From the IMG/VR virus record IMGVR_UViG_3300032214_000789, positions 1-64,000 of that record: a DNA stretch of 64,000 nucleotides. One strand, 5' to 3'. The notes beneath the pieces were generated by a model. It saw only the letters and a program-made list of their open reading frames with translations. It ran no database searches and was not told the origin of the DNA. This document shows positions 1 through 64,000 of the stretch, in pieces. Every line of letters begins with the position of its first letter. The stretch's first letter is position 1. The DNA is from a virus. The position numbers were made by a program, and so were the translations under genes.

Positions 1-9
1 GATAAGGTT

Positions 10-291
10 TCATAGCAACTCCAATTTACATTTACCATTTACATCATACACAACTTTGACTTGATAATCGTGAACCATATTTGCTCTCCACATAGCATTT
101 TTGAACTCTTCTGTTTCTTTCTCCGGGTATTTGGCAACAAGTTTGAAGTTCTCATCATACTCGTTACAATTCACATCACCAAGATAATGGAGATTTAGGA
201 AACGATTGAGTTGTTGCTTTTGTTCGTGGTCAAGTTGAATTCTTACAAATGTGATGAATTCGTTTGATACTGGGAGTTCTTCGTTAGTCAT
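10..291 (-). CDS. hypothetical protein, 93 aa
   Basis: The 93-residue protein is charged and soluble-looking, with no signal peptide or membrane segment and no motif I recognise. It is the last gene visible in the minus-strand run at the left edge, and its ATG overlaps the stop of the upstream gene by 8 nt, so the two are probably translationally coupled. Function unknown. That it is a real gene rests on tight packing and on codon use like its neighbours'. Confidence 0.7.
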   Translation of the reverse strand: MTNEELPVSNEFITFVRIQLDHEQKQQLNRFLNLHYLGDVNCNEYDENFKLVAKYPEKETEEFKNAMWRANMVHDYQVKVVYDVNGKCKLELL

Positions 292-463
292 AATAAGTGT
301 TTGTGTTTCCGTAGTTTAGATAGTGCCAGAACAAGTTTCTCATTCTGGTTTCATTAGGATACCCATCAAGATGGTTCCACATATGATTTCTCCAAGAATA
401 CACACAATACTCAAAGAGATGGATAGAAGTATAGATGTTCCACTTCTTCCAGGTGTCAGTCAT
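284..463 (-). CDS. hypothetical aromatic-rich protein, 59 aa
   Basis: I start this gene at the ATG at 463, not at the in-frame ATG at 502, because GGAGG lies just upstream of 463 and the shorter form overlaps the preceding gene by only 8 nt instead of 47. The product is unusually rich in Trp, Tyr, His and Asn (five Trp in 59 residues). It has no recognisable domain. The 8 nt overlaps on both sides suggest coupled translation with the two flanking genes. Confidence 0.6.
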   Translation of the reverse strand: MTDTWKKWNIYTSIHLFEYCVYSWRNHMWNHLDGYPNETRMRNLFWHYLNYGNTNTYYD

Positions 464-767
464 TTGCCTCCAATTTACCGATAAGAGTTTTGAGTTCAGC
501 AATCGTGTTACGGTTCCACATTTTAGGATCTCTCTTTACAGCAATTGTGTACTCATCTTCTGGGTCATCATACCACAGTTTGTTCTGCCATTCCTCATCA
601 AGAGTAGGATCCAAACACTCAAGATCACCAAGGAGTTCAAAGATCTCATCAGCAATAACTTCTTTATCAATCTTATCAATTACTGATTGTTTGACTTGAA
701 GATGATTTCTAAGAAGAACATCATAAAGATGACGAAGTTCTTCTCTTGTGAATGTGATTTCAATCAT
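456..767 (-). CDS. hypothetical protein, 103 aa
   Basis: An acidic, probably helical protein (EELRHLYDVLLRNHL near the N-terminus, a Leu/Lys-rich C-terminus). No catalytic motif or membrane segment is visible. The stop overlaps the next gene's start by 8 nt, and its own ATG overlaps the stop of the upstream gene by 4 nt. Function not recognised. Confidence 0.7.
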   Translation of the reverse strand: MIEITFTREELRHLYDVLLRNHLQVKQSVIDKIDKEVIADEIFELLGDLECLDPTLDEEWQNKLWYDDPEDEYTIAVKRDPKMWNRNTIAELKTLIGKLEAND

Positions 768-1024
768 TTTAGTTCCTCTTCAATCCTTTCAATCTCAAAG
801 ATTTCATTTAGAAACTCCAGACCATACTTACCAACAACCCACGCATCTTTATCCTCAAAGAACCGATCACCTATGGTTCTCATATTATAACACTCTTTGT
901 CTTTATCAAAGAATGCAATCACATAGCAGTTCTCTTTTCCTGAACCATTAGATTGATACCACCTGACGAGTTCATACTTGTTGTTGACTTTACTCCAACG
1001 GAACTCAATATCACGGAACCTCAT
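764..1024 (-). CDS. hypothetical protein, 86 aa
   Basis: A small mixed alpha/beta-looking protein beginning MRFRDIEFRW, with no known motif. It is joined by ATGA overlaps to genes on both sides, so it belongs to a translationally coupled chain running from about 2042 down to 10. Proteins of this kind are common in T4-type cyanophage hypervariable regions. Function unknown. Confidence 0.7.
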   Translation of the reverse strand: MRFRDIEFRWSKVNNKYELVRWYQSNGSGKENCYVIAFFDKDKECYNMRTIGDRFFEDKDAWVVGKYGLEFLNEIFEIERIEEELK

Positions 1025-1197
1025 TCTTCATCCTCACAAGGGAACATTTTGTTGTATGCCTCATCAGTCAGCACAAGATACTCTACATTTTCAGCATCTT
1101 TGTGGTCTTCGTAATACACCATACGATAATGGTTGAAGTCGTTGAGGTCTGTGCTGGCGTATTCTACAACACCATCAAGCAGGCAGAGGTAATTCAT
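1021..1197 (-). CDS. small hypothetical protein, 58 aa
   Basis: Translated by hand from the sequence between two larger genes: it starts MNYLCLLDGVVEYAST and ends PCEDEE. The ORF fills the gap exactly, with a 4 nt ATGA overlap at both ends (1194-1197 with the upstream gene, 1021-1024 with the downstream gene). That fit is strong evidence that it is real despite its size. It is acidic, with no recognisable domain. Confidence 0.75.
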   Translation of the reverse strand: MNYLCLLDGVVEYASTDLNDFNHYRMVYYEDHKDAENVEYLVLTDEAYNKMFPCEDEE

Positions 1198-1433
1198 TTC
1201 AGTTTTTGAAGTTGGTAAATAAGATGTTCAATGTCTTCAGTTTCTACACATTTAACAGAACCACCCCAACCATCCGCATCATACTCAACATTGTAAGCAA
1301 AGTTGTCCAGTAGATACTGAAGAGTAGCAATACATACACGAGCACGATCACCTGTTTTGGGTCGTAGAGTGTATTCTTCCGTGACCTTGATTAGTGTCTC
1401 TGCGTGTGTTTTTTGTGGTAATGATTTAGTCAT
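1194..1433 (-). CDS. hypothetical protein, 79 aa
   Basis: A small soluble protein with no recognised motif. It overlaps the upstream gene by 4 nt (1430-1433) and the downstream 58 aa gene by 4 nt (1194-1197). Function unknown. Confidence 0.7.
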   Translation of the reverse strand: MTKSLPQKTHAETLIKVTEEYTLRPKTGDRARVCIATLQYLLDNFAYNVEYDADGWGGSVKCVETEDIEHLIYQLQKLK

Positions 1434-1717
1434 GGTTTCACAGTTTGAATGAGAATTCGTTCTTTGGTAGTATCACGCTTTTTTGCAAGATACTCAATCG
1501 CTTCTTGATTTCGTTTGGGCAACTGATCCCATTCTACTTGCTTTTCAACATAAGGTGATGGAAGAAATTTATCAATCTTATGACACACTTTGTCCAGAGA
1601 GTTAGAAATAAACTCTGCCGTTGCTTGTGCAATCGCAAAGGGAGTAAGCACAATCAACCGAATTGCAACAAGATGTGGAATGTATTTGAGGTAAGGATAG
1701 GTTTTGGTTTCAGTCAT
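1430..1717 (-). CDS. hypothetical protein with a hydrophobic N-terminal half, 95 aa
   Basis: Residues about 14-35 form a continuous hydrophobic stretch (HLVAIRLIVLTPFAIAQATA) that could be a membrane or signal-anchor helix. The rest is charged and ends in a Lys/Arg-rich helix. It overlaps genes on both sides by 4 nt. No family recognised; a small inner-membrane protein is an inference from hydropathy only. Confidence 0.65.
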   Translation of the reverse strand: MTETKTYPYLKYIPHLVAIRLIVLTPFAIAQATAEFISNSLDKVCHKIDKFLPSPYVEKQVEWDQLPKRNQEAIEYLAKKRDTTKERILIQTVKP

Positions 1718-1887
1718 TTGCCTGTAAGATAGTTGAGGTCACTGACGATACGTTGTGCTTCTTCTGGTGAGTTAAATTCTTCTACGATGTAACTGAAACC
1801 GTTGGAGAATGTTCGGCGGATCTTGTTACCTTCAGCAGTATAAGATCCATACTTAACTGGAAACTGATTGAGAATTGTTCTGATCAT
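1714..1887 (-). CDS. small hypothetical protein, 57 aa
   Basis: Translated by hand: it begins MIRTILNQFPVKYGSY and ends SDLNYLTGK. It fills the space between two genes exactly, with ATGA overlaps at both ends (1884-1887 and 1714-1717). It has a beta-rich N-terminus and a helical C-terminus. Function unknown. Confidence 0.75.
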   Translation of the reverse strand: MIRTILNQFPVKYGSYTAEGNKIRRTFSNGFSYIVEEFNSPEEAQRIVSDLNYLTGK

Positions 1888-2042
1888 TTGATGTTCAGAT
1901 AAGGTTTGTTGTAGATCATGTGATCCAGAACTTGACCGATCATTTGACGGTAAGTCTCATCATAGTTTTTGCTGCACTCTTCATATGCCTCATAGAGTTT
2001 GGTATAGAGTGTGTCCCAGTGCTCTTGAGTGATGGTGGTCAT
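1884..2042 (-). CDS. small hypothetical protein, 52 aa, first gene of a transcript
   Basis: I start at the ATG at 2042 (MTTITQEHW) because the longer in-frame reading to 2114 runs through a promoter -10 (2064-2069), a terminator hairpin (2074-2099) and the stop of the upstream gene. The leader from the predicted transcript start (about 2057) is only 15 nt and has no Shine-Dalgarno. The protein is acidic and helical. It is probably the first gene of an early transcript reading down to position 10. Confidence 0.65.
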   Translation of the reverse strand: MTTITQEHWDTLYTKLYEAYEECSKNYDETYRQMIGQVLDHMIYNKPYLNIK

Positions 2043-2063
2043 CGGTTTGTTTGAACTGAAGTT

Positions 2064-2091
2064 ATTATACGGCAAAAAGGGCACCTGTGAA
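2064..2091 (-). promoter_or_regulatory. sigma70-like promoter embedded in a terminator
   Basis: Read on the minus strand: -35 TTCACA (2091-2086), a 16 nt spacer, -10 TATAAT (2069-2064). Predicted start of transcription about 2057. The -35 lies in the loop of the terminator hairpin of the upstream gene. An AACTGGCACA element sits further upstream at 2108-2099. Confidence 0.7.
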
Positions 2092-2099
2092 GATGCCCT
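2074..2099 (-). terminator. rho-independent terminator after the 100 aa gene
   Basis: Minus strand AGGGCA - 10 nt loop - TGCCCT followed by a run of T. It lies 12 nt past the stop codon of the gene at 2111-2413 and shares bases with the next promoter. Confidence 0.7.
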
Positions 2100-2108
2100 G
2101 TGCCAGTT
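2099..2108 (-). promoter_or_regulatory. AACTGGCACA upstream promoter element, copy 1
   Basis: Ten-base sequence at about -42 to -51 of the promoter at 2064-2091, with 29 nt between it and the -10 hexamer. Identical copies precede -10 hexamers at 3572, 8658 and 25237. It has the position of an activator or alpha-CTD contact site, but its function is inferred. Confidence 0.55.
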
Positions 2109-2110
2109 AT

Positions 2111-2413
2111 TCAAGTGTCCTTGTATTCCTCTTCTACTTCCTTCACACGCTCCATGAAACTGTCATCACCGTGATCGCCACTATACAAATAGTCAATATG
2201 TCTCATGATCTCTGCCATCTTACGCATCTTGGGAAGTTGTTCTTTCAGATACTCAATCACTTCTGGTTCGTGATCTGGATACCATTCCTGACCATAAGTT
2301 CTATCTTCATATTTGCCTTTACCGTTGTTTTGGATTTCTTCTTCCAACTCATCAGCAAACTGTGCCACCTTGTAGTAATCGTATCCACAATAACCAAAAT
2401 GTCCGCCGCTCAT
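2111..2413 (-). CDS. hypothetical protein (MSGGHF type), 100 aa
   Basis: Begins MSGGHFGYCGYDYYKV, a start I know from small phage proteins of unknown function, followed by an acidic helical body. Last gene of its transcript: a hairpin terminator follows 12 nt after the stop. Its ATG overlaps the upstream stop by 4 nt. Function unknown. Confidence 0.75.
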   Translation of the reverse strand: MSGGHFGYCGYDYYKVAQFADELEEEIQNNGKGKYEDRTYGQEWYPDHEPEVIEYLKEQLPKMRKMAEIMRHIDYLYSGDHGDDSFMERVKEVEEEYKDT

Positions 2414-2607
2414 TTTACTGCCTCCAATTCATCAAGTTTCTCATTCACAAAACCAGTCATATCAAGTGTGCGTGGATCTAAACCTTCCTCAAGACAATCA
2501 AGGTTAAATTCCATCACAGCACCAAGGATTAGACATGCTTTAATCTTATCATCCAGTGGTTGAGCAATGTAGTTGACAATGTGCTCGTAGAGTTGATCGT
2601 AAGTCAT
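2410..2607 (-). CDS. hypothetical protein, 65 aa
   Basis: A small acidic helical protein with no recognisable domain. It overlaps both neighbours by 4 nt, within a coupled chain of genes running from 3941 to 2111. Confidence 0.7.
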   Translation of the reverse strand: MTYDQLYEHIVNYIAQPLDDKIKACLILGAVMEFNLDCLEEGLDPRTLDMTGFVNEKLDELEAVK

Positions 2608-2810
2608 TGTTGTGCCTCAATAATAGATTTGATGGTTTTAAGATCTTCTAATCGTTCTTTGTGGTCATCATATTCCTCACAGAATTGTTCCATTCGTTCT
2701 TCGTGCCCATCATCATCATAGTTGGTTTCTTCGCGGATCTCCCATTCAATATCAGAAAGATGTGCCTGGGTATCATCAATAAAATATTCTAAAGTATCAA
2801 GGAGTGACAT
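2604..2810 (-). CDS. hypothetical acidic coiled-coil-like protein, 68 aa
   Basis: Very acidic, with long heptad-like helices (DIEWEIREE and DDHKERLEDLKTIKSIIEAQ), so a small coiled-coil dimer is plausible. It overlaps the upstream gene by 14 nt and the downstream one by 4 nt. Function unknown. Confidence 0.7.
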   Translation of the reverse strand: MSLLDTLEYFIDDTQAHLSDIEWEIREETNYDDDGHEERMEQFCEEYDDHKERLEDLKTIKSIIEAQQ

Positions 2811-3105
2811 TTTCAGGAACTGGGGGTGGAGGTGTTACTGGAGGTAGTATAGCAGGTTTAGGTGCCACTTGAGGGGGAGGGGTCTGTTGGGGAAGTGGCA
2901 CAGCATGAGAAGGATTTACATTCACCGTCTGCTTTTCTAGATCAGCAATCTTTTGCTGCAGATCAGTGATATGCTGTTCATATGTTTGATTTACTTCGTC
3001 TGCTGGTTTTGTTTGATTTTCATTTGCTAATTTCCAACCAGCAGCACCAGCAGCAAAGATACTGGCAAGGGCAGCAAAGACAGAAACAGTTTTAGAAAAA
3101 CTCAT
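2797..3105 (-). CDS. membrane-anchored protein with coiled coil and Pro-rich tail, 102 aa
   Basis: Residues 7-25 (VSVFAALASIFAAGAAGWK) form an N-terminal membrane anchor. A heptad-containing coiled coil follows (about 40-60, ITDLQQKIADLEKQ), then a tail from about 66 made almost entirely of Pro, Gln, Val and Ala. Anchor, coiled coil and extended tail is an architecture that could span the periplasm; an inner-membrane spanin-like role is one possibility, but no lysis cassette is visible beside it. It overlaps the next gene by 14 nt and the previous one by 4 nt. Confidence 0.65.
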   Translation of the reverse strand: MSFSKTVSVFAALASIFAAGAAGWKLANENQTKPADEVNQTYEQHITDLQQKIADLEKQTVNVNPSHAVPLPQQTPPPQVAPKPAILPPVTPPPPVPENVTP

Positions 3106-3284
3106 TCAGAAATTTCCTCCTCAAAAATAAACCATTCGTACAGAGAATTCATCGCACCTTCAACCACACAATCAACCACAGCATCTTCGTGTGGATTTTC
3201 TACGTGTTTATGAGCACGATTGTACCCATAACGCACACCTTCTTCCAGTGCCATTTCAAGAACTTTACGGAAGTTTGGTTTCAT
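3102..3284 (-). CDS. hypothetical protein, 60 aa
   Basis: Begins MKPNFRKVLEMALEEGVRYG and is helical and acidic, with a conserved-looking His/Asn patch in the middle (HKHVENPHEDA). It has the look of a conserved cyanophage small protein, but I assign no function. It overlaps the upstream gene by 20 nt and the downstream gene by 4 nt. Confidence 0.7.
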   Translation of the reverse strand: MKPNFRKVLEMALEEGVRYGYNRAHKHVENPHEDAVVDCVVEGAMNSLYEWFIFEEEISE

Positions 3285-3513
3285 TTTGAATTTCCAGTTT
3301 GAGTTTACGAATACCAGTTACAAAATAGGCAAAGTCACGAGTCTCTGTAATGGGTTTGATTTCACCACATACACCACACTTTGACTCATAAACAGAGGAG
3401 CATCCTACGGAATAAACTCCGTACTTCTTCCCACAATCAAAACAAGTGTTGTAGGCAGTTTCAAGCTTCTTTAGAAGTGCTTTCTTTTCTTTTAAAGTCA
3501 TCACAGAGTCCAT
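3265..3513 (-). CDS. small zinc-ribbon-like protein, 82 aa
   Basis: Two Cys pairs (CFDC and, about 20 residues later, CGVC) make a zinc ribbon likely; a fifth Cys lies between them (VGCSS). I prefer the ATG at 3513 (MDSVMTLKEKKALL) over longer forms because a TATGAT -10 at 3536-3541 with an AACTGGCACA element upstream would give a 16 nt leader to it, the same as other early genes here; the ATG at 3501 is an alternative. It overlaps the previous gene by about 50 nt in another frame. A DNA- or RNA-binding role is inference. Confidence 0.6.
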   Translation of the reverse strand: MDSVMTLKEKKALLKKLETAYNTCFDCGKKYGVYSVGCSSVYESKCGVCGEIKPITETRDFAYFVTGIRKLKLEIQNETKLP

Positions 3514-3649
3514 AGGGATCGTTGTCTGCAAGGTAATCATACAGTAGTTTAGCAAACCCGTATTGGGGTCTTGTGCCAGTTTCAATACTGGTCGATGTGG
3601 CAACCGTCCACATTATATCCAAATTAAGTTTATCAGGAAATTCCTTCAT
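3461..3649 (-). CDS. hypothetical protein, 62 aa
   Basis: Start chosen at the ATG at 3649 (MKEFPDKLNLDIMW) because GGGGA lies at good spacing upstream; an ATG at 3667 is also in frame. The 3' part overlaps the zinc-ribbon gene by about 50 nt in a different frame, and the internal promoter of that gene lies inside this ORF. No recognised domain. The overlap lowers confidence, but the start signal supports it. Confidence 0.55.
   Translation of the reverse strand: MKEFPDKLNLDIMWTVATSTSIETGTRPQYGFAKLLYDYLADNDPYGLCDDFKRKESTSKEA
3536..3541 (-). promoter_or_regulatory. TATGAT -10 element of an internal early promoter
   Basis: Minus-strand TATGAT with an exact AACTGGCACA element 30 nt upstream (3572-3581) but no good -35. 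A start near 3529 would leave a 16 nt leader to the ATG at 3513. The assignment rests on matching the spacing of three other promoters in this window. Confidence 0.45.
3572..3581 (-). promoter_or_regulatory. AACTGGCACA upstream promoter element, copy 2
   Basis: Exact copy of the 10-mer at 2099-2108, here inside the coding sequence of the 62 aa gene and 30 nt upstream of a TATGAT hexamer. Confidence 0.5.
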
Positions 3650-3941
3650 TATCTTCCCCTTCTTCATCTATTTTATCCAAATAATCCCAATTCCAAGTTC
3701 TACCCATAAAATCAATATCAAATCCAAACTTATAAACCCAGAAAATAATACTCAAAACATCACCACTTCCTGACTTAATTTGTAGATACGGCCAAGAAGC
3801 ATAGTCATTCCAACTCACAGAAATTTGAAGCAAACTCCAACGCTTGATATTTAGAATTTGAAAATACCAATCGTGCCCATAATCATAACGGTGATTGTAT
3901 TTAATTAAAGTTTTACGATGCTTAAAATTAATTAGATCCAT
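3633..3941 (-). CDS. hypothetical protein, 102 aa
   Basis: Rich in Trp, Tyr, Asp and Ile, with an acidic C-terminus (KIDEEGEDNEGIS). No signal, membrane segment or known motif. It overlaps the downstream gene's start by 17 nt and the upstream gene by 14 nt. Function unknown. Confidence 0.65.
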   Translation of the reverse strand: MDLINFKHRKTLIKYNHRYDYGHDWYFQILNIKRWSLLQISVSWNDYASWPYLQIKSGSGDVLSIIFWVYKFGFDIDFMGRTWNWDYLDKIDEEGEDNEGIS

Positions 3942-4128
3942 TTAGTTCCTCTGCGAGTTGTAGTATGTCATTTTTATCTAAAACAACCATATTATTTTGT
4001 GCGTTATACCATACTGCAGTTTCTGCTGCAAGTTTAAGAATTGTAGAAACAAGTTTCTCTTCAGTATCGGCACCATTATTACGTGCTTCCCAAATCGCAT
4101 TCATGAATGCTTGTGATCTTTCTGTCAT
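3928..4128 (-). CDS. hypothetical protein, 66 aa
   Basis: A helical, acidic small protein (MTERSQAFMNAIWEARNN). No domain recognised. It follows the HNH gene by 8 nt and overlaps the next gene by 14 nt. Confidence 0.65.
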   Translation of the reverse strand: MTERSQAFMNAIWEARNNGADTEEKLVSTILKLAAETAVWYNAQNNMVVLDKNDILQLAEELNGSN

Positions 4129-4136
4129 TTTATTAA

Positions 4137-4610
4137 TTAAAAACTATACTCCAACCATTCTTGAATATTGGAATTGTCAAGAATGAATTGCATTTTATTA
4201 AATGGTGCTCTTGGTCGCTTTAACAATCGCATACCAGTGTGTTCTAGAAAGGAATTTCCTTTTCTGGTGTTACAAGGACTACATGCAACTACAAGATTTT
4301 CCCAACTATCATCACCACCACGACATCTTGGTACAACATGATCAATTGTTAAATTTCTTGTTGATCCACAGTATTGACAACTATTTTTATCTCTCTTGTA
4401 AATCATCGCTCTGGATGGTTTATGAGACATAATCTTTGAAAGAGGAACTTTTACGTAATCAAGAAGGCGAATTACCCTATCAGAAAGAACTTGTGCTTTT
4501 TCTTTAAGAAGTAAAACTATTGCTCTTTTCCAACTTGTGATGTTGAGTGGTTCGTAACTAGAATTTAATACTAAAACTGCTTTTCCAGGTTGAATTCTTA
4601 AGTAGTCCAT
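4137..4610 (-). CDS. HNH endonuclease
   Basis: A 157 aa HNH-family nuclease. The zinc-binding CxxC (C78-C81), the core DHVVPRCRGG (D90, H91), the downstream Asn of the ENL segment and a second CxxC (C110-C113, followed by N) give the layout of the stand-alone HNH family common in cyanobacteria and their phages, including the typical N-terminal segment VLVLNSSYEPLNITSWKRA. It should nick or cut DNA at a divalent-metal beta-beta-alpha site. No split target gene is evident, so a free-standing homing enzyme or a host-DNA-degrading role are both possible. Confidence 0.9.
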   Translation of the reverse strand: MDYLRIQPGKAVLVLNSSYEPLNITSWKRAIVLLLKEKAQVLSDRVIRLLDYVKVPLSKIMSHKPSRAMIYKRDKNSCQYCGSTRNLTIDHVVPRCRGGDDSWENLVVACSPCNTRKGNSFLEHTGMRLLKRPRAPFNKMQFILDNSNIQEWLEYSF

Positions 4611-4614
4611 CTTG

Positions 4615-4995
4615 TTAGTCAGGCTCTACACCTTTATCTATAAATTTTTCCAAAGACTCAAGATCATCTTTAAGATCTTGTTCTTTTTTCTGGTCATGAT
4701 AATAAGACCACAGAGCATTATGGACATCCATTAGATGATCTACCCAGAAACCAACAGGATAAATGCCTAGAGCGTCTTGAAGTCCACGGTGACTTGTTCC
4801 TCCTTCTTCTTCCTTACACATAATATAGCAGATTGCTTGTACCATATCAACTTTATCTTCTTCGGAAAGCATAAAATACTTTCCTACTGCCCGTTGCTTT
4901 GCTTCTTCATTATCTTTTTGAAGTTGCTTGCAGGTATCAGAGTCCCACCACTCTTGGAGTGCTTTACCAAATTCGTTAGGTTTCTTTTCAGTCAT
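4615..4995 (-). CDS. conserved hypothetical protein, 126 aa
   Basis: A helical, charged protein (SEEDKVDMVQAICYIMCKEEEGGTS in the middle, a Lys/Asp/Glu-rich C-terminus). It resembles small cyanophage proteins of unknown role. It ends 4 nt before the HNH start and begins 2 nt after the stop of the 67 aa gene, so it is probably cotranscribed with both from the promoter at 5224-5252. Confidence 0.7.
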   Translation of the reverse strand: MTEKKPNEFGKALQEWWDSDTCKQLQKDNEEAKQRAVGKYFMLSEEDKVDMVQAICYIMCKEEEGGTSHRGLQDALGIYPVGFWVDHLMDVHNALWSYYHDQKKEQDLKDDLESLEKFIDKGVEPD

Positions 4996-4997
4996 GA

Positions 4998-5201
4998 TTA
5001 ATAGGGTAAAGATTTCAAACCATCTAAAACTTCTTGAAAACGTTCTGCACGACTCTTGTGATGTTCTATGTTTTCTTCAAGAACACTTACAATATCATCC
5101 AATACAACATCTAGAGATGCATCAGTATCAAAGTATTGTTGAATTGCTTCGGCAAGATATCGCCGTCTACTCCATTCTAATGAGTAGGGTTTGTAGTTCA
5201 T
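4998..5201 (-). CDS. conserved hypothetical protein, 67 aa, first gene of a transcript
   Basis: Start placed at the ATG at 5201 (MNYKPYSLEWSRRRYL). The longer in-frame form would run through a consensus promoter at 5224-5252. The leader from about 5217 is 16 nt and lacks a Shine-Dalgarno. The protein is helical and acidic (a DIVSVLEENIEHHKSRAERF helix). Function unknown; it heads a likely early transcript into the 126 aa gene and the HNH gene. Confidence 0.7.
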   Translation of the reverse strand: MNYKPYSLEWSRRRYLAEAIQQYFDTDASLDVVLDDIVSVLEENIEHHKSRAERFQEVLDGLKSLPY

Positions 5202-5223
5202 GATAATGGGTGTATATGGGTGT

Positions 5224-5252
5224 ATTATAGGGTGTTCAAAGTCTTTTGTCAA
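5224..5252 (-). promoter_or_regulatory. consensus sigma70 promoter
   Basis: Minus strand TTGACA (5252-5247), 17 nt, TATAAT (5229-5224), a perfect match to the bacterial consensus, so it should be read by unmodified host RNA polymerase. The start would be about 5217. The segment at 5269-5260 is GATTGGCGCC, a 6/10 match to AACTGGCACA at the same distance from the -10. Confidence 0.85.
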
Positions 5253-5572
5253 TCCCTTTGGCGCCAATCAGTTTCATCATCATCCCTCTTAAACCAATCA
5301 ACAATCTCATCTACATTATCAAAACCTCTCTTGCCAAATCTTTCATTTCCTAAACCACCAATGTCTAATTGATTAAGAAAATCATCCATATCTCCTTCTT
5401 GCATATCAGGATTTTCTGCCTTCCTTCTTGCTTGACGGAGAATAGTTGCGGCAGAACGATTTGCTTTTGCAAGTTTTTCTGCCCAGATCATATCTTCCAG
5501 AGTTACTTCCCCACCATTGACTATCCTGTCACAAATAAATTCAAGGCGAAGACGATATTGCGTAGAGAGCAT
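5249..5572 (-). CDS. conserved hypothetical protein, 107 aa
   Basis: Begins MLSTQYRLRLEFICDRIV, with a helical N-terminal half rich in Ala/Arg (WAEKLAKANRSAATILRQAR) and an acidic tail. It looks like a conserved T4-type cyanophage protein; a DNA-binding role could fit the basic helix but is inference. A CTAAATA late element lies 21 nt upstream, and the 3' end overlaps the -35 of the next promoter. Confidence 0.7.
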   Translation of the reverse strand: MLSTQYRLRLEFICDRIVNGGEVTLEDMIWAEKLAKANRSAATILRQARRKAENPDMQEGDMDDFLNQLDIGGLGNERFGKRGFDNVDEIVDWFKRDDDETDWRQRD

Positions 5573-5593
5573 ACATGTTACCAGATGTAGTGT

Positions 5594-5600
5594 TATTTAG
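5594..5600 (-). promoter_or_regulatory. T4-like late promoter CTAAATA, with overlapping TATAAT
   Basis: Minus strand reads TATAATATCTAAATAAC. CTAAATA at 5600-5594 is 21 nt before the ATG at 5572 and fits the T4 late -10 (TATAAATA). The overlapping TATAAT (5608-5603) could also act as a sigma70 -10, so the gene may be read at two stages. Confidence 0.55.
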
Positions 5601-5603
5601 ATA

Positions 5604-6305
5604 TTATACCGTCATGTTCAAAGATACAATTATTCTACTCTTTTCATCTTGACTTGGAAGAGTATAGTGAAATATATTTGAAGGGAATACTATTAAAGAA
5701 CCCGAAGAAATGTTTTTTTCAACATATACTTCTTTACGATTATATTCCAAATTATTGAGAAATGGGCAAATAAATTCTGTAGGTGTATGTACTCTTTCAT
5801 CAAATTCTATAAAACAAACTGATCCTAAACTACTTGGTGCATTTCCATGTGTGTGGGGTGCATGAAACATTCCTTTTTTTTGTTCTTGAAACCATGCATA
5901 ATTAATTTCAGCCATTTTATTTGGAAAATTTTCAGGATTACCAAAACATTCATATATTATTTTTCTCTCTTCGTAAAAGATTTGATCTATAATATTTGCA
6001 AATTGTTTTTCCCATTCCTGTCTTTGTAAAATTTGCTCTTGACTTTTATTTTTTCTGTGCCTCTCAAGTTCATAAGTTGTAAAGACGCTATCTCTATTGA
6101 CTAACCATTCTTTACTTTCATCAAACAACTCTAATAATTTTTTCTTTTTAATTTCCCAATTTGACATTTTTATATGCAAAAGGGGGACAGAAAACATCGG
6201 TTTTATAATTATTTCTTTATTCAGATATTTTTCAGCAACTAAATTGCAAAAATTACTTTCATCATCAAGTAATTTTTTTTCTTTATCAAAATATACTTCT
6301 TTCAT
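5604..6305 (-). CDS. 2OG-Fe(II) oxygenase-like protein, 233 aa
   Basis: The C-terminal half has the pattern of phage 2-oxoglutarate/Fe(II) oxygenases: HAPHTHGN (H148, H151, H153), then a beta strand segment, SGSLIVFPSNIFHYTLP with H213, and R224 in KSRIIVSLN as the likely 2OG-binding Arg. Known enzymes of this fold hydroxylate proteins, nucleic acids or small molecules; the substrate here cannot be inferred. The N-terminal 140 residues are charged and helical. The gene is AT-rich compared with its neighbours. Confidence 0.65.
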   Translation of the reverse strand: MKEVYFDKEKKLLDDESNFCNLVAEKYLNKEIIIKPMFSVPLLHIKMSNWEIKKKKLLELFDESKEWLVNRDSVFTTYELERHRKNKSQEQILQRQEWEKQFANIIDQIFYEERKIIYECFGNPENFPNKMAEINYAWFQEQKKGMFHAPHTHGNAPSSLGSVCFIEFDERVHTPTEFICPFLNNLEYNRKEVYVEKNISSGSLIVFPSNIFHYTLPSQDEKSRIIVSLNMTV

Positions 6306-6325
6306 ATTTTTAAAATTTTATAAAC

Positions 6326-6571
6326 TCATTTAGATTTAGCGTTTTTTTCAAATTCTTTTTGCAATTCTTCTGCAAGTTTATAAGATCTTCTCCACATAAA
6401 ATACTTTACAATTGGATTTGCTGGATTATGAAGTGTCCACCATTTTATTTTTTCATATTGAATTCTTGCAAGTTGAGTTAACAAATAAAACCCTTTTGCA
6501 ACTGATTGATCTGTAATGATCAAATAAGCAATACAAAAAAATATAATAAAGTAGATGTAATTAGAACTCAT
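6326..6571 (-). CDS. small membrane protein, 81 aa
   Basis: Residues 4-21 (NYIYFIIFFCIAYLIITD) form one strong N-terminal membrane segment. The rest is amphipathic and basic, with several Trp/Tyr, and probably lies along the membrane or in the cytoplasm. The ATG overlaps the upstream stop by 4 nt. Conserved-looking, function unknown. Confidence 0.7.
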   Translation of the reverse strand: MSSNYIYFIIFFCIAYLIITDQSVAKGFYLLTQLARIQYEKIKWWTLHNPANPIVKYFMWRRSYKLAEELQKEFEKNAKSK

Positions 6572-6744
6572 CGTCTGATAGTTTTAAGATATTCTAGCAC
6601 ATGTTCACGAACTTCCATGAGTTCATTATAACATTTCTGATTATGAGCACATTGGCGAAGTTCAGAATCTGGTTTGTGAACGCTTTCTACAAACAAATCC
6701 AGACCACGATTCCATTTTTGTTCTTGTGTTTCATTTTCGGTCAT
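6568..6744 (-). CDS. small hypothetical protein, 58 aa
   Basis: Translated by hand: it starts MTENETQEQKWNRGLDLF and ends EYLKTIRR. It fits exactly between neighbours, with a 4 nt overlap downstream (6568-6571) and a 14 nt overlap upstream (6731-6744). An acidic helical protein with two Cys. Function unknown. Confidence 0.7.
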   Translation of the reverse strand: MTENETQEQKWNRGLDLFVESVHKPDSELRQCAHNQKCYNELMEVREHVLEYLKTIRR

Positions 6745-6904
6745 TTGATTTAATAATTAAAGGGCAAGAAGGAACTACTTTTTTAAGTTCCCAAAGAATT
6801 TCTGATTTTTGACGGGAAGTTAATAATTTAACATTCACCAACCTATTAGCAATCATCACAATATCAGAACACGTTAAAATTGTTGTGAGAAACAGAGTAA
6901 ACAT
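6731..6904 (-). CDS. small hydrophobic-N-terminus protein, 57 aa
   Basis: Translated by hand: it begins MFTLFLTTILTCSDIVMIA and ends PLIIKSNDRK. A strong AGGAG lies 7 nt upstream of the ATG. The first 20 residues are hydrophobic and contain LTC, so a signal peptide or single membrane helix is likely; a lipoprotein is possible but the lipobox is poor. A late-type AATAAATA lies 21 nt upstream. Confidence 0.7.
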   Translation of the reverse strand: MFTLFLTTILTCSDIVMIANRLVNVKLLTSRQKSEILWELKKVVPSCPLIIKSNDRK

Positions 6905-6925
6905 AAGTTTCTCCTGTGTTCAAAT

Positions 6926-6933
6926 TATTTATT
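6926..6933 (-). promoter_or_regulatory. late-type AATAAATA overlapping a stop codon
   Basis: On the minus strand the TAA stop of the 72 aa gene (6931-6929) is part of AATAAATA, 21 nt before the ATG at 6904. Confidence 0.45.
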
Positions 6934-7147
6934 GGGCAAATCCACCACCCTTTACTTTTTCTTTACTTTTCTTTTTGTCTTTTACGATTACAAGATCCAA
7001 AAAATCTGGAATCTGATTGTTTTGGAACCAATACCTCTGAACGTCCTCCCAGTGCTCAAAAAATTGATTTTTACCATTTTTCAGCACAACTTCATAGGTG
7101 TGCCTATCATAAGGATCTGCAGAAGTACAAGTGAATAGTTGAGTCAT
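6929..7147 (-). CDS. hypothetical protein, 72 aa
   Basis: A small protein with a central aromatic region (HWEDVQRYWFQNNQ) and a Lys-rich C-terminus ending GGGFAQ. It overlaps the upstream gene by 4 nt. No family recognised. Confidence 0.65.
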   Translation of the reverse strand: MTQLFTCTSADPYDRHTYEVVLKNGKNQFFEHWEDVQRYWFQNNQIPDFLDLVIVKDKKKSKEKVKGGGFAQ

Positions 7148-7368
7148 AGAAATTCATCCAAAGTTGAAACTGATGCGCCTTTTGCGGCCTTTTGAATGTA
7201 CCTTTTTGCGGTCTTATAGTTGTTGCAAGTGTGAACTTGCTGCCCCTTATAAACAATAATGAACTTCTTTCCCCAGGGAATTGCTGCCCATTCCCCATCC
7301 TTACTTACAAACCCATTCGGATCTCCTGGAGTAGGATCCAGGAGAGTTTCGTTTTGAACATTATTCAT
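7144..7368 (-). CDS. hypothetical protein, 74 aa
   Basis: Begins MNNVQNETLLDPTPGDPNGF and contains the beta-rich segment WAAIPWGKKFIIVYKG and a basic helix near the end. No motif recognised. It lies 6 nt downstream of the helicase stop and is likely cotranscribed with it. Confidence 0.65.
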   Translation of the reverse strand: MNNVQNETLLDPTPGDPNGFVSKDGEWAAIPWGKKFIIVYKGQQVHTCNNYKTAKRYIQKAAKGASVSTLDEFL

Positions 7369-7374
7369 AAATTA

Positions 7375-8601
7375 TCAGCGTCGAATAGTACTAACGGCAA
7401 CATCACCGTTTACAAAGATGGTGTCCACCACGTTCTGTACGGCACGTGCGGTGTTCGCAGATGCCTTGTCAAAGGTGGGGCAGATCACCAGTCCATAGGA
7501 TTTGGCATATGCCTCCAGATTGCCTGCCTGGAGGGCACCAGAGCGGATGTTAGCAGCATCCTGGGGGTGTAGGCGCAGAGTACGTCCAACCGTTTGTCCG
7601 ATGCCCACAACATCCATAGAACGCATGAACACAACTGCCTCCAGAGCAGAGATGTTGATGCCTTCTGCCAGAATGCTGTGATGCAGAACCACAAACTTCT
7701 TGTCGGCATCCTTGCCCCACTGGTTGAGAGTGTCGAAGAACACCTCACGGTTTACGATCTTACCATCAATAAAAGCACCGTGCTTGGAAGTAATGTGCAT
7801 CACAGAGTAACCCTGTTCTGCAAGTTGATCTGCAAAATTAGTTTCAGAAAGCAAACCCACAATGTTCTTGGTTGCCTTGGCACAGATCAGGATCTTGTTG
7901 ACGGGATGATCTGCGATCGTTTGCAGAAGATACTCACAATCACGTTGAGCAATATCCTCACCCTTGATGGAGAGGCGCATCTCCTTCATCATAACCTTGG
8001 GAGGAATAATGTAACCACCCTGCACAAGATCAGGAGCAGGAACCTTGGCAATGATCTGACCATAAACATCAGTATCGTTCATGCCAGGTTTGCCAACCAC
8101 AGAAGAATACTTGGGAGTTGCAGTAAAGAAATAGCAACGCTTTGCTTCTGAAGCAAAGTATTCTGTGGCAGGGAAGAAATTACGCTTGACAGAGTTGTGT
8201 GCCTCGTCAAAGTAAATGGTGTCCACGGCAATGCCTGCACGTTGCAGTTGCTGCAGAGAGTTGTAAGTGGTAAAGATCAGTTTGTGACCTTCCACTTGCT
8301 CACACCAGGTACGGATAATGTTAGGGCGAGTGCTGCGGAAGTGATGAGTTTCACCTGTATGAACGTGCATCACATGAGCATTGGTGATGAACTCAAGGTA
8401 CTCGGAAGACAGTTGCTCTGCCAAAAGAATGCGAGGAGCAACCACTACGATGGTTTGAGCAGTATCAGAAAGGAACTGCTCAATCGCATCAAAAATACCA
8501 ACGTTGGTTTTACCACCGCCAGTAGGGAAAACACAGATGCCCTTGGCAACCTGCCGAAGAGCATCAAGAGCAATTTGTTGATGGGGGCGAAGTTGGAACA
8601 A
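7375..8601 (-). CDS. superfamily 2 DNA helicase (ResIII/DEAH type)
   Basis: A 408 aa SF2 helicase with Q-motif-like LRPHQ (residues 4-8), Walker A PTGGGKT (26-32), DEAH (132-135), TATP (160-163) and motif VI QTVGRTLR (336-343). The core is complete, but there is no nuclease domain and none of the N-terminal extension of T4 UvsW, so I do not call it uvsW. The in-frame ATG at 8658 lies upstream of the -10 at 8624-8629, so I use the TTG at 8601 (16 nt leader, GGAG just upstream); an alternative start remains possible. About half of the bases are G or C, well above the surrounding genes. Its order suggests it works with the ParB-like and methyltransferase genes upstream. Confidence 0.85.
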   Translation of the reverse strand: MFQLRPHQQIALDALRQVAKGICVFPTGGGKTNVGIFDAIEQFLSDTAQTIVVVAPRILLAEQLSSEYLEFITNAHVMHVHTGETHHFRSTRPNIIRTWCEQVEGHKLIFTTYNSLQQLQRAGIAVDTIYFDEAHNSVKRNFFPATEYFASEAKRCYFFTATPKYSSVVGKPGMNDTDVYGQIIAKVPAPDLVQGGYIIPPKVMMKEMRLSIKGEDIAQRDCEYLLQTIADHPVNKILICAKATKNIVGLLSETNFADQLAEQGYSVMHITSKHGAFIDGKIVNREVFFDTLNQWGKDADKKFVVLHHSILAEGINISALEAVVFMRSMDVVGIGQTVGRTLRLHPQDAANIRSGALQAGNLEAYAKSYGLVICPTFDKASANTARAVQNVVDTIFVNGDVAVSTIRR

Positions 8602-8623
8602 GATCTCCGTTGCGTATGGGACT

Positions 8624-8629
8624 ATTATA
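8624..8629 (-). promoter_or_regulatory. TATAAT -10 of the helicase promoter
   Basis: Minus-strand TATAAT just downstream of a strong terminator hairpin. No convincing -35, but an exact AACTGGCACA element lies 28 nt upstream. Start about 8617. Confidence 0.6.
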
Positions 8630-8630
8630 G

Positions 8631-8656
8631 CAGAAAGGGGTCCCCGCAGGAACCCC
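8631..8656 (-). terminator. strong hairpin terminator after the ParB-like gene
   Basis: On the minus strand GGGGTTCC pairs with GGGACCCC around a TGCG loop (8656-8637), followed by TTTCTG. It separates the ParB-like gene from the helicase and sits inside the helicase promoter region. Confidence 0.7.
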
Positions 8657-8657
8657 A

Positions 8658-8667
8658 TGTGCCAGTT
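8658..8667 (-). promoter_or_regulatory. AACTGGCACA upstream promoter element, copy 3
   Basis: Exact 10-mer, 28 nt from the TATAAT of the helicase promoter and at about -41 to -50. Confidence 0.55.
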
Positions 8668-8681
8668 ATCAAATTGGTCTA

Positions 8682-9986
8682 TTATTGAAATTCGTTATGC
8701 TGTTCAATTAAGTTTGCTTGTGGCAACCACTTGAAATCAATTGGTTTCAAAGTTCCTTCATCATGTGCTTTGAGAACACGGCGATAGTGTTTGAGCATAC
8801 GCTTACGCTCACCTTCCATTAAAACTCGAAGTTCATCGATGTTGTTTTCTGTAGGAGGAGTACTAACTCCCTGACCCTGTTCCAGGAAGGAGTAAGCAGT
8901 ATAGTTATTATCAGGATACTCAAGTTGCTTTTCAAAAATGAAATACCACTTACGGTAGTGATCTGGTTTACGTCCCCAACCAACTGCAAAGGTAGTTTGA
9001 GTTTCGTTCATAGAACTAATACGCTCACCACAAACACCATTTATACCAAAAACATCTTTCAAGGTTTTTTGTGCTTTAGAAATATCATATGGTTCAATAG
9101 ATACTTTAACACCTTCTTCACCAAGAATTTCAGCAGCAAAAATCCTTCGATTGTTTTTGCGAACTTCTTTATAACGAGTTTTCAAAACGTCAATTACAAC
9201 TTCAATATCTTTTGCAATTTTTCCATATTGAAAACCTTTTTGAATCATGTACTTCACATCATGCTCTGTGCAATCATTCTTCTTTTCTCTGTTGGGGGCA
9301 TTAGCGATTGCACCGTATTGAAGAAGAGAATATTCATCCTCACCAAAAATGATAGCACATGGAAAATATTTCCAAGGCAATTCAAACCGATTGTTGCCGT
9401 CACGAACGATATACTTAAAAGTGAATTCGGAACCATCTTCATCAACATAATGAATTGGTTCGGGAAGAACCGATACCGCAGGTTGATAGCAGCGATAGTC
9501 ATACTCACCATCAGCAACTTCTTCCGTAATTTGGTCAATAGTTTGCTGGAAAAGTGCCTGCCCAACACGAGTTTGACATTCGATGCCAAGTTTTCGAGCA
9601 ACACTATGAGACATTACTTCATCTTTATGAAGAATTGCCCACTTTTCGAAGGTAATTCCAGGAGATTTCTCATAGTATCGCCCATGCTTCTCTAACTCTT
9701 CCAAATCAAAGATATTTTGATTTGGATTGATCGCCCCTTTTGTTTCAACAAGACAATATGTACCTTGCAGATCCATAGAATTTCGGCACATCATTTTTAA
9801 AAGTTCATCTGCTTCAAGACGCTGAATTGAAGCACGAACAATTTCTTCTTCATTCTTATTATCATATAGTTCTGGAATACGATTTTGTTTCAGAACCAGA
9901 TCATAAACTTGTTGAAGTGTGAAAATAACTCCAGGAACAAAGTTCTCTCGGAGAGTTATCAAAAGATGTTCTTTAGTAGAAATCAT
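8682..9986 (-). CDS. winged-helix plus ParB/Srx-like domain protein, 434 aa
   Basis: Start set at the ATG at 9986 (MISTKEHLL); the longer form would read through the promoter at 10009-10037. Residues about 5-80 resemble a winged-helix DNA-binding domain (FTLQQVYDLVL, then RASIQRLEADELL and LQGTYCLVE), similar in layout to the C-terminal winged helix of some restriction enzymes. Residues about 190-250 contain DGNNRFE (196-202), FPCAII (208-213) and NREKKNDCTEHDV, the pattern of the ParB/sulfiredoxin-like fold, whose members bind or hydrolyse nucleotides or cut DNA. The last 180 residues are unassigned. The gene has its own promoter and terminator between the methyltransferase and helicase genes. 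The domain call is by eye and moderately sure. Confidence 0.5.
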   Translation of the reverse strand: MISTKEHLLITLRENFVPGVIFTLQQVYDLVLKQNRIPELYDNKNEEEIVRASIQRLEADELLKMMCRNSMDLQGTYCLVETKGAINPNQNIFDLEELEKHGRYYEKSPGITFEKWAILHKDEVMSHSVARKLGIECQTRVGQALFQQTIDQITEEVADGEYDYRCYQPAVSVLPEPIHYVDEDGSEFTFKYIVRDGNNRFELPWKYFPCAIIFGEDEYSLLQYGAIANAPNREKKNDCTEHDVKYMIQKGFQYGKIAKDIEVVIDVLKTRYKEVRKNNRRIFAAEILGEEGVKVSIEPYDISKAQKTLKDVFGINGVCGERISSMNETQTTFAVGWGRKPDHYRKWYFIFEKQLEYPDNNYTAYSFLEQGQGVSTPPTENNIDELRVLMEGERKRMLKHYRRVLKAHDEGTLKPIDFKWLPQANLIEQHNEFQ

Positions 9987-10008
9987 AATCAAATTTGTTT
10001 GCCCAATC

Positions 10009-10037
10009 AATATAGAGCAGATCACCCACCCTGTCAA
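10009..10037 (-). promoter_or_regulatory. sigma70 promoter of the ParB-like gene
   Basis: Minus strand TTGACA (10037-10032), 17 nt, TATATT (10014-10009). Start about 10002, 16 nt before the ATG at 9986. TAATGGGACA at 10052-10043 matches AACTGGCACA at 7 of 10 bases with the same 28 nt gap to the -10. Confidence 0.8.
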
Positions 10038-10049
10038 CCCCCTGTCCCA

Positions 10050-10451
10050 TTAGAAAAACTTTTCAATACCGATAAGTTCTCCAAATGAGTAGTCATACTC
10101 CAAAGCATCAGCACACACATAATGAGGATGATCTGTTGATACACCTAGACGCTCACAAATCTCCTTATGATTATCTTCCATCATTTCTACGGCATAGAGC
10201 ATGTGATCTAGAACGTGCTTTTCATCATGATATTGACACAAACGTTTCTTTAATCCCACTAGAAAATTCCCAGATCCTGCAGAATTATCAATAAACGTGC
10301 TTGTAGGATCTTGAAGTAATTCCAAAGGAATTTCATCAATCATGCTTTCTACGAGTTCTTGTGGAGTAAAGACTTCTTGGGTCTCTTTAATTCTTTCATC
10401 GGATCTTTCAATACTTGATCCAACTTCTAGATTATGCTTGTTCTTTTTCAT
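10050..10451 (-). CDS. DNA adenine methyltransferase, AdoMet-binding half (split)
   Basis: A 133 aa ORF with the N-terminal half of a gamma-type/Eco57I-like N6-adenine methyltransferase: motif X region QEVFTPQELVESMIDE (T29-P30) and motif I FIDNSAGSGNFLVGL (D55, G59-G61, N62, F63), the AdoMet pocket. It lacks the catalytic NPPY motif, which is in the ORF transcribed just before it; the two overlap by 20 nt and are probably coupled. Together they would make one enzyme of about 326 aa with the halves in the reverse of the usual order. Confidence 0.7.
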   Translation of the reverse strand: MKKNKHNLEVGSSIERSDERIKETQEVFTPQELVESMIDEIPLELLQDPTSTFIDNSAGSGNFLVGLKKRLCQYHDEKHVLDHMLYAVEMMEDNHKEICERLGVSTDHPHYVCADALEYDYSFGELIGIEKFF

Positions 10452-11013
10452 TTAAACATTTAATATAAGTTGAAATTAGATCATTCTTTCCGAAATGATA
10501 TCGTCCATTACACTGTGTTGCTGCCTCTCTAAATTTATCAGCAAACTCTACCATATTTTTTATTACGCTGGGATCTTTCACTTTTAGAAAATGATGTCCC
10601 TTTGCATAATGTGTGAAGTTTTCTGTTTTAACTCTACCACTGGGTCCACATCCATACTCACCAACAAATAGATCTGCTTCATCTCTTCTTTCATATGGAA
10701 GAAACTCAAAGTCAGGATGTTCTCTCATCATAGGAATTTCACCAACTCCTATTGCAAATCTTGTAGTGTTTCTAACTTCCCAATATTGCTTAACAGCACT
10801 AATACCACCAGGAAATGTAGATGCATCAAGATCTTCATCTACTACACAGTGAAGATGTCCTTTAATCTTATTTAAAGAAGAAGGTTTGCGTACCGAAGTT
10901 GGTAACACAAACCTTATGTCATCTGCAATCTCTGCAGTCTTATTCAGGAATTTTATAGCAAGATTACCACCTACACCATATGGAGGATTACCAATAGCTA
11001 AGCTAAATCTCAT
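10432..11013 (-). CDS. DNA adenine methyltransferase, catalytic/target-recognition half (split)
   Basis: A 193 aa ORF with the catalytic motif IV IGNPPYG at its very N-terminus (N9-P10-P11-Y12), followed by the strand/helix pattern of Eco57I-like methylases (IRFVLPTSVRKPSSLNKI) and a C-terminal region that could recognise the target. Motifs X and I are absent here and lie in the downstream ORF. NPPY enzymes transfer a methyl group from AdoMet to the N6 of adenine. First gene of the transcript from the promoter at 11040-11068, with a 20 nt leader. Confidence 0.7.
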   Translation of the reverse strand: MRFSLAIGNPPYGVGGNLAIKFLNKTAEIADDIRFVLPTSVRKPSSLNKIKGHLHCVVDEDLDASTFPGGISAVKQYWEVRNTTRFAIGVGEIPMMREHPDFEFLPYERRDEADLFVGEYGCGPSGRVKTENFTHYAKGHHFLKVKDPSVIKNMVEFADKFREAATQCNGRYHFGKNDLISTYIKCLNEKEQA

Positions 11014-11039
11014 AACTTATCTTCAAACCTAACAAAGGT

Positions 11040-11068
11040 ATTCTAGTGGGATTTGGAGATTATGTCAA
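11040..11068 (-). promoter_or_regulatory. sigma70-like promoter of the methyltransferase pair
   Basis: Minus strand TTGACA (11068-11063), 17 nt, TAGAAT (11045-11040). It lies 4 nt past the stop of the 1661 aa fibre gene and directs transcription into the split methyltransferase. Confidence 0.7.
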
Positions 11069-11071
11069 CCC

Positions 11072-14000
11072 CTAGTACATATCATGCCATGCAGTTCCAT
11101 CGTACATTTGATGTTTTTTGGTAGATTTATTAAATATAAATGCTCCCTCAACTGTGGCAAGACCAACTCTTTCCGATGAAGTTATAGATGGTGGGATCAT
11201 AAATTTCATTTGTGATCCTAATCCAACAGGTGTAACAACTGTTGATATTCCAGAACCAGCACCGCTAAAGTCTATAACTGCTTTTGCTGAAGTAGTTCCA
11301 ATTCCAATAATTGTTTTTCCGTAAGAATCATTAATGCTGCATATTTCTGTGGATGGACTAGAATTGCCAATTGAAATATTACCTCCATTATTAATAACAA
11401 TATTACCGTCATCAAGAAGAAGGTCTCCACTTAATATTGCTACTGCAGCAGTAGCAATATTTGTATTTTGAGTAATTGTTGTTATTCCAGCAACAAACTT
11501 TGGAGATAAAACAGTACCTGAAGAATACAGAGAAACACCTCCTATTTTTTGAGTTGTTCCAATACCAACAAAATTTTCTACTCCATCTTCAGTTACTGGT
11601 TGACCAATAAAAACACCAGTATTTGAATCAATGCTTAAACTATTTGCAGTTAGATCATAAAAAGAAACTGTTGAGACTCCAGTTACATCAAGATTAGTTA
11701 CTGTTATAATTCCAACTTGTGCAGAATCTACTATTAAATGAGTACCATCAAATAGATTACCATAAAAACTATTACTGGAAACAAAATTTGTTGAAATAGT
11801 TGAAGCTGTTCCTATTGAAGCACCTTGAACATTTGAACTAACAACTATATTACCACTATCATAAACATTTAAATTATAACCACTATTAACATTAATGTTT
11901 GAATAATTATTAGTATTACTATTAAATCTAACAGGACTATTAAATGTAATTCCGTTACCAACAGTTCTGTTGGAAAGATTATTTACATATAAAACGTCAT
12001 TAACAAAAGTATTGGCAGAGGTAATAGATGATATTGAAATAATTCTAGATGCTGTTACAATTCCAACATTTAAATTTAGATTTGTACCAAAATCTACAAT
12101 TAAATCACCATCAATTGTAACATCTCCTGCAACTTTTAAATCACCACCAACAAATGAATTGCTAGTTACTGTAGAAGTTCCAACAACTTCAAAAGTTTCT
12201 AATGGATTTGTTCTACCTATACCTAACTTACCACCATAAGTTAGTGACATTAGATCGGTATCTTTATATTTCCAGGTATGATTGCCAGTACCAACTCCAG
12301 CAGCACCAGAGTGCAATTGATAAACAATTGGTCCGGGAGTTTGATTTCTAATTTTTAAAGTTCTATCTTGTAATTCATTAAAAATTATATTCGCACTACT
12401 TGTACCCGATGTTAATGTAAATGTTGGGAAATTATTTACACTAGAGGTCTTAATTAAAACAGAAACATTATCATCTGATGATACAACATCAAAATTAGTT
12501 TCTGGGGAAAGAGTTCCTACTCCAATTCTATTATTAGAACTATTAACAAATAATGGTCCTGCTGAAACATTATTTGTTACCGTTAATCCACCACCAACAA
12601 CTAAATTATCATTAACTTGTACATAATTAGAATTTGATTGTAAAACTAAATCTCCAGAAATAGTATCTATTGTTGATGTTGATGCTACTGCAATTCTAAT
12701 ATTATTAATGTGTGCGGTTCCAAATGCATAGCTAGATGATCCAAGATAACCAGATTTGTCTGAAGTTGGAATGATACCAGTTCCAACAGAGGCAATACCA
12801 GTTAATTCGCTCAATTCATCAACTATTAGTTTCTTAAGAACTCTAGTTATGTTAGAATTTGAAGTTAATTTTAAATCTCCAGATTTTGTAGAGATAGTAT
12901 TATTTTCTCCACTTGCTATATTTACGTTTCCAATATGTGCATTACCAAACGCAGTAGTTGCAGATCCTATAAAAGATCCTAAATCTGAAGTTGGTAATAT
13001 ACCATTATTTGCTGTTACAACTTGTGCAAAAGTGGTTAATCCAGCAACACGTAAATTATTAGAAATAATAACATTATTTTCAAGATTAATTAAATTTGTA
13101 AAAGATTTTAAGTTTAAATCGCCAGATTTTGTAGTAATTTCATTAGCATTAACACCTAATTGCAAACTTGCAATATATGCAGCACCAAATTCTCTGCCAG
13201 ATAATCCTAAATTTGAAGCGCCAGCAGAATTTGGTACAATATTATTTCCAACAGTTGTAATACCACTTAAATAAACATTACCATCTACATTTAAAGCATT
13301 ATTAACATCTAAATTATCATCAACTTCAACTGTTCCACCTGTAGAATCTAAAATTAAATTTCCACTTGATGTATCAATTTCATTAACACCATTTACACCT
13401 ATTTGAATATTATCAATATATGCCGAATTGAAAGTTTTTGTTGAACTTCCTAGAGGAACATTAGCATTTGTATTTGGCAATAAGCTCGTTGCAACTGTTG
13501 TAATACCACTTAAATAAACATTACCATCTACATTTAAAGCATTATTAACATCTAAATTATCATCAACTTCGACTGTTCCACCTGTAGAATCTAAAATTAA
13601 ATTTCCACTTCTGGTGTCAATTTCATTATCACCACTAAATCCAAGACGAACGTCATCAATATGCGCTTCGGCAAAACGAAGTGATGTAGATCCAATACTA
13701 GAATTAATGTTTGTGCTTGGTATTAAATTGGCACCAGTTCTCAAATTACCTGTAACTGTTGCAATTCCGCTAATTTCTATATTTCTTCCTACACTCAAAT
13801 CTTGAGATGTGGTAACTCTTCTAGTGAAGGAATCTAAAGATAAATTACCAGACCTTGTACTAATAATTCCAACAGCACTTGGTAGACCAATTTGAAGTTC
13901 ATCAATATGTGCTTCACTAAATGCCTTTGATGTGCTTCCTATTGCAACTGAATCATTTACGTTAGGTAACAAACTTGTTGCAACTGTTGTAATGCCACTT

Positions 14001-16057
14001 AAATAAACATTACCATCAACATTAAGTCTTTGATTAACATCTAAATTATCATCAACTTCTACAGTCCCTCCGGTTGAATCTAAAACTAGATTTCCACTTC
14101 TGGTGTCAATTTCATTAGTAGCACTTGCACCTAAACGAATATCATCAATATGAGCTTCAATAAAACGATTTGTTGTTGATCCGATAGAAACTGATGTGCT
14201 ATCAACTGGAAGTAAAGAATCGGAAAGTGTAGTTGTTCCTGTAATAGATGCACTTTGGGTGACAGTTAATTGACCAGTTACATCTAAATTATCATCAACT
14301 TGTACAGTTCCTGCAGTTGAGTTTAAAATTAAATTACCATTTCTAGTATTAATTTCATTTGATAAGGTAAAACCAATATTAACGTCATCAATATGAGCTT
14401 CACTAAATGCTTTACTTGATGATCCAATATATGCACCATTATCTACATCAGGAAGTATGCCAGTATCAAAAGTTGCTATTCCCGATAACGTTGATGATCC
14501 GTCAACAATTAATCTAAAATCTACATCCAAATCATCTTTAACGTTAACTGTTCCACCAGTTGAATCTAAAACTAAATTTCCACTTCTAGTGTCAATTTGA
14601 TTAGATGCTGTTGTTCCTATTCTAACGTCATCAATATGAGCTTCACTAAATGCTTTACTTGATGATCCAATATAGGCACCTAAATTCTCGTCAGGAAGTA
14701 AACCAGTATTAAAGGTTGTTATTCCTGTTAAAATGGATGATCCCCCAACGGTTAAATTAGTTTCTTCAAAATTTACCGTTCCAGTTGCCGATTTTAATTT
14801 CAAATCACCGGAAACTGTATTTAAAGTATTAGAATCTACATTTAATCTAACATTTCCAGAGTGTAAAACTGCAATAGTTCCAGTCTCACTTACGTCAAGA
14901 TTTGCAGTATTAACTGAAGTTGAAGTAGTTATTCCAGTTTCGGAGAATGAAGATTTTAATGTGGTTGTTGTTATAATACCAGAATTAATTCTAGTGATAT
15001 CATTAGTTCCTAGTGGAGTTGATGATACTATTCTTCTTATATTTAAAGTATCAATTGTTGCATCACCAGTTACTCTTAAGCTTGAAGTTGTAGTAAATCC
15101 ACTACTCCATATATTATTTGCAGTTAGCAGTCCAACTGTTGCTATTCCAGATAATGAAATATCATTTGACCATGCAACTCCACCACTTGCTCCAGATCCT
15201 TTGGAAATTAAAAACTGTCCCGAAGTTCCAGAATTAGAATCTATCGAAATGCCCCCAGCACCAGAAAATCTTAATAATCCTGTTGTAGAAATTTCGAATG
15301 TTGATGATACAGTAGAAACACCAGTAAGATTTAAATTTAGTGCTGTTATACCTTTAGTTACTAATCCGTGAATTGTAAATGTTGAAATTCCAGAAATAGT
15401 AGCACCAGAAGAAACAACCACATCTCTAATAGTTGCTATTCCAGTTGCAAGATTTATTTGAGATGGTAATCTTGCATTACTTAATGTGCCAGAAGAAATA
15501 TTTGTAGCATTTATGTCGATGATTCCACCACCAGACCCAGAAAATTGCCCAGCTGTTATAATTCCAGTTGCTTTTATAGAACCGAAAGAATTAATTCCAA
15601 CACCACCAGATGGAATGATTGCTGGATTTACAGTATCTGGATTTTGCCCAATGGTGAGAATATATGGTAAAGATGGATTTGTTGTTCCTATACCAACTGT
15701 GCCAGTTGAATATATTCTCTTATATATTGCAGTTGGATCAACCTCAGACCATTGTGATGTTGGTATATTACTTAATGTTGACCCGTCACCATAAAACTTA
15801 AACGCGCTTACAATACCAGAAGAGGCATATAAAGTAATGCTATTACCAACACTTATCTGATTAAACGTTGCTACTCCAGAAACATTTAAACTTCTTGTAG
15901 TTACTAAACCGGATATGGAAGCATCGCCATGTAAATCTAAGGTATATCTTGGAATTGTCGTTCCAATACCAACCAGGCCATTTGCATTTATATAAAAGTT
16001 ATCCTCGTCAACCTGGACACCATTTCTAAAGTTAAATGACTTATTATAATTAGGCAT
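11072..16057 (-). CDS. repeat-containing tail fibre protein, 1661 aa
   Basis: A long fibrous virion protein. From about residue 400 to 1150 it consists of imperfect repeats of roughly 75-81 residues with the skeleton IGSSSKAFSEAHIDD, IDTRSGNLVLDSTGGTV, DDNLDV and LSGITTV. The N-terminus (MPNYNKSFNFRNGVQVDEDN) resembles attachment domains of cyanophage fibres and contains the VSAFKFYGDGSTLSNIP element also found at the start of the 2181 aa fibre. The short motif VGIGTT recurs throughout. Composition is Ser/Thr/Asn/Gly-rich with almost no Cys, as expected for a beta-structured fibre. A late element lies 16 nt upstream. It probably acts in host recognition as a distal fibre with its giant neighbour. 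Confidence 0.85.
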   Translation of the reverse strand: MPNYNKSFNFRNGVQVDEDNFYINANGLVGIGTTIPRYTLDLHGDASISGLVTTRSLNVSGVATFNQISVGNSITLYASSGIVSAFKFYGDGSTLSNIPTSQWSEVDPTAIYKRIYSTGTVGIGTTNPSLPYILTIGQNPDTVNPAIIPSGGVGINSFGSIKATGIITAGQFSGSGGGIIDINATNISSGTLSNARLPSQINLATGIATIRDVVVSSGATISGISTFTIHGLVTKGITALNLNLTGVSTVSSTFEISTTGLLRFSGAGGISIDSNSGTSGQFLISKGSGASGGVAWSNDISLSGIATVGLLTANNIWSSGFTTTSSLRVTGDATIDTLNIRRIVSSTPLGTNDITRINSGIITTTTLKSSFSETGITTSTSVNTANLDVSETGTIAVLHSGNVRLNVDSNTLNTVSGDLKLKSATGTVNFEETNLTVGGSSILTGITTFNTGLLPDENLGAYIGSSSKAFSEAHIDDVRIGTTASNQIDTRSGNLVLDSTGGTVNVKDDLDVDFRLIVDGSSTLSGIATFDTGILPDVDNGAYIGSSSKAFSEAHIDDVNIGFTLSNEINTRNGNLILNSTAGTVQVDDNLDVTGQLTVTQSASITGTTTLSDSLLPVDSTSVSIGSTTNRFIEAHIDDIRLGASATNEIDTRSGNLVLDSTGGTVEVDDNLDVNQRLNVDGNVYLSGITTVATSLLPNVNDSVAIGSTSKAFSEAHIDELQIGLPSAVGIISTRSGNLSLDSFTRRVTTSQDLSVGRNIEISGIATVTGNLRTGANLIPSTNINSSIGSTSLRFAEAHIDDVRLGFSGDNEIDTRSGNLILDSTGGTVEVDDNLDVNNALNVDGNVYLSGITTVATSLLPNTNANVPLGSSTKTFNSAYIDNIQIGVNGVNEIDTSSGNLILDSTGGTVEVDDNLDVNNALNVDGNVYLSGITTVGNNIVPNSAGASNLGLSGREFGAAYIASLQLGVNANEITTKSGDLNLKSFTNLINLENNVIISNNLRVAGLTTFAQVVTANNGILPTSDLGSFIGSATTAFGNAHIGNVNIASGENNTISTKSGDLKLTSNSNITRVLKKLIVDELSELTGIASVGTGIIPTSDKSGYLGSSSYAFGTAHINNIRIAVASTSTIDTISGDLVLQSNSNYVQVNDNLVVGGGLTVTNNVSAGPLFVNSSNNRIGVGTLSPETNFDVVSSDDNVSVLIKTSSVNNFPTFTLTSGTSSANIIFNELQDRTLKIRNQTPGPIVYQLHSGAAGVGTGNHTWKYKDTDLMSLTYGGKLGIGRTNPLETFEVVGTSTVTSNSFVGGDLKVAGDVTIDGDLIVDFGTNLNLNVGIVTASRIISISSITSANTFVNDVLYVNNLSNRTVGNGITFNSPVRFNSNTNNYSNINVNSGYNLNVYDSGNIVVSSNVQGASIGTASTISTNFVSSNSFYGNLFDGTHLIVDSAQVGIITVTNLDVTGVSTVSFYDLTANSLSIDSNTGVFIGQPVTEDGVENFVGIGTTQKIGGVSLYSSGTVLSPKFVAGITTITQNTNIATAAVAILSGDLLLDDGNIVINNGGNISIGNSSPSTEICSINDSYGKTIIGIGTTSAKAVIDFSGAGSGISTVVTPVGLGSQMKFMIPPSITSSERVGLATVEGAFIFNKSTKKHQMYDGTAWHDMY
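13254..13367 (-). repeat. near-identical 114 bp direct repeat, copy A
   Basis: Matches 13497-13610 with a single visible mismatch, 243 bp (81 codons) apart and in frame, inside the 1661 aa fibre gene. Flanks diverge, so this looks like recent unit duplication or gene conversion. Confidence 0.85.
13497..13610 (-). repeat. near-identical 114 bp direct repeat, copy B
   Basis: Partner of 13254-13367. In-frame recombination between the copies would add or remove exactly one 81-residue repeat. Confidence 0.85.
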
Positions 16058-16072
16058 TTCTAGACTTTTTAG

Positions 16073-19000
16073 TTATTTATCCAATAGAGACTGTAATCTT
16101 TCAACCTTATCATTAAGTTCTTTAATTGCTTCTATAAGTAGAGGAACAATTTTTTCATACTTAACAAGAAGAACATTTTCACCATTCAATTCTCTTTCAA
16201 TAACTGCTTCTGGAAGTACTTTTTGAACTTCTTGAGCAGAAACACCCACGCAGATTTGTGAGTTATCATATCCAAGAGAAACTGCCTTTTCATTCCAAGT
16301 ATAAGTAAATCCACTTAATGAAAGAACTTTATCTAAAGCATTATTTAATTTTTCTTTATTTTCTTTTAGTCTATCATCTGATGAAGATCCATAGAATGCA
16401 ATAATATCTCCAGCAACTCTTAATTCTGGAGTAGCACCATTAACGAATGTTAAGTTTGCGCTAGTTGTTGTAATATCAGTACCAGTATTAAATGGTATGC
16501 AGTTAGCAGCACCGACAAAATTAGTTGCTTTAGATGCAAGACTACAAGTTCCTTGAACTCCACCATTTGCTCTAATCAATCCAGTAAATGTAGCATTACC
16601 AGTAAATGCAGAAGTTCCAGTGACTGATAAAGATCCACCAAATGAAGCATTTGCAGAGGCATTAAGATTTCCAGCTTCTATACCAACACCACCATAAACA
16701 ACTAATGATCCACTTGTAGTGCTAGTTGATGGTGTTTTTATAGATCCTGATCCAATTGTTACGTGTGTTGTGGAACTATTTTGACCAGTTACTGTGAGAT
16801 TGCGAGTAGTAGTTGTCGTTTTACATTCTAAAGTTCCTTGAGTGACTGTGTTACCTTCAGTACTTTCAATTTTGAATTTTTCAATACCAGTATTATTTCT
16901 TACTATGAAGGTTTTATCTAATCCCCTTAAAGTAACATTATCTATAAATGTCGTTATTCCTAATTGCATAGGAGCATCGAGTACAACTGCACCACCATTA
17001 GCAGAAAGAGTTAAGTTATTTCCAGCTTTAGTTGTAATTGTAGAACCATTAATAATTATATTATCAATATACGCAGCAGAAAAAACTATATCACTTTCTC
17101 CAAGAGAAACTCCAGCATTAGTTACTGGACGAATATTTCCGCCAAGATTTAATGTAGATGCAAAAGTTGATATTCCAGCAGATCTAAAATGTCTACCGAC
17201 AGTTAAATCTGCACTTACTTGTACCAGTCCTCCGCCAGTATCTGTATCACTAGGAGATCCGGAAAGAACTAATGGTTGTTCAGATCCAGCATCTAAAACT
17301 GTATATATTCTATTAACATCAATAACTACTTCATCAATATAAGCAGCAGAAAATCCAAATTCATCAGTTCCTAAAGAAGCACCTTCATTTGTTACTGGAT
17401 GTAAATCTTTTGTAAAAAATACAGTTTCAGAAAATGTTGTATTATTTGCAAAAGTAGAAATTCCTACGACTCTGAAATTTCTTCCAACATTAAGATCATT
17501 TACAGTTGCAACTTGACCATTTAAACCATCTAATTTTAAGTTATTGGTTACTGTTGAAATTAAATTATCATCATCATCTGCAGAACCATCAGTTCCATAG
17601 GCAATTTGAATATTTCCAATATGAGCATCTGCAAAAGGTAATGTTGGAGTTCCTACGTAGGCACCTCTTGCCTCATCTGGAGCAATTCCAACATTGAAAG
17701 TAGAAACATCATTAAACTCTGATGTTTTTTCAACCGTTAATGTTTCTTTAGCAACTAATATTGATTCAATATTGACATTTGTGTCGGCACGTTGTCCCCT
17801 TAATGATAAATCACCAGAACCAACTGTTATGCCATTATTATTGTAATCATCAGTAGATAATTTGAGACCTCCTATCCATGCCTGACCAAATTTTAAGTCA
17901 GAAGTTCCTAAAGAACCAACGGTATCTTGAGCAGGAACTAAATCCCCAGCAACAGTAGTTAATCCTGTGAAATAAGATTGACCCTCAACTACTAAACTAG
18001 ATTTAATAATTGTATGTGCCTGTATTGTTACTAAATCGTCAAAAGAATCTAAAAATAATGTACCAGTTCTAGTTGATATTGTTTGTCCTAAACCAACACC
18101 AACACCAGCACCACCAATTTTAATATTACCAATCCATGCTTCACTAAAACGTTTAGCTTCTGTTCCTATTCCACATCCTAATTGCGTAGTTGGAAATATT
18201 CCTTTTGAAACTGATGTAATTCCTGCGAGGATTGCATCAGCACCAACATTTAAATTATTATTAACAGATAAATTGTCATCAATTTCTACGGTTCCTTCAA
18301 AGGAATCTAAATATAATCTTCCAGATACAGTTTTGATAGTTCTATCATTTTGGTCACTATCTGTTCCTGTAGCAATTCCAATTTCGCCAATCCATGCTTC
18401 CATGAATGGTAATGATGCAGTTCCCAAATAAGCACCTTCGTCCTGATGAGGAACTAATCCAGTCGCAACTGTAGTAAGACCAGCCAAATAAGTTCTACCA
18501 TCAACATTAAGTGTTTCATTAACATCTAAATTGTCATCAACTATAACAGTTCCAGAAGCAGAATCTAATGTGAGTGGATTGAATCTAGTATCAATTTCCG
18601 CATCTCCACTAAATCCTATTCTAATATTATCAATATGTGCTTCATTAAATCTCCTGTCTGTAGATCCAATTCCACATACATTAGTCGCAGATGGAAGAAT
18701 TCCATTAGTTACAGTTACGATACCAGTAAATATTGAACTTTTATCAACAGTTAATTTTGTTTTAATTGTAGTTTGATCATTTGCCGAATTTAATGTCAAT
18801 TCGCCTGATGCAGTATCAATTGTATTACTATCACTATGTCCTATTTGAATTTCATCAATATATGCCGCAGAAAACTTTCTAGTTGTATTGCCTATTGTAG
18901 AATTGCTTGTTGTTGTTTCTGTATGAGGAAGAATATTATTTTCAAACACAGAAGCGCCACTAAATGTTGTACCTTCAAAAACCTTTAAAGATCCAGAAAT

Positions 19001-22000
19001 TTCTACCGAATCATTAATATCAACAAATCCTGCTGCAGAATCTAGGAATAATCTTCCAGTTCTTGTATTAATTTTTGATGTTTGTCCAACACCAAGATTT
19101 ATTTCCGCAATATGAGCTTCGGTAAATGAAGTTGTTGCCGTTCCAAGATAAGCTTCTTCATTAGAATCTGGAATAATTCCAGTATCAATTTGCAGTCTTC
19201 CTTGTAATTGGGTATTTCCTCTGACTAATAAAGTTTCACCAACTTGTAAATTATCTGTAATTGATGTTATACCAGAAGAAGAATTTAAAATAAGATTTCC
19301 AGTTAATCCTCTAATAGTTCTATCTTGATCTTCAGTTCCTCCAGGAACACCTTCAGTTGCAATTCCAACACCTGCAATCCAAGCAGATGCCCATGGTTTA
19401 TCTGGTTGACCAATATAAGCACTTTCTACTGTTTCTGGAATTAGACCAGAATTAAATGTAACGGGACCTTCAAATACAGTATTTCCATAAACTCTAAAGT
19501 CTTGTCCTACATTTAAATTCTTAAGAATTCCAACACCACCTCTAACTACAAGTGCTCCATTATTAATTGCAGTTGATTGTTCAAGATTATTAAACTTAAC
19601 TAAACCAGAAGTTACTAATAGTGCATTAATCTTAATTTGCTCACTATTAAAGATTACATTTTCACTAAAGTTGACTGGACCATCAAATTGTGATAGAATT
19701 TGTTTAGATTTACCACCTTCAACAACTATACGCTCTCTAATAATAATTTCATCAAATAGTGCGCTTAATCGTGTTGGATCTTGACCAGTAACTGTTGCAA
19801 CTGGAATATCAAAACTTTGTTCTTCACCAGATTGTGCAGAATATTTTGTATTACCAATAAAGAAGTCACCATCACTGTTCATTCCAGTGTAAAGAGCTGA
19901 TCCTCCAGATCTTTCCTGGGACTGTGCAAGAAAATCTTCTCTTTCTGTTAAGGTTTTAACTTGAATTTGTGGAAGACCAGTCGAATAGTTACCGGGACCA
20001 TATCCAAGATATTCAAAAGTATGTCCAGATGCTCTTAAAATAGATGGTCTGCGAAGTTCAATAGGAATTGGTCTTATCTTCTTAATTATTGCTCCAGTGC
20101 TATGATTATCTTTTGTAGTACCAAAATATCCTCTAATAGCAGTAATTTTGTTATTTGCAGATCCACTTAAAGAACTACTGGAAATTCTCATGATCTCACT
20201 ATTGATCATGACATAACTACCAAGATCAAATCTAGTAGTAGTAGAAATTCCAGCATTTGGAATAGAAATTGCAAAAGTTGCCGTTCCAGAGGAGTCGGTA
20301 GCACTTATATTTTCATCAAGAATTGCATATTCTTTGTCATAGAAATGATGCCCTCTAGATCCTATATTCTCGTTCGCAGCATTTGATATAATATCATTTG
20401 AATTGATACCATATTTCAGAATTCTAACTGCATTATCAAGACTTCTATTTGTTAATGCAGTAAATGTATTAACACCAACAACTTCCCTAACAATATAATC
20501 GCCAAGATTATTAGAAGCAGAGAAACTATCAGCAACAACTTTAAATTTGTTACCAACAACTAATCCATGTCCAAGACCAAATGTGAATGTAGTAATTCCA
20601 GTTACTGAAGAATATTGTGTAGAAGATGTTATTGTTGAAGGACCAACTTGTACTGCATATTGCCCTGGTACAATTGTTGGATCTCCTGCAGTTTTAGCTA
20701 CTGCAATTTGGGTTGAAGACAGTACGCTCTGAATTCTTAATAAACTATCAGATGCTGTTCCAATACCACTAAATTGAATAACATTATTAACTGGAGTAGT
20801 TATTACTGCAGATGATAATGTAATTGTGGATGGACTGAATCCTTCTACTCTTAAAGTTTGACCAGAAATATATCCACAACCACTATCTGTAATTTGTAAA
20901 CTTGTTATTGCCCCACCAGAAATAACTACGGTTGCTGTTGCACCATTCCAAGTATTGTCAGTATTAAGAAGTCTAACATTATAATAAGTCCCATTTGTAA
21001 GACCAGACGCAGAACTTAAAGCAGAGTATCCAACAATACCACCAAGACCGTGCTCTCTAGTAAAAGTTATGTTAGAAATTCCACTAACTGGTGTTGTTGC
21101 GGAAGAAACAATCATTCCTTCCCCAAAACTTGTAATTAAAGTATCTAATGCTTCTCTTGTAAGACTCTTTTTAAGATCATTAGTTACAACATCACCTAAT
21201 GGAGATGATTTTGCAAAAGAGAAAGTTGATTGTGGATTATCGTCTACATTATCTCTATCTTGCTGTGGATATAAATCAACAACACTTTGACTATACTTAT
21301 AAGATGTAAAGTGATTTGGAACTTGAAGATCAGCTTTTAAAACGTAAGCATGATAGACACCATCTTGTGCATTAAAAATGTAAGGGCTGATTGTTTCAAC
21401 TCTATAAACATAAAGGTTAGACTGTAAATCATTCCTTTCAATTCTTGGCCAATCTCTTGTTTTTTCTGTTGGTGCAGTAAATATACCAACATTATGTTCT
21501 ATACCAAAAATATCAGTGGTTGAATATGTAAAGTTTTTATGATCAACTACTGATGCTACTTTAAAATCACCATTATATCCTTTGTTATCTAAACCTGTCG
21601 TATTAGTGCTAGATCTTACATTTTTAATTAAAATTCTATCGCCAACGTTTAATTTATGTGGTTTTTCAGTTCTTACCGAAACAATTTTACTAGATTCTGA
21701 ACATACGCTAATAAATCTGTAATTTCTCTTATAATCAAAATTATTTAAACCAATAGAAGGTAAAGTAAATTCTGAAGTTTCAACTACTCCTGTTTTGTTG
21801 GTTTCTTGAATTACAAATCCTTCCGATGGAGCTTTGGCATTCGGTGCTTCTTTTGGAATAACTATTCTAACTTTGTAGAGTCTTTCATCAAGACTTCTAC
21901 TGTCAGGTATTCTGGAAACATATGTTGCTTCTGTTCTTGGTTCATTATCAAACCCTGCTGTACCAAGACTTACGACATTTGGGTAAATTGTATTAGTTGG

Positions 22001-24292
22001 ATCTAGATGAATAAACCAGTTTGAATTATTTGGGTCATATTGAATTGGCGATCCAAGGTCTCCACTATCCTTATCAATTACTCTACTTATAACTTTAAGA
22101 TTTGCGCCACCACTGACATTAATTGCAACACCATTAATAGCATTTGTAAGTGAAGTTGCTACTTTTAATTCTGATGTTTGAAATCCAGCACCTCTTATTG
22201 CATAATAAATAACTCCCTGTTGAATATTATCGGGAAGTTCTCCAGTATCACTAACAAAAACTATTTTTTCTCCAGTTTGTAGTTTATGTATTGTTGATGT
22301 ATATAAAGTATCATATTTTGGAGCAACTGCATATGTTGATATACTATATTCTTTTTGATAACTATTAAATCCATCAATCCAAGATGAACCAGCACTAATT
22401 ACGTTATCGGACATTAAAATTGTCCCACTCGTAACAGTTTGTTCTACACCTGGAAGAGTGAGATAAAGTTTTTCATTTTTTCTTGCACCAATCTTTGCAC
22501 CAGAAACAACAGAAGGGGGAATATTGTCTAAAGTTCTAAATCCAAAAAGATAAAGATGACTTGATATTCCAACATTACTTGTTAAATTAATGTCAATTGT
22601 CATCCAATCAGTTGTTTGCTCTGATGCAACAACTGCTTTAGGAGTTATGATTGAAGTAATGTATCCAAAATTATCTTTTGTAAATGCTTCTTTCTTAAAT
22701 CCGTCAGCTAATAGTGAAAATTGTCCAAAGTTTGAGTTAGAGTTGGTAATAGATTGGTCACCACCAGAAAATGCTACGAAATGACTATTGAATCCAATTG
22801 CGAAAACTGAAACAACCTGAATAATTGCATCATTAGAACATTTAATGTGGGAAGTTTCCCAACCTTGTCTATAAACTGCATCGGCATCTAAGTGATAAAC
22901 TGTAGCACTATTTGTTGATGCAGACTCTGAAGATAACTTACTTCCAGTAGATCTAGTAATTGGTATTCCTAGATAAGTTTTACTAAATGAATCATATTTT
23001 ACAAAAGCACGGTCGTCTTTTTGGAGTGAAATTGCAGTAAACTGTGCAACAACCATCGAACGGAAACCAGATGCTTTTGCACCATCTGTATGCATTCCAT
23101 TCAATCCCCAGACAGAACGCAAAGAACAGTTAAAGATGTATGGAGAAGCACCTTTAACTGTATCAGTATCAATAACAACGTTTGCTGCGCCGCCAGGATC
23201 TGCAGGAAGATCGTTTCTAACAGATTGTAATAAGTACGTAAAAGTTGTTGGAGTTGGAACCGATTGTACTACAGTTGAAATATTATAATCAAAAACATTA
23301 ACTCCTCTAATTTTAATAGGAGTGTCTACAGTAAGACCATGTGGAGTTGTTGTTGTTACATTTACTATTGCGTTTGGTGTTGCTCTATCTCCAGAATAAA
23401 TGTCCGAAATTAGAACAGGATCTGTTCCAAAAGCTCCTACAATTTCCCATTCGCTCCTTACTTTAGAAAATCCTTCAGGTAATAGAGGAAACTTTTGAGC
23501 GGATGGAACTTCTCTTCCAGATCCTTCATTAAATGCATTTGAAAGCTTTGCATAAAAAATATCTAAATCTGTTAAATCATAACCAGATGGGATATTTACA
23601 CCATCACAATATTCGAAGCATGTTAATTTGTGGTGAGAAAATGTTGGAATTGCTTGATTTCCAGAATTAATATTAAATACTTTATCATCAGTATAGACTG
23701 TTTCTACCGAATTAGCATCAAAAAAACTAAAGTTCCAGAAAAAACAGTTACCAGTTACTCTAAAAATAGCAGAACTTGGTACATTTTCATCAGTTGGATT
23801 TGGAACATATTTTGGTCTTATTTTTGTTTTTCTTAAATCTAATCCAATAATTGAAGTTCCTCTTGGTAGAATTACTCCACCATTAACGCTATTAAATTTA
23901 TAAAGAATATTATCTTCTTGTGTTAAATCGAAATTACTTTGTAAACTTAAATTAAAAACATCAGAAGCTGGAGTTCTTACAACTCCAGATGGAGATATCG
24001 CTTCAGCCAAAGCAACACCAGCTTTACGAATTCCCCAACCTGGTCTATTATCAATTATATGATCTCCAGGAAAAACAAGAATGGTTGTTCTATCGTTTCT
24101 ATCGTTGTTTTCTCCAGGTATAAATGAAAATCTAGCAGACTCTATAACCGCTCTTTGAATTGTTTTGAATGGTTTTGCTAAAGAATTACCCTGGTTGGTA
24201 ATGCTGTCAGTTGCATCTAAATCGTTTGAATTAACATATAGAATTCTACCTTCATAGTTCTTGATAAAATTCTCTAGCTTATTAAGAGGCAT
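16073..24292 (-). CDS. giant tail fibre with S74 auto-chaperone C-terminus, 2739 aa
   Basis: The largest gene in the window. The N-terminal part (residues about 15-80, LYVNSNDLDATDS and TILVFPGDHIIDNRPGW) begins like a pectate-lyase-type parallel beta-helix. The middle has mixed beta-rich domains, including a SGCGY module. The C-terminal third carries the same 70-80 residue repeats as the 1661 aa fibre. Residues 2636-2739 are an S74 intramolecular chaperone (S2638-D-D-R-L-K2643, then VGVSAQEVQKVLPEAV and a C-terminal coiled coil). This domain trimerises the fibre and then cleaves itself off at the Ser of the SDxxLK motif. A CTAAATA late element lies 32 nt upstream. Confidence 0.88.
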   Translation of the reverse strand: MPLNKLENFIKNYEGRILYVNSNDLDATDSITNQGNSLAKPFKTIQRAVIESARFSFIPGENNDRNDRTTILVFPGDHIIDNRPGWGIRKAGVALAEAISPSGVVRTPASDVFNLSLQSNFDLTQEDNILYKFNSVNGGVILPRGTSIIGLDLRKTKIRPKYVPNPTDENVPSSAIFRVTGNCFFWNFSFFDANSVETVYTDDKVFNINSGNQAIPTFSHHKLTCFEYCDGVNIPSGYDLTDLDIFYAKLSNAFNEGSGREVPSAQKFPLLPEGFSKVRSEWEIVGAFGTDPVLISDIYSGDRATPNAIVNVTTTTPHGLTVDTPIKIRGVNVFDYNISTVVQSVPTPTTFTYLLQSVRNDLPADPGGAANVVIDTDTVKGASPYIFNCSLRSVWGLNGMHTDGAKASGFRSMVVAQFTAISLQKDDRAFVKYDSFSKTYLGIPITRSTGSKLSSESASTNSATVYHLDADAVYRQGWETSHIKCSNDAIIQVVSVFAIGFNSHFVAFSGGDQSITNSNSNFGQFSLLADGFKKEAFTKDNFGYITSIITPKAVVASEQTTDWMTIDINLTSNVGISSHLYLFGFRTLDNIPPSVVSGAKIGARKNEKLYLTLPGVEQTVTSGTILMSDNVISAGSSWIDGFNSYQKEYSISTYAVAPKYDTLYTSTIHKLQTGEKIVFVSDTGELPDNIQQGVIYYAIRGAGFQTSELKVATSLTNAINGVAINVSGGANLKVISRVIDKDSGDLGSPIQYDPNNSNWFIHLDPTNTIYPNVVSLGTAGFDNEPRTEATYVSRIPDSRSLDERLYKVRIVIPKEAPNAKAPSEGFVIQETNKTGVVETSEFTLPSIGLNNFDYKRNYRFISVCSESSKIVSVRTEKPHKLNVGDRILIKNVRSSTNTTGLDNKGYNGDFKVASVVDHKNFTYSTTDIFGIEHNVGIFTAPTEKTRDWPRIERNDLQSNLYVYRVETISPYIFNAQDGVYHAYVLKADLQVPNHFTSYKYSQSVVDLYPQQDRDNVDDNPQSTFSFAKSSPLGDVVTNDLKKSLTREALDTLITSFGEGMIVSSATTPVSGISNITFTREHGLGGIVGYSALSSASGLTNGTYYNVRLLNTDNTWNGATATVVISGGAITSLQITDSGCGYISGQTLRVEGFSPSTITLSSAVITTPVNNVIQFSGIGTASDSLLRIQSVLSSTQIAVAKTAGDPTIVPGQYAVQVGPSTITSSTQYSSVTGITTFTFGLGHGLVVGNKFKVVADSFSASNNLGDYIVREVVGVNTFTALTNRSLDNAVRILKYGINSNDIISNAANENIGSRGHHFYDKEYAILDENISATDSSGTATFAISIPNAGISTTTRFDLGSYVMINSEIMRISSSSLSGSANNKITAIRGYFGTTKDNHSTGAIIKKIRPIPIELRRPSILRASGHTFEYLGYGPGNYSTGLPQIQVKTLTEREDFLAQSQERSGGSALYTGMNSDGDFFIGNTKYSAQSGEEQSFDIPVATVTGQDPTRLSALFDEIIIRERIVVEGGKSKQILSQFDGPVNFSENVIFNSEQIKINALLVTSGLVKFNNLEQSTAINNGALVVRGGVGILKNLNVGQDFRVYGNTVFEGPVTFNSGLIPETVESAYIGQPDKPWASAWIAGVGIATEGVPGGTEDQDRTIRGLTGNLILNSSSGITSITDNLQVGETLLVRGNTQLQGRLQIDTGIIPDSNEEAYLGTATTSFTEAHIAEINLGVGQTSKINTRTGRLFLDSAAGFVDINDSVEISGSLKVFEGTTFSGASVFENNILPHTETTTSNSTIGNTTRKFSAAYIDEIQIGHSDSNTIDTASGELTLNSANDQTTIKTKLTVDKSSIFTGIVTVTNGILPSATNVCGIGSTDRRFNEAHIDNIRIGFSGDAEIDTRFNPLTLDSASGTVIVDDNLDVNETLNVDGRTYLAGLTTVATGLVPHQDEGAYLGTASLPFMEAWIGEIGIATGTDSDQNDRTIKTVSGRLYLDSFEGTVEIDDNLSVNNNLNVGADAILAGITSVSKGIFPTTQLGCGIGTEAKRFSEAWIGNIKIGGAGVGVGLGQTISTRTGTLFLDSFDDLVTIQAHTIIKSSLVVEGQSYFTGLTTVAGDLVPAQDTVGSLGTSDLKFGQAWIGGLKLSTDDYNNNGITVGSGDLSLRGQRADTNVNIESILVAKETLTVEKTSEFNDVSTFNVGIAPDEARGAYVGTPTLPFADAHIGNIQIAYGTDGSADDDDNLISTVTNNLKLDGLNGQVATVNDLNVGRNFRVVGISTFANNTTFSETVFFTKDLHPVTNEGASLGTDEFGFSAAYIDEVVIDVNRIYTVLDAGSEQPLVLSGSPSDTDTGGGLVQVSADLTVGRHFRSAGISTFASTLNLGGNIRPVTNAGVSLGESDIVFSAAYIDNIIINGSTITTKAGNNLTLSANGGAVVLDAPMQLGITTFIDNVTLRGLDKTFIVRNNTGIEKFKIESTEGNTVTQGTLECKTTTTTRNLTVTGQNSSTTHVTIGSGSIKTPSTSTTSGSLVVYGGVGIEAGNLNASANASFGGSLSVTGTSAFTGNATFTGLIRANGGVQGTCSLASKATNFVGAANCIPFNTGTDITTTSANLTFVNGATPELRVAGDIIAFYGSSSDDRLKENKEKLNNALDKVLSLSGFTYTWNEKAVSLGYDNSQICVGVSAQEVQKVLPEAVIERELNGENVLLVKYEKIVPLLIEAIKELNDKVERLQSLLDK
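16074..16080 (-). promoter_or_regulatory. late promoter ATAAATA for the 1661 aa fibre
   Basis: Minus strand GATAAATAAC overlaps the last codons and stop of the giant fibre gene and ends 16 nt before the ATG at 16057. Confidence 0.55.
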
Positions 24293-24324
24293 CGGAGTAT
24301 ATGAACCAATATATTTCTATGTTT

Positions 24325-24331
24325 TATTTAG
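24325..24331 (-). promoter_or_regulatory. late promoter CTAAATA for the giant fibre
   Basis: Minus strand AACTAAATAAAAC; the TAA stop of the 101 aa gene (24330-24328) lies within it. It is 32 nt before the ATG at 24292. Confidence 0.6.
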
Positions 24332-24633
24332 TTCAGTAAATCTTCTTCATCAAAAATATAATAATCTTCATCTGGCATATCTTCAGGGTTCTCTAACTCA
24401 ATTGGAAATAAACAAGGATGTACTTGTTCGTCTATAAGATAGAAAGAACTTTTATATAAATCCTCTGGTTCAAATGTACGATTCTTATCTGCTTCTCTAC
24501 AAAGATCTTGATCGTATAAATGACCGTCAGGCATTTCATCAAACGTAAAAGGAACGTGATTAATAAAATACATCTTCACGATCATACTGCCATTATTGTA
24601 CCAGCAGTATGCGTGATCAATACGATAAGACAT
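24328..24633 (-). CDS. hypothetical acidic protein, 101 aa
   Basis: Strongly acidic, aromatic-rich protein (MSYRIDHAYCWYNNGS at the start, DEDYYIFDEEDLLN at the end). No motif recognised. It lies between the tRNA and the giant fibre; a late-type AATAAATA is 19 nt upstream. The charge would suit a DNA-mimic or a chaperone-like protein, but nothing more supports either. Confidence 0.65.
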   Translation of the reverse strand: MSYRIDHAYCWYNNGSMIVKMYFINHVPFTFDEMPDGHLYDQDLCREADKNRTFEPEDLYKSSFYLIDEQVHPCLFPIELENPEDMPDEDYYIFDEEDLLN

Positions 24634-24652
24634 AGGGTTTTCCCATATCTTA

Positions 24653-24660
24653 TATTTATT
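24653..24660 (-). promoter_or_regulatory. late-type AATAAATA between tRNA and 101 aa gene
   Basis: Minus strand AATAAATA just past the tRNA 3' end and 19 nt before the ATG at 24633. Confidence 0.45.
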
Positions 24661-24663
24661 TTA

Positions 24664-24736
24664 TGCTGGTTGCGAGGATCGAACTCGCCTGTATCCGATT
24701 ATGAGTCGGGTGCTTTCACCAGATAGCTAAACCAGC
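24664..24736 (-). tRNA. tRNA with CAT anticodon (Met or Ile2)
   Basis: A 73 nt cloverleaf on the minus strand. The acceptor stem GCTGGTT/AACCAGC has 7 pairs, the anticodon loop is CTCATAA (anticodon CAT), the T stem-loop is GCGAG-TTCGATC-CTCGC and the discriminator is A; CCA is not encoded. A CAT anticodon is read as elongator Met or, if C34 is changed to lysidine, as Ile2 for AUA. The core GACTCATAATC is the same as I recall for the bacterial Ile2 tRNA ileX, which favours Ile2 in this AT-rich genome, but sequence alone does not settle it. Confidence 0.92.
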
Positions 24737-24752
24737 AATTAAAACCAGATCA

Positions 24753-24781
24753 ACTATAGAAGATCTGGGTCTTTTTGTCAG
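24753..24781 (-). promoter_or_regulatory. sigma70-like promoter of the tRNA
   Basis: Minus strand CTGACA (24781-24776), 17 nt, TATAGT (24758-24753). Start about 24746, 10 nt before the mature tRNA 5' end. Confidence 0.65.
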
Positions 24782-24978
24782 GAACCTTCTTCGTGATCAG
24801 TATGAATTCTTGTTAGGGCATCATCTGAATTAGAAGGTTCATTATAATCATAAATTTTATAAGGCATCAAAAGAACATCACCTTTTTCACTTTCAATAAT
24901 AAATTGGTGTCCTTGTTCAACTTGAGTAAGTATTTCTTCAAAATCTTTCTGAAGTTCTTCTACTGTAATGGTTTTCAT
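24778..24978 (-). CDS. Phd/YefM antitoxin-like protein, 66 aa
   Basis: The first 40 residues (MKTITVEELQKDFEEILTQ, then VEQGHQFIIESEKGDVLLM) follow the Phd/YefM fold: a strand, a helix with the D-F-E-x-I-L pattern, a G at the turn and two strands ending in a hydrophobic patch. Such proteins are the DNA-binding antitoxins of type II toxin-antitoxin pairs. No toxin gene is adjacent: the upstream neighbour is a 63 aa unknown and downstream is a tRNA. An orphan antitoxin could neutralise a host toxin or act as a repressor. The acidic C-terminus is short for a toxin-neutralising tail. Confidence 0.6.
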   Translation of the reverse strand: MKTITVEELQKDFEEILTQVEQGHQFIIESEKGDVLLMPYKIYDYNEPSNSDDALTRIHTDHEEGS

Positions 24979-24981
24979 ATC

Positions 24982-25173
24982 TTAAAAAGGATTGGAATAT
25001 ACAAGAGTTTCTTCATCTAACTGTACTCGCACTACATCCAACACGTTCATAAATTGATCAACAGTATCACATTCAACTACTTTTTCACCACCTTCACTGG
25101 AATATAAGTAAAATTTACGAGCAAGAGTATCAACAACACATCGTGTGAGATATTCTTCAGTATTAGAAGGCAT
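24982..25173 (-). CDS. hypothetical protein, 63 aa
   Basis: The ATG at 25200 touches the -10 hexamer and would lie upstream of the transcript start, so I use the ATG at 25173 (MPSNTEEYLTRCV), which leaves a 21 nt leader without a Shine-Dalgarno. The protein is small, acidic and beta-rich (KFYLYSSEGGEKVVECD). It is first in a transcript with the Phd-like gene 3 nt downstream. It is not similar to any toxin I know. Confidence 0.65.
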   Translation of the reverse strand: MPSNTEEYLTRCVVDTLARKFYLYSSEGGEKVVECDTVDQFMNVLDVVRVQLDEETLVYSNPF

Positions 25174-25200
25174 GTGTGGGATTTGTTTGATTACCCTCAT

Positions 25201-25229
25201 ATTATAGGTTCTCTGCTGTGAGATGTCAA
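25201..25229 (-). promoter_or_regulatory. consensus sigma70 promoter
   Basis: Minus strand TTGACA (25229-25224), 17 nt, TATAAT (25206-25201), a perfect consensus match. Start about 25194. Confidence 0.85.
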
Positions 25230-25236
25230 GGGGGTG

Positions 25237-25246
25237 TGTGCCAGTT
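25237..25246 (-). promoter_or_regulatory. AACTGGCACA upstream promoter element, copy 4
   Basis: Exact 10-mer immediately after the TGA stop of the LamG-like gene, 30 nt upstream of the TATAAT. Confidence 0.55.
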
Positions 25247-25248
25247 CA

Positions 25249-26901
25249 TCAGGTGGTGAAAAGAGTATACCTAGATTTTGAGGCATTAAAGTTCTTAAGA
25301 ACTTCTGTTTCGGTTAAAGCTTTTGAATATAACCTAATTGCTGATATTTTTCCAGGAAAGTATTGATTAATATATGTATTTGTACAAAAACCAACTCTCA
25401 TTACAGTTCCAGCAACTGGTCTAGTAATATATAAAGAAGTTGCTGCAATACCAACAACATTTGTAGATGATTCAAGAACACCATTTATGTATAATTTAGA
25501 TCCCACATTTTTTTCTCTGACTCCAACAACATGATACCAATAATCAACTTGTATTTCGGATGTACTATCTAAACTTCCAGATCCTCTAGATCCGAAATTA
25601 ACTACTACTTTATCAGTTTCTGGTTCATATACTTGTAATCCAAAACCAGCAGTGGATGCTACTCCAACAATACTTGCACCACCAGTAACAATATTTGAAG
25701 ACAGGTAAGAGGTATCAGTTATTTTTATCCATGCTTCCATACTAAATGAAGCATCTCCAAATAAATCATTTTGACCACATTCATCAATCGCTTCGCCTAA
25801 ATTAAGAACATAAGATTTTGGAAAATCAAAATATTTCCCAGTAATTCCATATTCATTAAACCAAATAGAAGGACCATCTAAAGTATCATAGGAAGGGTAA
25901 AAATCTTTATTTCTTAAGGTGATTACTGTTCCGTCACTGCCCAAATTATCTATTTCGGTAATTATGTTTACACCAGTTAATGTGTTAGTTTTAGTTGAAA
26001 TACTATACGTTCTGGCAGCATCAATGTAAACAAATAATTTATCAAGTACAATATCTTCAACAATATTTGTAATATTACTAATCTGGGTTTTAATAAGATT
26101 TTTAGCTAAAACATCTGATCTAAAATTAGATAATGCCCATAAACTAAATTCCGTTTCATCTTTATTTGTTTTTAAAACATTAACAGTAGAAATAGCAGTA
26201 TCTCTTTCCTTTCTTAAATTTTCTATATCAGTGGCTAATTGTTTAATTGAATTTGCACATCCAACACAAAAAGATGCTCCATCTATTATTGATACAAAAT
26301 TACCTAAACTTGATCCAGAATTTATACGTGAAACATTTTCGAATCCAGATCCATATACATCATTACCAATTAAAGAAGATGTAACTTTATAAGTATCACC
26401 ATCCGTAAAATTTAATTCGTCTATATTTGGATGTCTATTTACATAAACATCATCCGCATATACTGTGGACCCTATACCAACAGCAACACAGTTTACGAGT
26501 AAAGTATCAGAATTCGGCACAAAATTTTTAAGTTGACAATTCGCCAAATTTGCAGCATTAAATAAACTAACTATTTCTAATTTTTTATCATTAATATTTT
26601 TATTCCAATTAAATATTTTTTCATCATATGGTATTGAAACTTCTTTATAATTTACCGCTAATTTTTTCTTATCTTCTGCTTCTTTTTGGATTTTTTGCTC
26701 AGCAGTTGAAGTATCTCTCTCAATAATAAATCTTTGTTTTGACCAAGTTCCGTCTGGATTTTGAGATATTATATCTTCATAAAATTGACCCTCTAAACCA
26801 GAAATTTCTGCAGTTGTTATATCAACTAAATCTTCTAATTTAGATAATTCACCAGACAAAGAGTCAGCAATTCTACTAATATGAAAATCTTGTTCTGACA
26901 T
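25249..26901 (-). CDS. LamG/concanavalin-like adhesin, 550 aa
   Basis: N-terminal residues 10-110 and 220-260 are heptad-rich coiled coils that probably trimerise or attach the protein to the fibre. From about residue 295 to the end is a LamG-like jelly roll, recognisable from FSMEAWIKI, WYHVVGVRE, KLYINGVLESS and FPGKISAIRLYSKALT. Such domains bind carbohydrate, so the product probably contacts host lipopolysaccharide or another surface glycan. It lies between the giant fibre and the collagen-like fibre. Last gene before a promoter on the same strand. Confidence 0.8.
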   Translation of the reverse strand: MSEQDFHISRIADSLSGELSKLEDLVDITTAEISGLEGQFYEDIISQNPDGTWSKQRFIIERDTSTAEQKIQKEAEDKKKLAVNYKEVSIPYDEKIFNWNKNINDKKLEIVSLFNAANLANCQLKNFVPNSDTLLVNCVAVGIGSTVYADDVYVNRHPNIDELNFTDGDTYKVTSSLIGNDVYGSGFENVSRINSGSSLGNFVSIIDGASFCVGCANSIKQLATDIENLRKERDTAISTVNVLKTNKDETEFSLWALSNFRSDVLAKNLIKTQISNITNIVEDIVLDKLFVYIDAARTYSISTKTNTLTGVNIITEIDNLGSDGTVITLRNKDFYPSYDTLDGPSIWFNEYGITGKYFDFPKSYVLNLGEAIDECGQNDLFGDASFSMEAWIKITDTSYLSSNIVTGGASIVGVASTAGFGLQVYEPETDKVVVNFGSRGSGSLDSTSEIQVDYWYHVVGVREKNVGSKLYINGVLESSTNVVGIAATSLYITRPVAGTVMRVGFCTNTYINQYFPGKISAIRLYSKALTETEVLKNFNASKSRYTLFTT

Positions 26902-26957
26902 TTTTTATTATATTCCGATATAATATGTAGAAAAATTATAAATATGCATCTTTATAA

Positions 26958-28784
26958 TTAAAATTTATTTATTTTTTCTATCTTTTCATTTAATTCTTTG
27001 ACTGCAGATATCAATAATCCAATCAAACCATTATAGTTAACAGTTTTTTGTCCATTTGTAGAAAATACGAGTTCAGGAAATATTTTTTCAATGTCTTGAG
27101 CTATGACACCTATTGATGAATTATTTGTACCTTTCCAATTAAAACTTACACCCTTTAATTTGGTTATTTTTTCAATAGAATTTTCAATTTCTTTTATATT
27201 GTATTTCAAATTCTCATCCGATGCTGAGTTAAAATCAATTGCAGTTAAGGTTCCAGATGATGGATTAAATACTAGTCTATTTGAGTGGACAAAAAGTGTA
27301 TCAGTTGATCCTGAAGTTGTTGACAATATTCCAACATACCTATTTTCATTTGGATTAGCAGAATCGTCGTATATATTTATTGTATTTGTTCCAGTTTGAC
27401 CTGATTCCCCCTGAGGTCCTTCGGGACCTTGAGCGCCACTATTACCCTGAATACCTTGAAAATTACTCAATACTCCTTGAACACCTTGATTACTTAATCC
27501 TTGAGTGCCTTGAAGACCTTGATTACCTACTCCTTGAGTACCCTGAAAATTACTTAATGCTCCTTGAACTCCAGTATCTCCTCTAACATAATTTCCTAAA
27601 TCATAAACAACAACATCAACAACATCATTTGAACTTGCAGGATCGTTTAAATTTACATGAATGTTATCTGTTGCAGTATATTCTGACAACGATAAGTGAG
27701 ATCCATTTAAATATACATTTATAAATCCTACACTATACCATGGACTAGCAGAGGCACTAAATTCTGATTGACCTTCGGAACAAATAAAATTGTATACTGT
27801 TATTGTGGATGGTGTAGTAGCTTCTGCAGATTCACCTCGAAGACCTTGAGAACCTTGAGAACCTTGAGATCCACGAGCACCTTGACTACCTTCAGATCCT
27901 TGAGTACCTTGCAATCCTTGATTACCCTGAGCACCATCAAGACCAATTTTACCAGAAAGTCCTTGAGTACCTTGAAAATTACTTAATGAACCTTGAAGTC
28001 CTTGAGTACCTTGAAGTCCTTGTAATCCTTGAGTACCTTGAAAATTACTTAAAGATCCTTGTAATCCTTGATTTCCTTGGGTGCCTTGCCTACCTTGAAT
28101 TCCCTGAATACCTTGTAATCCTTGAGTGCCTTGCCTACCTTGGTTGCCTTGAAGTCCTTGAGTACCTTGGTTGCCTTGAAGTCCTTGAAGACCTTGAAGT
28201 CCTTGAAGTCCTTGAAGTCCTTGATTACCTTGAAGTCCTTGTAAACCTTGAGTACCTTGAAAATTACCAATTACCCCCTGAGTACCTTGGGATCCTTGAC
28301 TACCCTGAAGTCCTTGCCTACCCTGAAGTCCTTGCGTTCCCTGAAGTCCTTGCGTTCCTTGAAGTCCTTGAAGACCTTGTAATCCTTGAAGTCCTTGTAA
28401 ACCTTGAGTACCTTGAAAATTACCAATTACCCCCTGAGTACCTTGAGATCCTTGTCTACCTTGAGGCCCTTGAGTTCCCTGAAGTCCTTGAGTTCCTTGT
28501 GTTCCTTGAAAATTACTTAATGGACCTTGAGTACCTTGAGATCCCTGAATACCAGCGCCAGTTTGATCAGTCGATTTTACCCAATATCTTTTTCCTTCAT
28601 ATCCATCAACTGCAATTAATACATATTGATCACCAGGAGGAACAGGATTAACACCAACAGAAGAAACACCAACTTTTGGGTCTCCTAAATCTGGTTCAGA
28701 TTGTTCTAATCCTAAAAATTCGTATCTGTCGGATGTGATTCCTAATCTATCAAATTTTTTAACTCTACCTGAATTATATTTCAT
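26958..28784 (-). CDS. collagen-like fibre with S74 auto-chaperone, 608 aa
   Basis: An N-terminal globular domain (residues 1-80) is followed by Gly-X-Gln collagen repeats (about 75-320 and again about 400-460), broken seven times by a SNFQ or GNFQ interruption. A beta domain sits between the two tracts. Residues 520-608 are an S74 intramolecular chaperone: S522-D-E-N-L-K, VIAQDIEKIFPELVF and a terminal coiled coil. The expected maturation is trimer folding and self-cleavage at Ser522. It is probably a thin fibre or tip of the tail. It shares its collagen module with the 2181 aa gene. Confidence 0.85.
   Translation of the reverse strand: MKYNSGRVKKFDRLGITSDRYEFLGLEQSEPDLGDPKVGVSSVGVNPVPPGDQYVLIAVDGYEGKRYWVKSTDQTGAGIQGSQGTQGPLSNFQGTQGTQGLQGTQGPQGRQGSQGTQGVIGNFQGTQGLQGLQGLQGLQGLQGTQGLQGTQGLQGRQGLQGSQGSQGTQGVIGNFQGTQGLQGLQGNQGLQGLQGLQGLQGLQGNQGTQGLQGNQGRQGTQGLQGIQGIQGRQGTQGNQGLQGSLSNFQGTQGLQGLQGTQGLQGSLSNFQGTQGLSGKIGLDGAQGNQGLQGTQGSEGSQGARGSQGSQGSQGLRGESAEATTPSTITVYNFICSEGQSEFSASASPWYSVGFINVYLNGSHLSLSEYTATDNIHVNLNDPASSNDVVDVVVYDLGNYVRGDTGVQGALSNFQGTQGVGNQGLQGTQGLSNQGVQGVLSNFQGIQGNSGAQGPEGPQGESGQTGTNTINIYDDSANPNENRYVGILSTTSGSTDTLFVHSNRLVFNPSSGTLTAIDFNSASDENLKYNIKEIENSIEKITKLKGVSFNWKGTNNSSIGVIAQDIEKIFPELVFSTNGQKTVNYNGLIGLLISAVKELNEKIEKINKF
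27405..28560 (-). repeat. collagen-coding hexanucleotide-like repeats
   Basis: DNA coding for repeated G-L/T/N-Q-G triplets, with a non-collagen segment at about 27590-27840. The opposite strand shows a long spurious ORF of Leu/Glu/Tyr repeats caused by this periodicity. Confidence 0.9.
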
Positions 28785-28792
28785 AATTTATA

Positions 28793-29152
28793 TTATTGCT
28801 TTGCTGTTTCCAATACACTAAGAATTAAATTCAAAACTCCGTTTTGATTTGCTTGAATTTTTATAACATCATTTGTTTCTAATGCCATTCTTCCATCAGA
28901 AACTAAATTAACTCCATCATTTGGAGGAACATAAACTGAATTTGCAAATATATAATCTGCTTGAACTTCACTTGTTCTTGAGTGTGTTGCAGTAACCGTA
29001 TAGGTACTTTTTGCAGCACCAGTTGATATGTTTGCTACTTGTGATAAAATGACGATTGATGATACTCCAATGGGACAAGTGTATATTCCAACATTACTTG
29101 TTGTAATACCAACTCTAATTGTTCGGAATTTATTAAGTGCAATTGCTGCCAT
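28793..29152 (-). CDS. small structural protein, 119 aa
   Basis: A beta-rich protein (MAAIALNKFRTIRVGITTSN, with several NVGIYTCPIG-type strands) without Lys-rich or helical segments, consistent with a virion accessory protein such as a fibre connector or decoration protein. It sits between the two collagen-like fibre genes, with 4 and 8 nt gaps. Conserved-looking, exact role unknown. Confidence 0.7.
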   Translation of the reverse strand: MAAIALNKFRTIRVGITTSNVGIYTCPIGVSSIVILSQVANISTGAAKSTYTVTATHSRTSEVQADYIFANSVYVPPNDGVNLVSDGRMALETNDVIKIQANQNGVLNLILSVLETAKQ

Positions 29153-29156
29153 GTTT

Positions 29157-32100
29157 CTAACTTAATGCAATAATTAGAGGTGTTACTGTATTTAACAGAC
29201 TTTGACTGAACGCTCTTCCAGTAATGGTTCCAGTTAATTGATTAATTACAACACCATCACCGATTTGGAAGTTTCCTGCCTGATTAGTGCTGGTGTATAC
29301 AACTTGACCACCATTACGTTTATCAACTTCATTTTCCTGAATAGTTACTCCACCCAAAGCAGGTTTTGCAGTATTAATATTTGTTCCAGATCCAACCCAT
29401 TCTAAAGAAATTGAAGTTGCAATTTGTAAACTTAATCTTGAGAAATAAACTGTCGTTCCAGCGCCAACTGTATTATTTAGATTTTGAGTTAAAACTACGG
29501 TAGAAATTCCACTAACAGGTAAAGTTGCTGTTGTAATAGTGTAATATAATGGATATAAAACTGCTTCTGCGGTCGCATTAACTCCAGATCCACCAGGAAT
29601 ATCCGTAATTGTAATAGACGGAGGGTCTAAATATTGACTTCCATTTGCAATTACATCAATTGAAGTTATGGTACCATTTTGATCAACATTCGCAGAACCT
29701 TCTGCACGAATTCCACTTGGTCCTTCTGGAAATTCTATGATTACGTTTGGGGGATTTGCTGGATTATATCCACTTCCACCATTAGTAACATTAATAGAAT
29801 TAACCTGATAGTATAATTCTCCAAAATAAATTGCTTGACCGTCATAAGGTCTTTGCGTTCCTAATCCAGAAATAGTTACAGTGTCTGTTTCAATCTCTGC
29901 CGTCCCTACAGTTTCTCCAGTATATCTGTAGATTGATTTTGAGGTATAATCACCAACACCGTCAGAAACTAATCCATAATTTCCGAATGAACAGTTTGAG
30001 TTTGTAATATCACATTGCCCACCAGACTTTGTAAAGATTCCAATATCATCACAAATAGTAAAGATTGAAACTAATTGAGTATAAGCACCATTTGTAATGG
30101 AAACGCCAATACCACCTTGATTATATTGAGTATATGAGTCAACACTCATCGTTCCAGTTACACCAATATCTTCCTGATCTCCTGGTTCCGCAGCAAATCC
30201 ATCAACTTTCATTCCAATACTATCACCAATAAAGTTAGTGCAGTTTCTTACATAAGGACCTTGTGTAATTGGTCCAACTCCTTTTGAATATGGTGGGAAT
30301 ACAACACCACCAGAAACATAATTGTGGGGAATTGTAGATTTACCAACATTTACTGTAAAAGTGTTTCCAACACCAGGAACAGAAAGAACTTCAAAAGTAT
30401 ATCCATTATTTCCAGTTGGATATATTGTAGTTGTTGCCGCACCACTTGAACATGAGAATTCAAGATCTCTTAACGTTACAATATCTCCAGTTTTTACAGA
30501 AATACCAGGAGCAGTAATTGTAGTAATACCAGTTAAATTGTCATATAATGCACTAGTAATTCCTATTGAACGATTAATAATATATCCACCAGAAACATAA
30601 TCATGAGGAATAGTTGAAATTCCAGTGTAAATATCAAAAGAACTGTCTGAATTTATTTTTGATACATAAAATTCATATCCATAATAACCAGATGGAAACT
30701 TTTGAGTTGATACGGGACCACCAGATGAGCAAGAGAAAGTTAAATCTCTAATTTCAATTAAATCACCAACTTTAACTGATAATCCCGGTGCTTTAACGGT
30801 AGTTTTACCAGAAGTTTCTTCATAAACAGCACTAGTAATTCCAGAAATAGTTTCAAATCCTCTTCCTCTATTTCCTGGATATGTAGTATTAAATCCAACA
30901 GTTGAAAATGCGGTTGAACCAAGTCCTACAATTGAAGTTACTACTCCAACACAAGATTTAAGAGCAGATACGACGTTAGCGCATCCATTAATTGCATTAT
31001 TAAATCCAGTATCTGGATCAATTTGCATAGAAAGATCTTTTATTTGTGTAAATTCATTCTGATAATTAGTATATTTTTGAATTGTTCCCCCAGAAACGTA
31101 GGTATGAGGTAAAGTTGATTGTCCAACTACAACTTCAAATGTATTCACCCCAACAACTTTATTAACATTAAAGATATATCCCAAAGATCCAGTAGGATAT
31201 ATTAATGATGTTGGTCCAGATGGGCAAGAAAATTCTAATCCAATAATCTTAACCGAATCATTTCTAATAAGACCATGATTAATGGCTGTAATTGTAGTAA
31301 TTCCAGTATTATTATCGTAAAACGCATTTACAACGGTTGTTCCTAAACCAACTGGATATCCTCCCCAAGTAACGTTGTTAATTACTGCACGTGCAATATT
31401 AAAAGAATAATCGATAGTTGATATAGTCTGTTTAACTTCTTCTGGATTTTTAAGAATACCAGTTTTTAAACTCCAATCATCATTATAATATGCTTTACCC
31501 GCAGCAACAGATCTTGAATTTCCACCTCTGGTAATATCATGAATAATACACTTCCAAATATCTACAACATCGTCTGCACAATCATGACTTTCTAATGTAA
31601 CACCATATCTAACTGGTGGAGCATTTAATGTTGTTCCTGCACCAATCATATTAGTTACAATTCCAACCAATTTCCTAATGGTTGTTCCTACGCCCACACA
31701 CCCACCTTCAACCTGAATGACTGAAAGATTTTTAACCTGAGATACACTATTTCCAACTCCCTGATAAGAAATGGGAGGAGTTAAATTATTAATAACATGA
31801 GTTGCAATTCCAGCAGCATAATCAAGAGCAGCAATAGTTGCTTGCGAAACACCAATTCCAGTAATGTGAATTAATCCACCAGAATTATTAAAGTATGAAT
31901 AACCAGCACCAATAGATTTGCGATTGCTATTTGCTTTTAAATCATAGGAAATAGCATTCATAATGCTAACAACATCTTCTCTACAGTTAGTATAATCGCT
32001 ATTGTTTAAAGTAAAATTATATCCAGAAGATGATGTTAAGAATCCAACTGCCTCTGCAGAAATATAGTTTAAGTTTGAATCGATTAATTTTGCAGCATCT

Positions 32101-35100
32101 TGTTCTCTATGTCCACCAGCAAATCCACTGAATCCACTTGTTAAGAATCCAACAGATTCTTTTGCAATATATCTCAAATTAAATCTAATCATCCTGGAAG
32201 CATCAAAAAATCTATCAGTTGCGACACCAAGTAATGGTTGAAGAGCAACAACTGCCGCACCATTTGTCATTGATGGTCCGATGAAACTTGCATCGGTAAT
32301 ATGGCAACCATTATTCACATAGAACATATCTTGATTTCTATTTCTAGGAGTAATTACACAATTTCTCAATTCTGTCCCTTCAACAGAAACTGTTTTTGCC
32401 AGAACAATTGGATTGTCTTCAACGTAAGTTCCTGGGAATATTTTAATCGTGTCACCAAAAACTGCAACTGATGCCGCTGCTTTTATAGTTCTCTTTGGAT
32501 AATTTTCTGCTAATCCAGTATTATTATCATCTCCAGTCATAGAAACGTAAATTGTTCTACCAATTGGTTTATATGCTTGTATTTCAACTTTACCTTTACC
32601 CGGAATTTGAGATTCGAAAATATCAATTCCAATTCCTGGAACAATTTGAGTCACAATTCCTACTAATGTTTCACCGTTACCATAATAATTTGTAGCAGTT
32701 GCAGTTCCAACAACTGTCAATGTATTTGTGATAACACTTGTTCCAATTCCAATGCTCCCAGATGATGGGTTAAAAACTAATTTTTCTGAAGAAGTTGTTA
32801 CCGTAGAAATTGATGCATTAGTAATTGGTAGTATTGATGGATAAAAAATAACATCGCTTGAAACATCATCAAATACATCAAATGCAGATCTACCTTGTGC
32901 TCCCTGCAATCCTTGAGTGCCCTGATTACCTTGAAGACCTTGAGTACCTTGAAGACCTTGAGTACCTTGAAAACCTTGAAGACCTTGAGTACCTTGAGCA
33001 CCCTGCAATCCTTGTCTCCCTTGAGTACCTTGAGGACCTTGTAATCCTTGAGTGCCTTGGAAATTACTTAAAGATCCTTGTAATCCTTGATTACCTTGTA
33101 GACCTTGAGTACCTTGTCTTCCTTGAGTACCTTGAGTACCTTGAAGTCCTTGTCTCCCTTGAGTACCTTGAAGTCCTTGTAATCCTTGAGTGCCTTGGAA
33201 ATTACTTAATGGACCTTGAACTCCTTGATTGCCTTGAACTCCTTGAAGACCTTGTAATCCTTGAGTACCTTGGAAATTACTTAAAGATCCTTGTAATCCT
33301 TGAGTGCCTTGAACTCCTTGAAGACCTTGTAATCCTTGAGTACCTTGGTTGCCTTGAAGACCTTGATTACCCTGCAATCCTTGAGTACCTTGGTTGCCTT
33401 GAAGACCTTGTAATCCTTGAGTACCTTGGTTGCCTTGAAGTCCTTGAAGTCCTTGAGTACCTTGGTTGCCTTGAAGTCCTTGATTACCTTGAAGTCCTTG
33501 AAGTCCTTGATTACCTTGAAGTCCTTGAAGTCCTTGAGTGCCTTGGTTGCCTTGAAGTCCTTGATTACCCTGTAATCCTTGATTACCTTGAACTCCTTGA
33601 GTACCTTGGTTGCCTTGAAGTCCTTGATTACCTTGAAGTCCTTGAAGTCCTTGATTGCCTTGAACTCCTTGAGTACCTTGGTTGCCTTGAAGTCCTTGAG
33701 TGCCTTGGTTGCCTTGAAGTCCTTGATTACCTTGAAGTCCTTGAAGTCCTTGAGTACCTTGGTTGCCTTGAATTCCTTGTCTTCCTTGTGGACCTTGAAG
33801 TCCTTGATTGCCTTGAACTCCTTGAGTACCTTGGTTGCCTTGAATTCCTTGTCTTCCTTGTGGACCTTGAAGTCCTTGATTGCCTTGAACTCCTTGAGTA
33901 CCTTGGAAATTACTTAATGGACCTTGAATTCCTTGTCTCCCTTGTAGACCTTGAAGTCCTTGAGTTCCTTGTATTCCTTGAAAATTACTTAATGGACCTT
34001 GAATTCCTTGTCTTCCTTGTATTCCTTGTAATCCTTGTAATCCTTGAGTGCCTTGGAAATTCCCAATTACACCTTGAAGTCCTTGATTACCTTGAGTACC
34101 TTGAGTACCTTGAGATCCTTGAGATCCTTGTCTTCCTTGTGGACCTTGAATTCCTTGAGCACCTTGGAAATTACTTAATGGACCTTGAACTCCTTGATTG
34201 CCTTGAGTACCTTGAGGACCTTGTAATCCTTGAGTGCCTTGGAAATTACTTAATGGACCTTGAACTCCTTGATTGCCTTGAACTCCTTGAATTCCTTGTC
34301 TTCCTTGTATTCCTTGTAATCCTTGTAATCCTTGAGTGCCTTGGAAATTCCCAATTACACCTTGAGTTCCCTGTCCTCCCTGTGTACCTTGCCTACCTTG
34401 AACTCCTTGATTACCTTGAACTCCTTGATTGCCTTGAACTCCTTGAATACCTTGCAATCCTTGTAGACCTTGAAGTCCTTGAGTGCCTTGGAAATTACTT
34501 AATGTTCCTTGAAGTCCTTGAATACCTGAAGAGGAAAAATTTAAAGAAAATGTAGTATTGTTTGAAGGAAGAATTCCAGAAACATATGTAACTGTTATTT
34601 CCCAATAAGTAGAAATAAAACTATATCTAGTTGCATTGATAATTTTCCAAATATTAACAACAGTTCCGGATGCCGAAGATTGAATGACATACAAATATCC
34701 TATTCCTTCTTGAATCCAAGTTGAATACCAAGATTGTTGATTATTGCCAAGAAAATCTACGTCATCGATGTAAATTTTATTTACTAAAGATATGTTCGAA
34801 TTGTTATATTTAAATTGTCCACTACCAGGATCTGTTGTGTCTGTATTGGAAATAAATCTATAAAAAACTCCTCCTTTATCCCCACTATTTCCTTTCTCAC
34901 CAATAATTCCTTGATTTCCCTGAACTCCGGTGCCTTGAGTGCCTTGTCTTCCTTGTATTCCTTGAGCACCTTGGAAATTTGATATTACACCCTGAGTACC
35001 TTGAAATCCTTGAATACCCTGATTACCTTGTAATCCTTGATTACCTTGTAGACCTTGAGTACCTTGTCTTCCCTGTATTCCTTGAGTTCCTTGGAAATTT

Positions 35101-35702
35101 CCCAATACTCCTTGAATGCCTTGCTGTCCTTGAGTACCTTGTTGACCTTGAGTACCTTGAGTTCCTTGTTGACCTTGAGTACCTTGAGTTCCTTGTTGAC
35201 CTTGAGTTCCTTGGAAATTACTTATAGTACCCTGAACACCTTGTGCCCCAAGAGTTCCAGTAATCGTTATTCTTTTATCATCTTCAATATTTTGAGTTGT
35301 AATTGCAATTCCAACACCAGCTACAATTTTTACAGTATCAAGACCTTCTGCAATAAGTGTTGGTTGTCCTTCAACTTCCCAAAATTTAAATGTGCTGTTT
35401 AGTGCAATCTGCACAGCACCATTACCTAAATCAGTTACATCAAATCCAGAATCTGTATCAAAACGGATTGCCTTTACATTTTCAACAACATTTAATATTG
35501 CATTACCATTTAAAGTATCTATTTCACTTACTTCTATACCAACATTAGATAAATTAGATCCATCACCATAGAAAGAAACTGCACTAACAATACCAACACT
35601 ACCATATATGGTAACACCAGTACCGACATAAAGATTATCAATTTCTAAATCTGATAGATCTTCGGGCGGTCTATCGGTATGATAGATTCTAATTTTGGTC
35701 AT
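29157..35702 (-). CDS. long collagen-like tail fibre with beta-helix C-terminal half, 2181 aa
   Basis: Residues 1-150 form the N-terminal attachment domain, with VSAVSFYGDGSNLSNVG matching the 1661 aa fibre. Two collagen-like tracts follow (about 155-260 and 390-935), made of GLQ/GTQ/GNQ triplets with 13 SNFQ/GNFQ interruptions. From about residue 1040 on is a parallel beta-helix-like region starting IYVSMTGDDNNTGLAENYP, with PG-Y-E as in pectate lyase-type fibres, repeated PHDYVSGG segments and a GGSGY module near the C-terminus. No S74 domain at its end. It probably reaches the host surface and binds or trims glycans; enzymatic residues were not identified. Confidence 0.85.
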   Translation of the reverse strand: MTKIRIYHTDRPPEDLSDLEIDNLYVGTGVTIYGSVGIVSAVSFYGDGSNLSNVGIEVSEIDTLNGNAILNVVENVKAIRFDTDSGFDVTDLGNGAVQIALNSTFKFWEVEGQPTLIAEGLDTVKIVAGVGIAITTQNIEDDKRITITGTLGAQGVQGTISNFQGTQGQQGTQGTQGQQGTQGTQGQQGTQGQQGIQGVLGNFQGTQGIQGRQGTQGLQGNQGLQGNQGIQGFQGTQGVISNFQGAQGIQGRQGTQGTGVQGNQGIIGEKGNSGDKGGVFYRFISNTDTTDPGSGQFKYNNSNISLVNKIYIDDVDFLGNNQQSWYSTWIQEGIGYLYVIQSSASGTVVNIWKIINATRYSFISTYWEITVTYVSGILPSNNTTFSLNFSSSGIQGLQGTLSNFQGTQGLQGLQGLQGIQGVQGNQGVQGNQGVQGRQGTQGGQGTQGVIGNFQGTQGLQGLQGIQGRQGIQGVQGNQGVQGPLSNFQGTQGLQGPQGTQGNQGVQGPLSNFQGAQGIQGPQGRQGSQGSQGTQGTQGNQGLQGVIGNFQGTQGLQGLQGIQGRQGIQGPLSNFQGIQGTQGLQGLQGRQGIQGPLSNFQGTQGVQGNQGLQGPQGRQGIQGNQGTQGVQGNQGLQGPQGRQGIQGNQGTQGLQGLQGNQGLQGNQGTQGLQGNQGTQGVQGNQGLQGLQGNQGLQGNQGTQGVQGNQGLQGNQGLQGNQGTQGLQGLQGNQGLQGLQGNQGLQGNQGTQGLQGLQGNQGTQGLQGLQGNQGTQGLQGNQGLQGNQGTQGLQGLQGVQGTQGLQGSLSNFQGTQGLQGLQGVQGNQGVQGPLSNFQGTQGLQGLQGTQGRQGLQGTQGTQGRQGTQGLQGNQGLQGSLSNFQGTQGLQGPQGTQGRQGLQGAQGTQGLQGFQGTQGLQGTQGLQGNQGTQGLQGAQGRSAFDVFDDVSSDVIFYPSILPITNASISTVTTSSEKLVFNPSSGSIGIGTSVITNTLTVVGTATATNYYGNGETLVGIVTQIVPGIGIDIFESQIPGKGKVEIQAYKPIGRTIYVSMTGDDNNTGLAENYPKRTIKAAASVAVFGDTIKIFPGTYVEDNPIVLAKTVSVEGTELRNCVITPRNRNQDMFYVNNGCHITDASFIGPSMTNGAAVVALQPLLGVATDRFFDASRMIRFNLRYIAKESVGFLTSGFSGFAGGHREQDAAKLIDSNLNYISAEAVGFLTSSSGYNFTLNNSDYTNCREDVVSIMNAISYDLKANSNRKSIGAGYSYFNNSGGLIHITGIGVSQATIAALDYAAGIATHVINNLTPPISYQGVGNSVSQVKNLSVIQVEGGCVGVGTTIRKLVGIVTNMIGAGTTLNAPPVRYGVTLESHDCADDVVDIWKCIIHDITRGGNSRSVAAGKAYYNDDWSLKTGILKNPEEVKQTISTIDYSFNIARAVINNVTWGGYPVGLGTTVVNAFYDNNTGITTITAINHGLIRNDSVKIIGLEFSCPSGPTSLIYPTGSLGYIFNVNKVVGVNTFEVVVGQSTLPHTYVSGGTIQKYTNYQNEFTQIKDLSMQIDPDTGFNNAINGCANVVSALKSCVGVVTSIVGLGSTAFSTVGFNTTYPGNRGRGFETISGITSAVYEETSGKTTVKAPGLSVKVGDLIEIRDLTFSCSSGGPVSTQKFPSGYYGYEFYVSKINSDSSFDIYTGISTIPHDYVSGGYIINRSIGITSALYDNLTGITTITAPGISVKTGDIVTLRDLEFSCSSGAATTTIYPTGNNGYTFEVLSVPGVGNTFTVNVGKSTIPHNYVSGGVVFPPYSKGVGPITQGPYVRNCTNFIGDSIGMKVDGFAAEPGDQEDIGVTGTMSVDSYTQYNQGGIGVSITNGAYTQLVSIFTICDDIGIFTKSGGQCDITNSNCSFGNYGLVSDGVGDYTSKSIYRYTGETVGTAEIETDTVTISGLGTQRPYDGQAIYFGELYYQVNSINVTNGGSGYNPANPPNVIIEFPEGPSGIRAEGSANVDQNGTITSIDVIANGSQYLDPPSITITDIPGGSGVNATAEAVLYPLYYTITTATLPVSGISTVVLTQNLNNTVGAGTTVYFSRLSLQIATSISLEWVGSGTNINTAKPALGGVTIQENEVDKRNGGQVVYTSTNQAGNFQIGDGVVINQLTGTITGRAFSQSLLNTVTPLIIALS
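32880..34530 (-). repeat. main collagen-like repeat tract
   Basis: About 1650 bp coding for several hundred residues of G-X-Q triplets with regular SNFQ/GNFQ interruptions. Sequence is near-repetitive at the DNA level and should be length-variable. Confidence 0.9.
34905..35245 (-). repeat. second collagen-like repeat tract
   Basis: A shorter G-X-Q tract near the N-terminus of the same gene, separated from the main tract by a non-collagen beta domain at about 34540-34900. Confidence 0.85.
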
Positions 35703-36652
35703 GAGTTTCTTCTATCGTATGTCCAACCTGCGATTGAATATGTTGAATTTTCACCTGGATAATCATCTGGAGTTTCACCTTGATATTCGACAATTAATTT
35801 TTCACCTAAACGATCTGCCCAAACTTGATAATAACAATTGATAGTTGTACCGTTTCCAGATTTAATAATAATTTTTTTACCCCATTCTATTTTTTCAACA
35901 ATTAAATCTTGACTGTGTCCAATTTGAGTAAGATTTACAGTAATTGTTTCTGGATCAATAAAACCATTCCAGTAATCTGGAAGTTCAATATTATTAGTAT
36001 TATTTAACACACCACGAACGTAAACTGCTGCTTCTGGTCCTTCCACACAAGCATGTCTTAATCTATACCCAGGTTTATTTGGATGGGTAACATCGAAAGT
36101 TTTTTTAGAAGCTCTCAATTCAAGAATTGCTGCACCAACATCTCCTGCCATAGGAACAGTTACTGTGCCATTAAGATTAATTTTAGGGCAACCAACTATA
36201 AATTTTCCCCCAGAAATATCAACTCCTTTTGAACAATAAAGACTAACTGTAGATGAAGAATTTACTGCAAATTTTGTACTTGTAAATTCTGTTGAAAGTG
36301 CAGTAACTCTAAAATCTTTTCCACCAATTTCTGTTGATCCTGGAGTTTTTGTAAGACCAGATCCTGGAGTAGGAGCAGAAATTCCTTGAACTATAAGATC
36401 TCCCCATATTTCCACTCTTCCTTGAAGTCTGCTTTGACCAGTTACTTGAAGTGCTTGTGGATTTGTAGCATTTGCCCCAACAACTAATGAAGCATTTACA
36501 ACTTTGTTATAAGCAGATCCAATAAAACACTGATAAATGTTTGCTGATCCTGGAGGTATAAAGGAACTCGGAACATTTAAAGCTGCTCCAAGAGTTGGGT
36601 TAAAAACTTCCAAATATGAAGTTGAAAGAGAATCTATATTATGTGCTGGCAT
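35699..36652 (-). CDS. tail fibre/baseplate-associated protein, 317 aa
   Basis: A beta-rich virion protein. The N-terminal half carries short VGANATNPQALQVTG-type repeats, as in fibre head domains. The C-terminal half (from about 190) has a distinctive domain, PGYRLRHACVEGPEAAVYVRG followed by IELPDYWNGF and TVNLTQIG, that I recognise from cyanophage structural proteins but cannot name. Its ATG overlaps the upstream stop by 1 nt, and it overlaps the collagen fibre start by 4 nt (ATGA), so translation is coupled. It may connect the collagen fibre to the baseplate. Confidence 0.7.
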   Translation of the reverse strand: MPAHNIDSLSTSYLEVFNPTLGAALNVPSSFIPPGSANIYQCFIGSAYNKVVNASLVVGANATNPQALQVTGQSRLQGRVEIWGDLIVQGISAPTPGSGLTKTPGSTEIGGKDFRVTALSTEFTSTKFAVNSSSTVSLYCSKGVDISGGKFIVGCPKINLNGTVTVPMAGDVGAAILELRASKKTFDVTHPNKPGYRLRHACVEGPEAAVYVRGVLNNTNNIELPDYWNGFIDPETITVNLTQIGHSQDLIVEKIEWGKKIIIKSGNGTTINCYYQVWADRLGEKLIVEYQGETPDDYPGENSTYSIAGWTYDRRNS

Positions 36653-37248
36653 TATACTATTTCAACCTCCCCACAACTTTTTGAAAGACCATCCACAAGA
36701 GAAGACCAATTTCCAGAAAGTAAATCTTTAATAGAACTTAAAGTTTTTGGTCCTTTTGTATTCATTTTTCCATACATGTTTATAAAATTAGAACTTACAA
36801 TATTAATTCCAGATGTTCCAGTTATACAAACTCTACTTCCTGCCAAACGAACTTCTTGCGTTGATGTAAGAACTATAAAACCATTAGAAGTTACTAAAAA
36901 ATTACCTTCTTTATCTCCTCCAGAGGTTTCTAAATGTATATTTTTAGCTTTTAGATAGATAGTTCCTCTTTCAGCATTTAGAACAAGATCGCCATTTTTT
37001 GCAATAATAGATCTGGCAATTGCTTCTTTTTGAGTAACATCTAAAGTATGACCAGAAACTTCATGATAACCTTTTTGTATTTGCTCAATTTTGTATCCAT
37101 TACTATGCCATACACAATGATTATTTGAAGCAGTTACTATACTAAAATCTCTACCGTCATCAACTCCTTCTGGACCTACAGGTCCACAGTGAATAAATGC
37201 ATGTGGATTATTTGCTATAGTAAAATCTGGAGCTTTTTGTTGGGACAT
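36652..37248 (-). CDS. baseplate spike-like beta protein, 198 aa
   Basis: Residues about 80-165 show short repeating strands (IIAKNGDLVLNAERGTIYLKA, VTSNGFIVLTSTQEVRLA) of the kind that build the triangular beta-prism of tail spikes (gp5C/VgrG-like). A spike or needle-tip accessory role fits its place beside the gp5-like and gp27-like genes. No enzyme motif is visible. It touches the genes on both sides by 1 nt. Confidence 0.55.
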   Translation of the reverse strand: MSQQKAPDFTIANNPHAFIHCGPVGPEGVDDGRDFSIVTASNNHCVWHSNGYKIEQIQKGYHEVSGHTLDVTQKEAIARSIIAKNGDLVLNAERGTIYLKAKNIHLETSGGDKEGNFLVTSNGFIVLTSTQEVRLAGSRVCITGTSGINIVSSNFINMYGKMNTKGPKTLSSIKDLLSGNWSSLVDGLSKSCGEVEIV

Positions 37249-39971
37249 TATTTTAATACACAGTCTACTACTCTTAAAAGTTTATCTGTTCCTATACGGT
37301 CCAATTCTCTTTGAGTAAATCTTGAAGCAGGAATAAAACGAAGCACTGGTCTGAATTTGGCACCAAGTCCATCTACGGTATTTATTCTAATTTGTGGAAT
37401 AGTTACAAAACCATAACCACCAGATATAACTTTTATGTTAATTATTTGACCGGATGGTGTGGTTTCAATCTCCAATTCTGCACCATTATTTCCCCCAATA
37501 ATTTGAACTTTATCATTTGGAGAATATCCAGTTCCTGTGCTAATAATTTCAATACTTTTAATTTCTGATATAACTTCATTTCCAGCACTACCACCAGCAC
37601 CTGTATCACCACCAGTACCAACGCCAGTTTCACCACCAATCGCAGTTCCACCAGTACCAGTGCCAGTTCCAGCACCAGTATCAACACCAGCACCAGCACC
37701 AGTATCAGCACCAATGACACCACCAGGTTCAGTACCAGTTCCAGCACCAGTTGAATCTCCTGTTGGATCAATACCAGCGCCACCACCAGAAAGTTGATCT
37801 CCACTTGGTAAAAAATTGTTTAGATTATTAGTTCCATCATTTCCACCACCAGTATTATTGATAGTTGGATCTCTTGTTTCATCTTGATTATTATTTAATT
37901 GTTGGTTATTATCGGTGGGTATATTATCTTTTGTTTTTCCAAAATCCTCCAAACTACCACTACTAAATTCCTTATCTTTTTGAGTTGAATCTGTTGGTAT
38001 AGTTCCAGTTAAATCAATATTATTACCAGTTCCAGTAGGTGTAGTAACTGGTTTTGTACCGTCCCAATCTGGTAAAAGAGTTTTTGGGGAAACTATTTCT
38101 ACAATAGTATTTTTAACATCAGTATTTTTTCCTGCAGGAGCTTTATTATTAATTGCAGTTAAAACGTAAGTATTTTTAATATTTGACCCATCACTAGGAA
38201 ATGTTAAATCATTAGGCAAGACTATGGATGCTGCTCCGTTAGGAACTAAATTATCATAAATTGGGGTTACAGAACCCGTGCCATTAGATAAACCCAATTG
38301 AACAGAAGTAGTATCTAATGTTTGCCAATTAAATTTGACAACATTTCCAACTTTTGCCAATTGTGGAGTTGCCTCAAAACTGTATATCGATGGTGAAGAC
38401 GTAGATGTAGTACTTGGTGTTGGTGAAGATGGAGTTGATCCTGGTAAATAAACTTCGACTTTAACATCCTTATAAACATTTTGCTCTCCCCACCCAACAA
38501 CAGTTTTATTGGCAGTAAGAGTATAAGTAATAAATGTGCTTGTTTTTCCTGCAGGAAAACTAATATCACTTGAGTTAATTCCAACAATTTGCGATCCATC
38601 AAGAGAAAGTTTAGAATAACCAGTGAGAGTATAATCTTTAGATGATAATGAGACATTTGTTGCATTTTCAGTGTCCCAAGTAAATAATATTGATTTCCCA
38701 ACTTCTACAGAACTGGGATTGGCAATAAAATCTCTTACAACTGGGGACAAAGGATATGTATCAGTATAACCTATTCCTGGATTATCAATAGGAATATCTA
38801 TTATTTCACCATTTTCAATATTTGCATGTCCAGAAGCATTATTACCACAACCACCAGGGTCAACAAAACTTACGAAAGGTGGAGAAGTATATCCTGAACC
38901 GCTATTAAATAAATTAACACCTACAATTTGTCCTATCTTATTAACAACTGCAGCTCCAGCAGCTCCAGAACCTCCTCCCCCAAAAATTTCAACATTAACT
39001 CCACAATTAAAATCTCCAGCATAACAACCACCAGGGGAAACATAATTCCCACCTTTTCCAGCACCAAAAAAGTCATTCATCCACCCATTAACATTTTTAC
39101 TAATACCAGAACTAAAAGAAAAGTTAGACCAATTATCAGATTTAGTATTTTGAGGTCTTCCCCATGGACCAGCCTCAAATTCTTTTAATTCATCATTGCA
39201 TTCTGGTTTTTCACATAAAAATCCTTCAAATCCAAGTATATAATCTATAACCTGAAATACAGATCCCATTATCTTGGAAACTGGTGCTAATGCTTTATTA
39301 ATTTGATCAAAAAATGGTTTTAAAGCCCTATCAATATCATTAAGCAGTTTACTTAAAAGAGCATTAATAAAAGACTCTACAGCACAAAAAGGAACATTTA
39401 TAACTTTACCTATTAGAGAATATAAAAAGTCTCCTACTAAATTAAATAATCCCGCAATAATATCTTCAAATCTACAAAATATTTCATCTATAATTTTAGA
39501 TAATAAAGCTTTTTTTGGTTCTGTACTTTGCGGAGTAGTTGCTTTGTCTATAAGATCTTCTATACCTTTTTTTATTTTTTTAAGAACCCATTCTCGTGCT
39601 CTATGAACTAATGTTTTGAGTACACCAACTATTTCTTGTATGGTTGCTTGTATTTCGGATTGTAAATTTTGTATGGCATTTAGAGTTTGATTTACATACT
39701 TATCAAGATATTTTTTAAGACCTCTTAAAACTATAAAAAATTTCTTTAGTGCCCTATAAATTTTTCCAAAGGTATCCTTTCCACATGGTTGAGCTTTGCC
39801 ATGTGGTATCTGGCACATTTCCAGATAAGACTGATAAGAATTTGTGTCCGCATAACAAGATCTTACTAATCCTTTAGATGCGGCATCATTAAAAAATGCC
39901 ACACCTTCTTCATACTTAATGTTATCGTATCCAAAATTTAAGTCATGATTTAAAGATGTTGCATTTTTCAT
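37248..39971 (-). CDS. large virion structural protein with Ig-like and GxGY modules, 907 aa
   Basis: N-terminal 260 residues are helical, with hydrophobic stretches and Cys pairs. Residues about 330-410 contain the NSGSGYTSPPFVSFVDPGG module. At about 415-600 come two Ig-like repeats (FIANPSSVEVGKSILFTWDT and FEATPQLAKVGNVVKFNWQ). A low-complexity Gly/Thr/Asp/Ala linker at about 725-810 is followed by two more GYSP/GYGF beta modules at the C-terminus. It is probably a baseplate or fibre-attachment protein of the tail tip. No enzymatic motif. It precedes the spike-like gene by 1 nt overlap. Confidence 0.7.
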   Translation of the reverse strand: MKNATSLNHDLNFGYDNIKYEEGVAFFNDAASKGLVRSCYADTNSYQSYLEMCQIPHGKAQPCGKDTFGKIYRALKKFFIVLRGLKKYLDKYVNQTLNAIQNLQSEIQATIQEIVGVLKTLVHRAREWVLKKIKKGIEDLIDKATTPQSTEPKKALLSKIIDEIFCRFEDIIAGLFNLVGDFLYSLIGKVINVPFCAVESFINALLSKLLNDIDRALKPFFDQINKALAPVSKIMGSVFQVIDYILGFEGFLCEKPECNDELKEFEAGPWGRPQNTKSDNWSNFSFSSGISKNVNGWMNDFFGAGKGGNYVSPGGCYAGDFNCGVNVEIFGGGGSGAAGAAVVNKIGQIVGVNLFNSGSGYTSPPFVSFVDPGGCGNNASGHANIENGEIIDIPIDNPGIGYTDTYPLSPVVRDFIANPSSVEVGKSILFTWDTENATNVSLSSKDYTLTGYSKLSLDGSQIVGINSSDISFPAGKTSTFITYTLTANKTVVGWGEQNVYKDVKVEVYLPGSTPSSPTPSTTSTSSPSIYSFEATPQLAKVGNVVKFNWQTLDTTSVQLGLSNGTGSVTPIYDNLVPNGAASIVLPNDLTFPSDGSNIKNTYVLTAINNKAPAGKNTDVKNTIVEIVSPKTLLPDWDGTKPVTTPTGTGNNIDLTGTIPTDSTQKDKEFSSGSLEDFGKTKDNIPTDNNQQLNNNQDETRDPTINNTGGGNDGTNNLNNFLPSGDQLSGGGAGIDPTGDSTGAGTGTEPGGVIGADTGAGAGVDTGAGTGTGTGGTAIGGETGVGTGGDTGAGGSAGNEVISEIKSIEIISTGTGYSPNDKVQIIGGNNGAELEIETTPSGQIINIKVISGGYGFVTIPQIRINTVDGLGAKFRPVLRFIPASRFTQRELDRIGTDKLLRVVDCVLK

Positions 39972-39989
39972 ATTAATTATACGACCTCT

Positions 39990-40496
39990 TTATTTTCTAA
40001 AAAAATTATTTGGTATGACTAAATTATTTTGTTGCTCTGCTTTTTTTCCTGGTTGTTTTCCACTTAAACTATGGTGCAATTGAGGAGCAACAGATCCATA
40101 CCAATTTAAAGTTTTTTTAAATTCGGAACTTTGTTTTGCCTCTGCTTCCGAAGAAGTAATTTCATATTTTGAATCACTTCTACCAAGAACTCCAAGTATT
40201 AAAGGTAAAGGTTTCTGTAAATCGGCATTAATAAAAATACCAATAACCCATTCTCCTCCAGTTATACCTGTGCTCATTCTATTTAGAGAACCATGACTAG
40301 TCGTTCTTAATATAAGAGCCCAATCCAAGTCTTTGTCTGCAAGTTTATTCCCTTCTGCAGGATGATAACCAACAATCCTAACTTTTACTCTATCACCCCA
40401 ACCATTTGGATCATCTTTATTGACGGTTTGTCCTAAAGGAACTTGTCCTATAAACCATTTTGGTGGCGACTTACCAAAAAATCCGGGATTAAACAT
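39990..40496 (-). CDS. gp5-like baseplate hub OB-fold protein, 168 aa
   Basis: It contains the gp5 OB-fold signature of T4-type phages: KWFIGQVPLGQT, GWGDRVKVRIVGYHP, LILRTTSHGSLNRMSTG and GEWVIGIF, with LGVLGRSD after it. It lacks the lysozyme and triple-helix needle of T4 gp5, so it is only the hub-binding part; lytic activity is probably supplied by the 931 aa protein upstream, which has a tail lysozyme domain. It lies directly after the gp27-like gene, as gp5 partners gp27 in T4. Confidence 0.75.
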   Translation of the reverse strand: MFNPGFFGKSPPKWFIGQVPLGQTVNKDDPNGWGDRVKVRIVGYHPAEGNKLADKDLDWALILRTTSHGSLNRMSTGITGGEWVIGIFINADLQKPLPLILGVLGRSDSKYEITSSEAEAKQSSEFKKTLNWYGSVAPQLHHSLSGKQPGKKAEQQNNLVIPNNFFRK

Positions 40497-40503
40497 TTTT
40501 AGT

Positions 40504-40510
40504 TATTTAC
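40504..40510 (-). promoter_or_regulatory. possible late element GTAAATA
   Basis: Overlaps the TAA stop of the gp27-like gene and lies only 7 nt before the ATG at 40496, so it would give an almost leaderless mRNA. Weak candidate. Confidence 0.25.
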
Positions 40511-41793
40511 TTATTTGTATATATTCCAGGTGTATCACGAACTATTCGTAATGAAGAAAATGATCTTTTTGGAGTAAAATTATGACACAAATGAGTAATA
40601 ATATATCTTCCACTTTGAAGCTGACCAATAGATCCAGAACTTAAATCACTAGTAGATCTTTTTTTAAATTCGCAGGTTATAACATCTCCAGCTTTTAATT
40701 TTAAATTACAAGGAATAGTAATATCTAGCACTTGACTCATAAGTAAATTATATCTTGATAAGGATTGAGGAAGATAAAACCTTTCGTTATTATCAATAAA
40801 CGTAGTTATACCAGGATTAGTTAAACCAGAATCCAGTATAAAAAAGTTGGTTCTCGTAAAACTTTCACTTTCATCAAAAGTATTTGAATAATCCGCATAA
40901 TTTCCTAATGTTTTAAATCCACTTTTAGATAGATTAAGAAATTCTTGCTTATATTCAAAAGTACTAAAATCAAAAGATACATTTTTAGATCTATAAAGAC
41001 CTACTCTTAAATCATTTAACAGATTTGAATTATTTTTATAACTAGGTTCATTTAAAATTCTATAATTTGTGTTTGGATCATCAAGACTACTTGTGGCAAC
41101 ATTATGATAATTATATGTTTGAACAGACTCTGAAGATATCATGTCATCTATTGACTTGAAATGAAATCCCTCTCTAGTTTCCCAGAAGAAAAATCCAGGT
41201 CCTCCCGAAGAAGATAAAGATTTAGTAGCAGCATTAATAATAACATCAAATGGTCTTTGCCCAGATCCACTAATAGAAGAACTATTAGAAGTTGCATCAA
41301 TTTTTAATTTTTCAGTTGGTATTTTTAATTCTTCTGTTAAAATTTTTTGAACAGAACTTGAAATTGTGTTATAATATTTTTTATATAAATTTATGTTTTC
41401 ATTAATAGTAGAATATTTTGAAAGTAAATTTAATCTTACACTTTCTCTAGTATCATCTTGAAAAACAGGTATTGGATCAGAAACAAGCATCGGTGCTGAA
41501 GTAAAATCAAGTTCACCAGAAGCATTTTCTATTTTGAAAGAAATTTTTTCTTTTCCTCTACCTTGAATGGGAAGTGCTTCCAATAACGTTCCAGTTCTTT
41601 CCTGAACGTCTACAGATTTATTTGAACGAACAAGATCTCCAGTATCAACATATGTTAAACTTGCAGTAACTATGGGTGAAAAGATACTTTCATAATAAGA
41701 AAAATTGACTGTTTTCCAATCTATATAAATGCTAGTATTATCTCTAGTAATTTTAATTTCTTTATATTGAGATGCTCTTGAAAAACTTGCCAT
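40507..41793 (-). CDS. baseplate central hub protein, gp27-like
   Basis: A 428 aa protein with the layout of a gp27-type hub: an N-terminal barrel (EIKITRDNTSIYIDWKTV, SPIVTASLTYVDTG, KISFKIENASGELDF), a central variable part and a C-terminal barrel (LDITIPCNLKLKAGDVITCEF, GRYIITHLCHNF) like the phage tail hub/VgrG fold. The hub trimer adapts the sixfold tail tube to the threefold spike. The neighbouring gp5-like and spike-like genes support this. The call is by pattern and gene order. Confidence 0.7.
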   Translation of the reverse strand: MASFSRASQYKEIKITRDNTSIYIDWKTVNFSYYESIFSPIVTASLTYVDTGDLVRSNKSVDVQERTGTLLEALPIQGRGKEKISFKIENASGELDFTSAPMLVSDPIPVFQDDTRESVRLNLLSKYSTINENINLYKKYYNTISSSVQKILTEELKIPTEKLKIDATSNSSSISGSGQRPFDVIINAATKSLSSSGGPGFFFWETREGFHFKSIDDMISSESVQTYNYHNVATSSLDDPNTNYRILNEPSYKNNSNLLNDLRVGLYRSKNVSFDFSTFEYKQEFLNLSKSGFKTLGNYADYSNTFDESESFTRTNFFILDSGLTNPGITTFIDNNERFYLPQSLSRYNLLMSQVLDITIPCNLKLKAGDVITCEFKKRSTSDLSSGSIGQLQSGRYIITHLCHNFTPKRSFSSLRIVRDTPGIYTNK

Positions 41794-41797
41794 GTTT

Positions 41798-44593
41798 TTA
41801 TGAAAGTGTAGATCTTAAACTTCTTGAAGCAGAAGAATTTTGAGAAATCAAAATTGGAACATAATTATTTACCGTATTAGTAATTACTTCGGGTGGACTC
41901 TCAACAACGGCAACTAATGTTTCTTTTACGATAACTAAATCATTACTTGCATTTGCTCCACCATATCCTCTTGCTCCAGCACCTTCGGTCGATGGTGGTG
42001 GAGTTTGAACTGGTTGGACTGATTGTGCTTTTTTTCTTATTTCAAATAAAAGATTATTTAATAAAGTCTCATTTAACTGCAATTCTTTGGCACCTATACC
42101 AAATATACCACCAGTTGTTATTTTTAAAATATTTTTATCTCCGGATTTTTCAACAGTAATATTTTTATCTCCAACTGTCATATTCCTAGTACCATATTTT
42201 TCAACCATAGTTTCAACAATATTTTTTTCAAGTTGTTGAGTTTTTGTTAATGGTGCTGCAACTGGAGCAGCTTTTTGTCCGATTTTACCTTTATATTTTG
42301 TGTAAAATCCTTTTGCATAATTTTGTCTATTAGAAAGACCATGTGATGCTGCTTCATAATCATCATACCAAACTTTTGCTGCTTCTTCTGGGGTTCTTGC
42401 TGCTTGTAGTTTAGGGAGAACATGACCATAAGATCCACCCAATTCAACCCATGTAAATTTTAATTGAGTATCAATACTTTCTGGATCTAAATCTCCATTA
42501 TTCTTTGCCCACTTCTTTAAATTTCCCCATCTATCACCATTTCCTTTATTTCCCCACTGGAATATTCCAATAAACTTACCACCATTTCCTTTCATGGAAT
42601 GTGCTATTGTTGGATTAAATCCACTTTCTTGCTGGGCATTTCCCATAATACCTGCAACAGCAAAATCACTTAAAGGTTTTCCATCATATTTTTTACTTTT
42701 AAAGAAATTCCAAACTTTTTCTGCATTAGTTCCACCAGGAATTTTTTTAGACAATTGTTGTTGCTGTCTCTGCACTAATGCAGAAAGATTAGATGGACCA
42801 GCATTCAAGTGACCCATAAAATATTGTTTTCCGTCAGTATCTTGTATAACACTGACATTACCATATCCAGAATATCTAGGATCAGATCCCTCTGGAATAT
42901 ATTTTACAAATTTAACTCCTCCACGTAAAGTAATTTGTGAATTAGACGGTGCAGGCCAATCTTCTCCAGCATGAAATTTTAGTTTTCCTGTTATTGGGTG
43001 TATCCTATTACCAACAGGAGAACTCATTGGCCAGTTATTGGAAGTTAAACTTTTGCCACTTACAAATATATTTTTTCTTAATGATAATGGAATTTTTTTA
43101 TCAGAACTCATAGCCTCCAAATGTATATGAGGTCCTGTCGACTGTCCTGTACTTCCTACTTTACCAATTACTTCATTTTCATTTACTGAAATTGCTTCAT
43201 CAGGTAATCCAGAAGTTCCTCCTGGTCCTGGAGGTACACTTAAATCTGCATCACCATATTTCTTTCTTATATCAAGAAGATTACTGTAACTCTTCATGAA
43301 CTCACTAAACATAGTGAGATTTTTTTCTTCTCCAACTAAATTACGTTCTTCATTTTTAACATTATTTTCAAAGAATTTAAAGTAATTTATAGTTTCTCTT
43401 GCCTTTCTTCCTTTGGCAGTTCCTGCTGGTGATGCATAAGGACTCGCATAAGATTGTCCACTATCTTTAGTTGCCATTCTAATATCAGATGGACCACCTC
43501 TTCCAGTTCCTTCTTGTGGTGGTATATTTCCTAGACCTCTTCTAGATCCAAACATTCCACCAAAGAAGTTTCTAACTGTTCCACCAATAGAAAGTTTTTG
43601 TACTTTTTGTACTTGATTTACGGTGTTATATCTCTGCACATTTTGTTTATAGATATTTTTATTTTCTCCTGGTCCATACTCTCTCCAAGTATCTTTTTGA
43701 CCAGGTATCATAGTTCCCATTACCCCACCCTTTGGTGCTAAAACACCAACTGCCTGTGCAGGATCTTTAAAATTTGGATTATACGTATAACCAGTATTAG
43801 GATTATAAGATCCTCCAGATGCTGTTGGAACTTGGCGTATTTTTTTTGATTTCTGCGTTGCTTGCTGTTGAGCACCTTGCTTTACTTTAGGGTCTTTTAA
43901 TGCACTTTTATAATTTGCATAAGTTTTTCCAGTAGTGCTTGAGTAATATTTTCCTTTACTTTTTGCATATGACTGTGCTGCTTTTGCTGGTGGTTTATAT
44001 CCAAAAGCATTCATTACTGCACTAATACCAGCATCTAATTGGTCAAATAAAGATATTGCTTTTCCAATTTCTTTTCCAGCAGTTTTAATTGTATCAAGAG
44101 CAAACTTAAATGAACCACCAATTACAGGCATCAAAATTTTGGTTAAATCCAAAATACCCATCATTCCTTTGGCAATAATATCAAACGTAAATGTTATAAC
44201 TTTACCAATCCATGGATTATCATCAAAAAATTTCTTTATTTGACCTAATACATCTTGAAGTTTTTTAACTATAGTAGGTAAATTATTAACTAGAACACCT
44301 AAAAGTATTATACCAAAGAATTCTTTTAGTTTGTCAATAATACTTAATGGTTTTGCCAATAAACCTTTGCCAATATTCTTTAATGTAGACCCAACAGTGC
44401 GTGGAGACTCAATCTTATTTTCTTTCTCTTCAACTTTCTTTTTCTTCATTTGAAATAAAGAAAACTTTTTCTTTTCTTTTTTAATTTTATCTAATTTCTT
44501 TCTATTGAAAACCAAAAGACTCTTAATGTTAAAGATACTTAACTTTAATTTTTTTGATGATTTTTCTGTTGGTTTTGTTTCTGTTAGTTTCAT
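41798..44593 (-). CDS. tail hub protein with permuted M23 peptidase and tail lysozyme domains, 931 aa
   Basis: Residues 1-60 are very Lys-rich; residues 85-165 contain hydrophobic helices (EFFGIILLGVLVNN) also seen in the 866 aa protein. The M23 endopeptidase motifs are at 475-600 but in an unusual order: the HxH strand IGKVGSTGQSTGPHIHLE (H489, H491) comes first, then NRIHPITGKLKFHAGEDW (H541, D545) and MGHLN (H595). All zinc and catalytic residues are present. At about 622-770 is a phage tail lysozyme domain (VWNFFKSKKYDGKPLSDFAVAG, IMGNAQQESGFNP with a catalytic Glu at 656, and GIFQW). The protein probably cuts both peptide and glycan bonds of peptidoglycan during entry. Confidence 0.8.
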   Translation of the reverse strand: MKLTETKPTEKSSKKLKLSIFNIKSLLVFNRKKLDKIKKEKKKFSLFQMKKKKVEEKENKIESPRTVGSTLKNIGKGLLAKPLSIIDKLKEFFGIILLGVLVNNLPTIVKKLQDVLGQIKKFFDDNPWIGKVITFTFDIIAKGMMGILDLTKILMPVIGGSFKFALDTIKTAGKEIGKAISLFDQLDAGISAVMNAFGYKPPAKAAQSYAKSKGKYYSSTTGKTYANYKSALKDPKVKQGAQQQATQKSKKIRQVPTASGGSYNPNTGYTYNPNFKDPAQAVGVLAPKGGVMGTMIPGQKDTWREYGPGENKNIYKQNVQRYNTVNQVQKVQKLSIGGTVRNFFGGMFGSRRGLGNIPPQEGTGRGGPSDIRMATKDSGQSYASPYASPAGTAKGRKARETINYFKFFENNVKNEERNLVGEEKNLTMFSEFMKSYSNLLDIRKKYGDADLSVPPGPGGTSGLPDEAISVNENEVIGKVGSTGQSTGPHIHLEAMSSDKKIPLSLRKNIFVSGKSLTSNNWPMSSPVGNRIHPITGKLKFHAGEDWPAPSNSQITLRGGVKFVKYIPEGSDPRYSGYGNVSVIQDTDGKQYFMGHLNAGPSNLSALVQRQQQQLSKKIPGGTNAEKVWNFFKSKKYDGKPLSDFAVAGIMGNAQQESGFNPTIAHSMKGNGGKFIGIFQWGNKGNGDRWGNLKKWAKNNGDLDPESIDTQLKFTWVELGGSYGHVLPKLQAARTPEEAAKVWYDDYEAASHGLSNRQNYAKGFYTKYKGKIGQKAAPVAAPLTKTQQLEKNIVETMVEKYGTRNMTVGDKNITVEKSGDKNILKITTGGIFGIGAKELQLNETLLNNLLFEIRKKAQSVQPVQTPPPSTEGAGARGYGGANASNDLVIVKETLVAVVESPPEVITNTVNNYVPILISQNSSASRSLRSTLS

Positions 44594-44599
44594 GATCTA

Positions 44600-47200
44600 C
44601 TAAACTACTAGAATACCGTACATGGAAGGCGTTGTGAACACATAATCATTACTTTGGTCAATAGGCGAAATAGAAGGAACTGTTGTTCCTGAAGGTGATG
44701 AGGGTAATGGTTTAGATTTAGGTTTATTTAAATTAAGTGTTTTTGGTGGAAGATTTATGACGCTAATATTTCCACCAGAAGATTTAGATCCAGACAATTT
44801 AGATGTTTCTCTAGAAATTGGTACAGGAATAACGTACACATTCTGATTACCTAATATAGTTTTTTCAATTTCCGGATTAACTATGTTTTGTGTCAAATTT
44901 AATGGTTTTTGAATATTAATATCTGTTCTAGACATATTAGGTCTAGATTTATTCATAAGTTGTCTAATTGAATTTTTAAAGTCTTCATATCTACTTTCTG
45001 CTTCATTTCTCCCGAGTTGCTCTCCAACAAATCCACCTCCAGGAATTCTAGTTTGTTTTCCTTGGTTTCTACCAATCATCCCACCAACATCTTTAACTAA
45101 TCCACCAACTCCCTTATCAATTTTTTGAATTGGATTACTTCCACCAAGAGATGGTCTAAAAACTCCACCTCCAGTTGCTCCGCCAGTTCTTTTTTTTCTT
45201 TTTATTTCGGTGGATTCTTTATCCAATAATGCTCGGAATTCTTCTAAAATTTTATTCAGTTCTTCAATTATACCACTCTTAATTGAATTAACAGCATCTT
45301 GTCTTCTTACCGCATTTGTAAAACTCTGCCACATTCTAGCAGCATTATCATTAATGTCTTTCAGTAACGGTCTGAAAAGCATAGATGCACGAGTATTAAT
45401 AACTTCTTCACCAGGTGCGAGTAGTGCCTTTCCATAGTTAGCAAGTTTTCCTGCCCCAGATGCTATCGCAGCAGGAACGCTATCAACACCTAATGCGCCA
45501 GGTCCTCCAACAGTTCCACCTCCAGCAAACAGTGAAATTTTTGGGATTGTTCCACCTTTTGAACGCTCAACACCAGCAGTCGCTACTGACGCAGTTGCTT
45601 GAATAATAGCTTGGGTAACTGCAACTCCTCTTTGTATTAATTTTAAAGAAGTTGTTGTAGCATTAATTATTTGTTTTTGATTAAAAGTTGGATTTTTTTC
45701 TCTAATAATCCGTTCTATATTTTCTTTAGATGCATTAGATTGAGATATTACTGGAGTTCCATCTTTGTTTAAATCTGGAGTTAATTTGTTTGGATTATAT
45801 CCAATATTATTAATACTTTTTGGTATTTCATCTTGCTTTAATTCACCAAGTGCTTTGAGTATATACGCAGTTGGAATAGAAGGAGATCCAGTAATTTCAT
45901 TAATTATATTTAAATATTTTTGAGATTTAGCTTCATTTCGCAATTGGTTTAATTGTTTTTTATACTCTTTAGGATTTGATGTTTTTAACTGCTGCAATTG
46001 TGATACTTTATTTTTTACTCTTTCTTGTTCTGCCTGCCCAAGCGCAAATCCACCAAGAATGGAAAACAATCCACTACGAGTTCCCATAGGAATTCCAGAT
46101 CTAAATGCTCCTGAAGAAGTGGGTGTTTTAGTAGGTGTTGTAGTAGGTGTTCTTGTAAAAGGAACTCTTTTATTAGCAGCAGTTGTTGGTGTTTGTGCTG
46201 GGGGTGATGGTGGTGCTGGTGGGGATGGTGGGGATGGTGGTTTTGGAGATATTGGTATAAATGGTGTTGGTTGCTGTCCTGGTTGTTGTGCTTTAGGTTG
46301 AGGTGTCTGTAGTGGTTTTCCTAATAAAAGTAAAAATGGAGCAAATGCTTTTGTTCCTAATAATGATTGAGCAAGATTTTCTAAAAATCCAGGTCCTTTT
46401 TTCGGATCTTTAACTAAACTATCAACACAATCTTTAATAGGTTCACAATCTGGAAGACCTCCTTTTTGTGCAGGAGATTTTGGACAATTGCAAGGTAGTT
46501 GTGGTTTTTTCTTGAAGAAATCTATAAGAGATTTAAGTGCATTTGCAACCTTTAAAACTTTTCTAACTAATCCTAATAACTTAATTGCACCAAAAACTAC
46601 TAAAAGTTCTTTCCAATAATCTTTTAAAAACTGGAAGAACTGCTTAAGTTTTTCTTGATTTTCTGGTTTTTGTAACCACTTAAAAGCAGTATTAACTAAA
46701 ATTCCAGTCAGTATTATTGAAAAGAAATCAATTAACTTCTGAAAAATACTTTTTGCTGGAGCAAGAAGTGTACTAAAAGTTTTGCCTAAAAATCCTTTTA
46801 CACCACCACTCTCTAATTTTTTTTCTTTATCTTTAACCTTTTCTGCCGCAATTCTTTTTTTAGACTCTTCTAGATCTTTTTTCTCTTCTCTAATTCTAGA
46901 AAGAAAATCTAAAGATAATTGTTCTTTGATTTGAGATAACAGTTTATTAGATTGTTCTAATACTTTCTGTATCCCAAAATTAGACTGTATATATTTTACT
47001 AAACCTTCTCTTTTATTCTCATCAGATTTATCTGGAATTAAAGAGTCTGGAATTAACTTTGCTAAAGGTTTAATAAAACTAAATTTTGTTTTCTTTAGTT
47101 CAACACCAGGTTTAATGGCACCACTAATTAACGTAGACTTAATGTTTCTACGATTTAATTTGGGAATAGATGGTGCCTTATAAACCTGATCGATTTCCAC
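44600..47200 (-). CDS. tail tape-measure/hub-like protein, 866 aa
   Basis: A long helical protein with a charged coiled coil (about 80-135), a hydrophobic region at about 155-230 (FFSIILTGILVN) like that of the 931 aa protein, a Cys cluster (PCNCPK, LPDCEP, KDC), a Pro/Thr-rich linker at about 290-360 and a Gly-rich C-terminal half. Gene order (after gp26-like and before the hub lysozyme) suggests a gp28/gp29 equivalent, that is, a hub or tape-measure protein that may insert in the host membrane. The identity is inferred from position and composition; no sequence motif of T4 gp29 was recognised. Confidence 0.5.
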   Translation of the reverse strand: MEIDQVYKAPSIPKLNRRNIKSTLISGAIKPGVELKKTKFSFIKPLAKLIPDSLIPDKSDENKREGLVKYIQSNFGIQKVLEQSNKLLSQIKEQLSLDFLSRIREEKKDLEESKKRIAAEKVKDKEKKLESGGVKGFLGKTFSTLLAPAKSIFQKLIDFFSIILTGILVNTAFKWLQKPENQEKLKQFFQFLKDYWKELLVVFGAIKLLGLVRKVLKVANALKSLIDFFKKKPQLPCNCPKSPAQKGGLPDCEPIKDCVDSLVKDPKKGPGFLENLAQSLLGTKAFAPFLLLLGKPLQTPQPKAQQPGQQPTPFIPISPKPPSPPSPPAPPSPPAQTPTTAANKRVPFTRTPTTTPTKTPTSSGAFRSGIPMGTRSGLFSILGGFALGQAEQERVKNKVSQLQQLKTSNPKEYKKQLNQLRNEAKSQKYLNIINEITGSPSIPTAYILKALGELKQDEIPKSINNIGYNPNKLTPDLNKDGTPVISQSNASKENIERIIREKNPTFNQKQIINATTTSLKLIQRGVAVTQAIIQATASVATAGVERSKGGTIPKISLFAGGGTVGGPGALGVDSVPAAIASGAGKLANYGKALLAPGEEVINTRASMLFRPLLKDINDNAARMWQSFTNAVRRQDAVNSIKSGIIEELNKILEEFRALLDKESTEIKRKKRTGGATGGGVFRPSLGGSNPIQKIDKGVGGLVKDVGGMIGRNQGKQTRIPGGGFVGEQLGRNEAESRYEDFKNSIRQLMNKSRPNMSRTDINIQKPLNLTQNIVNPEIEKTILGNQNVYVIPVPISRETSKLSGSKSSGGNISVINLPPKTLNLNKPKSKPLPSSPSGTTVPSISPIDQSNDYVFTTPSMYGILVV

Positions 47201-47375
47201 TTTGCTGCTGTGCCTTTAAGTTTTCTTCTTCAACATGTTGTTGTAAAAGAGAAACATAAACTTCTCTTTCCCAAGGCATCATATTTTCTAGCTCTGTCAA
47301 AGAATATTTATGGTGTTGCATCATAGCAAAATTAATTTTGAAATATGACTCAAGGCTAGTATGAGCCATACTCAA
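47178..47375 (-). CDS. small baseplate/tail assembly protein, 65 aa
   Basis: MSMAHTSLESYFKINFAMMQ at the start and MMPWEREVYVSLLQQHVEEE in the middle; the latter pattern is typical of C-terminal parts of tail assembly chaperones. Its position after the gp26-like gene is that of gp51 in T4, which catalyses hub assembly, but the size is much smaller than T4 gp51, so I leave it unnamed. It overlaps the 866 aa gene by 23 nt and the gp26-like gene by 4 nt. Confidence 0.6.
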   Translation of the reverse strand: MSMAHTSLESYFKINFAMMQHHKYSLTELENMMPWEREVYVSLLQQHVEEENLKAQQQSGNRSGL

Positions 47376-48094
47376 GTGAAAAAACTGGCAAGACCCTCCA
47401 GAACTACTTCACTTTCAACTTTTGTTTTGGGATTTGTAACTTCAATTTTGTGAGATAATTTAGGCATCGTTGTAAAAAAAGTTTCAATTTCTTTCAACTG
47501 CTTGGTATTCATCTGATCTACAAATTCTTTTATCTCTTTTTTGGTACAATCTGCAGCAGACCAAGACTCTTCTTGATTGTAAATCATATCAATACAAGAA
47601 ACGATCATGTCCAAAGATTTGTCAACATCATTATTATCACTATTATATTCAAAGTTATTTTCAACAAATTGTTCTAATGATGGATACTTCATCTTCATGG
47701 AAAGTTCATCATCTAATCTAACAATTTGAACATGCTCTGGATCTTTTTGAACTTTAATTTCATCAATACCAATTTCCATCTTAACTTGAGTTTCCCCATC
47801 ATCTGGGCAAATCACATTAACTTCAACAGTTTCTCCAACTGATTTTGCTCTAACGTTTAAGAAAATGTATTCAATATCAAAAGTTGCAAGATCTGCAATC
47901 TTAACTCCTTTTGTAAGAATGCATTCTGTTAAGATTTGAACAATTGCATTAGTTATCTGTTTCATATCTTCAGACTCTAATGCCATAATAAGAATTTTTT
48001 CTTCCCGAACTAGAAAAGGTCTGTATCTTATTTTCTTTCCAGTCGAAGGAATTTCCAACTCATAAGTTGGAGTATTAATTTTAGGTAAAGGCAT
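47372..48094 (-). CDS. 26: baseplate hub subunit, gp26-like (T4 baseplate family)
   Basis: A 240 aa protein with the signature of the T4 baseplate family: MPLPKINTPTYELEIPSTG, KIRYRPFLVREEKILIMALES, then QILTECILTKGVKIADLATFD, EYIFLNVRAKSVGE and a VNVICPD segment. In T4 these proteins take part in central hub assembly. It starts the hub gene cluster read leftwards and has a CTAAATA late element 27 nt upstream. Confidence 0.8.
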   Translation of the reverse strand: MPLPKINTPTYELEIPSTGKKIRYRPFLVREEKILIMALESEDMKQITNAIVQILTECILTKGVKIADLATFDIEYIFLNVRAKSVGETVEVNVICPDDGETQVKMEIGIDEIKVQKDPEHVQIVRLDDELSMKMKYPSLEQFVENNFEYNSDNNDVDKSLDMIVSCIDMIYNQEESWSAADCTKKEIKEFVDQMNTKQLKEIETFFTTMPKLSHKIEVTNPKTKVESEVVLEGLASFFT

Positions 48095-48121
48095 AATCCT
48101 CTAATACAATTCAGTTATGAT

Positions 48122-48128
48122 TATTTAG
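48122..48128 (-). promoter_or_regulatory. late promoter CTAAATA before gp26-like
   Basis: Minus strand GCTAAATAATC, just past the stop of the tube-like gene and 27 nt before the ATG at 48094. Confidence 0.6.
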
Positions 48129-48129
48129 C

Positions 48130-48903
48130 TTAAGCAATGTCAACATCAAATCCTGGAGTATTACCAAAAACTTGATCAACACCATTAAAGTTATATGTTA
48201 CTCCATTATATTCTTGAGGTGTAACATAACCTGGAGTAACAACTGTTTTCCCGTATTCTCTTCTCATAATATATCTATCATAATTCATCGTAACAGTAAT
48301 TTTCATAATTTCTGCTTCTCCGTAAGCAACTGGTATTGCTGTGACGGATTTTGGAAAAGCATTTACTAATTGAAAAGAAACATTAGTTGCACCAGATGCT
48401 GCAAAATCTCTTTCAAACTTCTTTATAAAAATGCTATCAGTTTTATAATATTTCGGATAATTAAATCTTCTATAATAAGCAACAGATGGTTCTCCATTAC
48501 CTTGTTGTTGAGTTGCTTGACTACCACCAGAAATATAGTCCATCCATGCCTCAAAAAATCCTAAAACTTTATATTGCCTATCAATATAAAAAGTAAAATC
48601 AATATCAGTATTAATTCTAGTATGAGCAAATTCTTGAGCAACTCCCATATAATTATCTTTTACTTCAGCAGTTGCATATGAAGAAGTTGGAAGAGATGCT
48701 TCAGAACACAATAAACCTAATGTATTTCCAAAATCAGAGTCAAAAATAATTTGACCATATTGAGTTCCAGTCTTCAAAAAGTCACTAAATTCTTTAGAAG
48801 GTGGTTTTATCGACACTTCATATAAATTTGATCTTGCCAATCCTCCATTTAAAAGTATTGGCAAAGTACTCATATTAACTGTGCCAATCTCTGGTACTTT
48901 CAT
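48130..48903 (-). CDS. tail tube/baseplate tube-like protein (gp19/gp54 family)
   Basis: A 257 aa protein with the fold pattern of T4 tube proteins: ARSNLYEVSIKPP near the N-terminus, LLCSEASLPTSSYATAEV, GVAQEFAHTRINTDIDFTFY, YKVLGFFEAWMDYIS and YYRRFNYPKYY. The tail-tube protein gp19 and the baseplate tube initiator gp54 share this fold. With gp48 and gp53 just across the divergent promoter, the gp54 role is the likelier. First gene of the leftward late transcript; its late promoter overlaps that of gp4. Confidence 0.7.
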   Translation of the reverse strand: MKVPEIGTVNMSTLPILLNGGLARSNLYEVSIKPPSKEFSDFLKTGTQYGQIIFDSDFGNTLGLLCSEASLPTSSYATAEVKDNYMGVAQEFAHTRINTDIDFTFYIDRQYKVLGFFEAWMDYISGGSQATQQQGNGEPSVAYYRRFNYPKYYKTDSIFIKKFERDFAASGATNVSFQLVNAFPKSVTAIPVAYGEAEIMKITVTMNYDRYIMRREYGKTVVTPGYVTPQEYNGVTYNFNGVDQVFGNTPGFDVDIA

Positions 48904-48905
48904 TT

Positions 48906-48912
48906 CTAAATA
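48906..48912 (+). promoter_or_regulatory. late promoter CTAAATA for the plus-strand cluster
   Basis: Plus strand TTCTAAATATC, 31 nt before the gp4 ATG at 48944. It lies within the leader of the opposing transcript. Confidence 0.6.
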
Positions 48913-48936
48913 TCTTTAAGATACTATGTTATGAAT

Positions 48937-48943
48937 TATTTAG
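48937..48943 (-). promoter_or_regulatory. late promoter CTAAATA for the leftward tail cluster
   Basis: Minus strand ATCTAAATAATTC, directly abutting the gp4 start codon and 33 nt before the ATG at 48903. Confidence 0.65.
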
Positions 48944-49375
48944 ATGTCATATAAGGGAAAATATAAACCATCATACCCAAAAAAATATAAAGGTGATCCC
49001 ACAAATATCATATACAGGTCTTTGTGGGAAAGAAAATTTATGGTTTATTGTGATACGCGAGAACATATTTTAGAATGGGGATCTGAAGAAATTTGCCTCC
49101 CATATCGCTCACCAATAGACAATCGTATTCACCGTTATTTTCCAGATTTTTATATTAAGGTAAATGAAAGTGGAATAATTAAAAAATATTTAATTGAAAT
49201 AAAACCAAAAAAACAAACTGTTGAACCAAAAGTACAAAAAAGAAAAACAAAAGGATACATCTACGAAGTAGTAGAGTATGCTAAAAACCAGGCAAAGTGG
49301 AAAGCAGCAAGAGAATTTTGCGAAGATCGTCAGTGGCAATTTAAAATCATCACAGAAGATGAATTAGGTATCTAA
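48944..49375 (+). CDS. 4: head completion protein gp4
   Basis: A 143 aa protein with the clear gp4 pattern: YKGKYKPSYPKKYKGDPTN, IIYRSLWERKFMVYCD, EWGSEEICLPYRSPIDN, HRYFPDFYI and KYLIEIKPKKQ. The D-x-E-I-K arrangement (PDFY...LIEIKPK) is like a PD-(D/E)XK nuclease core. In T4, gp4 is needed to finish the head before tail joining. First gene of the only plus-strand operon here. Confidence 0.9.
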   Translation: MSYKGKYKPSYPKKYKGDPTNIIYRSLWERKFMVYCDTREHILEWGSEEICLPYRSPIDNRIHRYFPDFYIKVNESGIIKKYLIEIKPKKQTVEPKVQKRKTKGYIYEVVEYAKNQAKWKAAREFCEDRQWQFKIITEDELGI

Positions 49376-49376
49376 A

Positions 49377-49781
49377 ATGCCAAGAAAAACACTCAAACAA
49401 AGAAGAAGAACAAATACAGATACTAATGATAGTATTAATAGAATTCGTAATGTAACAAATAATCTAATTGGAAATGAAGATCCAGATGATTTAATGCTTG
49501 AAATAATTAGTGCATTAACAGAAACTGAAAAAGTTCCAAAAACTGGAAAGTATTATGTTTTTGTTTATAATCCAAAAACTCCAAATATTCAATATGATCA
49601 AAATCCATTAGTTGCAGTTACCGATATTTTTTCATGGGGATTTAGAGGAATTAACTTCCATTGGGGAGAAGTTCGTCAATATACTTGGGATGAAATTGCT
49701 GGAGGAATTTATGAAGTATATCCTGCAGAGTTAAAAGATCTTCAAACCATCCCATTTGGAAAATTTCGTCTAAATAGTTAA
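49377..49781 (+). CDS. conserved hypothetical protein, 134 aa, in the gp4-gp48 operon
   Basis: Basic N-terminus (MPRKTLKQRRRTNTDTND), then an acidic helix and a beta-rich C-terminal half (GKYYVFVYNPKTPNIQYDQN, FHWGEVRQYTWDEIAGGIYEV). No family recognised. Its position between gp4 and gp48, with 1-12 nt gaps, indicates a head- or baseplate-related role. It is read from the late promoter at 48906. Confidence 0.7.
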   Translation: MPRKTLKQRRRTNTDTNDSINRIRNVTNNLIGNEDPDDLMLEIISALTETEKVPKTGKYYVFVYNPKTPNIQYDQNPLVAVTDIFSWGFRGINFHWGEVRQYTWDEIAGGIYEVYPAELKDLQTIPFGKFRLNS

Positions 49782-49793
49782 AAACTCCACTAA

Positions 49794-50684
49794 ATGGCAG
49801 CACCTACAGAACTATTAAGATATCCTAATGATATGCTTGATGAAAAAACCGATTACTTTCAGGTGCAGGTTTTATCTTATGAAAGAGATAAATCATCTTT
49901 AACTGCTGGTGCAAAAACAGATGTGATAGCAGATATACAAAATATTTTATTGCCGATGCCTTCTAACATACAGGATGCAAATGCTGTGAGTTGGGGTGAA
50001 GATAAAATGAATGCTATTTCAGCTGCTGCTGTCGGTGCTGCTGAGGGTCTTATGACTGGTGTTAAAGTTAATGATCCATCAACATGGGTTAGTAGTGGAG
50101 TTGATGCACTTTCTAAAATAACAGATGTACTACCTACAGATACGGCAAGAGATTTAATAACGAAGCAACTAGCAGCAGAAGCAGTTAATGTTTTCGGAGG
50201 GAACGTAAGTATTGATCAATTGTTGGCACGTCAAAATGGAACAATTTTCAATCCAAATTTAGAATTGTTATTTAATGGAGTAACTCTTCGTGATTTTAGA
50301 TTTTCTTTTAAGATGACTCCAAGAGATGATAAAGAAAGAGATAGTGTTATAAAAATTATAAGAACGTTTAAAAAATATATGGCAGCAAAAAAACAAGGAG
50401 AAGGTGGTAAACTTTATTTAAACACACCAAATGTTTTTAGATTAGCATATATGAAAGGTGGAAAGCGTCATCCATTTTTACATCGTTTTAAAGACTGTGC
50501 ATTAAAAGGTGTATCTGTTAATTATACAGGAGAAAATGTTTATGCAACATATGTTGATGGAACACCAATATCAATCATATTAGATTTAAATTTCCAAGAA
50601 TTAACACCAATTTATAATGAAGAGTATGGAGAAGGTGATGTTCCAAATGTAAATTCAGCATCTAATCTAGGAGTAGGATTCTAA
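49794..50684 (+). CDS. 48: baseplate tail-tube cap protein gp48
   Basis: A 296 aa protein matching gp48 in its C-terminal half: NPNLELLFNGVTLRDFRFSF, FKMTPRDDKERDSVIKIIRTF and KKYMAAK, with FQVQVLSYERD near the start. The middle has an Ala-rich helical insertion. In T4, gp48 caps the baseplate dome and, with gp54, starts tail tube assembly. The next gene is gp53, 1 nt away. Confidence 0.85.
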   Translation: MAAPTELLRYPNDMLDEKTDYFQVQVLSYERDKSSLTAGAKTDVIADIQNILLPMPSNIQDANAVSWGEDKMNAISAAAVGAAEGLMTGVKVNDPSTWVSSGVDALSKITDVLPTDTARDLITKQLAAEAVNVFGGNVSIDQLLARQNGTIFNPNLELLFNGVTLRDFRFSFKMTPRDDKERDSVIKIIRTFKKYMAAKKQGEGGKLYLNTPNVFRLAYMKGGKRHPFLHRFKDCALKGVSVNYTGENVYATYVDGTPISIILDLNFQELTPIYNEEYGEGDVPNVNSASNLGVGF

Positions 50685-50685
50685 A

Positions 50686-51390
50686 ATGGGATACTTCAGA
50701 GAACTACCAAATCTAGAATATCAATCTCCACTAGTAGATAGAAAATCTTCTTTAGAATACGTTGAAGCAAAAAACCTTTTTAGAAGAGTTAGAGTAAGAT
50801 CAGATTTTGAAAATGTTTATACCGCATTTAATAATTACACTATCATAGAAGATAATAGACCAGATCAAGTTGCGGATCAATTATATGGTTCTCCAGATCT
50901 TGATTGGGTTGTTTTAATATGTGCTGGAATAACTAACGTTAGAAATGATTGGCCATTGTCAAATAGAGATCTTTCCGAATATGCAGAAAACATTTATGGT
51001 GCGGAAGTAAACTCTGTAAAATTTTATGAAACAAAAGAAATTAAAGACTCAAAGGGAAGATTAATTATTCCAGCAGGACAAGTAGTTGATAGAAATTATA
51101 AGTTACCAAAACCAGTTACAGATGATCTCCCAACACAATCTTATGTACGATATTATGATGAAGATACAAATTCATATAAAACGGTTCAAAACATTACAGT
51201 TCCCGTGTCAAATCTTGAATATGAAACAAGAAAAAATGATCTCAAAAGAGAAATCAGAGTATTAAAAAAACAATATCTAGAAATGTTCTTAAATGATATG
51301 AGAGTAGAAATGAAATATAAACCTTTGTCTTCTCAATATATTAATGAATATTTAAAGAAAGGAGAAAATTTAAGAATTACTTCTCCATAA
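50686..51390 (+). CDS. 53: baseplate wedge protein gp53
   Basis: A 234 aa protein with the gp53 pattern: LPNLEYQSPL, NLFRRVRVRSDFENVYTAF, YTIIEDNRPDQVADQLYG, LDWVVLICAGI and RNDWPLSNRDLSEYAE. gp53 completes the baseplate wedge in T4. The C-terminal third is a charged helix. Last plus-strand gene, followed by a bidirectional terminator. Confidence 0.9.
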   Translation: MGYFRELPNLEYQSPLVDRKSSLEYVEAKNLFRRVRVRSDFENVYTAFNNYTIIEDNRPDQVADQLYGSPDLDWVVLICAGITNVRNDWPLSNRDLSEYAENIYGAEVNSVKFYETKEIKDSKGRLIIPAGQVVDRNYKLPKPVTDDLPTQSYVRYYDEDTNSYKTVQNITVPVSNLEYETRKNDLKREIRVLKKQYLEMFLNDMRVEMKYKPLSSQYINEYLKKGENLRITSP

Positions 51391-51418
51391 AAAAAGGAGA
51401 AGTTTCCTTCCCCTTTTT
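51391..51418. terminator. bidirectional terminator between gp53 and gp32
   Basis: Stem AAAAAGG/CCTTTTT and GAAG/CTTC with one mismatch and a TTTC loop. It has T runs in both directions, fitting the convergent stops at 51390 (+) and 51430 (-). Confidence 0.8.
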
Positions 51419-51429
51419 ATATTACCTAA

Positions 51430-52356
51430 TCAGTCTTCTGCCAAACGGGCGAAGTAAGAAAGTGCATCATCGTCTTCATCCTCTTCTGCAGGGGCAGCAG
51501 CACGGCGAGTGGGTTGAAGATTGTTCAGTTCAGAACGAAGATCATCATCAAGTTCCTTCACAGGACCACGAGAATATTCTTCCTCTTCGGCAACTTCTTC
51601 ATCTACACGGCGGGAACCTTTGGAACCCAGCACATACTCAAGGCGCTTCTTCAGTTCATCATAAGATTTAAACTGATCAGCAGCAACAAGTTCAGCAAGA
51701 GAATACTGCTTCTTCCACACTGCTTCCATCTCATCATCATCGTCCAGCAGAGAACCTTGCTTTGCAAACTCGCTGGAGTCATAGTTACGATAACCAGCAA
51801 CGTTCTTTGCCTTCAGTTTGAAGTTAGCACCTTGCCAGAAGTCAAAGGGATCAATTGCTTCCTCATCTTCAAATTCAGGTTGCATCGCTTCGGTAATCTT
51901 ATCAAAGATTTTCTTACCGTATTTGAAGAGGAAAACTTTACCTTCGTTTTCGGGATTGGCAGGATCCTTTACCACATAGATGTTGGAGATGTAAGTCAGT
52001 TTGCGCTTCTGCTTACGTGCTTGCTCTTTGCCAACATCGGTGCCGTTGTTCCACAGCAGAGTATTGTGCTCGGAAACGGGATCTTTTTGCCCCAGAGTGG
52101 TCAGAGAGTTTTCAATGTACCAACCACCAGGACCTTGGAATGCGTGACTGTAGAGTTTCACAAACGGCAGGTCTTCGCCGTTAGGAGCAGGAAGGAAACG
52201 GATTACGGCATAACCATTGCCGCTTTTATCTACATCGAGTTTCCATACACGGTCATCACTAGAACCGCTACTAGTATTCATTTTTTCGACTTCTTTCACC
52301 AGTTTTGCGGTGAGAGAACCCAGTTTGGATTGTTTCTTAAGATCTGCGAAAGACAT
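51430..52356 (-). CDS. 32: single-stranded DNA-binding protein gp32
   Basis: A 308 aa gp32: N-terminal cooperativity region (MSFADLKKQSKLGSLTAKL), OB-fold core (KSGNGYAVIRFLPAPNGEDL, PFVKLYSHAFQGPGGWYIE, FLFKYGKKIFDKI, DPFDFWQGANFKLKAK) and a long acidic tail ending DDALSYFARLAED. The protein has no Cys at all, so the structural zinc site of T4 gp32 is missing; NNGTDVGKEQARKQKRK stands in that region. It has its own sigma70 promoter, GAGG start signal and terminator. Its base composition is more GC-rich than neighbouring genes, as expected for a highly expressed gene. Confidence 0.92.
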   Translation of the reverse strand: MSFADLKKQSKLGSLTAKLVKEVEKMNTSSGSSDDRVWKLDVDKSGNGYAVIRFLPAPNGEDLPFVKLYSHAFQGPGGWYIENSLTTLGQKDPVSEHNTLLWNNGTDVGKEQARKQKRKLTYISNIYVVKDPANPENEGKVFLFKYGKKIFDKITEAMQPEFEDEEAIDPFDFWQGANFKLKAKNVAGYRNYDSSEFAKQGSLLDDDDEMEAVWKKQYSLAELVAADQFKSYDELKKRLEYVLGSKGSRRVDEEVAEEEEYSRGPVKELDDDLRSELNNLQPTRRAAAPAEEDEDDDALSYFARLAED

Positions 52357-52398
52357 TAGATTACCTCGGATTAATTGGATTTGGAGGATTACTTGGAT

Positions 52399-52427
52399 AG
52401 TATAGCAGGGTTTCCTTCAGGCGTCAA
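52399..52427 (-). promoter_or_regulatory. sigma70-like promoter of gene 32
   Basis: Minus strand TTGACG (52427-52422), 17 nt, TATACT (52404-52399). It overlaps the 3' end of the preceding gene. Unlike the other early promoters, it is followed by a longer leader with a GAGG Shine-Dalgarno. Confidence 0.7.
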
Positions 52428-52749
52428 GGTATTGCTTGAGGGATTCAATTGTTTTGTTCATACTACTGAACAATAAATTCATATCAGTTTCTGGTGGAAA
52501 TCCCATCAGAGCAACTGATTTTCTCAAATTCTCTTTCATTTCAACCGCTTGGGGGTCATCTGAAAGAGACAACCGTGTATACATTACACGTTGCTTTTCT
52601 AATAAAGTGGTCAATTTTTCAATATGTTCCAGTTTATCTTCACGGGTCATCATTCCGAAAGTAAGAATACTCCCGTAAATTTTTTCTTGTAATTTGTTGA
52701 TTTCTCTCAATTCTTCCTGAATAATATCAGAATCAAAAAAACTACTCAT
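52417..52749 (-). CDS. DUF1825-like protein, 110 aa
   Basis: Start taken at the ATG at 52749 (MSSFFDSDIIQEELREI), with GGAG 8 nt upstream; an in-frame TTG lies 6 nt further out. The FFDSDIIQEEL start, EDKLEHIEKLTTLLEKQRV helix and LYTRLSLSDDP-type segment (MYTRLSLSDDPQAVEMKEN) look like the DUF1825 family shared by cyanobacteria and their phages; function unknown. It lies between gp59 and gp32, where T4 has small late-transcription accessory genes (gp33, dsbA), so a transcription-related role is plausible. An 8 nt overlap with gp59 couples translation. Confidence 0.65.
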   Translation of the reverse strand: MSSFFDSDIIQEELREINKLQEKIYGSILTFGMMTREDKLEHIEKLTTLLEKQRVMYTRLSLSDDPQAVEMKENLRKSVALMGFPPETDMNLLFSSMNKTIESLKQYLDA

Positions 52750-53332
52750 CAACAATTCTCCTCAAAATTTTTTTAAACTGGAATACATCAATATTTAGGA
52801 ATGGATTATATTTTTTAACTTTCAAACTTACGGTTTCCCACACTGGATCAATCAGTTTAGTGTCAAAACTTTTTGAAAAATGGAATATTTTTTCGTAAAT
52901 TGTAAAGGTTTCTAATGATATTTTCCCGCTTAGAAACTTTTTGAGGAGTATTGGATGTCCCTTGGAACAATTGAACGCATCCTCTAATTTTGTTTGTGAG
53001 AACAATTCTTCCGATTGTTCTCTGAACAAGTAAGTCAAACTCTGTTGCCTCCGCATCCATTCTGCGTAGGTTCTTTCCCCAGAATTTATAATTTCTCCAA
53101 TCCATAAGTTTGATGGGTTATCGGCGGAAACAAAGTTTGAAAGTAAGAAGTCAATTACTTCTTTATCGGAATATTTTCGACTGGTTTTTTCAAACCAGTA
53201 CTTGTCTTTTCTTTTATTAAATGATGCAATTGTTGCTCTAGACTTACCCCCATACTTAAAAAAGTCATATTTACTGTTAGTAAAATGACTTTTCATAGAA
53301 AGATAAGTTTGATATGTCTCAAACGGACTCAT
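52742..53332 (-). CDS. 59: gp41 helicase loader gp59
   Basis: A 196 aa, basic, mostly helical protein with the gp59 pattern: MSPFETYQTYLSMKSHF, KYDFFKYGGKSRA, KDKYWFEKTSRKYSD and VDFLLSNF-type segment (EVIDFLLSNFVSADNP). In T4, gp59 binds forked DNA and gp32 and loads the replicative helicase gp41. The order gp33-gp59-x-gp32 is close to that of T4. Confidence 0.85.
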   Translation of the reverse strand: MSPFETYQTYLSMKSHFTNSKYDFFKYGGKSRATIASFNKRKDKYWFEKTSRKYSDKEVIDFLLSNFVSADNPSNLWIGEIINSGERTYAEWMRRQQSLTYLFREQSEELFSQTKLEDAFNCSKGHPILLKKFLSGKISLETFTIYEKIFHFSKSFDTKLIDPVWETVSLKVKKYNPFLNIDVFQFKKILRRIVDE

Positions 53333-53589
53333 AAAGGAAGTTTAGCTCGTGAAGTTTTCTTCATAAAGTTTAGACGTGTTGCGTCCCACTTTAACTTTTC
53401 TTTCAAAGGTTTTGAAATTATTTTAGTGATTGATTCTATTTCAATTTCATTTACTTCACAATAATAAACGATAGCATCAATATAGTTAATTTTTTCGGCA
53501 ACTACAATTTTTTCAATTTCTAACGCAAATTTAGATGGTGTTAGAAATTTGTTTTCTATTACTTTTTCTATTTCTTTATTTTGTTCCAT
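53329..53589 (-). CDS. 33: late transcription coactivator, gp33-like
   Basis: I start at the ATG at 53589 (MEQNKEIEKVIENKF); a longer frame to 53688 overlaps the nuclease gene by more than 100 nt. The 86 aa product has the layout of T4-type gp33: EIEKIVVAEKINYIDAIVYY, CEVNEIEIESITKIISKPL and a C-terminal NFMKKTSRAKLPL. gp33 links the sliding clamp and the flap of RNA polymerase during late transcription with gp55, in line with the late elements here. Four-nt overlap with gp59. Confidence 0.7.
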   Translation of the reverse strand: MEQNKEIEKVIENKFLTPSKFALEIEKIVVAEKINYIDAIVYYCEVNEIEIESITKIISKPLKEKLKWDATRLNFMKKTSRAKLPL

Positions 53590-54259
53590 ATGATTCCAAT
53601 TTATCTCTAACAAACTCTCTAATGTATTCGGTGAGTAGTTTGATGTACTTTGATTTGTCTCTTTCTTCATAAACGATACATTCTCCATTTTCGCAAGCCA
53701 TGATAATTACAAGTTTTTTTACGGGTATGTTAGTAAGTTCATAGAACATACACGCATAAGCAGCACATTGAACAAAATAATGCTCAATCCACTCCCGTGG
53801 TTTTGGTTTTTTAGATGTTTTAAAGTCGATTATTGCTAATTCGCCATCAAACTCTGCAATACAATCTACAGTTCCTGCTACTCCAAGAATTTTGCTGTAT
53901 AAGGAACTTTCAAGAGCATGAATATTATTTATACGATTTAGATCTGGTTTGGCAATTTTAAATAAAAATTGTGACAAAGGTTGAACCTCTGGAAGATCTT
54001 CGTTTTTTAAAAGATGTTCAACCAAAGTATGCATATCAGTTCCCCGACTAGTTGCCTGTCGAGTAATCTTATCTGCCTCTTCTTCTCCAACTTTCTTACG
54101 CCATTTTGCAAAAAACTGGCGGTTTTTGTGACTAGTAACAGAAGTGATAGAAACTAGACGAAGAAGTTCTTCTAAATCTGGAACTTTATAATAACGAACA
54201 CCATCTATAGTCTCCCGTTCAAGTTTAGGAAGAATGATATCAACATGGTTAAAATTCAT
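53576..54259 (-). CDS. PD-(D/E)XK exonuclease (RecB/Cas4-like)
   Basis: A 227 aa nuclease with all core residues in order: H77 in DMHTLVEHLL, GTVDCIAEF (D132), LAIIDFKTSKKP (D145, K147) and HYFVQCAAYACM (Q164, Y168). This is the H-D-DxK-QxxxY pattern of RecB/AddB/Cas4 nucleases, without the FeS-binding Cys of Cas4. It could process DNA ends in recombination or help degrade host DNA. It lies beside gp33/gp59 and ends overlapping gp33 by 14 nt. Confidence 0.8.
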   Translation of the reverse strand: MNFNHVDIILPKLERETIDGVRYYKVPDLEELLRLVSITSVTSHKNRQFFAKWRKKVGEEEADKITRQATSRGTDMHTLVEHLLKNEDLPEVQPLSQFLFKIAKPDLNRINNIHALESSLYSKILGVAGTVDCIAEFDGELAIIDFKTSKKPKPREWIEHYFVQCAAYACMFYELTNIPVKKLVIIMACENGECIVYEERDKSKYIKLLTEYIREFVRDKLESYGTK

Positions 54260-55038
54260 AACATTTTTATAAAAAACGGTTGAGTTAGTCGGTCTTCAAA
54301 ATCATTAACATAAAAATGACTTGCTGTATGAAAATAACTAGAATCGTATAAAACTATTCTATTATAAACATTTTCAACTTCAAATACTTTTTCAAATTTA
54401 GAATCTGAAAGTTTTTTATTTTGTAATAAAAAATTCCAATATTTATGTTTCACAAAAGGATTGTACAAATTTGTGTATTCCTGAAACAATTCCGAATAAT
54501 CGTACTCATCAAATAATGAATTAAATATTTTAAAATTGTCATTATCTGTTATTTTTATTTGATTATCTTTAGTACATTTCATTTTAAAAAAACTTGTTCC
54601 AGAACTTGAAGTAGTTTTTTTATTTAAATATACTAATCCAGCATATGCATTTTTATTATTTTCACGAATATAATCTAATGAATCTACATGAATATAACCT
54701 GTATTAAAAGGAGATTCGAGATTTCTATGAAATAATGGTATTTTATGGAATCCTATTTCAAGATTAAAATTTTTATCATTAAAAATTGGTATTTTTTTAT
54801 TAAATAACTCCAAAAAGTGCAATTGACAATTTTTTAAATCAATATTTATATTTTTTTCATTAATACTTACAAATTCTTTATTTATTGTTACCGATTTGGA
54901 TCTAATTCCAGGATAATTAGTATTACTATAAAAATGATAGTTTGTATTTAAAGCAAGTTCCCTTACTTGATCTGGATCATCATAAAAATCATCCAAATAC
55001 CATACATCATAATTAGAGATTTGAGTTAATTTTTGCAA
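54256..55038 (-). CDS. 2OG-Fe(II) oxygenase-like protein, 260 aa
   Basis: The pattern is IHVDS (H117, D119), AYAGLVYLN, SGTSFFKMK, then YNRIVLYDSSYFHTASHF (H236) and DRLTQPFFI (R249), matching 2OG-Fe(II)-like proteins that have the order HxD...GTSF...H...R. The iron triad and Arg are all present. Substrate unknown. It is more AT-rich than the flanking nuclease and phoH genes, suggesting later insertion. It overlaps phoH by 26 nt and the nuclease by 4 nt. Confidence 0.65.
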   Translation of the reverse strand: MQKLTQISNYDVWYLDDFYDDPDQVRELALNTNYHFYSNTNYPGIRSKSVTINKEFVSINEKNINIDLKNCQLHFLELFNKKIPIFNDKNFNLEIGFHKIPLFHRNLESPFNTGYIHVDSLDYIRENNKNAYAGLVYLNKKTTSSSGTSFFKMKCTKDNQIKITDNDNFKIFNSLFDEYDYSELFQEYTNLYNPFVKHKYWNFLLQNKKLSDSKFEKVFEVENVYNRIVLYDSSYFHTASHFYVNDFEDRLTQPFFIKML

Positions 55039-55771
55039 CTATATACTCCTTAACAAGTCCAGAGCGAACAATATCATCAACTTCAAATTCAATTAATTCA
55101 ATAGATGGCATGGATCTCAAAATTTTCATAAAATCAATAATTCCGTTACGATCGTTAGTTTTTTGAAGATCCGATTGTGTAGCATCTCCGCAAAACATAA
55201 TCTTGGAATTTTCACCAATACGAGTAATTATACTATCCAATTCATGAAAGGTCAAATTTTGAAATTCGTCAACAATTACAATAGCATTATCAAGTGTCGT
55301 TCCACGAAGAAAAGAGGTACTCCAAAATTTAATGGTTTCTTGAGACTTTAAATTGCCATAAAGCATTTCAAAATCTGCATCAGTAGGCATTTGGAACATA
55401 TATTTTACCATATTCTTGTATGGAATCTGGTAAATATCTGCCTTATCATCGTGAGTTCCTGGAAGAAATCCAATTTCACGAGTTGCAACAAGAGAACGAA
55501 CTAAATAAATTCTCTCATATGGACTGTTTTCATCTAAAACATCACATAAAGCATTATAAAGAGTGATAAAAGTTTTACCAGTTCCAGCACATCCGTAAGC
55601 AACTACATGTTTATTTTGAGCATAAGCATCAAAAAACTTTTTTTGATTGTCCGTAACTGGTTCAATATCTAAAAGATAATCAGAACTTAAAGGCTTTCTC
55701 CTTTTCATCTGCTTTGCCGTGAGTCCAACCCCGATTGGTTGCTCTGCAGATCCTCTTTTTCTTCTTGCCAT
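55013..55771 (-). CDS. phoH: PhoH-like ATPase
   Basis: A 252 aa P-loop ATPase: YGCAGTGKTFIT (P-loop 60-67), AIVIVDEFQNLT (Walker B, D168-E169) and FCGDATQSD (195-201). The VRSLVATREIGFLPG segment is typical of the PhoH family. PhoH is widespread in marine phages; its exact job (RNA metabolism or phosphate stress) is unsettled. A basic N-terminus precedes the core. It follows the 80 aa gene by 1 nt and is probably read from the late element at 56038. Confidence 0.9.
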   Translation of the reverse strand: MARRKRGSAEQPIGVGLTAKQMKRRKPLSSDYLLDIEPVTDNQKKFFDAYAQNKHVVAYGCAGTGKTFITLYNALCDVLDENSPYERIYLVRSLVATREIGFLPGTHDDKADIYQIPYKNMVKYMFQMPTDADFEMLYGNLKSQETIKFWSTSFLRGTTLDNAIVIVDEFQNLTFHELDSIITRIGENSKIMFCGDATQSDLQKTNDRNGIIDFMKILRSMPSIELIEFEVDDIVRSGLVKEYIVAKINSNL

Positions 55772-55772
55772 A

Positions 55773-56015
55773 CTAGATTTTCTTTACGTTAGATCCAGGC
55801 ATTTTTGCTGCACGTCCTAAAACGTCGTTCCACCCTGGGTTTTTACTAATAAGTTTGTTTTGCCAATCTCCAACTTCACCTGGAGTTGCACATCCTTCCG
55901 ACCAATCCCTCTGCCATTCGGGATTGTCTTTATACCACTGCATAATGTCGTTGACACTCATCTCAACAACTTTTTTTTCACCTGTTTCTTTATGAATAAT
56001 TGGATATATTGCCAT
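55773..56015 (-). CDS. conserved small protein, FmdB-like in pattern, 80 aa
   Basis: Starts MAIYPIIHKETGEKKVVEMS and continues with WQRDWSEGCATPGEVGDWQN and PGWNDVLGRAAKMPGSNVKKI. The layout (strand, T-G-E turn, xPG, GxxDVL) recalls phage FmdB-like proteins, but the zinc Cys pairs are absent, so the relationship is weak. A CTAAATA late element lies 22 nt upstream. It could share a transcript with phoH. Confidence 0.6.
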   Translation of the reverse strand: MAIYPIIHKETGEKKVVEMSVNDIMQWYKDNPEWQRDWSEGCATPGEVGDWQNKLISKNPGWNDVLGRAAKMPGSNVKKI

Positions 56016-56037
56016 AAGTTAAGAATTCAAGATAATT

Positions 56038-56044
56038 TATTTAG
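56038..56044 (-). promoter_or_regulatory. late promoter CTAAATA overlapping the thyX stop
   Basis: Minus strand GTCTAAATAAATT; the TAA stop of thyX is in the element. It lies 22 nt before the ATG at 56015 and would read the 80 aa gene and phoH. Confidence 0.6.
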
Positions 56045-56673
56045 ACCCATTCAAGAGCTTCTGACACTGATGGAAACTGCTCTTTGAAAATTTCTTTACA
56101 GGCAAGTGCAATATCCATGTGTTCCTTTTGAGTACCATTTGCAGAACGAAGATTAATATAATGAATCCAACTGCGGCAAGAACCCGTCATATAGATGCGT
56201 GTGGGCGTTGCCAAGGGCAATACAAACCTTGCACACTCTTTTGCTATTCCCTTATCAAGAAGTTCCTTGTAGAGTTGCATAGACTCCTTAAAATGATCAT
56301 TAATCTTTAACCAAAGATCTTGTTTTGCATCCTCATCAATATCATCAATTGAGTTTTGACGATTCTTCGTATCTTGACGACGAAGATCGGGAACAGGGAT
56401 TTCTCCTAACAAAGAAGAATCTGCATAGCGTTGCGAAAATTCTTGATATGTAAATGAACGGTGCCGTAAAATTTGTGCCGCGATACCACGATTCGTTTCA
56501 ATTTCAAGCGTCATAGAAGACTGTTCAAAAACAGACCAATGATTATGCTTAATACAATAAGCAAGCAACTTGGCATAGTTTTCGTTGTCTTGATTCGCAG
56601 GATTGCTAACTCGTGCAATAAATGCCATTGTTTTTTCTGCATCTGGTGTTACGCTAATCAGTTTTACAGTCAT
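56041..56673 (-). CDS. thyX: flavin-dependent thymidylate synthase ThyX
   Basis: A 210 aa ThyX with the signature [15 protein letters not shown] (R70-H71-R72, S80, R82) that binds dUMP and FAD, and a C-terminal [19 protein letters not shown] segment. It makes dTMP from dUMP using methylene-tetrahydrofolate and NADPH, supplying the AT-rich phage genome. Full length for the family. It overlaps the upstream 55 aa gene by 4 nt. Confidence 0.93.
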
Positions 56674-56837
56674 TTCTTTCCAAATCCTTTTGATGTTTGT
56701 GCTTCCAAATCTGTGAGTTCTTGCTTTACGACTCGCAGTTGTTTTTTCATTTCAATTAATTGTTCATTATCATATAAATGATCTTGTTTAATTAATCGTT
56801 CTAATAATTTTACCAATTCTCTTGCTCTATTACTCAT
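56670..56837 (-). CDS. small coiled-coil protein, 55 aa
   Basis: Translated by hand: it starts [18 protein letters not shown] and ends TSKGFGKK. Almost entirely heptad-patterned helix ([20 protein letters not shown]), likely a coiled-coil dimer. It overlaps thyX by 4 nt and the 56 aa gene by 8 nt, which supports it being real. Function unknown. Confidence 0.7.
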
Positions 56838-57000
56838 TTAAATCAGAATCCTCAAAGATTTCATCGTAATCTAAAATTGGTTTTTTTCTCATCGGTTCCA
56901 TAGGAATATACGCAGAAGTATCAGAGTAAACTTCTGCCTTCAAAGAATCGACCAGTAATTCAAGATTACGAACAATAAGTTTTAATTTTTCTTTGTCCAT
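56830..57000 (-). CDS. small acidic protein, 56 aa
   Basis: Translated by hand: it starts MDKEKLKLIVRNLELLVD and ends [10 protein letters not shown] helical N-terminus and acidic tail. It has its own promoter directly upstream (-10 at 57022-57027), with a 15 nt leader containing AGG/AAGG. First gene of the thyX transcript. Confidence 0.7.
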   Translation of the reverse strand: MDKEKLKLIVRNLELLVDSLKAEVYSDTSAYIPMEPMRKKPILDYDEIFEDSDLNE

Positions 57001-57021
57001 ACCTTATAGTTACCTCAATTC

Positions 57022-57050
57022 ATTTTAGCATAAAAAAAGGAGGGGATCAA
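57022..57050 (-). promoter_or_regulatory. sigma70-like promoter overlapping a terminator
   Basis: Minus strand TTGATC (57050-57045), 17 nt, TAAAAT (57027-57022). The -35 lies in the loop of the terminator at 57032-57058. Start about 57015. Confidence 0.5.
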
Positions 57051-57058
57051 CCCTCCTT
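57032..57058 (-). terminator. rho-independent terminator after the 33 aa gene
   Basis: Minus strand AGGAGGG - TTGATC - CCCTCCT followed by seven T. Seven base pairs, a strong terminator, 4 nt past the stop of the 33 aa gene. Confidence 0.85.
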
Positions 57059-57062
57059 CATA

Positions 57063-57164
57063 TCAAGCAATTTGTGGTTGCTTTGCCATATTCAGTTGTG
57101 CATTATGGAGGAGTTGCTCCTTCTTTGCCTTTTTCTTGAGATAGCGAACGAAGTAAGTATTCAT
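57063..57164 (-). CDS. very small basic protein, 33 aa
   Basis: Translated by hand: MNTYFVRYLKKKAKKEQLL, ending MAKQPQIA. The start is preceded by AAGGAGGGG, one of the best ribosome binding sites in the window, and overlaps the stop of the 45 aa gene by 4 nt. Very basic (about seven Lys/Arg in the first 17 residues), so a nucleic-acid contact is possible. The terminator follows directly. Confidence 0.65.
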   Translation of the reverse strand: MNTYFVRYLKKKAKKEQLLHNAQLNMAKQPQIA

Positions 57165-57298
57165 TTGTGCCCCTCCTTTACAAACTTAACACCACGATAG
57201 GTTTCGTTGTATTGTTGGGGTTGCTGCATCATTTGTTGCTGATACTGAATACGCTTTTCAGTATCATACTCGATACCACGATATACGACTTTTGACAT
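57161..57298 (-). CDS. DUF4278-like small protein, 45 aa
   Basis: Translated by hand: starts MSKVVYRGIEYDTEKRIQ and ends YRGVKFVKEGHK, with a Gln-rich centre. The two YRG-x-x-Y/F repeats resemble the DUF4278 family I associate with cyanobacteria. GGAGAAACC precedes the ATG. The mRNA leader is long (about 128 nt) and strongly structured. A cyanobacterial-type gene in a phage operon suggests host interaction, but function is unknown. Confidence 0.7.
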   Translation of the reverse strand: MSKVVYRGIEYDTEKRIQYQQQMMQQPQQYNETYRGVKFVKEGHK

Positions 57299-57352
57299 TA
57301 GGTTTCTCCTTAGTTTTTAAGTTAAAGAGCGTTCCTTCAGTCGGCGTTTGCG

Positions 57353-57374
57353 TTCGCTATTTGCGAATAGCGAA
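57353..57374 (-). repeat. perfect 9 bp inverted repeat
   Basis: TTCGCTATT and AATAGCGAA around a 4 nt loop, within the leader of the 45 aa gene. No T run follows, so it is not a terminator; an mRNA-stability or protein-binding hairpin is likelier. Confidence 0.8.
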
Positions 57375-57396
57375 TGAACGATCCGTTCCGCGTCGG

Positions 57397-57429
57397 CTTA
57401 CTTCCGTCTGATTTTCAGATGAACGTAAG
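57397..57429 (-). repeat. long 5'-end hairpin of the leader
   Basis: Minus strand CTTACGTTC pairs with GGAAGTAAG (one mismatch), continuing into TCTGA/TCAGA around AAA. It would form at the very 5' end of the transcript starting about 57426. Confidence 0.6.
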
Positions 57430-57432
57430 GTC

Positions 57433-57461
57433 ATTATAGACCTGTTAGATTTATATAGCAA
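57433..57461 (-). promoter_or_regulatory. sigma70-like promoter of the 45/33 aa operon
   Basis: Minus strand TTGCTA (57461-57456), 17 nt, TATAAT (57438-57433). The -10 is flanked by GGTC/GACC arms, a possible operator. Confidence 0.6.
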
Positions 57462-57468
57462 GTTTATT

Positions 57469-57486
57469 TTGTAACATCTGTTACAA
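57469..57486. promoter_or_regulatory. perfect palindrome with GTA-N8-TAC (NtcA-like)
   Basis: TTGTAACA-TC-TGTTACAA, centred at about -51.5 from the promoter start. GTAN8TAC is the consensus of the cyanobacterial nitrogen regulator NtcA. The distance to the -10 is 32 nt instead of the usual 22, so activation by the standard geometry is doubtful. Confidence 0.45.
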
Positions 57487-57506
57487 TTTTAAAAAATCTT
57501 AAGGGC

Positions 57507-57535
57507 AAAAAAATACCTGGAATTTTTTTCCAGGT
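57507..57535 (-). terminator. rho-independent terminator after the 119 aa gene
   Basis: Minus strand ACCTGGAA - AAAAA - TTCCAGGT followed by ATTTTTTT: an 8 bp stem and a T run, 10 nt past the stop of the 119 aa gene. Confidence 0.88.
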
Positions 57536-57545
57536 CCAGGGGAAA

Positions 57546-57905
57546 TTACTTCCTCTTTTTCTTTTCGGGAGATTTATAACCCCAAAGTTTTGGATTGGTT
57601 CTTCCATATCCAAAATCAATTTTTTGGATTACTTCAGGTCCAAACTTATCGTAGTATAGATCAAAAATTCTAGAACGAGTTCCTCTACACAGATCCATAT
57701 GAACTTCTTCGCCAACTTGATACCAAATTAGATATGCATCATTGGGCCAAGATGAATCTTTTACTTGATCTATGGTTCCATTTTCAATCAAAATTTGACA
57801 CCCATACCTAGGAGGAAGAGACTCCTTTTCTTCTTTTGTCCATTCAGTCATGTCTTCCTCCTTTCCTTGAGCCCGTTGAATTACATTACGAAGTTTACTA
57901 CTCAT
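57546..57905 (-). CDS. conserved hypothetical protein, 119 aa
   Basis: Start at the ATG at 57905, which overlaps the upstream stop by 4 nt (ATGA). Contains WTKEEKESLPPRYGCQILI, AYLIWYQVGEEVHMDLCRG and a Lys-rich end (KSPEKKKRK). No domain recognised. It is the last gene of a transcript with the DUF6433-like gene and is followed by a strong terminator. Confidence 0.7.
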   Translation of the reverse strand: MSSKLRNVIQRAQGKEEDMTEWTKEEKESLPPRYGCQILIENGTIDQVKDSSWPNDAYLIWYQVGEEVHMDLCRGTRSRIFDLYYDKFGPEVIQKIDFGYGRTNPKLWGYKSPEKKKRK

Positions 57906-58513
57906 ACACGATTTCCCCATTTAATATCAGGATATGCTTCAGAAACAATCTCTTTTGAAATATTATATTTTGTTCCCAATCTTTTATCTTTAACAAGAAT
58001 AAGAATTTCTGCCTCAAGAGGATGAAGACCTTGAAGCATGTTGATAAACATAGTTTCTCTACGAAGAGAACTTAACCCATCATTACCACCACGAATAAAG
58101 TTATAAAAACGTGTGTATTCTTTACGGATTGTAGTTTGCCCCTGATCATTCATTCCTAAAGAATTAGATCCAAGTTCTTCCATTTTACCAACTGCATCAC
58201 GAACTTTATCACTTACAGTGCCACTAAATGAATTTTGTTCACCAGTGCTGGCATAAGGAACATCACCTTCTGGAAGAGATGAGATTAAACTTTCGTCAAA
58301 ATTCCAAATAAAAATTGCTTTTAAGGAAAGATCTCCATATCTCTTAAGCAATTCTACTTTTTTATCATTAGTTTTTTGACTAGAAACTAATTCCAAAACC
58401 TCAAATGCAAAAGGATTTGTTGGAAGATCTTCTGATAATTTTTTAGTAGGAGTAGATGCCGTTTTTGGTTTGGGTGTTCTACTCGTCTTCTTCTGCGCTG
58501 TCGTCGTTGTCAT
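57902..58513 (-). CDS. DUF6433-like conserved phage protein, 203 aa
   Basis: Start at the ATG at 58513 (MTTTTAQKKTSRTPKPK); a longer form to 58537 is in frame. After a low-complexity basic N-terminus come NPFAFEVLELVSSQKTNDKK, LKAIFIWNFDESL, LPEGDVPY, RFYNFIRGGNDGL and GLHPLEAEILILVKDKRLG, the features I associate with the DUF6433 family of T4-like phages, whose function is unknown. It overlaps the membrane protein gene by 35 nt. I considered gp55 because of its place, but no sigma region is visible. Confidence 0.7.
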   Translation of the reverse strand: MTTTTAQKKTSRTPKPKTASTPTKKLSEDLPTNPFAFEVLELVSSQKTNDKKVELLKRYGDLSLKAIFIWNFDESLISSLPEGDVPYASTGEQNSFSGTVSDKVRDAVGKMEELGSNSLGMNDQGQTTIRKEYTRFYNFIRGGNDGLSSLRRETMFINMLQGLHPLEAEILILVKDKRLGTKYNISKEIVSEAYPDIKWGNRV

Positions 58514-58706
58514 AATAGTTCTCAAAATTAAATGCAATTACCTCATCGGGTATTAGATTACCCTGCGAATCAAACATTTCAGGGTGAGGTCTTGGTATTT
58601 CCCTGTAATTCATCATATATTCTCTAGCGACCCATCCAGATAGCAGTCCAACAATAAAAAATAAAATGGTTATGAATGAACCAAACACTAAACTTGTTGC
58701 TAACAT
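58479..58706 (-). CDS. small membrane protein, 75 aa
   Basis: Residues 5-25 (SLVFGSFITILFFIVGLLSGW) are one membrane helix. The remainder is an acidic cytoplasmic tail containing REIPRPHPEMFDSQG and ending DDSAEEDE. Conserved in appearance; function unknown. It overlaps the gene upstream by 7 nt and the DUF6433-like gene by 35 nt. Confidence 0.7.
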   Translation of the reverse strand: MLATSLVFGSFITILFFIVGLLSGWVAREYMMNYREIPRPHPEMFDSQGNLIPDEVIAFNFENYYDNDDSAEEDE

Positions 58707-58909
58707 TTTTTTCTTCCTCGGGAACTACTGGACTTCTTTATACTTAAAGAAAATTCAAAATAGATGGTCACTTCCCGTTTGAGAAAGCAAACCAGCTTTT
58801 CAAAAATGATGTGAAAATCTTTGGGTTGCTTTCTCTTACCTCCTTTTAAGATAAGTTCTAGTCCACGATTAACATGGATCTTGGAATTATTTATGTTCGT
58901 ATCAGACAA
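58700..58909 (-). CDS. hypothetical basic protein, 69 aa
   Basis: A basic protein with a hydrophobic centre (FHIIFEKLVCFLKREVTIYF) and a Ser/Arg/Lys C-terminus. The short overlaps with both neighbours (7-8 nt) favour a real gene, though the composition is less gene-like than its neighbours. Function unknown. Confidence 0.5.
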   Translation of the reverse strand: MSDTNINNSKIHVNRGLELILKGGKRKQPKDFHIIFEKLVCFLKREVTIYFEFSLSIKKSSSSRGRKKC

Positions 58910-59138
58910 TTTGCTTTTCTTTTAAAAATTTAACAGTATCTGTACAACCACCAAGTTTTTCTGAATTACATAAAACTTGTGGAAAAGTAGATCCTTCACC
59001 AAATTCAGCATAAAACTGTTCTTTGGTAAAATCTTCTCCTAAAGTATACTCCACAAACTTGTTTCCTGTCAACTCTAATACTTGTTTAACTTTATAACAA
59101 TAAGGGCAATCTGTTTTTGTGTAAACTGTAAAATTCAT
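58902..59138 (-). CDS. glutaredoxin
   Basis: A 78 aa glutaredoxin with the active site CPYC (11-14) after an N-terminal MNFTVYTKTD strand, the cis-Pro segment STFPQVLC and the GSH-binding GGCTD. It likely supplies electrons to ribonucleotide reductase, as NrdC does in T4, or reduces disulfides of host or phage proteins. A late-type AATAAATA lies 21 nt upstream. Confidence 0.9.
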   Translation of the reverse strand: MNFTVYTKTDCPYCYKVKQVLELTGNKFVEYTLGEDFTKEQFYAEFGEGSTFPQVLCNSEKLGGCTDTVKFLKEKQIV

Positions 59139-59159
59139 ATCTATGTAAATTTTAAATAT

Positions 59160-59167
59160 TATTTATT
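59160..59167 (-). promoter_or_regulatory. late-type AATAAATA overlapping a stop codon
   Basis: The TAA stop of the 2OG-like gene (59165-59163) is inside AATAAATA. It lies 21 nt before the glutaredoxin ATG. Confidence 0.45.
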
Positions 59168-59753
59168 TTAATAATTTTATATCAAAATTTATGGTAATTT
59201 TATCCAGATCAGTTTTATTGATTTCACCATAATAGGTTAAAGTAGATGGAAAAATAATCAATTTACCATCAGAGGGAGAAACTTTAAAACTATCAGAAAA
59301 ATATAAATTTTTCATATTACCATTAAGCAATCTATGAAAAGAATCGTTATGATGTTGAGATAAAAATACAAAATCTCCCGAAAATCTATATGGACAATCG
59401 ACAACTAAAATGCCAACCATATCACAATTTGAACGGATACTTGGTTCTATGCAAGAATTGGGTTTAATTATTTTAATGTCAGATTTAACTACAGAAGATG
59501 GAGTAATTCGTGATGTATCATCAATTATAGTCGACAGAGAAGTTTCAATTTCACTATAAATCAAAGGAAAATACTTTTGAAATTTAATTAAATTAAAAAT
59601 ATTTTCTTTTTTTTCAAATCCTTCTTGTTTATATTCTCGTATATCATTGACAAAATTATCTTTTATTTTATAGAAATCAGGAATTTCTCTAACAATAATA
59701 GGTGTAGGAAATACCGGAAAAACATCGACTGCACTTTCTTCTTCATTCATCAT
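59163..59753 (-). CDS. degenerate 2OG-oxygenase-like protein, 196 aa
   Basis: The layout of a phage 2OG-Fe(II) protein is visible (VFPVFPTPIIVREIP at the start, VGILVVDCP and FSGDFVFLSQHHN in the middle, SPSDGKLIIFPSTLTYYGEI near the end), but the iron ligands are not in place: the position of the distal His in FPS-x-x-x-H is Tyr/Gly, and the HxH segment is replaced by SNCD. It may be a non-enzymatic relative or have lost activity. It lies beside glycan genes. Very AT-rich. Confidence 0.5.
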   Translation of the reverse strand: MMNEEESAVDVFPVFPTPIIVREIPDFYKIKDNFVNDIREYKQEGFEKKENIFNLIKFQKYFPLIYSEIETSLSTIIDDTSRITPSSVVKSDIKIIKPNSCIEPSIRSNCDMVGILVVDCPYRFSGDFVFLSQHHNDSFHRLLNGNMKNLYFSDSFKVSPSDGKLIIFPSTLTYYGEINKTDLDKITINFDIKLLK

Positions 59754-59771
59754 TTTTAACTCCTTTAAATT

Positions 59772-60596
59772 TTAAACTCCATCCTCATGCCAACATTCAT
59801 TATATCCATATTTTTGATCTTCATACGGATAGGCACTTAAATTTTTCTTTGGCCATCTTAAATTAATATTTGTTTTTGGAAAAGATTTAAATAATTTTTT
59901 TGTAATGTTATTACTCACTTCTAAAGATTCATACCAATTAGATGATCCATCGAAAAGATATTTTTCAGGTTGAATAAGAAAAATTTTAATTCTTTCGTCA
60001 AAATTTGAACAGTAATTAGCACCAATGTATGTTTCAGTTCTAATAAAATATCCATAATATTTCCAGAGATCTTGTTTGGATATTCTTACTCTATCAATAA
60101 CGTTGTTAACTTTAAGAGGTATATCGAAAAGTTTAATTAAATCAACTCTTTTACCCCAGAACACATGATCTCTGGGATGGAACAAAAGATGTGGGTACAT
60201 ACCCGGAACAAATATAAGATGTTCTTTTCTATTTTCAATAAAAAAGTTATACATAACCAACATACTATTGTAATCATATAATTGGTCTGTACGCATTTTT
60301 ATAGAATATTCCGTATCAGATTTAATTATCCCATTATATGATCCAACTATTTGGAGATTAACATTATCATCCCCAAAATTATTTGGTTTTTTATTTGTCA
60401 ATACAATTATTCTATTGGAATATTTTTGTTTTATTGATTCCAAAGAAGAAATGTCATCATCTTCCCAGCACGATAAAATTATATTATTTACAAATGGTAA
60501 TTGAAAATAATTTTCTATTATTTCGCTAGTGAATACATCATACTGTCCTTGCAGAACAATGTCAAGCTTTTCAAATAAATTGTTGTTCTGCATCAA
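59772..60596 (-). CDS. WavE-like lipopolysaccharide/glycan synthesis protein, 274 aa
   Basis: Features of the WavE family: LDIVLQGQYDVFTSEIIENY, NNIILSCWEDDD, SDTEYSIKMRTDQLYDY and FVPGMYPH, with HPRDHVFWGKRVDLIKLF following. WavE proteins act in LPS core or capsule synthesis, probably as glycosyltransferases; the K-M-R-x-D-Q motif is the expected donor-binding site. It overlaps the large glycosyltransferase gene by 4 nt, so the two likely work together. A phage gene of this kind could modify the host surface or glycosylate virion fibres. Confidence 0.75.
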   Translation of the reverse strand: MMQNNNLFEKLDIVLQGQYDVFTSEIIENYFQLPFVNNIILSCWEDDDISSLESIKQKYSNRIIVLTNKKPNNFGDDNVNLQIVGSYNGIIKSDTEYSIKMRTDQLYDYNSMLVMYNFFIENRKEHLIFVPGMYPHLLFHPRDHVFWGKRVDLIKLFDIPLKVNNVIDRVRISKQDLWKYYGYFIRTETYIGANYCSNFDERIKIFLIQPEKYLFDGSSNWYESLEVSNNITKKLFKSFPKTNINLRWPKKNLSAYPYEDQKYGYNECWHEDGV

Positions 60597-63500
60597 TTCT
60601 TTTTTTCAATATGAATATTGTATTGCTTTAAATTATCAACTACGACATTATAGTACTCCGTTGATACTTCAGGATCATTAGAAAGTTCTAAAAGAATATT
60701 TTTAGACTCTTCATTTTTTCCCCAATACCATCCCGACAATGCCTTCTCAAAAGAAAGACCATATTTTCCAGGATATTCAACATCGGATGTTGTTGGTTGA
60801 CTAGAAAAATCACCAATACTCAATCCTAAACATGAGTACTTATAGCAATCATGCCACTGCTGTCTTCTTTCATGAAATCTAGCGAGAAGAAAATATGCTT
60901 CAGGTCTACTTGGTTTAAGGCATAAAGCTTGTTGAAGAAGAGAAATTGCAGTTCCATCTCTTGTTCCTTGTTTGTCATAACAGTGATGACATTTAATTAA
61001 TGATTCATATTGCATATCTTCATCTTCAAATCTTTCCGCAGATCTTAAAAAGTAAGATAGAGCTGGTGCAGTATGCCCTTCTTTTTCATACCACAGTCCT
61101 ACGTTGTAATTTCTTTGGGGATCTTCCGGATCTAAAGAATATTCAGTAAGAAGGTTTTCTAATTCAGTTTTACCTCTACTAGTATTAACAGGTTCTTGAA
61201 TTATAATTTGTGGTTTAGAATAAAAAGAACAAATTTCAGAAAGTTTCAAATGTGAATTATTTTTCCACCAATCAATTACATGATCATAAGTCTCTTTATG
61301 ATATTCTTTGTTTGGATTTTGAAGTTCAGTTTCTCCATAAAAAGTTGATGTTTGATTTTGATCCTCAACAAAAAGATTAACTGCGTAAACTTTTCCAAGA
61401 TCATAAAACAAAACATTTTCTGGCATAGGATAAAAATTTGTTCCAGGGATTTCTAATCTATAAGAATCGCCATCACAATAACGATCAATAATTTTTTTGG
61501 CATAATCTCTAGTCAAAATATAAGCGGTTACAGACCAATCATACATCGATCTTTCACGCATCTTAATCTCTTCATAATTTGTTGTTATGCAGCACAATTG
61601 AACACACTCCGCATCCTCTGGAAGAGAATCTATAAAATCACTCCAAGTAAAGTTCCAGTACTGAACAGTTTCCAAACTTAAATCATCTTCACAGAAAAAA
61701 CCATAATCTTCATCAGTTTCCTCATACCATTTTTTAATCATTTTGATATGAGAAACTACACATCCGATAGTCCCTTCATCAAGAACATGAAGTTGTTCCC
61801 CATACACTTTATCATCACAATATTTAAATCTTCTAGAGAGAACTTCTCTAAAGTTTTCAACTCCACTATAGAAAAATTGAAATCTTAATGAATCTCTTCT
61901 ATCAACACTTTCATCCAAACTAATGTAGTTTACGCTAGGAAAATCTAAAAGTTTAACTCTATTTGTAAGAATTTTATTTGCACTTAATTTAAAACTCATT
62001 TCTTTCCACCAATTAATTACTTTGCTATATGATGCGTAATGAGCATCATTGAGATCATTTGATTCATAAGAAGACTTAAATGAAACATCTTCTACAAAAA
62101 GAGGAAATGTATAAACTCTGTTTGTTAGACTAAACAAAACAGTTTCAACTACAGGAACTAAAGCCCAATCTTCTCTACCATGACCATCATGACACTTTGA
62201 ATCCAAATAAAAATTATCATCATAATGATATGTATCTATTAATTTTTGAGCATATTCTCTTCTAATTAAATATGCACATGCAGACCAATCTCCCCAACAC
62301 CTATTTTTAAATTCAAGAATATTATGATATTGTTCAGAACCTTCTCCTTGTATTATGCACAATTGAATGCAGTCCCATTTTGATGGGAGAATATTCACAA
62401 ATTCTTGCCACGTAAAGTTCCAGTACTGAACAGTTTCTAAACTTAAATCATCTTCACAGAAAAATGCATATTCATCATTTGATTGTATTAACCATTCTTT
62501 GAGTGCTTTTAGATGTGATGTAACAGGTCCTCTACTACCTTGACTTAATTTATCTTCTCCATTAACTTCTAAATAATTGCTAATTATTGTATGATCTTCA
62601 CTATTATATTTTTGAAATATATGAGGAGTTATATTTTCTACAGTAAATGGTTTAAATTTTTCATATAAACTTTTTCTTCTTTCTTCAGAATGTTCAGTAC
62701 TTACAAAATGAACTGGTGGAAAATTTTTTAATTTTGAATAAGTTTCTTCAAGTTTAGCTTCATAAAATCCTTTTGATTTTTCTACCACTACCCAATTTAA
62801 ATCTGATCTATTTTCCACATAATAATTTGTTAGATTTTCTGTCATCTTAGAATTTATTTCATTATGTCTTAACGTTAAAACATAATCAGTTTGCCATTCT
62901 AATTCTTCACCAGAATATCTCGAAGATAAACTATAGTAAATTTCTTCTCTAAGATTTTTATCAGAATCAAAAGATTTAAAATTTTCAAACCTTTTTACAT
63001 CTGGATGTGGTATATGAAAAATATGATAATCAAAATCTAACTTTTTATGTTCTAATCCAAGTAACTCTAATCTTTTATAGATTTCATCATCTTCAAAAGA
63101 ATAATATTCACAAAAATTTTCATTATATCCACCGACTTTTAAAAGGTTATCCTTTTTAATATAAAGAAGACCCGTCAAAAATTTATAATATGAACTATAA
63201 GTATTGAAATAATCATTCAATTCATCCATAGACATATTTTCTTTGCTGACCAAAATCTGTCCACTTCCTTCATCATAATATTCTGGACTTTTTAAACTTG
63301 GTTTTCCACTAACAAATGAATTATCATCTACTTTATACTTATCGAAAAAACAATAATAAGGACTCATCACATAATCACAATCAACTTTCAGAATATATTC
63401 GCCAGTTGCTTGGGATATTGCAAGATTAAGAGGTTGTGGTTGATTAAAATATTTTTGATTAGGTACTCTAATAATTTTTATTCTTTCATCCAAATTAACT

Positions 63501-63643
63501 AGATGTTCTAAAGATTGATCAGAACTCCAATCAATTATAATAAACTCATTAATTTGTTTATAATTTAACCAAGAATTCAGAGAAACATTCAAAGCTTCGT
63601 TGCGATTCTTGCAAGCACATATTAAAGAAATATTATTTTCCAT
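60593..63643 (-). CDS. multidomain glycosyltransferase: GT2 - GT25 - GT25 - TPR, 1016 aa
   Basis: Residues 1-260 are a GT2-type (GT-A) domain: ISLICACKNR, IIIDWSSDQS, VDCDYVM (D88-D90) and SFEDDEIYKRL (184-190). About 310-540 and 570-790 are two GT25 (LPS/procollagen-type) domains, each beginning VHFVSTEHSEERR or VNYISLDESVDRR and containing FFCEDDLSLETVQYWNFTW (about 393-411 and 648-666). From about 850 TPR-like helices follow (RNYNVGLWYEKEGHTAPALS, RPEAYFLLARFHERRQ). Both GT25 copies keep the EDD motif. It probably adds several sugars to one acceptor; the TPR may hold it. Confidence 0.82.
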   Translation of the reverse strand: MENNISLICACKNRNEALNVSLNSWLNYKQINEFIIIDWSSDQSLEHLVNLDERIKIIRVPNQKYFNQPQPLNLAISQATGEYILKVDCDYVMSPYYCFFDKYKVDDNSFVSGKPSLKSPEYYDEGSGQILVSKENMSMDELNDYFNTYSSYYKFLTGLLYIKKDNLLKVGGYNENFCEYYSFEDDEIYKRLELLGLEHKKLDFDYHIFHIPHPDVKRFENFKSFDSDKNLREEIYYSLSSRYSGEELEWQTDYVLTLRHNEINSKMTENLTNYYVENRSDLNWVVVEKSKGFYEAKLEETYSKLKNFPPVHFVSTEHSEERRKSLYEKFKPFTVENITPHIFQKYNSEDHTIISNYLEVNGEDKLSQGSRGPVTSHLKALKEWLIQSNDEYAFFCEDDLSLETVQYWNFTWQEFVNILPSKWDCIQLCIIQGEGSEQYHNILEFKNRCWGDWSACAYLIRREYAQKLIDTYHYDDNFYLDSKCHDGHGREDWALVPVVETVLFSLTNRVYTFPLFVEDVSFKSSYESNDLNDAHYASYSKVINWWKEMSFKLSANKILTNRVKLLDFPSVNYISLDESVDRRDSLRFQFFYSGVENFREVLSRRFKYCDDKVYGEQLHVLDEGTIGCVVSHIKMIKKWYEETDEDYGFFCEDDLSLETVQYWNFTWSDFIDSLPEDAECVQLCCITTNYEEIKMRERSMYDWSVTAYILTRDYAKKIIDRYCDGDSYRLEIPGTNFYPMPENVLFYDLGKVYAVNLFVEDQNQTSTFYGETELQNPNKEYHKETYDHVIDWWKNNSHLKLSEICSFYSKPQIIIQEPVNTSRGKTELENLLTEYSLDPEDPQRNYNVGLWYEKEGHTAPALSYFLRSAERFEDEDMQYESLIKCHHCYDKQGTRDGTAISLLQQALCLKPSRPEAYFLLARFHERRQQWHDCYKYSCLGLSIGDFSSQPTTSDVEYPGKYGLSFEKALSGWYWGKNEESKNILLELSNDPEVSTEYYNVVVDNLKQYNIHIEKKN
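61647..61698 (-). repeat. near-identical 52 bp repeat in GT25 domain 2
   Basis: Matches 62412-62463 with one visible mismatch, while the rest of the two GT25 domains has diverged. Confidence 0.85.
62412..62463 (-). repeat. near-identical 52 bp repeat in GT25 domain 1
   Basis: Partner of 61647-61698, coding for the catalytic EDDLSLETVQYWNF segment. Confidence 0.85.
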
Positions 63644-63998
63644 AAAAATTTTTATAATAAATTACCTTATCCGTACAAATACCGTACACTTCATTTATAT
63701 ATTCTGGTTTTAAATCATATAAATCGGTATCTTCTGGCATTACAACTACAGAATTAGAATAAGGTATTTTCCCAGGATAAACCCATCCGATACCTTTACT
63801 TGTTAAAGTATAACAATCCGTTTCATGCCAAAAGTAATTAAATTTTATTGGAGAACTTGATATTTTTTCAAGTGCTTCTCTGTTTTTACAGTGGATCCAA
63901 AGAACATCTTTATATTTTACCAACCAACTCATAGGTACATAATATTGTGGTTCATCGTGCCCTAGATAAAAGTTATAGTCTTCATGCCTCAAATCCAC
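63633..63998 (-). CDS. partial ORF at the window edge (5' end missing)
   Basis: The frame is open to the right-hand end of the window and its apparent start is a GTG only 2 nt from the edge, so the true N-terminus lies outside. The visible 121 residues include YVPMSWLVKYKDVLWIH, KFNYFWHETDCYTLTSKGIG and VYGICTDKVIYYKNFYGK. It overlaps the glycosyltransferase gene by 11 nt and so belongs to the same operon. Function not recognised. Confidence 0.6.
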   Translation of the reverse strand: MDLRHEDYNFYLGHDEPQYYVPMSWLVKYKDVLWIHCKNREALEKISSSPIKFNYFWHETDCYTLTSKGIGWVYPGKIPYSNSVVVMPEDTDLYDLKPEYINEVYGICTDKVIYYKNFYGK

Positions 63999-64000
63999 TT

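What the first reader, a model, noticed from the sequence alone, without database searches (positions are those of the whole stretch)
7375..11013. Four-gene DNA-targeting locus: split methyltransferase, wHTH/ParB-like protein and SF2 helicase
Seen: in transcription order, an NPPY ORF, an AdoMet-binding ORF, a protein with a winged-helix-like N-terminus plus a DGNNR ParB-like motif, and a complete ResIII-type helicase lacking a nuclease. Each unit has its own early promoter and two of them share the AACTGGCACA element or a variant. Known: methyltransferase plus ResIII helicase plus DNA-binding/nuclease folds are the parts of restriction and anti-phage systems. Inferred: it may be a phage-borne modification, interference or host-DNA takeover system of a kind I do not recognise.
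Basis: partly seen in the sequence, partly recalled or inferred. Interest (0 to 1): 0.75.

Follow-up and report, generated by a model that had tools for sequence, protein, structure and literature searches.

The report
Cyanophage DNA-methylation cassette with swappable partner
A marine cyanobacterial virus carries a two-piece DNA-adenine methylase next to an interchangeable DNA-binding (ParB-fold) gene, in a slot where relatives swap one such gene for another as a cassette; this looks like an arms-race modification module, and the neighbouring helicase is an ordinary core phage gene.

Summary
The four ORFs are real and under purifying selection (dN/dS 0.05-0.19), but they are not one fixed four-gene system. 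P0004 (NPPY) and P0003 (AdoMet motif) are the two halves of one N6-adenine methyltransferase, encoded in permuted order in overlapping genes; Aeromonas phage Aeh1 has both halves in one protein in that same order. The helicase is a common cyanomyovirus gene (hits in 450 phage records), here with its own promoter behind a terminator. The 434 aa protein belongs to a divergent ParB/sulfiredoxin-fold group with a DpnI-like winged helix. Its position is an exchange slot: among 91 metagenomic phage loci with the methylase beside the helicase, the slot is empty in 27, holds a gene matching a ParB-like profile in 59, and something else in 5. The swap seams are the slot promoter and an AACTGGCACA-hairpin-promoter element resembling the PeSL shuffling elements known from T4-like phages; phages 93-94% identical on both sides carry unrelated slot genes. 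ParB-like genes upstream of this helicase are strongly associated with methylases in the window's clade. I read it as a modular phage DNA-modification cassette with an exchangeable NTP-switch/DNA-reader partner. What the partner does is inferred, not shown.

The parts
11040..11068 (-). promoter of the methylase pair, TTGACA-17-TAGAAT
   Evidence: 11 of 12 consensus match; DNA homology with L014-L016 starts exactly here
10432..11013 (-). P0004, catalytic half of the N6-adenine MTase (NPPY at 10989-10978); C-terminal ~100 aa is a repeatable, TRD-like unit (inference)
   Evidence: phrog_5172 E 7e-65; PADLOC MTase_II E 9e-9 to positions 80-163 of a 269-long profile; [G/I]NPP[Y/F] found in 85 of 93 relatives scanned; tandem duplicate of the C-terminal part in ACG-2014f
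10050..10451 (-). P0003, AdoMet-binding half of the MTase (FTP = motif X; DNSAGSGNF at 10289-10263 = motif I); overlaps P0004 by 20 bp
   Evidence: phrog_4376 E 1e-73; Pfam N6_Mtase above cutoff; FTP in 99 of 99 and the motif I pattern in 97 of 99 relatives
10009..10037 (-). slot promoter TTGACA-17-TATATT; left seam of the swappable cassette
   Evidence: 11 of 12 match; homology to L014, L015 and L016 ends at 10008 or 10007
8682..9986 (-). P0002, 434 aa ParB/Srx-like slot protein with N-terminal winged helix
   Evidence: phrog_33124 E 3e-31; profile-profile match to the NGNHR slot family E 5.5e-7, well above 60 shuffles
9741..9938 (-). winged helix of P0002 (residues 17-82), related to the C-terminal wHTH of other slot proteins and to the DpnI C-terminal HTH
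   Evidence: Pfam DpnI_C in a slot homologue at E 9e-4, below the curated cutoff
9387..9401 (-). DGNNR, the GxxR P-motif of the ParB-CTPase fold
   Evidence: G197 and R200 invariant in the 5-member family alignment; motif-aligned to NGNHR
8624..8667 (-). right seam: AACTGGCACA (8667-8658), terminator hairpin (8656-8637), TATAAT (8629-8624) driving the helicase
   Evidence: homology resumes at 8677 in L014/L015 and at 8664 in the empty-slot locus L029
7375..8601 (-). core cyanomyovirus SF2 helicase (408 aa from TTG 8601; ORF open to 8658); neighbour, not a diagnostic part
   Evidence: 450 phage records; ResIII E 1e-17; own promoter

Best explanation
It is a modular phage DNA-adenine-modification cassette inserted between tail-fibre genes and a core helicase gene. 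P0004 and P0003 fold together as one N6-adenine methyltransferase (catalytic half first, AdoMet half second) and mark phage DNA. P0002 is a ParB/sulfiredoxin-fold, NTP-binding DNA-associated protein with a DpnI-type winged helix. It is most likely the module's reader/effector: it engages DNA according to its sequence or methylation state and uses NTP binding through GxxR as a switch, to protect or regulate the phage's own DNA or to act on unmarked host or competitor DNA. Shown here: the two halves, their permuted order, the slot, the seams, and the family-level ParB fold. Inferred: heterodimer formation, m6A as product, NTP binding, and the role of the slot protein.
For: Split MTase: catalytic and AdoMet motifs lie in separate, overlapping, co-conserved genes. 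Aeh1p090 carries the AdoMet half at its C-terminus (E 1e-14) and an NPPY half at its N-terminus (hhalign score 36.6 against at most 26.5 for 40 shuffles). ParB fold: the AF2 model of slot homologue L052 (pLDDT 82.8) matches pNOB8 ParB-N, ParB and Noc in the PDB (best E 8.8e-4) and, in BFVD, cyanophage ParB/Srx proteins including a 370 aa protein of ACG-2014e (E 3e-10), the phage and length of a P0002 homologue. P0002's family aligns to it with the motif in register (shuffles never approach). Reader domain: the wHTH profile's best non-repetitive PDB hit is DpnI (E 9e-4); Foldseek also lists DpnI. Slot. P0002 of L009 is 94% identical (dS 0.17) while the adjacent P0003 has dS 2.6, so the slot gene moves on its own. 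Same company elsewhere: ACG-2014i, AG-345-F15 and ACG-2014b put a candidate or annotated nuclease, a ParB-like protein and a methylase side by side.
Against: The AF2 model of P0002 itself failed (pLDDT 48), so its fold rests on homology to the modelled family. The slot is empty in 27 of 91 loci, so the methylase can do without the partner; ParB-like genes also occur before the helicase without a methylase. In the ACG-2014b-like helicase clade the association was not significant (p 0.11). The wHTH is absent from many slot proteins, so reading of m6A cannot be the general function. The sampled loci are related, so Fisher p-values overstate independence.
Confidence: 0.45

Rival explanations
1. 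Hot-spot only: methylase and ParB-like genes are separate accessory genes that PeSL-type recombination drops at the same place; they have no joint function.
For: Promoter-terminator seams exactly at the swap boundaries; slot empty in 27 of 91; ParB-like genes before the helicase without methylase in S-T4, S-H9-1, L104, L157; the ACGb clade shows many methylases without a recognised ParB-like neighbour.
Against: Occupied slots next to the split methylase match a ParB-like profile in 59 of 64 cases, from several profile groups not all linked to each other by sequence, whereas MTase-less loci of the same clade carry tail-fibre or other genes there and only 2 of 45 have a ParB-like gene. The same pairing with other methylase types occurs in ACG-2014b, ACG-2014i, AG-345-F15 and L113.
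Confidence: 0.22
2. Phage-borne restriction-modification: the ParB-like protein is (part of) the nuclease that cuts unmodified host or rival DNA, as chloroviruses do with their own R-M enzymes.
For: Relatives sit between a nuclease-like gene and a methylase (ACG-2014i, AG-345-F15); ParB/Srx-fold nucleases such as GmrS and Osa are known (own knowledge); PADLOC lists the wHTH of a homologue as methyl-directed REase at E 0.0096.
Against: Where a separate nuclease candidate exists the ParB-like protein is there too, so it is not simply the missing nuclease; no nuclease motif was found; no nuclease domain in the window locus.
Confidence: 0.15
3. Transcriptional regulator: the slot protein is a repressor or timing switch of the modification cassette, like DndB (a ParB-fold, ATP-dependent repressor of the dnd operon) or C proteins of R-M systems.
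For: wHTH plus NTP-type fold; DndB precedent (PMC12704722); separate promoter for the slot gene.
Against: A regulator would be expected to co-evolve with a fixed promoter, but the slot gene is swapped while the methylase promoter stays nearly identical; many slot proteins lack the wHTH.
Confidence: 0.13
4. Four-gene helicase-dependent restriction or interference system, functionally like BREX, DISARM or Type I/ISP.
For: Helicase adjacent in most loci fetched with the AdoMet half; a helicase-NPPY protein or separate helicase and NPPY proteins partner the same AdoMet half in MA01 and ACG-2014f.
Against: The helicase is a core gene with its own promoter behind a terminator and is present without the cassette in most carriers; in ACG-2014f, S-SKS1 and S-CAM7 the pair lies away from it.
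Confidence: 0.05

Closest known systems
Amino-methyltransferases of N6_Mtase/Eco57I type (PADLOC MTase_II)
   Same: motifs X, I and IV; profile matches of both halves
   Different: two overlapping genes in permuted order (IV-bearing half first); Aeh1p090 is the fused form; rv5_gp096 is the contiguous X-I-IV form
ParB-CTPase/sulfiredoxin fold proteins of phages, often fused to N6/N4 methylases (PNAS 2025, PMC12704722)
   Same: fold of the slot family, GxxR P-motif, association with DNA methylases
   Different: free-standing, exchangeable in a fixed slot, with or without a DpnI-type wHTH at either end; beside a split methylase
PeSLs, composite promoter-terminator motifs for modular shuffling in T4-like myoviruses (Arbiol 2010; Comeau 2014; cited in PMC4503421)
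   Same: terminator hairpin plus promoter at swap boundaries
   Different: here they bracket one functional type of gene, which is replaced like for like
DpnI / Dam-replacing HTH (PF17726)
   Same: weak but repeated match of the wHTH
   Different: no DpnI nuclease domain
Hypervariable region with N6A-methylase, helicase and 2OG-Fe(II) oxygenase in cyanophages (Sullivan 2010, PMC3037559)
   Same: a listed region of cyanophage genomes that holds an N6A-methylase and a helicase
   Different: the table line read here names no slot, split methylase or ParB-like gene

Membership tests
N6-adenine DNA methyltransferase | motif IV (D/N/S)PP(Y/F/W) | tested here: met
   NPPY in P0004; [G/I]NPP[Y/F] found in 85 of 93 relatives
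N6-adenine DNA methyltransferase | motif I and X AdoMet pocket | tested here: met
   P0003 DNSAGSGNF and FTP; Pfam N6_Mtase 21.2 bits over cutoff 20.4
N6-adenine DNA methyltransferase | both parts in one polypeptide | tested here: not met
   split here; fused in Aeh1p090
N6-adenine DNA methyltransferase | methylation of adenine in DNA | not testable with these tools
   needs PacBio/nanopore or an enzyme assay
ParB-CTPase/Srx fold | fold | tested here: inconclusive
   met for slot family member L052; for P0002 itself by profile homology only, its own model failed
ParB-CTPase/Srx fold | GxxR P-motif | tested here: met
   DGNNR; G197 and R200 invariant in the family alignment
ParB-CTPase/Srx fold | NTP binding | not testable with these tools
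   requires a DRaCALA-type assay as in PMC12704722
Canonical ParB partition protein | ParA partner | not tested
   no ParA was seen among the annotated neighbours examined, but it was not searched for systematically
Type II/IIG restriction-modification | endonuclease in the locus | tested here: not met
   none found for the four proteins in Pfam, PHROGs, NCBIfam or PADLOC; an HNH gene lies 3 kb away, not linked
BREX / DISARM / Dnd | signature genes (PglX-size MTase, PglZ, DrmA/B, DndBCDE) | tested here: not met
   the four proteins give only short partial hits far below the cutoffs; signature genes not searched one by one
PeSL element | terminator stem-loop plus promoter at shuffling boundaries | tested here: met
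   8667-8624 and breakpoints; the original papers are not in the library

The most novel reading that the evidence does not exclude
Probability: 0.18. Interest if true: 0.8.

Novelty: new variant of a known kind. Interest (0 to 1): 0.55.

Why it matters
Cyanophages carry many methylases whose purpose is unknown. This locus gives a clean natural experiment: near-identical phages that differ mainly in the slot gene beside the same methylase (e.g. window against L014/L015, or the empty slot of L029), so the role of phage ParB-like proteins in DNA modification becomes directly testable. The split, permuted methylase is also a natural two-part enzyme with free halves, and its AdoMet half is found beside different catalytic partners.

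Tried and rejected
Obligate four-gene system: rejected by the helicase survey. P0002 structure by AF2: too shallow an alignment, pLDDT 48, not used. Alignment-based collection scans with broad ParB-like families: not conserved enough to run. Sequence-only PDB searches with P0003, P0004 and the slot family: nothing usable. Split AdoMet half in bacterial or archaeal genomes: no relative found in one scan for close relatives. phrog_2615 (slot of L048/L050/L054) and the 365-379 aa families were first suspected ParB-like from 'DSNTR', 'TNGHTR' and 'DANSR' motifs; profile comparison of the latter with the slot family failed, so none of these were counted. P0002 as HsdS-like specificity subunit: less likely, because the C-terminal half of P0004 is duplicated in a relative as a TRD-like unit and 27 loci lack a slot gene.

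Full report
WHAT IS THERE. On the minus strand, in transcription order: P0004 (11013-10432), P0003 (10451-10050), P0002 (9986-8682) and the helicase (ORF 8658-7375). The record is a 69,326 bp virus contig from IMG/VR. Its best phage DNA match over a 12 kb structural stretch is Synechococcus phage S-SKS1, weak; P0003 and P0004 match P-SSM2/P-SSM5 best (80%).

THE METHYLASE. P0003 matches N6_Mtase and the AdoMet parts of several MTase_II models; P0004 matches positions 80-163 of a 269-long MTase_II model, i.e. the part after the AdoMet motif. The genes overlap by 20 bp and occur together, in this order, in most loci fetched with P0003. The order is the reverse of the contiguous relative in Escherichia phage V5 (rv5_gp096, X-I-IV). 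Aeromonas phage Aeh1 encodes one 415 aa protein with NPPY near its N-terminus and the AdoMet half at residues 285-369, which supports the view that the two cyanophage genes make one enzyme. Scanned relatives show the NPPY-type motif in 85 of 93 and the AdoMet motif in 97 of 99; dN/dS is 0.05-0.19 for all four window genes where it could be estimated. In ACG-2014f the C-terminal ~100 residues of the NPPY protein are tandemly duplicated, which suggests a target-recognition unit (inference). The AdoMet half also stands beside larger proteins: a 1074 aa ResIII+Eco57I-type protein in MA01, separate helicase and NPPY proteins in ACG-2014f and a 459 aa NPPY protein in S-SKS1.

THE HELICASE. tblastn finds it in 450 phage records, mostly Synechococcus and Prochlorococcus phages. 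In this locus it lies behind a terminator hairpin and its own TATAAT; the true start is probably TTG 8601. In loci without the methylase it commonly follows tail-fibre-like or other genes. I treat it as a neighbour.

THE SLOT. In 91 IMG/VR loci with the AdoMet half upstream of this helicase within 3 kb, the gene between them matches a ParB-like profile in 59, is absent in 27 and is something else in 5. The ParB-like profiles fall into groups: the P0002 and NGNHR families are related (hhalign E 5.5e-7; 60 shuffles give at best 0.068), the NGEHR family is related to the NGNHR family (E 2.2e-6), the S-T4 family merges with NGNHR (E 1.7e-50), and the L067 and L073 families are linked only by motif, by a ParB PHROG hit (L067, E 5.5e-5) or by weak profile scores (L073, E 4e-4 after profile expansion). 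Unrelated controls score Prob 0.3 or less. AF2 of a well-populated member (L052) gives pLDDT 82.8 and Foldseek returns ParB-N, ParB, Noc and PadC in the PDB and a series of cyanophage ParB/sulfiredoxin proteins. P0002's own model failed, so its fold is by homology.

THE WINGED HELIX. It is N-terminal in P0002 and AG-345-F15 and C-terminal in P-SSM2_038, L052 and L071. Its profile finds DpnI in the PDB at E 9e-4; the higher-listed 'Cake' hits are repeats of a 16-residue fragment with no single significant stretch. Pfam DpnI_C appears below cutoff in three homologues. DpnI needs methylated adenine (own knowledge), so a reader of the neighbouring methylase's mark is an attractive but unproven idea; many slot proteins lack the domain.

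THE SEAMS. Window and L014/L015 are 94% identical from 11068 to 10008 (methylase promoter through slot promoter) and 93% from 8677 on (AACTGGCACA, hairpin, helicase promoter), with unrelated slot genes between; L016 and L017 behave alike on the left; L029 joins the P0003 stop directly to the hairpin, a clean empty slot. In L009 the P0002 gene is nearly the window's (dS 0.17) beside a P0003 with dS 2.6. Among pairs of loci whose P0003 is at least 95% (but not 100%) identical, 13 of 42 carry different slot families. AACTGGCACA is enriched in the window, and ACTGGCACA is about 17-fold over a simple composition estimate in all fetched loci (those loci overlap and are related). A hairpin follows at 8667 and 2108, and by the same search at 3581. 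This matches the published notion of PeSLs (cited in PMC4503421; the original papers are not held).

ASSOCIATION. Helicase-anchored loci with at least 3 kb upstream: window clade 9 with both, 2 ParB-like only, 2 methylase only, 43 neither (p 3.7e-7); S-T4 clade 3/2/3/42 (p 0.009); ACG-2014b clade 9/3/26/32 (p 0.11). Loci are not independent. Other pairings: ACG-2014b Dam-like methylase + PD-(D/E)XK-like gene (by eye) + ParB-like + helicase; ACG-2014i annotated 'restriction endonuclease II' + P0002 homologue + methylase; AG-345-F15 PD-(D/E)XK-like gene (by eye) + P0002 homologue + methylase; L113 Dam-like + ParB-like + helicase. Without methylase: S-T4 gp029, S-H9-1 gp039.

READING. A modification cassette with an exchangeable ParB-fold partner is the best fit. 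The partner is unlikely to be simply the missing nuclease, because nuclease candidates co-occur with it elsewhere. Its like-for-like exchange argues for a function under diversifying pressure. Literature: ParB-CTPase folds in phages are often fused to DNA methylases and bind several NTPs through GxxR (PMC12704722); a cyanophage hypervariable region with N6A-methylase and helicase was listed in PMC3037559. I found no description of the split methylase or of the slot in the papers searched, but the library holds open-licence papers only.

Noticed in passing
window 2108-2060 (-) and 8667-8620 (-): AACTGGCACA followed by a GC hairpin, a T-run and TATAAT; a weaker hairpin also follows the copy at 3581; at 25246 it precedes TTGACA-17-TATAAT. 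Candidate PeSL-type shuffling seams of this phage.
   Followed up: partly
L007:5440-6453: ACG-2014f NPPY protein has a tandem duplication of its C-terminal ~98 residues, suggesting a repeatable target-recognition unit.
   Followed up: partly
L090:8550-10008: Slot holds a 206 aa protein with no family match (restriction-enzyme-like by context only) plus a DNA methylase instead of a ParB-like gene.
   Followed up: no
L008:1028-4252 and L046:5113-7269: Large proteins with an N-terminal region of unknown fold plus SF2 helicase (and NPPY methylase in MA01) next to the free AdoMet half: looks like a split Type IIG/ISP-like enzyme.
   Followed up: partly
L168:2095-2529: 144 aa PD-(D/E)XK-like protein (by eye; no family hit) between a Dam-like methylase and a ParB-like gene in ACG-2014b.
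   Followed up: no
L314-L321, L327-L342, L048/L050/L054: A further family set (365-379 aa, and phrog_2615) with DANSR, TNGHTR or DSNTR motifs directly before the helicase, often after a methylase; also beside psbA in S-RIM8. Possibly an additional divergent ParB-like group.
   Followed up: partly
window 4137-4610 (-), 5604-6305 (-): HNH endonuclease and 2OG-Fe(II) oxygenase downstream of the helicase.
   Followed up: no
window 59772-63643 (-): WavE-like protein and a 1016 aa multi-glycosyltransferase protein.
   Followed up: no
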